Shown: positions 1 through 21,687 of the stretch, in pieces
How the letters are laid out: each line of letters starts with the position of its first letter
Numbering within the stretch: position 1 is the first letter of the stretch
The notes under the pieces: generated by a model
What the model saw: only the letters and a program-made list of their open reading frames with translations
What the model was told of the DNA's origin: nothing
Databases searched by the model: none
Translations under genes and position numbers: made by a program
Virus record (IMG/VR): IMGVR_UViG_3300035698_008696
Coordinates: 1-21,687 of that record
Source of the DNA: a virus
Length of the DNA: 21,687 nucleotides
Reading direction: 5' to 3' (one strand)

Positions 1-43
1 CCGTAAGCGCCCGCCTGACCCAAACCACAAAAGGCAAAGAACA

Positions 44-130
44 ATGACCCCTTACCAAGAGGGCCAGCAAGCCCGGCGCGAAGGAATGCCCCGCTATAAT
101 CGCTGCCATAGCCCGCTTCTGGCGCGGTAG
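44..130 (+). CDS. Possible small Rmf-like ORF, probably truncated
   Basis: A 28-codon ATG ORF opens with Pro-Tyr-Gln-Glu-Gly, then Ala-Arg-Arg-Glu-Gly and Pro-Arg-Tyr-Asn. This resembles the start of the short Rmf-like (ribosome modulation factor-like) proteins common in alphaproteobacterial genomes and phages, which read roughly PYxxGxxAxxxGxPRxxNP. An AAAGG stretch lies 9 nt upstream of the ATG. The frame ends at TAG straight after the conserved-looking part. The next frame continues with Phe-Trp-Arg-Gly, reminiscent of the usual Trp-containing end, so it may be a frameshifted remnant. The 3' end overlaps the convergent ORF at 94-300. The resemblance is from memory and the ORF is very short, so chance is possible. 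Confidence 0.28.
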   Translation: MTPYQEGQQARREGMPRYNRCHSPLLAR

Positions 131-300
131 TAAACAACAGCCGAGACGATTAGCGAGAGCGCGGCCACACAACCAATAGCAAACGTCGCAACTGGCCAAA
201 GATGCCAAAAAGCCATATACGAAACAACCGCGCTAACTGTAACGATTAGCGCGGAAATCCACCGCCTCTTGCTTTCAAATTTTGACTCGTTTGCCATCAT
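94..300 (-). CDS. Small membrane protein, unknown function
   Basis: This is a 68-aa ORF starting at the Met-Met-Ala-Asn-Glu-Ser position. The frame is open further upstream to 420, but that extension runs through the divergent ORF at 323-499 and looks non-coding. An AGGA sits 6 nt before the chosen ATG. After about 14 polar, basic residues come two hydrophobic segments, about residues 15-35 and 38-58, with a short basic tail, which suggests an inner-membrane hairpin protein. It is separated from the phage lysis genes by the insertion sequence and reads divergently from 323-499. I do not recognise the family. It could be a phage accessory gene, a host gene at the prophage edge, or cargo of the mobile element. 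Confidence 0.45.
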   Translation of the reverse strand: MMANESKFESKRRWISALIVTVSAVVSYMAFWHLWPVATFAIGCVAALSLIVSAVVYYRARSGLWQRL

Positions 301-322
301 AAAATCCTGATGGTAGAATCGC

Positions 323-499
323 ATGATGATAGACCTAAAGCAAGCCATTACCGCCGGTAAATTGGACCAATTCATCGCTGAACACGAAGCCGAAACTGGC
401 GATGTGGAGGGCTGGCCCAATGTGGTGGCTATCCGTTCAATGGCCGGAACGTCGAAAGAAGCTCCGGCAGCATCGCCTCCGGACGGTTCCGGCGATTGA
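323..499 (+). CDS. Small soluble protein, antisense to the transposase 3' end
   Basis: A 58-codon ATG ORF (a second ATG follows at 326) encodes an acidic N-terminal half with the pattern Gly-Lys-Leu-Asp-Gln-Phe-Ile-Ala-Glu, then a C-terminal half with Met-Ala-Gly-Thr-Ser-Lys and a Pro/Ala/Ser/Asp-rich end. Small alphaproteobacterial hypothetical proteins with this two-part pattern are familiar to me from memory, but I know no function for them. The last 71 bp lie antisense to the C-terminal codons of the convergent transposase gene. The Shine-Dalgarno sequence is weak. It is either a real small gene whose end overlaps the mobile element or an antisense shadow. The N-terminal half lies outside the transposase and still looks protein-like, which favours a real gene. 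Confidence 0.4.
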   Translation: MMIDLKQAITAGKLDQFIAEHEAETGDVEGWPNVVAIRSMAGTSKEAPAASPPDGSGD

Positions 500-1328
500 A
501 GCGATACTCAAATTCCTTGACGTAGCGGTTCAGGTGCTTGGGGCTGACACTGGTGTGGGTGCCATTGATTGAGCATTTCAGGTGCCGCCAGAAGTTCTCA
601 ATCCCGTTGACCGAAACCGTCTCGGCAAGGCGGTAATCGTAATAGGCATATTCTTGCGCACTGTGGTTCACGCGGGCGTGGCGATAGCCTGCATCCGACA
701 GGTTGGCATAGCTGCGCAGTTCATCGGTGTGGACGTTGCCACCGATCCGCACGTTGGCGGTGACGAACGGCTCTAGCGTAGCGCGGCGCTGGTTCGGCAC
801 CACTTGCGCCACAAGGTCGCCGCCACGTTCCAGAGCGCCCACAACAACCGTCTTACCAGCTGATCCGCGCATATGCTTGCCGCGCTTCACGCCGCCCACC
901 AGAGTTTCGTCAATCTCGACGTTGGTGCCTTCGCCGCCAATCGGGGTGTCACCATCCACATCGGCCATGTGCTGGCGGATCAGCGCAGCCATGCGCCATG
1001 CAGTCTTGTAGGTCACGCCAAGCTGGCGCTGCAATTCCTTGCCCGAAACGCCGTGCCGCGTGGTGGTGAACAGGTGGATGGCATAGAACCACAGTTGCAG
1101 CGGGGTGCGTGTCTGCTGGAACGGGGTGCCCACAGTTGGGTGCAGGTGGTGACCACACCACTGGCAGGAATAGGCGCGCTCTGCCTTGATGCGGAACCAG
1201 TTCGACGGACGCTCGCACGAAGGGCAAGCAAAGCCCTGCCCAAAGCGCGTCTCAAACAGATGCGCGAGGCAGGTTTCATCGTCCGGATAGAGGCGAAAGA
1301 AAGCGGCGGAGGTGAGGCGCTTCGTCAT
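429..1328 (-). CDS. tnp: IS1595-family transposase (ISXO2-like DDE domain)
   Basis: A 299-aa full-length transposase that catalyses cut-and-join movement of its own element. An N-terminal zinc ribbon is formed by Cys35-x2-Cys38 and Cys55-x2-Cys58. A helix-turn-helix region around residues 95-115 (GVSGKELQRQLGVTYKTAW) follows. The catalytic DDE/N core shows Asp140 in the VEIDET motif, Asp202 in VHTDEL, and the third acidic/amide position in the VNGIENFWRHLK stretch at about residues 240-251. The C-terminal EFEYRFNRR segment (residues 272-280) is typical of the family. No frameshift or internal stop is seen, so the enzyme could be active. It lies directly downstream of the phage spanin genes in the same orientation, and its 3' end is overlapped antisense by the ORF at 323-499. 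Confidence 0.93.
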   Translation of the reverse strand: MTKRLTSAAFFRLYPDDETCLAHLFETRFGQGFACPSCERPSNWFRIKAERAYSCQWCGHHLHPTVGTPFQQTRTPLQLWFYAIHLFTTTRHGVSGKELQRQLGVTYKTAWRMAALIRQHMADVDGDTPIGGEGTNVEIDETLVGGVKRGKHMRGSAGKTVVVGALERGGDLVAQVVPNQRRATLEPFVTANVRIGGNVHTDELRSYANLSDAGYRHARVNHSAQEYAYYDYRLAETVSVNGIENFWRHLKCSINGTHTSVSPKHLNRYVKEFEYRFNRRNRPEAMLPELLSTFRPLNG

Positions 1329-1332
1329 ACCG

Positions 1333-1363
1333 ATTATCTAGCATAGCGGATTACGTATGTAAA
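1333..1363 (-). promoter_or_regulatory. Candidate transposase promoter
   Basis: On the minus strand, TTTACA (1358-1363) is followed after 19 nt by GATAAT (1333-1338), which lies only 4 nt before the transposase ATG at 1328. If this is used, the transcript would be essentially leaderless. The spacing is slightly long and no Shine-Dalgarno is visible, so the call is tentative. Confidence 0.3.
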
Positions 1364-1403
1364 GGGGATACACCCCCAAAGATGCGCGCCTATATCGCCG
1401 CGC

Positions 1404-1934
1404 TCACTTAGGCCAAGCCGTCGCCTGCGCTTCATACCAGGCCCGCCACGCATCATCCCGCGCTATCGCCGTGTCTGCGGCTTCTGCGGCGGTAGCGGCA
1501 ACGTCGAGAGATACCCACCCTTGGGCCGCACAAGCGGCACCAGCAGCGCCGGCGGCGGCACCGGCAGCGGCAGTTGCTCCACTTTGGCCGGGGCCACCGC
1601 TATTGGCCTCACGCGCGGCCCAGCGCAAGCGCAAGTCAGCATAGCTACGGGCAATATCATCATTGCGCTTTTGCAGATCATCAGCAGTCCCTTTCGATAT
1701 CTTGGCCTGTTCAGCCTTGGCGGTGACAATGATTATTGCCTGCGCCGCCGCCGCAAGCCGCTGCGCTTCAGTAAATGCCAGCGTATCCGCCGCCGCCTGT
1801 TCCTTAGCCCCCCGCACAAAAGCCGCCTCAACCTTGCCCGCGTGCCACCCATAAGCCGCCCATATCAGCAGCGCCGCGCCAATCCCCGGCACGATGTAAC
1901 GCCACGGCAGAGACAGGATTGTGCCGGGTATCAT
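1404..1934 (-). CDS. Rz-like inner-membrane spanin (i-spanin)
   Basis: A 176-aa protein with one N-terminal membrane anchor (about residues 12-30, rich in Gly/Ala/Ile/Trp) and then a long Ala/Lys/Glu-rich helix (about 33-108) expected to form a periplasmic coiled coil. This is the layout of Rz-type i-spanins, which join an outer-membrane lipoprotein partner to fuse the two membranes in the last step of lysis. The start is set by an ATGA overlap with the stop of the upstream membrane gene. Residues about 113-140 are a low-complexity Ala/Gly stretch, explained by the DNA also encoding the proline-rich Rz1-like protein in another frame. The call rests on topology and the embedded partner, not on sequence motifs, as is usual for spanins. 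Confidence 0.8.
   Translation of the reverse strand: MIPGTILSLPWRYIVPGIGAALLIWAAYGWHAGKVEAAFVRGAKEQAAADTLAFTEAQRLAAAAQAIIIVTAKAEQAKISKGTADDLQKRNDDIARSYADLRLRWAAREANSGGPGQSGATAAAGAAAGAAGAACAAQGWVSLDVAATAAEAADTAIARDDAWRAWYEAQATAWPK
1463..1681 (-). CDS. Rz1-like outer-membrane lipoprotein spanin (o-spanin), embedded in the Rz gene
   Basis: A 72-aa ORF lies entirely inside the i-spanin gene in another frame of the same strand. The start at 1681 (Met-Ile-Cys-Lys-Ser) is supported by an AAAGGGA Shine-Dalgarno 7 nt upstream; the longer open frame to 1729 lacks this. The N-terminus is a lipoprotein signal: basic Lys4, a hydrophobic core, then a Thr-Cys-Ala-Cys lipobox with the likely lipidated cysteine at position 19 (Cys17 is the alternative). 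The mature part is short and proline-rich, with PLPVPPP and PLPP runs, typical of Rz1 proteins. Lipoprotein signal, proline content and nested position together make this a confident o-spanin that would pair with the i-spanin across the periplasm. Confidence 0.85.
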   Translation of the reverse strand: MICKSAMMILPVAMLTCACAGPRVRPIAVAPAKVEQLPLPVPPPALLVPLVRPKGGYLSTLPLPPQKPQTRR

Positions 1935-2278
1935 TCCACAATCTCTGTCTTAGTCGTCGTCACCACCGATGAGTTGTGAGCGGGCTCATCGCGGCCATTC
2001 GCTTCAAAGCTGGCGATGCCAACCGAGCCTTTCAAATTGCGGATAGCATTGCGAAGGCCCAGCCCGATCATCACCAATATGGGCACAGAGAGCGCCATAT
2101 AAAGCGCATTGCCCAGCACCCCCAAGCGTTGCGGCTGCGTGTTTTCTAGCCATTCTCCATGTGCGATAATCCGCACAAGCCATATTCCTACGCCGGTCAA
2201 GAACAGCCCGCCGCCAAGCCATGCCACCGCATAAAGCCAAGCCCGCCAGCTCGCATCCCACCATGGCGGGCGCGTCAT
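1931..2278 (-). CDS. Two-TM membrane protein, candidate holin
   Basis: A 115-aa protein beginning Met-Thr-Arg-Pro-Pro-Trp-Trp. The start at 2278 is chosen because its ATG forms an ATGA overlap with the endolysin stop and has GGGTGG 7 nt upstream; the frame is open to 2305, but that would overlap the endolysin more. Two hydrophobic segments (about residues 12-36 and 53-78) are separated by a polar loop, followed by a polar, partly acidic C-tail ending in a Thr/Lys/Glu-rich stretch. Its place between the endolysin and the spanins fits a holin or holin-antagonist role. Holins are not recognisable by motif, and two other small membrane proteins sit in this cassette, so which one forms the hole cannot be told. 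Confidence 0.7.
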   Translation of the reverse strand: MTRPPWWDASWRAWLYAVAWLGGGLFLTGVGIWLVRIIAHGEWLENTQPQRLGVLGNALYMALSVPILVMIGLGLRNAIRNLKGSVGIASFEANGRDEPAHNSSVVTTTKTEIVE

Positions 2279-2817
2279 GTCAGCGCCACCCGATTGGCAA
2301 GCCACCCGTTCAGGAAACTCTCATTTGCGGCCCGGCCTTCTGCCAACTCGACATAGCGCGCGCCCTGCAATGCGTTCAACGCAATCAGCATCACCCGCTC
2401 ACCATCGCGCCGCCGTGCCAGAAACGCCGCCAATGCCCGCACCGTAGCAGGCCCGCACAAACCATCCATGGCTATATCGGCATAGTCCACCTGCTGCCGG
2501 TTCAAAGCGTTCAAGGCACGCTGCAAAAACCGCGTGGCAACCCTTGGCCCCATGTTTATCCCGGTGTCTATTACCTCCGCTGCAATGGCCGGCGACAAAG
2601 GCAAGATCATGTGGAAGCCCGGCCATTCTATATATTTCCGCCGGTAAATATCGCGCGGCACAGATTCCGGCATTCCTCGCATCAGGCCCGTCCACCCGTT
2701 TGCGCGCGCCACCGCCTCAGTGATGCCCCAATTCGTAGCGCCGCCCCGGTCGTCCTTGTGATCGACAAAGCCGCCTTCTTTTTTGAGTAGGCCGTCTATG
2801 ATCTGGTCAACCGTCAT
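2275..2817 (-). CDS. Endolysin: GH108 lysozyme with peptidoglycan-binding domain
   Basis: A 180-aa murein hydrolase. The N-terminal half has the glycosyl hydrolase 108 signature: Glu14 in a KKEGGF context is the expected catalytic acid, followed by DDRGGATNWGIT (about residues 22-33). The C-terminal half (about 95-180) matches the PG_binding_3-type domain that accompanies GH108, including DGLCGPAT and a helical Ala/Leu/Arg-rich end. There is no signal peptide or SAR segment, so it should need a holin to reach the cell wall. The start overlaps the upstream stop as ATGA and has GGAGG 6 nt upstream. Full length for the family, with catalytic residues present. Confidence 0.92.
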   Translation of the reverse strand: MTVDQIIDGLLKKEGGFVDHKDDRGGATNWGITEAVARANGWTGLMRGMPESVPRDIYRRKYIEWPGFHMILPLSPAIAAEVIDTGINMGPRVATRFLQRALNALNRQQVDYADIAMDGLCGPATVRALAAFLARRRDGERVMLIALNALQGARYVELAEGRAANESFLNGWLANRVALT

Positions 2818-3089
2818 CGCGCACCTCCATTTCGGCTATCCCGATACTGGTCCACCAGAAACTCCAGCTTGGCTTCAATGCCAGAAAGCCGGCTATCAAC
2901 GCTGCCCAGCTTGGCGGGCATTTCCTTGATGTTGCCCTCTACCGTCGTCAGCCGCCGATCCATCGCCCGAACATCGGCATAAAGAATGCCAGCCGAAAAT
3001 ATGGACGTGCACACCGACGTAAACACAGCAACGATCACGCCCCATTCGAGGCCGCGCAAAGAAATGCGAGATGTAGGGGCTGCGCTCAC
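2814..3089 (-). CDS. Single-TM coiled-coil protein, lysis-associated
   Basis: A 91-aa protein with one hydrophobic segment (about residues 15-38) and then a heptad-like helical tail (about 42-82) of alternating Leu/Val/Ile and charged residues. This resembles the XhlA/phage holin-accessory layout, in which a short coiled coil is held at the membrane. The start is taken as GTG at 3089, which makes a GTGA overlap with the previous stop and has GGGG 5 nt upstream; a second GTG two codons earlier (3095) is possible. It sits directly before the endolysin in the operon. A role in holin assembly or endolysin release is inferred from position and topology only. Confidence 0.7.
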   Translation of the reverse strand: MSAAPTSRISLRGLEWGVIVAVFTSVCTSIFSAGILYADVRAMDRRLTTVEGNIKEMPAKLGSVDSRLSGIEAKLEFLVDQYRDSRNGGAR

Positions 3090-3376
3090 AGCCACCCCAC
3101 CAACACCACAGCGACCGCCGCCAGCAGCGCGCCCACAACGCCGCTCAGAAGGTCCATGCGGTCATCCATGGACCAGCGCGCGCCAAACGGGTTCCAGTCG
3201 CTCCATGGCCGCCCCGGCGCGTCCCATTGCTTGCTTTTCTCCCCCGCCTCCTTTGCCCAAAAATAGACAATCGCCAGCATCGGCGGCACCACCATGACCG
3301 GCAACACCCACGCCAGCGCACAGATCGCCGCGCCCAAAAGCCCATGCTTCGCCCAATTCCTCCACGTTCCGTTCAT
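3086..3376 (-). CDS. Small membrane protein of the lysis cassette
   Basis: A 96-aa protein with a long hydrophobic N-terminal stretch (about residues 12-41, possibly a helical hairpin because of internal Pro-Val and Pro-Pro), a polar Trp/Asp/Lys-rich middle with Trp-Asn-Pro-Phe-Gly and Met-Asp-Asp-Arg-Met-Asp, and a C-terminal membrane helix (about 76-96). The start is ATG at 3376, a TGATG overlap with the tailspike stop, with AAGGGA 7 nt upstream; the ORF could begin one codon earlier at a GTG. It is the first gene after the tailspike. It could be a holin; alternatively it is a phage membrane protein of unknown role. Confidence 0.65.
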   Translation of the reverse strand: MNGTWRNWAKHGLLGAAICALAWVLPVMVVPPMLAIVYFWAKEAGEKSKQWDAPGRPWSDWNPFGARWSMDDRMDLLSGVVGALLAAVAVVLVGWL

Positions 3377-5739
3377 CACAGATTCCCTTCGCTAATCCAA
3401 TCCGTCGCCAGCACGTTGGTCGCGCCCGTCGTCACCTTCACCCAAGATTTCGCAGCCGCCAGCGTTGGCACGCTATTGATGATCCGCTTGCCGCGCGGCC
3501 ATGTCCCGCTAGTCGGGATGGCAGGCGCATAAATCGGCGCAAGCATATCGTCATACCAGCCAAGCCGCAGAACATTGTTGATCGTGTCCAAGCTTTCAAT
3601 CGCCGTGCCCCGGTAAACCATCATCTTGGCAAAATCCAAGGTCGCGCCCGCGCTGTCAGCCGGGAACATAAACAGATTATAACCATTGGTTTCCGCGTTC
3701 TGCGCGCGGCCATAGCCAATCACCCGGTTCCATCCCGCGCGCAGCCGCGCCACCCCGGAAAACAGCGTGCCATTATCCCCCTGCATCCGAAACGTCAGGT
3801 CAGTCGCCACGCTGGCCCGCACCAACATAGAGAACCCGCCGATCCCGTTGATCGGAAATGCGCCGGGGATGGCTGCAATGATTGACCTGTTGGCCCCGGT
3901 GCTGCCCGCAGAGGCCAGATAGACACAGCGCGCCACTTGCCCATGCGTTGCATCCAAAACCTTGCTGGCCGTCGCCCCAATCGTATTACCCACCTCCGGC
4001 GCATTAGGGTTCAAGCCCGCGCCAGCGTAAGCATTCGGCACTTGCGGCGTCGGCACGAGCGCTGGAATGCCGCTCATTACGCCGCCACTTTCGCCGCCCC
4101 AGTAGAAACCGCTCCACCCTTGAATGCCGCTGCCCGATCCAGTCAACACGTTGCGGCCTTCAAGATAAACCGTCGAGCTCGCATCGCAATCAAACTGGTT
4201 CTTCGAGCCGCCGCCAATCACCGCGTCGCGCACCGTGAGCTGCGCCCCGTTCCGCAAGCGAAAGCTCTCCGGCAACAAAGATTGGCCCAGCTCGCCCGAG
4301 GTGGCAGAAGCGCGCACACCGTCCAAAAGCACACCAGAGCGCGGCACCACTACACTTCGCACCGTTGCCGTATCGCCCGGAGACGTTAAAGCCCCAAGCG
4401 CTTCAAAATGCACATTGTCCAGCGTCACCGAGACAATGGGCGCATTGCCGCTGCCTTCACCATAAAGCGCCATGCCGTTAATAGTATTGGTCTGGAAGGT
4501 GCAGCCGGAAAACAACCACCCGCCCACAGGAAATACAGAATTGGACTTGCCGAAAAAGCCCACCGTGTTGTTCTGGAACCGGCATCCATACCATTGCAAA
4601 ACCGTCGTCCCGCCGCTCGTCGGCTCACTCATGCACACAAAGCCCACGCGGTTGCCGAAAGATATCAACCCATCGCATATCATTTCCTGCACATTGCGAA
4701 GCGCCACCGCCTCATCGCACCCGGTCACATACACATCTTGCAAGCGCGCATAGAGCAGCGCGGTCACACCGCCCGCCGCAATGCCCGTAACATTGGCCAA
4801 GCCCCGGCCATTAAACCGCCCGCCGCGCACCATTCTAGGCCCGGCCCGCTGGGCATCGCTCCCCATGCTCAAAATCGTCATGCTTGTGGTTGCCGCCGCC
4901 AGCTCGGCTTGCGTGTCCATATCTATGATAACGCGCCCAGTCTCATCATTCGCCATGGTCAGCGCCCCGGTCAGATAGCGCCCGGCAGGAATATGCAACA
5001 CCTGGCCCGTAGCCGCCGCCGCCGTGATCGCAGCTTGCAGCGGCGCGGTCACATTCTGTAATAACGTCCCCGCGCGCACATCGGTAATCTGCACGGTCGT
5101 CATAAAGTCAAACGCGCTCAGCCTTTCGCGCGATTTGTGAAACAAATTGCTCGCCACCCCGCCGGTGAATGGCGGCGTATAGACCACATTTTGCGCCAGC
5201 GTCGCCGCCTCCTCGGCCAGCGCAATGGCAATCGCTGCCACCACATCGGAGCTTGTCGGTCCCGGTATCGGCAAGCCATCATCATCAAAGGCCAGCAATC
5301 TATTTTCGCGGGCCGCCACAGAAGGCAGCAACATATCGCCAGTGGCCGCATCTTCCTCGCCCACCAGCACCGCACGGCTCAGATCGTCGGTCAGTTCCTG
5401 TGTTATCATCGTCAGCAGATCAAGGGCGCGCTCATGCGCCTCCGCCGGGAAAGGATCGTTAGAGGTGTAATCGGTCAATTGCGTGAGCGAGGATTGCCGG
5501 CGGATTGTCAGCCGCGCCGCCACTGGCGGCGCCACAAGCAGCGTCACCGTGCCGCCCAGCTCATTGCCAGCCCCGGCCACATTATAATCAACGCTCAGCG
5601 CTAGCGTAGAAGTCACGCCGCCAATCGTGCGCAGCAGGTTCAAATTGATATTGCTGGCAAAGGGAAACGGCACTGGAAACACCGTCGTCACGCCATCGCC
5701 AATATACGTCTGGCGGCGGTTCGTCGTCATCACAGTCAT
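3376..5739 (-). CDS. Tailspike / tail fibre with beta-helix-like centre
   Basis: A 787-aa receptor-binding protein. The start ATG at 5739 has GGGAG 7 nt upstream; the frame extends two codons further to a TTG that overlaps the previous stop. Residues about 5-125 resemble the T7 gp17-type N-terminal adaptor that attaches fibres to the tail: YIGDGVTTVFPVPFPF, then beta-strand pairs, a PPVAARLTIRRQS segment and a helix around TMITQEL. Residues about 200-560 have the Gly/Asn/Val-rich short-strand repeat pattern of pectate-lyase-like right-handed beta-helices found in tailspikes. Residues about 570-725 look like a beta-sandwich, perhaps carbohydrate-binding. The end has a Gly-Thr-Trp-Pro-Arg-Gly-Lys-Arg motif often seen at spike C-termini. 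Enzymatic activity on a polysaccharide is possible, but no catalytic residues can be assigned. Confidence 0.85.
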   Translation of the reverse strand: MTVMTTNRRQTYIGDGVTTVFPVPFPFASNINLNLLRTIGGVTSTLALSVDYNVAGAGNELGGTVTLLVAPPVAARLTIRRQSSLTQLTDYTSNDPFPAEAHERALDLLTMITQELTDDLSRAVLVGEEDAATGDMLLPSVAARENRLLAFDDDGLPIPGPTSSDVVAAIAIALAEEAATLAQNVVYTPPFTGGVASNLFHKSRERLSAFDFMTTVQITDVRAGTLLQNVTAPLQAAITAAAATGQVLHIPAGRYLTGALTMANDETGRVIIDMDTQAELAAATTSMTILSMGSDAQRAGPRMVRGGRFNGRGLANVTGIAAGGVTALLYARLQDVYVTGCDEAVALRNVQEMICDGLISFGNRVGFVCMSEPTSGGTTVLQWYGCRFQNNTVGFFGKSNSVFPVGGWLFSGCTFQTNTINGMALYGEGSGNAPIVSVTLDNVHFEALGALTSPGDTATVRSVVVPRSGVLLDGVRASATSGELGQSLLPESFRLRNGAQLTVRDAVIGGGSKNQFDCDASSTVYLEGRNVLTGSGSGIQGWSGFYWGGESGGVMSGIPALVPTPQVPNAYAGAGLNPNAPEVGNTIGATASKVLDATHGQVARCVYLASAGSTGANRSIIAAIPGAFPINGIGGFSMLVRASVATDLTFRMQGDNGTLFSGVARLRAGWNRVIGYGRAQNAETNGYNLFMFPADSAGATLDFAKMMVYRGTAIESLDTINNVLRLGWYDDMLAPIYAPAIPTSGTWPRGKRIINSVPTLAAAKSWVKVTTGATNVLATDWISEGNL

Positions 5740-5741
5740 AA

Positions 5742-8237
5742 TCAATCTCCCATTACATTGCTAAAATCAGGCGCATCATCCGGCAGCGCCTCATCAGGCT
5801 GCCAATAATAATCCTGCCCAAAGTTCTTGCGCGCCGCGCGCACCGTCCGCCGCACATCATCGGCCCGGCCCGGATCAACCATCTCTTGCAGCTCGCCCCA
5901 AATCAGCCGGTCCGTCGCCGCGCGCGTATACCAAAGGTTGCTCCCCGGCGTGATGCTCTTCAGCAAGTTCACCATGTCCTTGCCCGCCGAGGTTTCTTTG
6001 CCCTGAATAGCCTTTTGCGCATTGCCGACAGTCGCCTTCATCGCCCGGTCAGCGGTGCCTACCAGTGGCCCCGCCACAAGCTGCGCCGTCGTAGCGCCGC
6101 CGCGCGTCTGGTCAGCAAACAGCAAATCACCATAAATCCCCGCGCCGCCGCCGCGTTGCAGCGCCTGCATCCAAAAGCGCGGGTCATCCATAGGCCGAGG
6201 GTCGCGGCCATTCACAATCTCATACATTTGCTGCGAAAGCGCACCAAAGCCCGCCGTCATCGCCATCAAATGTGCGGCCACTTTCCAGCGCGGCATTTCA
6301 GGGCGCTTGGCCAAGGCCCGCCCGCCGTGCATCATCAGCACAGAAATCGGAAACGCCTTAAATTGAAAGGCGCTATTTATCAGCTCATTAACCACTGTCC
6401 CCGCCTGCCGGTCGCCGCGCATCACCGCGCGCGCTGCCAAGGTCGCTTCCGGCATCGCATGGCGCATTTCGCGGCTCATCATTTCGCGCAGCTTTGTGCC
6501 CAGCTCATCGCCCAGGCCGCGCTCCAAATCCGTTCGCGCCTCCAAGGCATTCGGCGTAATAAAATCTATGCCGTCAGCGCGCGTAAGCGCCGTAGCGCGC
6601 ACCACGTCCCATTGCTGTTCGCCCAGCCCATAGCGTTCCAGCATCGCACGAAAAGGCGGATCAAGCGCCGCAAAACTCTTGCTTGCTTCGCGCGCCAAAT
6701 GCCTTTGTATCTCCAAGCCCATCCCCGCGCGGCCCATTTCGGTCCAGCGTGAAAGCAAGGATATGTCTAAAATGCCGCCCGCAAGCCGCTGCGCAAAGCC
6801 CGGCACATTGGCTTCCTCAGTATAGCGCCACAGGCTCGCCATCTGGTTGGCCGCGTGCCGCGCCAAAAGCCCGGTATCGCGCGCCAACGCCTTGCGCTCC
6901 GGTGCTGCCAGCGGTGCCATCATCCGCAGCAAATCGCGGATCATGCCGGTTTGCGGCAAGCCATTGAACAGCCGTGTAGACTTGGCAAACGCCACATCGC
7001 TGGACGCACTCAGCGCCGCGCTCCCCAGCATTGCCGAAGTCAGCACCGCGCGCGTGCCAGAAAATGCCGCCGCCACATTGGCATTCACCGGCACATTCAC
7101 CGAGCCAGTGAACACGCCCCACATATTATCAATCTGCGCGCCCACGCTCATGCCCAGCGCATCCGCCGCCTCAAAGGCTTTCCCCGCCAAAGGCCCGCGC
7201 CGCACATCGGCCTCTATCATATCCTGCATCCAGCGAATGGTCGCCTCCGGGTTCGGCCCCAAAATCTCCAGCGCCGCAATGTCATGCGCCATCCCGTCCA
7301 CATGGCCCATCATCGCATTGAAAATATCAGCCGGCGTTGTCACCGTGCCGTATTTCGCCTGCATCGCCTGCCAGTCATCAAAGCTCTTGAACACCAGAAA
7401 CCGGCCTTCGGTGCGCTGGTTGGCAAGCTGGCCGCGCCCCTTGAAACTGCCCGGCGTGTGCCGGCTTGCGCCGCCTGTCCGCACCGCTTCATGCATATCC
7501 CGAAACGCCGTTTCCAGCCCGCTTTCCGTAAACGGCAAGCCCGTGCGGTCATCAATCATCCGCTCCAAATCCAGACGCGGCACCACATCAGCCCGGAATG
7601 TCGCATAATCAAACATCCGCACCTTGAGCATATCCCAGCGCGTCGGCAGGCCCCAATCAGCGCGCTTGCCAATCATCCCGCCCGCCGTATTAAACCGCTG
7701 GCGCAAATACTCCACCGCCGCCATCCATGCCTTGCCCATCTCCCCGGCAGAGGCATTGTCCACCGTCTCGCCAAAAGCCACCCGGCCCACATCAACCAAG
7801 CCTGAAGGTTCCCGAATGCCCACAAACGGCAGCCGGTCAAAGCCCTCCATCAGCGTGCGGAGCTGCCCCCAGGCCGTCTGCCGGATCGACTCCATGCGGT
7901 CCTCCAGGCTAGACACGCCCAGCGCACTTTCCCGCCCGGAAAACTTCGCCAGCGCCACATCAGCCGGTGTCCCGCCGCGCCCGCCAGCCCCGTCCATTTC
8001 CATCTGTATCTGCTTTTGCGCCATCGCCTGCATGGTCACGAGCCGTTTTTTGCGCAGCAGATCAAAGTCCAGCGCCTTCACCGTGTCGGCGCTGGCACTG
8101 GCCGCCGCCGCCGCTTCGCCCATGCCGCCCGCCCGGCTCGCCCTCAAATCCTCATAAAGATCAAGATAGGTCTGCGCCCGCTCGGCATCAATCACGCCTT
8201 GCGTCCGCAGATCGAGGATGCAATTGGCCACCGTCAC
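5742..8237 (-). CDS. Large internal virion / ejected protein
   Basis: An 831-aa protein. GTG at 8237 is chosen as start because it makes a GTGA overlap with the preceding stop and has GAGGGA 6 nt upstream; the longer frame to a TTG at 8243 would leave no space after that ribosome site. It is largely helical and Ala/Met/Arg-rich, with Gly/Ala-rich hydrophobic patches near residues 380-420 that could contact membrane. Its place between the other internal virion proteins and the tailspike, together with its size, suggests that with 8234-11071 it fills the role of T7 gp16, the large protein ejected into the cell with the DNA. I see no transglycosylase, protease or nuclease motif. The function is inferred from position. 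Confidence 0.75.
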   Translation of the reverse strand: MTVANCILDLRTQGVIDAERAQTYLDLYEDLRASRAGGMGEAAAAASASADTVKALDFDLLRKKRLVTMQAMAQKQIQMEMDGAGGRGGTPADVALAKFSGRESALGVSSLEDRMESIRQTAWGQLRTLMEGFDRLPFVGIREPSGLVDVGRVAFGETVDNASAGEMGKAWMAAVEYLRQRFNTAGGMIGKRADWGLPTRWDMLKVRMFDYATFRADVVPRLDLERMIDDRTGLPFTESGLETAFRDMHEAVRTGGASRHTPGSFKGRGQLANQRTEGRFLVFKSFDDWQAMQAKYGTVTTPADIFNAMMGHVDGMAHDIAALEILGPNPEATIRWMQDMIEADVRRGPLAGKAFEAADALGMSVGAQIDNMWGVFTGSVNVPVNANVAAAFSGTRAVLTSAMLGSAALSASSDVAFAKSTRLFNGLPQTGMIRDLLRMMAPLAAPERKALARDTGLLARHAANQMASLWRYTEEANVPGFAQRLAGGILDISLLSRWTEMGRAGMGLEIQRHLAREASKSFAALDPPFRAMLERYGLGEQQWDVVRATALTRADGIDFITPNALEARTDLERGLGDELGTKLREMMSREMRHAMPEATLAARAVMRGDRQAGTVVNELINSAFQFKAFPISVLMMHGGRALAKRPEMPRWKVAAHLMAMTAGFGALSQQMYEIVNGRDPRPMDDPRFWMQALQRGGGAGIYGDLLFADQTRGGATTAQLVAGPLVGTADRAMKATVGNAQKAIQGKETSAGKDMVNLLKSITPGSNLWYTRAATDRLIWGELQEMVDPGRADDVRRTVRAARKNFGQDYYWQPDEALPDDAPDFSNVMGD

Positions 8238-11071
8238 AAGCAATCCCTCAGCGCCTTGAGCGCAGCTTCATCCCCATCAATCTCCGCCAGCGCCGTTCGC
8301 AGCGGCATCGGCTCCCGCCCGTCCAGCACCAGCAAGGGGCCGTCCGCCGCGCCGCCGGCCTCAGCATCCCGCCGCACATCATGCAGCAACAAATCCGCCT
8401 GTTCGCGCGCTGCCGCGCCAGCAGGGTCATCAAATGTCCGAAGGGCTGAACCCGTCAGCGCCGCCGCCGCATCTCCCTGCCGCGCTTCGCCAAACATGTC
8501 CGGCGCGCGCGCGGTATCAAACAGCGCCAGCCCGTCCAGATCATCTTGCCCGGCCCTGTCGCCCGCCCGCAGCGGCGCCTCAGCACCCATCTGCGCCCTC
8601 TCAGCATTGCGCGCCGCCGCCGCCGGATCAACCATCGCGCCCAGGTCAAGCCCCTCAAGCGCATCCGCCGCCGTCCGCAGCGCGGCAGGAACAGCCGTTA
8701 CATCGTCGGCGGCGGCTCCAAAGATGTCGCCAAGGGCGGCGCCGGGGTCAAAGGCGTCTCCGGCCCCGTTTCCTTCTGTGGCACTTTCTGGCCCGCCGCT
8801 ATCCGCGCCGCCTTGCGGCTCATCACCAGCATTGCCCCCTCCATCGCGTCGTCCATCCCGCCCGCCAGCGCCTCCATCACTTGCTCTTGCGTCATTCCCG
8901 CCGCCAGCGCCGAGGATATCGGGTCGCGCACGGAGTTCTTCAACAAAGGTTCGGGCGGCAGCATCAGGCTTCACTCCTTCGGGCAAACGCGCCGCAGCGC
9001 GGGTCAAGGCATCATTCACCGGGTTATCGGTCATTCGCGCCAGCTTCTCAACCACAACCGCCAGCGCCGCATTTTGCTCAGCCACCGCGCTGGCGCTGGC
9101 CTTGTCCACCCGGCTGCCCGCCGCTTCCAGCGTCCCGGCATTGTCCGCCGCGCTCACCAGCGCCCGGCGCGCATCACCAATCATCTTCACCGCCAGGTCA
9201 AGCACCCGCGCGCGCTCCGCCCAAAGCCCGCGCGGCCCTGTCAAATCGCCAAACATATTGGTCTGGGTCTCGTTAACGCGCGGCGCGGCCACCATATCAC
9301 GCGCCATCATTTCCATCTGGCTGGCATTTGTCAAATTGCTGTCGCGCAGCGCAATAATCATCTGGGAATGCAGCCCCGGCGCGCTTGCCGCCGCATCACC
9401 CGCCACCTGCCCCACAATGCCGCCCGCCAGCGCCGTGCGGTCATCGCCGTTAATCACCAGCCCAAACGCCTCATCTTCAAGCCGAGACAGGCCCACAGCC
9501 GCCCGCGCCAAAGCCGAGCGCATATTCAGCCCGGACAAATAAGATGAGGACGCGCCAACGCGCCGCATAATCTTCGCCGCATCAACAGACGTGCCGCTAT
9601 CGTTCAAGATATTGGCAGACGCGGCGCGCAGCATCACTTCTTCCGCCGAATGGCCATCAGCTTCGCGGTAGAGCTTGGCGTCCAGCACAATCGGCTCCGC
9701 CCCGTCCGCCATCAGCCGCCGCGCCAGTCCAGAGCGTTGGTGCCCATCGGCGACAAATATCTGCCCATCAGCCCGCTGCCATGCCATCACTGTGCCCGCC
9801 GCATCAGCATTCCAGGCCGTCACCCCGCGCAGCCGCTCCGTCACGCCCTCCGCATCGCCGTCCGCCTTATATTGAAACGTCGCCGGGTCCGTCCGCAGCA
9901 GCCGCGCATCAATCCCATATATCCGCCCGCTTTGCAGCGCCGGCCCGCCGGCAAGGCTTGCCGCCAAACTATCAGGCGTCACATTGCCAGAAACCCGCAC
10001 CGCCGCCGCATCAGCCCGCACTGGCAAGGGAGAGGCTTCAGGCAGGCCAGACGCGCGGCTTTCCACAATCGCAGCGCCCGCCTCGCCCATCGCTGCATCA
10101 TGCGCCGTGTCAGCCTCAGGGCCGGCCACAAACGGATTGCTCGCCGCCACCGCCTCATCTTCTTCCAATAGCGCCGCCGCCCCGCGCTCTTCCTGCGTCA
10201 GCTCGCGGCCTTCCTCTGCCGCCGCCGCCCGCACCGCCGCCACCAACCCCGCATCATTCGCCGCTCTAAGGCGCTCCGCCCGCCGCACTTGCCGCACCGC
10301 CAGCCCGCCAGACGCACCGCCCAGCACCAAGCCTGCCGCGCTGCTAAGCGCCATATCGCCCAGCAATTCATCCTTGCCATAGTCAAAATCATTGGCCTCA
10401 GCATCGGCAAAAAGCATCGGCGCCATGCCCAGCGTCACCCCGGCCTCAATCGCCGCGCCCGCCGCCGCCCGCCGCAATATCGTAGACGCCAAGCCCCGCA
10501 CTGCCCCGCCACCCGCCCCAATGCCAGCAGTCGCCAGCACCAGCGGATCGGTAAAGCCCGCGCCAACGCCGCCCACAAATGCCCCGGCCACACCGGCCCA
10601 GCTATCCGCAATTTCCGCCTCCGCCGCGCTCGCCTCCGATTTGCGCCGCCGCGTCACTTCCGCCAAAAATGCCGCAGGCGTGCCCACATCAGGCAATTTC
10701 GGATTGGCCGCGCGCGCCTTGTTATACGCCGCAAACAGCCGGGTTTCCGCATCCGCCCGCAAGCTGGACCCCTGTTCCGGCAAGGTCTCAATCGCCATGC
10801 GCGCCGGCATCTCAAACAACGTCCGCCCCAGCACGCGCACCGGCTTAGCCGGCAACGCAATACCTGCATCCCGCACCGCTTGGCTCATGGAGCGCGCCAA
10901 AGCGGCCTCATAGCGCCGCTGCGTGTCTGAAAGCCCAATGCCAGCCCGCTGCGCCTTAAAGCCCGCTGGCACACTGTCCCCAAAGTCGGCGAGGCTGCCA
11001 AGCCCCATCGGCTCCATAGCAGGCCGTCCGCCGCTCAGGTCACGCCCATAGCCTGCCGTCCAGTCCGTCAT
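8234..11071 (-). CDS. Large virion protein with ParB/DdrB-like domain
   Basis: A 945-aa protein starting in an ATGA overlap with the gene before it. Four parts are visible. Residues 1-155 are helical. Residues about 156-260 are Gly/Ala-rich and hydrophobic, likely membrane-interacting. Residues about 383-510 look like a ParB/sulfiredoxin-fold domain: RIYGIDARLL, then IFVADGHQRSGLARRL (438-453), then AKLYREADG and a helical part with ANILNDSGTS. Next comes a helical segment containing QTNMFGDL (603-610). From about 730 to 785 it is a Gly/Asp-rich low-complexity stretch that overlaps a second reading frame (8698-8964). The VADGHQR motif is the ParB nucleotide/DNA-binding signature and is typical of the DdrB-like ParB domains known from polyvalent phage proteins. 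Position suggests an ejected virion protein. No lytic transglycosylase motif is present. Confidence 0.8.
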   Translation of the reverse strand: MTDWTAGYGRDLSGGRPAMEPMGLGSLADFGDSVPAGFKAQRAGIGLSDTQRRYEAALARSMSQAVRDAGIALPAKPVRVLGRTLFEMPARMAIETLPEQGSSLRADAETRLFAAYNKARAANPKLPDVGTPAAFLAEVTRRRKSEASAAEAEIADSWAGVAGAFVGGVGAGFTDPLVLATAGIGAGGGAVRGLASTILRRAAAGAAIEAGVTLGMAPMLFADAEANDFDYGKDELLGDMALSSAAGLVLGGASGGLAVRQVRRAERLRAANDAGLVAAVRAAAAEEGRELTQEERGAAALLEEDEAVAASNPFVAGPEADTAHDAAMGEAGAAIVESRASGLPEASPLPVRADAAAVRVSGNVTPDSLAASLAGGPALQSGRIYGIDARLLRTDPATFQYKADGDAEGVTERLRGVTAWNADAAGTVMAWQRADGQIFVADGHQRSGLARRLMADGAEPIVLDAKLYREADGHSAEEVMLRAASANILNDSGTSVDAAKIMRRVGASSSYLSGLNMRSALARAAVGLSRLEDEAFGLVINGDDRTALAGGIVGQVAGDAAASAPGLHSQMIIALRDSNLTNASQMEMMARDMVAAPRVNETQTNMFGDLTGPRGLWAERARVLDLAVKMIGDARRALVSAADNAGTLEAAGSRVDKASASAVAEQNAALAVVVEKLARMTDNPVNDALTRAAARLPEGVKPDAAARTFVEELRARPDILGAGGGNDARASDGGAGGRDGRRDGGGNAGDEPQGGADSGGPESATEGNGAGDAFDPGAALGDIFGAAADDVTAVPAALRTAADALEGLDLGAMVDPAAAARNAERAQMGAEAPLRAGDRAGQDDLDGLALFDTARAPDMFGEARQGDAAAALTGSALRTFDDPAGAAAREQADLLLHDVRRDAEAGGAADGPLLVLDGREPMPLRTALAEIDGDEAALKALRDCL
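8698..8964 (-). CDS. Possible overprinted ORF within the ParB-like virion gene
   Basis: An 88-aa ATG ORF in a different frame of the same strand, inside the gene at 8234-11071. A strong AAGGAG lies at 8974-8979, 9 nt before the ATG. The product has a helical, Met/Ala/Gln/Glu-rich centre (for example GMTQEQVMEALAGGMDDAM) and a Pro/Thr-rich tail, with no membrane segment. Its codons end mostly in G or C, whereas the host frame over the same stretch is Gly/Asp-rich with many A/T-ending codons, the reverse of the rest of the gene. Part of this bias arises automatically when the host frame is rich in G-starting codons. It could be a real nested gene, a region of compensating frameshifts, or a by-product of a flexible linker. 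Confidence 0.35.
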   Translation of the reverse strand: MLPPEPLLKNSVRDPISSALAAGMTQEQVMEALAGGMDDAMEGAMLVMSRKAARIAAGQKVPQKETGPETPLTPAPPLATSLEPPPTM

Positions 11072-13134
11072 TTCACCATCACTTCAAACGGCGTGCCGTC
11101 GCGGCGCATGATAATCTGGTCGCCCTCATCATCCACCGTCAGCACATAGCGCCCATTGCCAATGGCAAAAGGTATCGCCGCGCGCAGTTCCTCATCGGTT
11201 AACTCACGCCCCGGCACGCCGCCGGGCTTCATATAAACCGGCTTGCGCGCAGGCGGCAGATTTTTGATCGTCAGCAGATCATGCAGCTTGCCAAACTCTT
11301 CTTCGCTTTTCGTATCTGGCAGCAGCACCGTCACCCCATTGCGCTCGCCAAAGCCGCCGCGCAGCACGCCGTCACTGCCGCGCGTCTGCCCCGCCACCGA
11401 ATTGATGCTGGAATTAAGTTGCCGGCTGCTCAATTTCGTCAAGCCATTGCTCGCCGCAAAGCCCGCGCCAAAGGCCCGCGCGCCCTCGGTCAGCGTGCCA
11501 GACATTTGGGCCATATGCCGAAGCGCCCGGCCCGTCACCTCGGGCACCGCCGCAATCACATCATCTTCCGCCACCAGCTTGTTATTGGCTTTGATCGCCT
11601 CAAGCCCGGTAATCATCTGCCGCGCCACAAAGGTAGAGCCGGGACGCCCCATCAGCAGCCCGGCATGGGCCAACACCGGCTGACCAGGGCTTATCTGGCG
11701 CAGCGCCGCCGCCGCCCCCAAAGGCCCAAGCCGGCTGAGCCCCGCCAATAATTGCTGCTTTTGCTCCGGCGTCCCCTTGTCTAGCCGCGTCATCAGCTCG
11801 TCTTTTTCGGTAGAGGTCAAAACCTCCAGCGGCCCACCATAGCGCGCCTTCACCGCGCCCGCCGCCGCAAGCCGCGCCTTCACACTGTCCGCATCGGCCA
11901 CATCAAGCGGCGCCAGATCAGTCACCCCTTCACGCTGGCCAAAGCCCAGCTTGTCGCTCGCCAAAGCCGCGCTCATGCCGCCCAGCTTCGCCTCCGCCGC
12001 TTCAAGCCGCGCCAGAAACACCTGCCGCTGCGGCCCGTCCGCACTCTCTGCTTTGCCGCGTAGCTGAACCACCACATCTTGCACTTGCCGAGGCGTCGCG
12101 CCGCGCAAACCAGTTTGCACCGCCGCTTGCTCGGACATTACGCCAATCTGCCGCGCCAGCGCGCCGCCGCCAGGTATCCGCGCCGTCGCCCCGGCCAGCG
12201 CCGCCAGCTCGCCAGGCTCAGGCGGTATCCCCGCCTTCATCATTTCAATATAATCCTTCGCCGTATCGCGCACCGTCGTCTCATAATCGCGCTGCGCATC
12301 CTTTCGGTCCCGCGCCGCCCGCGCCGCTTCCGCCCGCGCCTCGCGCCGCTCCTCCTTCGCAATAGCCTCAGCGCGTCGAATTTCCGTGTCCGCCAATGTT
12401 CTAACCCGGCGCAGCTTATCAGGCGGCAACATCGCGTTCAGCGCGCCCGCATCAATCTGTTCGCGCAGCGCATAAGGGTCGCGTTCGGCCAGCCCTTCAG
12501 CATAGCTCAATGTCAGCCGCTCACTGGTTTCCGCCCGTATCTTCTCCCGCACATCAGGCGGCGCATTCAGCAAATCAACCAGCGCCGATTGTGCTGATAG
12601 TGTGTCAAACAACCGCTGAGGTGTAGGGTCTGTTGCTAAATTATTCGCCGCAATGTCCCGCCCGGCAGAAAAATCGCCCACCACTTTGGCAGACCGCAAC
12701 CCGGCAGCATAACCGCCTTCATCAACTTCAACCTTGGCCCCCATCGGGATAAGCCGCTGTTCCGCCCAGGCGCGCGCATCCGGGTCCGTAATCCCGTCCA
12801 GCACAGCAGATTTCACCTGCTCAAATCGCGCCATCGCCGCGTCAAGATAGTCTTCGCCGTCCACAGCCGCCGCCGCCCGGCCTTCACGCTGGCCGGTCAA
12901 TATCGCCGCTTCGCCTTGCGCTAATTTCTTCGCAACTTCGGCCATCGCCGCATTCTTGTTCGCCTTGCGCTCCGCCGCAGCATTGGCCGCATCGCGGTCC
13001 ATCATCAAAAACCCGGCGCGCTCCACGCTCTGCCCAAGCCCCGCGCCAAAATCGCCCGCATTGGCGCGCGGCAAGTTAATGGCCGCGCCCGCCGCGCCGT
13101 CCACCCGCCGCTCATAGGTCGGTATCCGCGCCAT
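11068..13134 (-). CDS. Internal virion protein (T7 gp15 position)
   Basis: A 688-aa, mainly helical protein, with its start in a TAATG overlap and its stop in an ATGA overlap with its neighbours. Residues about 1-60 carry a short Gly/Ala-rich segment and then a charged helix. Residues about 248-300 are a very charged Glu/Arg/Ala stretch expected to form a long coiled coil. The C-terminal 100 residues are a compact mixed alpha/beta region with RYVLTVDDEGDQIIMRRDG, which looks like a small beta-hairpin domain. Size (T7 gp15 is about 747 aa) and order (after the gp14-like and before the largest protein) suggest part of the ejection apparatus that lines the channel across the envelope. No enzyme motif was found. 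Confidence 0.75.
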   Translation of the reverse strand: MARIPTYERRVDGAAGAAINLPRANAGDFGAGLGQSVERAGFLMMDRDAANAAAERKANKNAAMAEVAKKLAQGEAAILTGQREGRAAAAVDGEDYLDAAMARFEQVKSAVLDGITDPDARAWAEQRLIPMGAKVEVDEGGYAAGLRSAKVVGDFSAGRDIAANNLATDPTPQRLFDTLSAQSALVDLLNAPPDVREKIRAETSERLTLSYAEGLAERDPYALREQIDAGALNAMLPPDKLRRVRTLADTEIRRAEAIAKEERREARAEAARAARDRKDAQRDYETTVRDTAKDYIEMMKAGIPPEPGELAALAGATARIPGGGALARQIGVMSEQAAVQTGLRGATPRQVQDVVVQLRGKAESADGPQRQVFLARLEAAEAKLGGMSAALASDKLGFGQREGVTDLAPLDVADADSVKARLAAAGAVKARYGGPLEVLTSTEKDELMTRLDKGTPEQKQQLLAGLSRLGPLGAAAALRQISPGQPVLAHAGLLMGRPGSTFVARQMITGLEAIKANNKLVAEDDVIAAVPEVTGRALRHMAQMSGTLTEGARAFGAGFAASNGLTKLSSRQLNSSINSVAGQTRGSDGVLRGGFGERNGVTVLLPDTKSEEEFGKLHDLLTIKNLPPARKPVYMKPGGVPGRELTDEELRAAIPFAIGNGRYVLTVDDEGDQIIMRRDGTPFEVMVK

Positions 13135-13541
13135 TATTTCGGCTTCCCTACAACAGTTCCGGCAATGTCAGTGCCCGCCGCCAGCGCATCAAATATGCCG
13201 CGCCGCTTGGATAGCTCGCCTTCCACTTTAAGCCCCGCCGCCCTGTTCGCCGCCGCGCCGCGCACCCGCAGCCGGTCCAGTCCGCTTTCAAGCTCAATTT
13301 CGCGCAGCATGGTCAGCGCCGATCCGGTGCCCAGCCCGCCGCCATTGGCAGCCATGGCGGTAATAGCTTCGCCAGCAGACCGCCGCGCATCCTGCCGAAT
13401 GTCCGCCTCTTGTGCCACACCCGCCACCAGCGCCCCTTGCGCCTCACGCTTGGCCATGCGCGCATTGGTCTTGCCGGCCTGAAAACCGGCAATGCCTTTA
13501 AGCGCCGCGCCGCCAACAGCAAAGGCCAACGGCCCCGCCAT
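13134..13541 (-). CDS. Small internal virion protein (T7 gp14-like)
   Basis: A 135-aa protein with a Gly/Ala-rich hydrophobic N-terminus (about residues 1-24) and then a long amphipathic helix rich in Arg, Glu and Ala, including GLGTGSALTMLREIE (about residues 69-83). This pattern, a hydrophobic end followed by Ala-rich helix and a Gly-Ser kink, is usual for the gp14-type internal virion proteins of short-tailed phages, which form the outer-membrane part of the DNA-ejection channel. It is shorter than T7 gp14 (about 196 aa). It begins in a TGATG overlap with the GNAT-like gene and ends in a TAATG overlap with the gp15-position gene. Assignment is by pattern and order. Confidence 0.75.
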   Translation of the reverse strand: MAGPLAFAVGGAALKGIAGFQAGKTNARMAKREAQGALVAGVAQEADIRQDARRSAGEAITAMAANGGGLGTGSALTMLREIELESGLDRLRVRGAAANRAAGLKVEGELSKRRGIFDALAAGTDIAGTVVGKPK

Positions 13542-13990
13542 CAGGAACGCACCCGCTCAAACAGTTCCAGATCGCCGCCGTCAGGCCGCGCGCAGCGCAC
13601 CCGAAACGCTTGCTCAAAGCCCAGCACCGCCGCCCAGCGCAGCCCCGCCACATGCTCAGGCCGCACCAGCGCTTCAATCCGGGCATAAGGCGCATCATCC
13701 AGCCCAAATCGCGCCATGCGGGTCAGCTCGATATGGTGCCGGCCAATGTCGCCAGAAAGCAAAGACCATGCCACCGCATAGCCTGCATGGGTCTCGGAAA
13801 AGCCGCCCAGCGCAATAATACGCCCCGCCGGCGTCAGCACCGTATAGCAAGGCCCCGCCTCGCAAAGCGCCAGCCCGGTCTCGCGGGTCATCAGCCTGTC
13901 ATCCCATTGCGCTTGCAGGGCTTGCACATCAATCGCCAGCACATCATCCGGCTCCATGCGCCGCACCAAAAGGCCAACCGCCGCCGTCAC
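13541..13990 (-). CDS. GNAT acetyltransferase-fold phage protein (T7 gp13-like)
   Basis: A 149-aa protein with a GTG start inside a GTGA overlap with the nozzle gene stop. The order of elements (VGLLVRRMEPDDVLAI at the start, a central strand with AGRIIALGGFSETHAGYAVAWSLL cut by a Gly-Gly turn, then a helix-strand with RIEALVRPEHVAGLRWAAVLGFE) matches the GNAT fold, including the GLRWAAVLGFE-like C-terminal motif in which a lone helix precedes a 'GF' strand. T7 gp13 and related proteins in this position share this fold. The canonical acetyl-CoA loop (Q/RxxGxG/A) is not obvious, so catalytic activity is doubtful; a structural or assembly role in the virion is more likely. Confidence 0.75.
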   Translation of the reverse strand: MTAAVGLLVRRMEPDDVLAIDVQALQAQWDDRLMTRETGLALCEAGPCYTVLTPAGRIIALGGFSETHAGYAVAWSLLSGDIGRHHIELTRMARFGLDDAPYARIEALVRPEHVAGLRWAAVLGFEQAFRVRCARPDGGDLELFERVRS

Positions 13991-16224
13991 GCCACATTGC
14001 CCACATCAACGCGCGGCGACAAAGACAGCAGCGTAAACGGCAACGGCTGAAAACTCTCCACCGTCACCCGCACATCGCGGTCATAGCCGCCCGGCCAGCC
14101 CAGCAGCGCCTCGCCGCTAAACAAATCAGGCGGTGCATCCATCGCCATAGCCGCCGTGCGCACATAGATTTCCTCGCGCCGGCCTTGCGGCTGCCCGGCG
14201 CGCACGCCAAGGCTCTCCAGCAGCCGCACTCCCAGCTTTACAATCCGCTTGATCCGGTTTTGCGAGGCTCCATCTGCCGCTTCCGTCAGCATCTGCATGG
14301 AGGTAAAGCGCGCGGGATAGGCCAGCCCCGCCACGGTGTTGGATGAAAACCGCGTCAAGCTGATCGTGCCGTCCGGCTGCACCACACAGGGGGGATGCAT
14401 CGCGCCATCGGCCAGCACCGCCACTTCCTGCCCCGTCAAATGGCCCAGCCCGGTCATTACATTGGTCGGCAAGCCCGTCTGCCGCCGCCCGGCATCTAAA
14501 AAAAACGCCTTGGCCAGCGTGTCGCCTTCCTGCCAATAAGGCATCAGCAGCTCAATCGTCCGGCGCGGCCCATCTTCAAAATCCCGGCGAACCGCCAGCC
14601 AAAGCTGATCATGGCTATTGTCCGGCGCCGGGATGGCGCAAATGCTTTCCACAATTGCATCCCCGGCCAGCGCATGGCGGCTCCACCCGCGCACGTCTTG
14701 ATCCTCATCATAGGTCAGGCACGCCAGCACGCCATCAGCCCGCAGCGCCCAAAGCAAGTTCTCAGGCTCTTGCTGCGCCACCATTTCAATCACGCCCGCC
14801 GCCGTTATATGCCCGGCCCGCACCGTCAAATCCGGAGAGCGATAGCGATCAGCATTAAAGTCATAGCCCGCTTCACGCAGCTTGCGCCCGGTCCGCGCCA
14901 CAAACACCGTGCGGCTGCCAGTCTGCACTGGCCGCACCGCTTCGCTGCCATAAAAACTTTGCGCCGATATCCGCAGATTGCCCGCCGAAAGCCCAGCTTG
15001 GGAATTGACCGTGTTCAGCGCATATTCGCCGCTCGCGGTGCCAATCAGCAATTCCCGGTCATTGGCCAGCCATTGGATGATATTAGGACCGGGCGTCCGC
15101 CGCCGAATAGCCAAATCCGGTTGCGCTACGCCCGCCTCATCCAATTCGGAAAAATCATTCAGATCGCCGGCCACACTCAGCGCCAGATCATAGCCCTTGC
15201 CAAAAACAAGCCTTTCATCGCGGATAGCCACCACATTGGGCCAGCCCTCCACATCGCTAAACAGATCAAAGGCCCAGCGCCGCGTTGGCGTCATCACCAC
15301 TTCTTGCGGCAGGCGCTTTATCACCGTCGCGGTCGCGCTTGTCGGCGTCGTCACCGCCGTAATCCGCACCATGCCGGAGCGCCCATAAAGAAACCGCCAG
15401 CGCACGCCGCCAGCGTCGTTGTCATTCACATCTTTGCCAACGCTTGTCCCGTCCCAGGCATCACCTTCGCTATGAATAGGCTGCACAGCACCTGTGCGCT
15501 TGCTGCCGCTCGCCGGCAGTTGCATGGCCTGATACACCTTGCCATCGCTCCGCCGAATGTCAGACAAGTTCACTTCAACCGCCGGTTCCCACGCCAATAT
15601 CGAAGCAAAATCCGCCGCTTCCAATTGCACGCGGCTGCCCACATGCCCGGCTAAAAATATCGGGTCGCTGGCGGTCAATATCACGCTGCCCGTGCTGGCG
15701 CTGGCCCCTATCGTAAACCCGTCATCAATGTTCTGGTCTTTGAAAGGCCCGCCCTTAATCGGCTGCACCACCAGCGCAAAGGTTACGGCAGATGTGCGGC
15801 GCAGCTCGCGCGGCTCATGGCCACCTCTCACCAGATACAACACATCGGCGCTTTGCTCATAATTCAGCGCCGCCAGATCGTCGGCGCTGTAAGGCGTCAC
15901 AATTTCATACGGCACACCCGGCGCCGTCTCAATTTGCACATCATTGGTAAAAAACCGGAAATAGCCCGGTCCGGCCTCAATCACATAGGCTTGCGTCACA
16001 TTGAACACGAACGGGATCAGCCGCACAGGTTCAAAATCATCAGCGCCTACTTGCCCAATATGCACCGTTCCGCTGCGCTTCACCGCTGGCCCTTGCACGG
16101 TCAAAATCATATTCAGGATTTCGCGCCCGCCCGCAGCATAAACCGCCAAATCGCTGCGCCCTTCCATGCGCGCCGAAAGCTCGCCGCCATTAAACGCCGT
16201 TTGAGGTTCGTTCCGCACCGGCAT
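13987..16224 (-). CDS. Tail tubular protein B / tail nozzle (T7 gp12-like)
   Basis: A 745-aa protein, close to the length of T7 gp12 (about 794 aa). It begins with an N-terminal signature common in nozzle proteins: FNGGELSARMEGRSDLAVYAAG, followed by a GPAVKRSGTVHIG segment. The body is beta-rich with propeller-like repeats, including RRWAFDLFSDVEGWPNVVAI and IRDERLVFGKGYDLALSVAGD, and GSRTVFVARTGRKLREAGYDF. These blocks recur in tail tubular B proteins of podoviruses. The protein forms the lower tail tube through which DNA and ejected proteins leave. Its start overlaps the gp11-like stop as TGATG and its stop overlaps the GNAT-like GTG, indicating tight coupling. Confidence 0.9.
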   Translation of the reverse strand: MPVRNEPQTAFNGGELSARMEGRSDLAVYAAGGREILNMILTVQGPAVKRSGTVHIGQVGADDFEPVRLIPFVFNVTQAYVIEAGPGYFRFFTNDVQIETAPGVPYEIVTPYSADDLAALNYEQSADVLYLVRGGHEPRELRRTSAVTFALVVQPIKGGPFKDQNIDDGFTIGASASTGSVILTASDPIFLAGHVGSRVQLEAADFASILAWEPAVEVNLSDIRRSDGKVYQAMQLPASGSKRTGAVQPIHSEGDAWDGTSVGKDVNDNDAGGVRWRFLYGRSGMVRITAVTTPTSATATVIKRLPQEVVMTPTRRWAFDLFSDVEGWPNVVAIRDERLVFGKGYDLALSVAGDLNDFSELDEAGVAQPDLAIRRRTPGPNIIQWLANDRELLIGTASGEYALNTVNSQAGLSAGNLRISAQSFYGSEAVRPVQTGSRTVFVARTGRKLREAGYDFNADRYRSPDLTVRAGHITAAGVIEMVAQQEPENLLWALRADGVLACLTYDEDQDVRGWSRHALAGDAIVESICAIPAPDNSHDQLWLAVRRDFEDGPRRTIELLMPYWQEGDTLAKAFFLDAGRRQTGLPTNVMTGLGHLTGQEVAVLADGAMHPPCVVQPDGTISLTRFSSNTVAGLAYPARFTSMQMLTEAADGASQNRIKRIVKLGVRLLESLGVRAGQPQGRREEIYVRTAAMAMDAPPDLFSGEALLGWPGGYDRDVRVTVESFQPLPFTLLSLSPRVDVGNVA

Positions 16225-16790
16225 CAGCCGGCCTCACGGGCAATAAGCCAGTCATCTTCGGGGAATGCCTCAGGCGGGTTTTCCTTGCCGTCCACACCGC
16301 GCGCCCGGTTCAGCGCCGCTTTATATTCATCGCTCGCCGCCGCCGCCAGGCTATTGGAGCCGGTCAGCCGCACCGCCACTTGCTTGGCCAGATTGCAGGC
16401 CAAAGCCTCCACAAACAGCGCATCAAAGCGCCCGGTATCAGTCACGCGGCTTGTGTATCGTATGTTCAAAGGGCCGGGCTGGCGCACCAATAGCCGATTG
16501 GCTTCAAGCTGCCAGTCCGGGTCATTCTCAATTTCCAGCAGCCGCAAAAAATCCACCGGCACCAAAAACGCATTCCACCCGCCCCACACCACAGCCGCCG
16601 CATCTTGTGCCAGCGGCGCGCGTTTGGTGGCAAAGTTCCAGGGATGATCTCGCAGCGTCGCGTCGCGCACATCGGCATAAATGCCCACCAGCGCCCGCCC
16701 GGCGCGGGTATCATCCGCCAAAGACAAAAGCCCGGCTTCATCACCGAGCTTTGTCAGCGCCAGATTGGCAATATCAACCTCAGACGCCAC
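16224..16790 (-). CDS. Tail tubular protein A / head-tail adaptor (T7 gp11-like)
   Basis: A 188-aa protein, very close to T7 gp11 (about 196 aa). The start is GTG at 16790, supported by AGGAG 8 nt upstream. The N-terminal DIANLALTKLGDEAGL and the following helical part with YADVRDATLRDHPWNFA are characteristic of this adaptor family, as is the later segment with PLNIRYTSRVTDTGRFDALFVEALACNLA. It links the portal ring to the nozzle and receives the fibres. It lies 24 bp after the 64-aa ORF and overlaps the nozzle start by 1 nt. Confidence 0.9.
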   Translation of the reverse strand: MASEVDIANLALTKLGDEAGLLSLADDTRAGRALVGIYADVRDATLRDHPWNFATKRAPLAQDAAAVVWGGWNAFLVPVDFLRLLEIENDPDWQLEANRLLVRQPGPLNIRYTSRVTDTGRFDALFVEALACNLAKQVAVRLTGSNSLAAAASDEYKAALNRARGVDGKENPPEAFPEDDWLIAREAG

Positions 16791-16814
16791 GGGGCCGTCT
16801 CCTCTCTCAGCCGC

Positions 16815-17009
16815 TTAGGCCGGAGGCCAACTCTCCATCAGCTTGGCCTTCACATGGTCCAGCGCCTTGGTCACATCTTGAACAGTAGTCGCGGCGTTAA
16901 AATCCACATTCACTTCCACGCCCACCCCGCCAGAAACAACCGTGCCCGCCGCCGCCGTCACCGCATCGCGTGAGGAGCCAATGAGGCTGGTATATTTGCG
17001 CGCTGGCAT
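16815..17009 (-). CDS. Small phage protein, unknown function
   Basis: A 64-aa ORF with a convincing GGGAG Shine-Dalgarno 7 nt before its ATG. It starts with a basic Pro-Ala-Arg-Lys-Tyr segment, then an Ala/Gly/Val-rich, beta-prone middle and a short amphipathic helix (about residues 41-59: VTKALDHVKAKLMESW). No membrane helix or known motif. It lies between the cement-like protein and the gp11-like adaptor, just after a terminator-like hairpin. The good ribosome site and position in the head-to-tail gene order support a real gene; its role is unknown. Confidence 0.65.
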   Translation of the reverse strand: MPARKYTSLIGSSRDAVTAAAGTVVSGGVGVEVNVDFNAATTVQDVTKALDHVKAKLMESWPPA

Positions 17010-17035
17010 CTGTCATCTCCCAAACAAAAGTGACA

Positions 17036-17063
17036 GCGGGCGCTGGACAATACCAGCGCCCGC
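17036..17063 (-). terminator. Terminator-like hairpin after the capsid genes
   Basis: A perfect 11-bp inverted repeat (arms 17036-17046 and 17053-17063, mostly G/C) with a 6-nt loop. On the minus strand it is followed by TGTCACTTTTGTTTG, giving a T-rich tract a few bases after the stem. It lies between the cement-like gene stop and the 64-aa ORF start. The spacing before the T tract makes it a probably leaky terminator, which would lower tail-gene expression relative to capsid genes. Confidence 0.6.
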
Positions 17064-17069
17064 CGTCCG

Positions 17070-17516
17070 TTACGCGACGATTGAAAAATACAGATCAACC
17101 ACGATGGTTCCAGAGCCGGGGAGGCTTGCCGTCGCCACTGTCAGCCATACATCTTGCGCGGCCACACTAGGAGCCGCCGCCGCCGCCGCCACTTGCTGAA
17201 ACACTTCCGGGCTATTGGTGCTGGTTTTCACAGCCGCCGCCCGAAACTGGCCATTGCTGCCATGAACAGCACTTGTGCCAATCGCCACAGCGGAAGTGCC
17301 CAGCGAAGCCGATTGGTTCAGCGTGCCATAAGCAAACACCGCGCCCGTCGGCAGGGTCGCCAGCTTGATCTGGTCTGAGGTGGTCACAGCACCATCCACC
17401 GCCAGGTCATAAGAGCAACGCAGGCGCCGCAAATCACCCCGAAACACCGCGCCAGATACCATCTGTTGCGGGCGGGCTTCCAGCGGAGCCTGTTCTTTGG
17501 AAAAACGAATAGCCAT
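17070..17516 (-). CDS. Capsid cement / decoration protein (Bbp16-like position)
   Basis: A 148-aa, beta-rich protein with low charge and many Ala, Thr, Val and Gly, consistent with a jelly-roll. The segment GAVFRGDLRRLRCSYDLAVDGAVTTSDQIKLATLPTG divides into two strand pairs, and the C-terminal VDLYFSI is a terminal strand. GGGAG lies 8 nt before its ATG, 21 bp after the major capsid gene. In Bordetella phage BPP-1 the cement protein (Bbp16) is encoded right after the major capsid protein (Bbp17), as here. The role is inferred from that order and from composition. Confidence 0.7.
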   Translation of the reverse strand: MAIRFSKEQAPLEARPQQMVSGAVFRGDLRRLRCSYDLAVDGAVTTSDQIKLATLPTGAVFAYGTLNQSASLGTSAVAIGTSAVHGSNGQFRAAAVKTSTNSPEVFQQVAAAAAAPSVAAQDVWLTVATASLPGSGTIVVDLYFSIVA

Positions 17517-17537
17517 GTCTATATCTCCCTAAGCCGC

Positions 17538-18449
17538 TTATTCAGCGCACAAAATGATGCCGCACTTGCCTTCTTCGGTGCGCGACGCGGTGCAGGTGAT
17601 ATCGGCATAAACCTGAATGGAATTGCCAAGATCGCGGCGACGGCCAATGTCCATGGACATATCCCACTGGCCAAAAGCCATGCCGCTCTTGCACCAGAAC
17701 GGCACACGGCGATTGCCGCTATCCAAGGTCAGCGCCGCAATTTTCGGCCCTACAGTGCTGGCCTTGCCAAATTCCATTTCAATGAAGTTGAAGCCAAACA
17801 GCTTCACAAGCCGGCCATCGCGCATCACCGGCGCATTCTGCGCATTGAAGTCGCTGGAAATGACTTCAAGTTGCGCCTGCAAGTCATTCACCTGCTCAGA
17901 AGTTACGCCCATATAGGCTTCCTCGGCAGACAGATCGACATCAGACGCCGCCAGCAAACGCCGGCCTTCCCGCAGCTTGGCAATGTTTAAGCCCGTCGCC
18001 GCCGCCGCGCCGGTAATCACCGGCACAACATTGCCGCCGAAGGCAGTTTGGGTCAGGCCGTTCTTGCCGGTAAGGTTGGTGCCATAAAAGCCCTCCAAAA
18101 ACGCAATGTCCTTGGAGCGTTGAATGGTGGCTGCACCGGCCATCACATAAGCCCCTTGCAGATCAATGCCGGCCATAAGCTGGTCAGCCTTTTCCACAAG
18201 CCGCACAAACTCATAAGCAAGCGTCTTGGGCATCCAGCGCCGGGTATGTTCGGTTTCGCCCACAATGGTCGGGCCATGCCGCACCGTGCGGCGCGTTGGC
18301 AGGCTGGAGCCAATGAGATTGACGATTTCGTGAAGCTCGCCCTTGGCGGCTTCCTGCATGGCATATTGCGCCAGGCGGCTGTTCGTCTGTTGCAGCGCCA
18401 GCGCCATGTTATTCTTGAAGGTTGCGATTGCAGTTACGGGAACGGACAT
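17538..18449 (-). CDS. Major capsid protein
   Basis: A 303-aa protein, second of the head genes, with a GAGG ribosome site 10 nt before its ATG. An N-terminal helix is followed by a segment with SSLPTRRTVRHGPTIVGETEHTRRW split over residues about 47-71, an extended region, and a long central helix. The C-terminal part has SMDIGRRRDLGNSIQVYADI, which is characteristic of this HK97-fold phage capsid family (Phage_capsid_2-like). BPP-1 has a circularly permuted HK97 fold in its capsid protein; whether this one shares that topology cannot be read from sequence. It is preceded by a long structured leader, suggesting separate control for high expression. It lies between the scaffold and cement-like genes. 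Confidence 0.85.
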   Translation of the reverse strand: MSVPVTAIATFKNNMALALQQTNSRLAQYAMQEAAKGELHEIVNLIGSSLPTRRTVRHGPTIVGETEHTRRWMPKTLAYEFVRLVEKADQLMAGIDLQGAYVMAGAATIQRSKDIAFLEGFYGTNLTGKNGLTQTAFGGNVVPVITGAAAATGLNIAKLREGRRLLAASDVDLSAEEAYMGVTSEQVNDLQAQLEVISSDFNAQNAPVMRDGRLVKLFGFNFIEMEFGKASTVGPKIAALTLDSGNRRVPFWCKSGMAFGQWDMSMDIGRRRDLGNSIQVYADITCTASRTEEGKCGIILCAE

Positions 18450-18489
18450 AAAGAAAAATCCTCAGCAAAACCAAAAGGGCTCAGCAGAG

Positions 18490-18612
18490 GCTTGTCCGGA
18501 CCGGGGCCATCTTAACCTTTAACGCCGGTTTCGGCGGGCGGTTTCACCGCCAGAGCCAGGGCAGAGGGGCCGCTGGAGGTCAAAGCCAAAAAACCCCCCT
18601 GCTTGTCCGGAC
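18490..18612. repeat. Pair of 12-bp direct repeats in the capsid leader
   Basis: The 12-mer GCTTGTCCGGAC occurs at 18490-18501 and again at 18601-18612 (plus-strand reading), starts 111 bp apart. Each copy contains the 8-bp palindrome GTCCGGAC. Two identical palindrome-bearing copies within the only long gap of the operon could be a dimeric regulator or processing site. Confidence 0.5.
18523..18551 (-). promoter_or_regulatory. Two tandem small hairpins upstream of the capsid gene
   Basis: Arms 18523-18527/18532-18536 (5 bp, 4-nt loop) and 18537-18542/18546-18551 (6 bp, 3-nt loop) abut each other. In the minus-strand RNA both loops contain GAAA or AAA. They are about 75 nt upstream of the capsid start. 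No T tract follows directly, so they look more like RNA structure (stability or processing) than a terminator. Confidence 0.4.
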
Positions 18613-18711
18613 TGTTCGCAGAATGCCCTTAACACCCCCCCAATGATCAACCCCAATAAATACAAAATCTGCAAAGGCCCTAAAGCCCTGTCAAAGCAAA
18701 GTCTTGCGGCT

Positions 18712-19716
18712 CTAGCTTTCATACATTGCTTTCATCTTCTCGCCATCAGCCGCATTTATCGCCGCCCATTCTGCCGTCAAGGCCGGGTCTCTGGCGTTCA
18801 ATTTCTGGCGCAGTTCAGGGCTGGTCAAAATCTCCTGCTTGCGCGCCTCCAGTTGGTCAGCCGTTTTGGCAAAGCCGCCGCCGCCGCCGCCGGGCAGTCC
18901 GCCCGCTTCGCCAATGCTGCGGCCAATCTGCGCCATCAGCTTCACGGTCGCCGCCAGCCCATAGCCGGAGGCAATGCCGGCCACCGCATCATTGTCCAGA
19001 TTAAGCATTTCGCGCCCGCGCCGCGCCAGCTCGTTATTCTCAGCAAAGCCCGCGCCCCATTCCTTTTCCAAGCTGGCCTTGGCGCCGCTCACATCAAGGT
19101 CAGCCCGCGCCGTCGCCGTCTGATTATACCATTCCACCAAACCCTTCACCTGATCGGGCAGCAGCCCCAGCTTATGCGCCTCAGGTCGAAACGCCTCGGC
19201 AAAAGACCCGTCATCACCTTCCGGTACCGGGATATCATACGCCGCCGCATCAGCCGGCCAGCCCATCGCCGTCAGCGCCGCCCGCCGCCCCTCAGCATCA
19301 TCCGCGCCTTTCGGCACCGTCACCGGCTTGGCCTTCTCCAAATTGCGATAGGCTTTTATCAGCGCCTCAGGATTGGCAAAGTTCTTGTTGGCTATCCATT
19401 CGGCATCGGCCAGCGTGTCCGCATCAGGCTTTTCAGCCGATAGCCCAAAACTGTCCCAAAACGGCTTGGCCCCGCCCGCCTGTCCGGCGTCTCCGTTTGC
19501 TGGCGCCGCTCCCGGCGCTCCCGCTGCGCCCGCCGGCGCCGCCCCGCCGCCGCTGCCCGCCCCGTTGCCCGCCCCGCTGCCCGCCCCGCCTCCACTTGCG
19601 CCCGCGCCGCCGCCAGCGCCGCTACCGCCGCCGCTTTGTTCAAACATTGCAGCCGCTGCCGCCGCCGCACCGCCCGGCTGCGCTGCGCCATCATTTGCTC
19701 CTGCTTCAGTCGTCAT
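18712..19716 (-). CDS. Capsid scaffolding-like protein
   Basis: A 334-aa protein. GGAG lies 8 nt before its ATG, which overlaps the previous stop by 11 nt. Residues 1-80 are an Ala/Gly-rich, probably disordered segment, including AAAAAAMFEQSGGG and a 12-bp tandem repeat. Residues about 85-250 are helical, with NPEALIKAYRNLEKAKPV and a Gly-Trp-Pro-Ala motif typical of phage scaffold proteins. Residues about 270-334 form a charged C-terminal helix (QLEARKQEILTSPELRQKL), the usual site for binding the capsid protein. Position immediately before the major capsid gene supports scaffold. No protease motif was found. Confidence 0.8.
   Translation of the reverse strand: MTTEAGANDGAAQPGGAAAAAAAMFEQSGGGSGAGGGAGASGGGAGSGAGNGAGSGGGAAPAGAAGAPGAAPANGDAGQAGGAKPFWDSFGLSAEKPDADTLADAEWIANKNFANPEALIKAYRNLEKAKPVTVPKGADDAEGRRAALTAMGWPADAAAYDIPVPEGDDGSFAEAFRPEAHKLGLLPDQVKGLVEWYNQTATARADLDVSGAKASLEKEWGAGFAENNELARRGREMLNLDNDAVAGIASGYGLAATVKLMAQIGRSIGEAGGLPGGGGGGFAKTADQLEARKQEILTSPELRQKLNARDPALTAEWAAINAADGEKMKAMYES
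19552..19587. repeat. 12-bp tandem repeat in the scaffold gene
   Basis: Three copies of GCTGCCCGCCCC (the middle one has one change, GTTGCCCGCCCC) lie end to end. On the minus strand they encode a Gly-Ala-Gly-(Ser/Asn) repeat in the disordered N-terminal part of the scaffold. The length is a multiple of 3, so copy-number change would keep the frame. Confidence 0.8.
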
Positions 19717-19996
19717 TTTGGATCTCCATCATGGCGGCAATCTGCTCATCAGAAAGCCGTAACATCTGTTGAATGCGCAGCCACACTTCCCGCCGCCCCT
19801 CGGCAAAAGCATGTGCCCGCGCATCCGTCTCATAGCAGCTCCGCTGCGCCCGGCAGAACCGCGCCAAATCCGCCAGCACCCGCTCTTGCGCTAGGGTCCG
19901 CACCTCGGAAAAGCCAAACACCGCCCGGTAATCATGGCGGCGCTGGCCCCATAGCCGCGCCCGCGCTTCCGCCCAGGCATTGGCCATCATGCTCAT
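19706..19996 (-). CDS. Small Bbp19-like head protein
   Basis: A 96-aa protein with DYRAVFGFSEVRTLAQERVLADLARFCRA, a Cys-containing middle, and EGRREVWLRIQQMLRLSDEQI. This is the pattern of the Bbp19-type family found between the portal and scaffold genes of BPP-1-like phages. The start is set at 19996 because GAGG lies 5 nt upstream and it falls 7 nt after the portal stop; the open frame continues to 20032, but that start has no ribosome site. It may act in head assembly; its exact role is not known. Confidence 0.75.
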   Translation of the reverse strand: MSMMANAWAEARARLWGQRRHDYRAVFGFSEVRTLAQERVLADLARFCRAQRSCYETDARAHAFAEGRREVWLRIQQMLRLSDEQIAAMMEIQNDD

Positions 19997-20003
19997 GCCG
20001 GCC

Positions 20004-21644
20004 TCACGCCAGCGCCCCCACCGGCGCTTCATCTTGCGCGGCGCTCAGGCTTTGCGCGGCATCGCCGGCCATCTGCGCGCCTTGCAGCAATTCCATCACT
20101 TGCGCCTTTTGCGCCGCATCATCCTTCTCCGCCTGCCGCTCCTCAGGCGATTTAATCCAGCTTGCCGGCACCGCATTATCTTCAGCCATGCCGCGCACCG
20201 CCTCAGACCAATCAAACTCGTCCAGCACTTCAGGCTTCACATTGGCAATCGGGATCATCGCTTCCAGCGTGCGCAAAAACCCAATTGATCGTTCGCTTTT
20301 CGCCGCCCGGTTCAGCGGGTTCTCATAGGTAATCCGGTATTCGCCCAGCGCCTCGCGCAGCTCGCCAGGCATGTCCGGCAGCCGGCCCATGCTGGCCAGC
20401 AAGTCAATCTCGCGGTCAATCATCGGCCCCAGCACTTCGGCCTCAATCCGCCCCGCCGCCGGGGAAAGCAAAATGCCCTTTTCTTTGGCCCGCTCCAAAA
20501 CTTCGGTCGCGGTCATGCGGTCCGGCGTGTCAGACAGCACCGAGAACAGCGGCACCAAAAACGCCTTGTTAATAACTTCGCGCGCATCAATCAGCATTTC
20601 GCGGCCAATCGGGATCGAGCCGCCAGAATAAAGCGATTGCACCAGCAGCCGCCCATCAGCATTCACGCCGCCCATGTTAATCCGGCCCGGCTGATTGTTC
20701 AGCCGCGTCAACACGCCGTCATCATAAGCCGCCATCGGCGGATCAACCGCCTTATGCGTCGCCCTGATCAGCGTGCGCATCATCTCATTTACCATCTTGA
20801 TATCCGGCAGCGCCTGCATCGCCGGAGACCGGCCATAGGGCTCACGCGGCGAGGCCGTGTAGCGCGCCACATGCAGCGGCATGGAACGATAGCCGCCCTC
20901 AAAAACCAGCCAATCCTCATTGGCCATCGTCACCAATGTCTCAATTGGCATCCCCCGAAAATCGCGGCGGGACGGGTCAGCATTTTCGCGCGGGCGCCAC
21001 ACTTGCACCAGCTCAAACTCTCTATGCCCCTGCTTGTCCTCAATCGCCCGCGCCATATCGGGATGCAGGCTGCCACTAGGCCACCGCTTGGCAATAGTGG
21101 CCGCGCTCATCCGCCAGCGCCGATAAATCGTCGTCACCCGGCCATGCTCATCTTCTTCAAAATAAAGCTCGGCCACAAACACATTGCGATAAATAAGCTG
21201 GCCAGTGCCCACCACTTCATCCACCCACAGCGCCCCAGGGCCAAACAGCCCCAAGCTCATCTGCACTTCCTGATATTGGTTGTTGAAGTTGGAGCGCGGC
21301 GAATAGCGATGGTAAAACAGCGCATTGGTCACTTGCTCAAAATAGCGCGCCACCGCCGGTATCCGGTCCAGCTCAGGCAAGCCAGAGCGCATCCCATGCC
21401 ACCGCTGTTCACGCGGCGCAGTCAGGCTCACCATAGCCGCAGAGAAGTTCTCACTGGCCAGCGAAGCCGTGCTGTCAAACATCTTTTCCGTGCGCTGCCC
21501 GCCCGGCGTCAAGGTCGCGGTGAAGCCCGCCAGCTTAGGCTGGCACCGCTCCGCAATTTGCTGGCAATGGCTCTCCCAAATACCCCGCTCACCGGCAAGC
21601 CGCATTTGCTCGCGCCGAACATGCGTAGCTCTTTCAGATTGCAT
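20004..21644 (-). CDS. Portal / head-to-tail connector protein
   Basis: A 546-aa protein, almost the length of T7 gp8 (536 aa). The start is taken at ATG 21644 (Met-Gln-Ser-Glu-Arg) because ACAGGA sits 7 nt upstream; the frame also opens at 21671 without a good ribosome site. Recognisable blocks of the phage head-tail connector family include the N-terminal helix with SHCQQIAERCQPK, the TAPREQRWHGM segment, the FNNQYQEVQMSLGLFGPGALWVDE helix-turn region, and MVNEMMRTLIRATHKAVDPP. It forms the ring at the packaging vertex through which DNA enters and leaves. It is the first complete gene of the late operon here; terminase genes are expected beyond the right edge. Confidence 0.92.
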   Translation of the reverse strand: MQSERATHVRREQMRLAGERGIWESHCQQIAERCQPKLAGFTATLTPGGQRTEKMFDSTASLASENFSAAMVSLTAPREQRWHGMRSGLPELDRIPAVARYFEQVTNALFYHRYSPRSNFNNQYQEVQMSLGLFGPGALWVDEVVGTGQLIYRNVFVAELYFEEDEHGRVTTIYRRWRMSAATIAKRWPSGSLHPDMARAIEDKQGHREFELVQVWRPRENADPSRRDFRGMPIETLVTMANEDWLVFEGGYRSMPLHVARYTASPREPYGRSPAMQALPDIKMVNEMMRTLIRATHKAVDPPMAAYDDGVLTRLNNQPGRINMGGVNADGRLLVQSLYSGGSIPIGREMLIDAREVINKAFLVPLFSVLSDTPDRMTATEVLERAKEKGILLSPAAGRIEAEVLGPMIDREIDLLASMGRLPDMPGELREALGEYRITYENPLNRAAKSERSIGFLRTLEAMIPIANVKPEVLDEFDWSEAVRGMAEDNAVPASWIKSPEERQAEKDDAAQKAQVMELLQGAQMAGDAAQSLSAAQDEAPVGALA

Positions 21645-21687
21645 GGCAATATCCTGTCCGTCTAAAAACATGCCCCATCACACCCAC

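Follow-up and report, generated by a model that had tools for sequence, protein, structure and literature searches.

T7-like phages internalise the first stretch of their genome without transcription, and the C-terminal part of the tetrameric T7 ejection protein gp16 (gp16-C) is suspected to be a DNA clamp. The published gp16 model places membrane segment I (TMH I) at residues 243-410. The transglycosylase and tape precede it, and it is followed by the hub gp16-C, which binds DNA and has been put forward as a clamp on the genome during entry (PMC8954989). NTP-switched clamping of DNA is known from ParB, KorB, and Noc (PMC12704722), and Q58 and E102 are the proposed catalytic residues of Caulobacter ParB (PMC8367383). 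ParB domains are already known from virion-delivered polyvalent proteins. Among these, the DdrB-ParB domain has an extra helix with a conserved Tyr between the terminal helix and strand, and NTP sensing or degradation, or NTP-regulated DNase activity, is favoured for DdrB-like ParB (Iyer 2017; PMC5512222). Gene 21 of P-SCSP1a was guessed by its authors to encode an internal virion protein, from its size and position (PMC9860041), and the P-SCSP1u ejectosome was visible, not resolved, in the PhiM1 study (PMC11440229). No literature joining ParB with an internal virion protein was found in the papers searched. In this study, we describe a ParB-like module carried by a putative ejection protein of a T7-like phage.

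The window, i.e., the whole stretch of DNA analysed, is a 21.7-kb virus record with no host genome included. ORF calling and PHROG assignment revealed a T7-like late block on its minus strand, in the order portal, major capsid protein, two tail-tube proteins, gp13-, gp14-, and gp15-like proteins, a 945-aa protein, an 833-aa protein, and tail fibre. The genes considered below are as follows.

13541..13990, minus strand: gp13-like protein, 149 aa (phrog_308, 1.4e-7, the family of T7 gp13)
13134..13541, minus strand: gp14-like internal virion protein, 135 aa (phrog_418, 4e-17; internal virion protein; head and packaging)
11068..13134, minus strand: gp15-like internal virion protein, 688 aa, adjoining the 945-aa gene upstream (phrog_992, 8e-14; head and packaging)
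8234..11071, minus strand: putative gp16-N-like ejection protein with ParB module, 945 aa (ORF; phrog_10691, 9e-33; gp16 membrane-segment match; ParB fold)
5742..8243, minus strand: gp16-C-like protein, 833 aa, downstream partner of the 945-aa gene (phrog_684, 6e-169; AF2 model; structural neighbours; hhalign)

T7 gp15 and gp16 themselves were assigned to PHROGs other than those of the gp15-like, 945-aa, and 833-aa proteins; therefore, kinship to T7 was tested separately. The hhalign comparison of the gp15-like protein with T7 gp15 was not significant (0.029), so its label rests on gene order and phrog_992.

Three further observations concern the other end of the window. An endolysin with Glyco_hydro_108 and PG_binding_3 domains is encoded at 2275-2817 (minus strand). 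Near it, an 88-aa ORF (1463-1729, minus strand) with a lipobox-like LTCAC and a proline-rich tail lies in another frame inside a 176-aa ORF (1404-1934); judged by these sequence features, the two look like an embedded Rz/Rz1 spanin pair. A 299-aa IS1595-family transposase (429-1328, minus strand; DDE_Tnp_IS1595 3e-38, zinc ribbon 3e-9) is located near the end of the phage record, and no terminal inverted repeats of at least 14 bases were found around it.

An earlier note on this DNA had proposed that the 945-aa product is an ejected virion protein at the site where T7 carries its transglycosylase-bearing gp16. The first idea gains support from the N-terminal part, which is homologous to T7 gp16 membrane segment I and stands at the gp16 position.

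10310..10735, minus strand: gp16 TMH I-like segment, residues 113-254, homologous to T7 gp16 275-401 by hhalign (hydrophobic peaks at 161, 204, and 241)

This alignment reached an E of 5.4e-6 (prob 86), against 0.044 for the reversed control and 0.21 for the best of 20 column shuffles. Fifteen proteins without ParB, taken as an independent set, matched T7 gp16 307-416 at E 4.7e-9 (prob 96). From the membrane-segment homology and the gp16 position, we infer with good reason that the protein is ejected into the cell.

The rest of gp16 was traced to the 833-aa protein. Its hhalign match to T7 gp16 799-1149 was weak (E 0.005; reversed 0.045) and included a shared QFK(S/A)F segment. For its AF2 model (pLDDT 85), Foldseek alone gave no match. 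VIA aligned the model with the T7 core protein 9jyy_I (Z 7.4 over 271 residues), the PhiM1 ejectosome protein 8vb2_A (Z 6.7 over 259), and the E1004 core protein 9vvp_O (Z 6.2 over 250). These Z values are middling; three ejectosome proteins stood in the top five, and nearly all other rows had fewer than 100 residues aligned. The profile search also picked an E1004 protein (0.018). The gp16-C assignment was made because of the three ejectosome proteins in the top five and their agreement with the sequence profile; the lines of evidence, each weak alone, are together consistent with a gp16-C hub in the 833-aa partner. No Pfam SLT domain was detected in the 945-, 833-, or 688-aa proteins, and in 10 relatives the SLT domain sits in the upstream gp15-like ORF. 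The proposed gp16 position was retained, and the transglycosylase was not; the module lies between two halves of what appears to be a split gp16. Very probably, the 945-aa protein is the N-terminal half and the 833-aa product the C-terminal half of a split T7 gp16-type ejection protein, with a complete ParB-type module (nucleotide pocket and HTH-like domain) in an exchangeable slot right behind membrane segment I.

The module and its motifs are located as follows.

8906..9967, minus strand: ParB-like module, residues about 369-722, with nucleotide domain, HTH-like domain, and helical tail (64-member alignment, AF2, Foldseek, VIA)
9866..9889, minus strand: DPATFQYK, Box I/P-motif 1 equivalent (Q400 in 64/64, K402 in 62/64)
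9734..9754, minus strand: VADGHQR, Box II/P-motif 2 (GxxR), residues 440-446, aligned to ParB GERR by hhalign
9590..9616, minus strand: ANILNDSGT, Box III/P-motif 3 equivalent, residues 486-494 (N487 in 64/64; D497, which follows, in 63/64)

The two motifs previously given, VADGHQR at 440-446 and ANILNDSGT at 486-494, were placed correctly. A ParB domain is present at residues 383-510 (window 9542-9925), as had been claimed, and its extent needs revision: the conserved module is about 350 aa long, nearly three times the noted stretch, and conservation spans about residues 390 to 715 in a 64-member alignment of diverse members. A tblastn search against phage records found the module stretch in unrelated phages at 31-37% identity (E down to 9e-37), namely Ruegeria phage 45A6, virus SI2, an uncultured Mediterranean phage, and 17 P-SCSP1 cyanophages. 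In IMG/VR, at least 543 of 599 candidate stretches were confirmed as relatives, and 41 relatives were found in bacterial genome contigs (Alpha- and Gammaproteobacteria, Bacteroidota, Cyanobacteria, and others). The module is more than a chance resemblance because of the tblastn relatives, the hundreds of IMG/VR relatives, and the ParB-like predicted fold.

Residues 369-722 were modelled by AlphaFold2 with a pLDDT of 93.1 and a pTM of 0.83. The sole Foldseek match in the PDB below 1e-3 was Noc 7nfu (E 9.5e-4, prob 1.00), followed by KorB 8qa9 (1.7e-3). VIA-align Z values were 10.2-9.4 for ParB, 9.3 for Noc, 9.1 for PadC, 8.2 for KorB, and 7.3-5.9 for sulfiredoxin. Several of the ParB/Noc/KorB alignments span the nucleotide and HTH domains (model residues 12-230), for example, 6t1f_D (180 aligned, 4.5 A) and 7nfu_B (190 aligned, 4.9 A). 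In the virus structure library, same-family proteins came first, followed by phage Spo0J/ParB proteins. The predicted module thus has a two-domain fold of the ParB/Noc/KorB type (Z 8-10), closer to it than to sulfiredoxin (Z 6-7), and structure prediction bears out the ParB fold first suggested from the motifs.

Sequence comparison to ParB is weak yet agrees with the fold. By hhalign, the module family matched 29 ParBs at E 3.6e-4, with reversed and unrelated controls at 0.027 or worse; GHQR was paired with ParB GERR, and the ANI Asn with that of ENxQR. The best PDB profile match of the module was also a ParB, weakly (0.11). Since the AF2 model resembles ParB, a weak GNAT match over the motif (0.03-0.08) was put down to chance. 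Nothing in the PDB matched the 945-aa protein by phmmer, the NCBIfam and PADLOC scans gave neither a ParB nor a defence-family match, and the Pfam ParB (PF02195) and TIGR00180 models did not match and are absent among the 25 families listed for the 64 members. In the HTH domain, the fold aligned through model residue 230; the first HTH helix looks short, and Pfam HTH_ParB is absent among the families listed for the 64 members. Neither the 945-aa protein nor the 64-member alignment contains a ParA-binding motif, and no parA was recognised near the gene. Since Pfam is blind to the module, a Pfam-based survey such as that of Kaljevic 2025 (PMC12704722) probably missed this family.

Q400, G443, H444, R446, and N487 are invariant in the 64 sequences, and K402, D442, Q445, G493, and D497 nearly so. 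Mean entropy was 0.14 bits in the pocket and 1.75 bits in the domain core (permutation p 5e-5; 64 sequences, partly pattern-selected). Relatives were gathered with search patterns that included FQ[YF][KR] and GH[QN]R, so the conservation of those residues is partly built in. N487 and D497 are part of no search pattern, Q400 and K402 are also kept in genome loci found by the GHQR pattern alone, and the tblastn relatives (alignment A1) were gathered without any pattern. The hhalign alignment is loose around Box I, where Q400 is paired with Q58 by its place relative to the first strand and by its conservation. With its near-invariant residues and GHQR aligned to GERR, the pocket looks intact, which upholds the proposal of a ParB nucleotide-binding motif at VADGHQR as far as sequence can tell. 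His replaces the Glu of ParB GERR in 64/64 members. Because the Gln is kept and the Glu has become His, NTP binding may persist with altered or absent hydrolysis.

Gene order was examined in the relatives nearest the window, so the following locus counts describe these rather than all phages, and near-identical contigs are counted separately. In non-giant relatives, a homologue of the 833-aa protein adjoins downstream in 84/94 loci, and a gp15-like gene adjoins upstream in 83/96. TMH I precedes ParB in all 149 proteins with both (149/149), at a median gap of 83 aa. When loci were anchored on the 833-aa gene, TMH I was upstream in 69/70 and the ParB module in only 53/70. The ParB module occupies a swappable cargo slot in the ejection protein, and ejection proteins of related phages take on different cargo. 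In a scan of ten non-ParB proteins, Phage_lysozyme2, GH108, PBECR1, or zeta-toxin domains turned up in some, and others contained nothing that Pfam knows well. The gp16-N-like protein without ParB in locus L336 is only 393 aa long. Since 17/70 loci are without the module, the idea that translocation depends on it was dropped; translocation itself does not require it, and the gp16-C part stays in the 833-aa protein. Likewise, a requirement for the module to face the cytoplasm was dropped once the slot proved to hold lysozymes in some relatives: these imply that a periplasmic orientation of the region is possible, and the module may end up on either side of the membrane.

Several individual proteins were recorded among these relatives. 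In L335 (3797-6001), a zeta-toxin kinase domain (2e-22) follows the membrane segment of a gp16-N-like protein and fills the ParB slot; the protein is predicted from its sequence to be an ejected zeta-type kinase. A gp16-N-like protein in L306 (2963-6001) has a PBECR1 RNase-like domain (3e-7) and no ParB module, and one in L318 has an internal GH108 domain.

Much larger proteins also carry the module. A single 2813-aa ORF in L098 (6711-15149) joins TMH I (98-251), ParB (416-749), ART-PolyVal (9e-13), and a gp16-C part (1942-2804). Ruegeria phage 45A6 (L003, 11802-23540) encodes a 3912-aa polyvalent protein with ParB module, helicase, methylase, GNAT, and LPD38 domains. Taking at least two disparate activity domains as the mark of a polyvalent protein (Iyer 2017), we recognised one such domain in the window protein and two or more in these two relatives.

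Our preferred reading, held tentatively and at somewhat less than even chances for the mechanism as a whole, is that the module on the split gp16 is an NTP-switched clamp or switch on incoming phage DNA, delivered with the genome. The module would be packaged in the phage head and ejected ahead of or with the genome. Once in the cell, it would bind NTP and thereby close on the phage DNA coming in, acting as clamp or switch. The closed clamp might then hold, ratchet, or mask the genome end during entry. A clamp is favoured because NTP-switched clamping is what ParB, Noc, and KorB do and because T7 gp16-C has been proposed to clamp the genome. The change of the proposed catalytic Glu to His, the seemingly short first HTH helix, and the lack of a Pfam HTH or ParB match count against it, as do the 17/70 loci without the module and the lysozymes in the same slot. 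A more specific version, that T7-like phages have an NTP-gated ParB-type clamp in the ejectosome, at the TMH I/gp16-C junction, which grips or ratchets the genome entering before transcription, is rather unlikely; if true, a ParB-fold machine would here serve to bring DNA in, not to segregate it. The joining of a ParB-fold nucleotide module to a gp16 membrane segment makes a nucleotide-switch model of entry directly testable.

The slot exchange with RNase-like (PBECR1), kinase (zeta-toxin), and lysozyme domains makes a delivered effector nearly as likely as a clamp. The module would then be effector or counter-defence cargo: early in infection, it would bind and break down an NTP signal or nick DNA of the host or a rival, with no action on the incoming genome. 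We consider this possible, at about one chance in three. Countering restriction, as the earlier note suggested, would be one of several possible uses. Consistent with such a role are the occurrence of the module alongside helicase, methylase, LPD38, and ART domains in giant polyvalent proteins, the activities favoured for DdrB-like ParB (PMC5512222), and the fact that P1 ddrB is non-essential. However, the solved folds that it most resembles belong to HTH-bearing DNA clamps, the fold of the HTH domain is kept in the model, PADLOC gave no defence-family match, and no activity is known.

It is quite improbable that the module is a purely structural, ParB-derived domain, packing or oligomerising the ejection protein within the core and playing no part in catalysis or on DNA. 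In favour, the gene that holds the module encodes a core protein and is flanked in most loci by gp15-like and gp16-C-like genes; since some loci lack the module, the exchange may concern bulk or spacing. Against this, conservation in the pocket far exceeds that in the remainder of the domain, with the selection bias noted above, and N487 and D497 are conserved outside any search pattern.

A true DdrB-type antirestriction ParB domain, as the earlier note proposed, is very improbable, and the label "DdrB-like" was abandoned: the Pfam ddrB-ParB model PF18763 matches P1 DdrB at 2e-39 as a positive control, yet gave no match at E 5 in six members and is absent among the families listed for the 64 members, and the closest solved folds are Noc, KorB, and ParB. 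The two share a superfamily by fold, occurrence in predicted virion-delivered proteins, and a weak common tail segment (QTNMFG and QGDMF; hhalign E 0.013, from a shallow DdrB alignment for which two viral scans gave near relatives, mostly P1-like). With these alignments, the control of DdrB against ParB failed as well (0.44), and a distant kinship of the module to DdrB is therefore still conceivable.

Compared with known systems, the module resembles ParB/Noc/KorB in its predicted two-domain N+M fold, in the GxxR P-motif and Box III Asn in hhalign register, and in the Box I Gln at the equivalent position. It differs in GERR Glu to His, in Box I Arg to Lys, in the ParA-binding motif and nearby parA that were not found, and in being embedded in a phage ejection protein and unmatched by Pfam/NCBIfam ParB models. 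With this family, the ParB-CTPase fold reaches beyond what Pfam-based surveys cover, apparently into hundreds of phages. Like P1 DdrB, the module is a ParB/sulfiredoxin-fold domain in a predicted virion-delivered phage protein; unlike P1 DdrB and PF18763, it has no PF18763 match, stands in a T7-type gp16 context, and is followed by an HTH-like domain. Large polyvalent proteins (LPD38, ART, or helicase-methylase; e.g., that of Ruegeria phage 45A6) carry the same ParB module, whereas the window protein has only one recognised effector-like domain. Gene 21 of the P-SCSP1 cyanophage (PSCSP1a_00021) also carries it; unlike the window protein, its product is ~2,570 aa long, has no detectable gp16-N or 833-aa match, and is unannotated in the record, so that the module provides a first domain assignment for such internal proteins. 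Like T7 gp16, the pair described here has membrane segment I (in the 945-aa protein), a gp16-C-like fold (in the 833-aa protein), and the same gene position; unlike T7 gp16, it is divided between two genes, with no SLT domain found and a ParB module at the junction.
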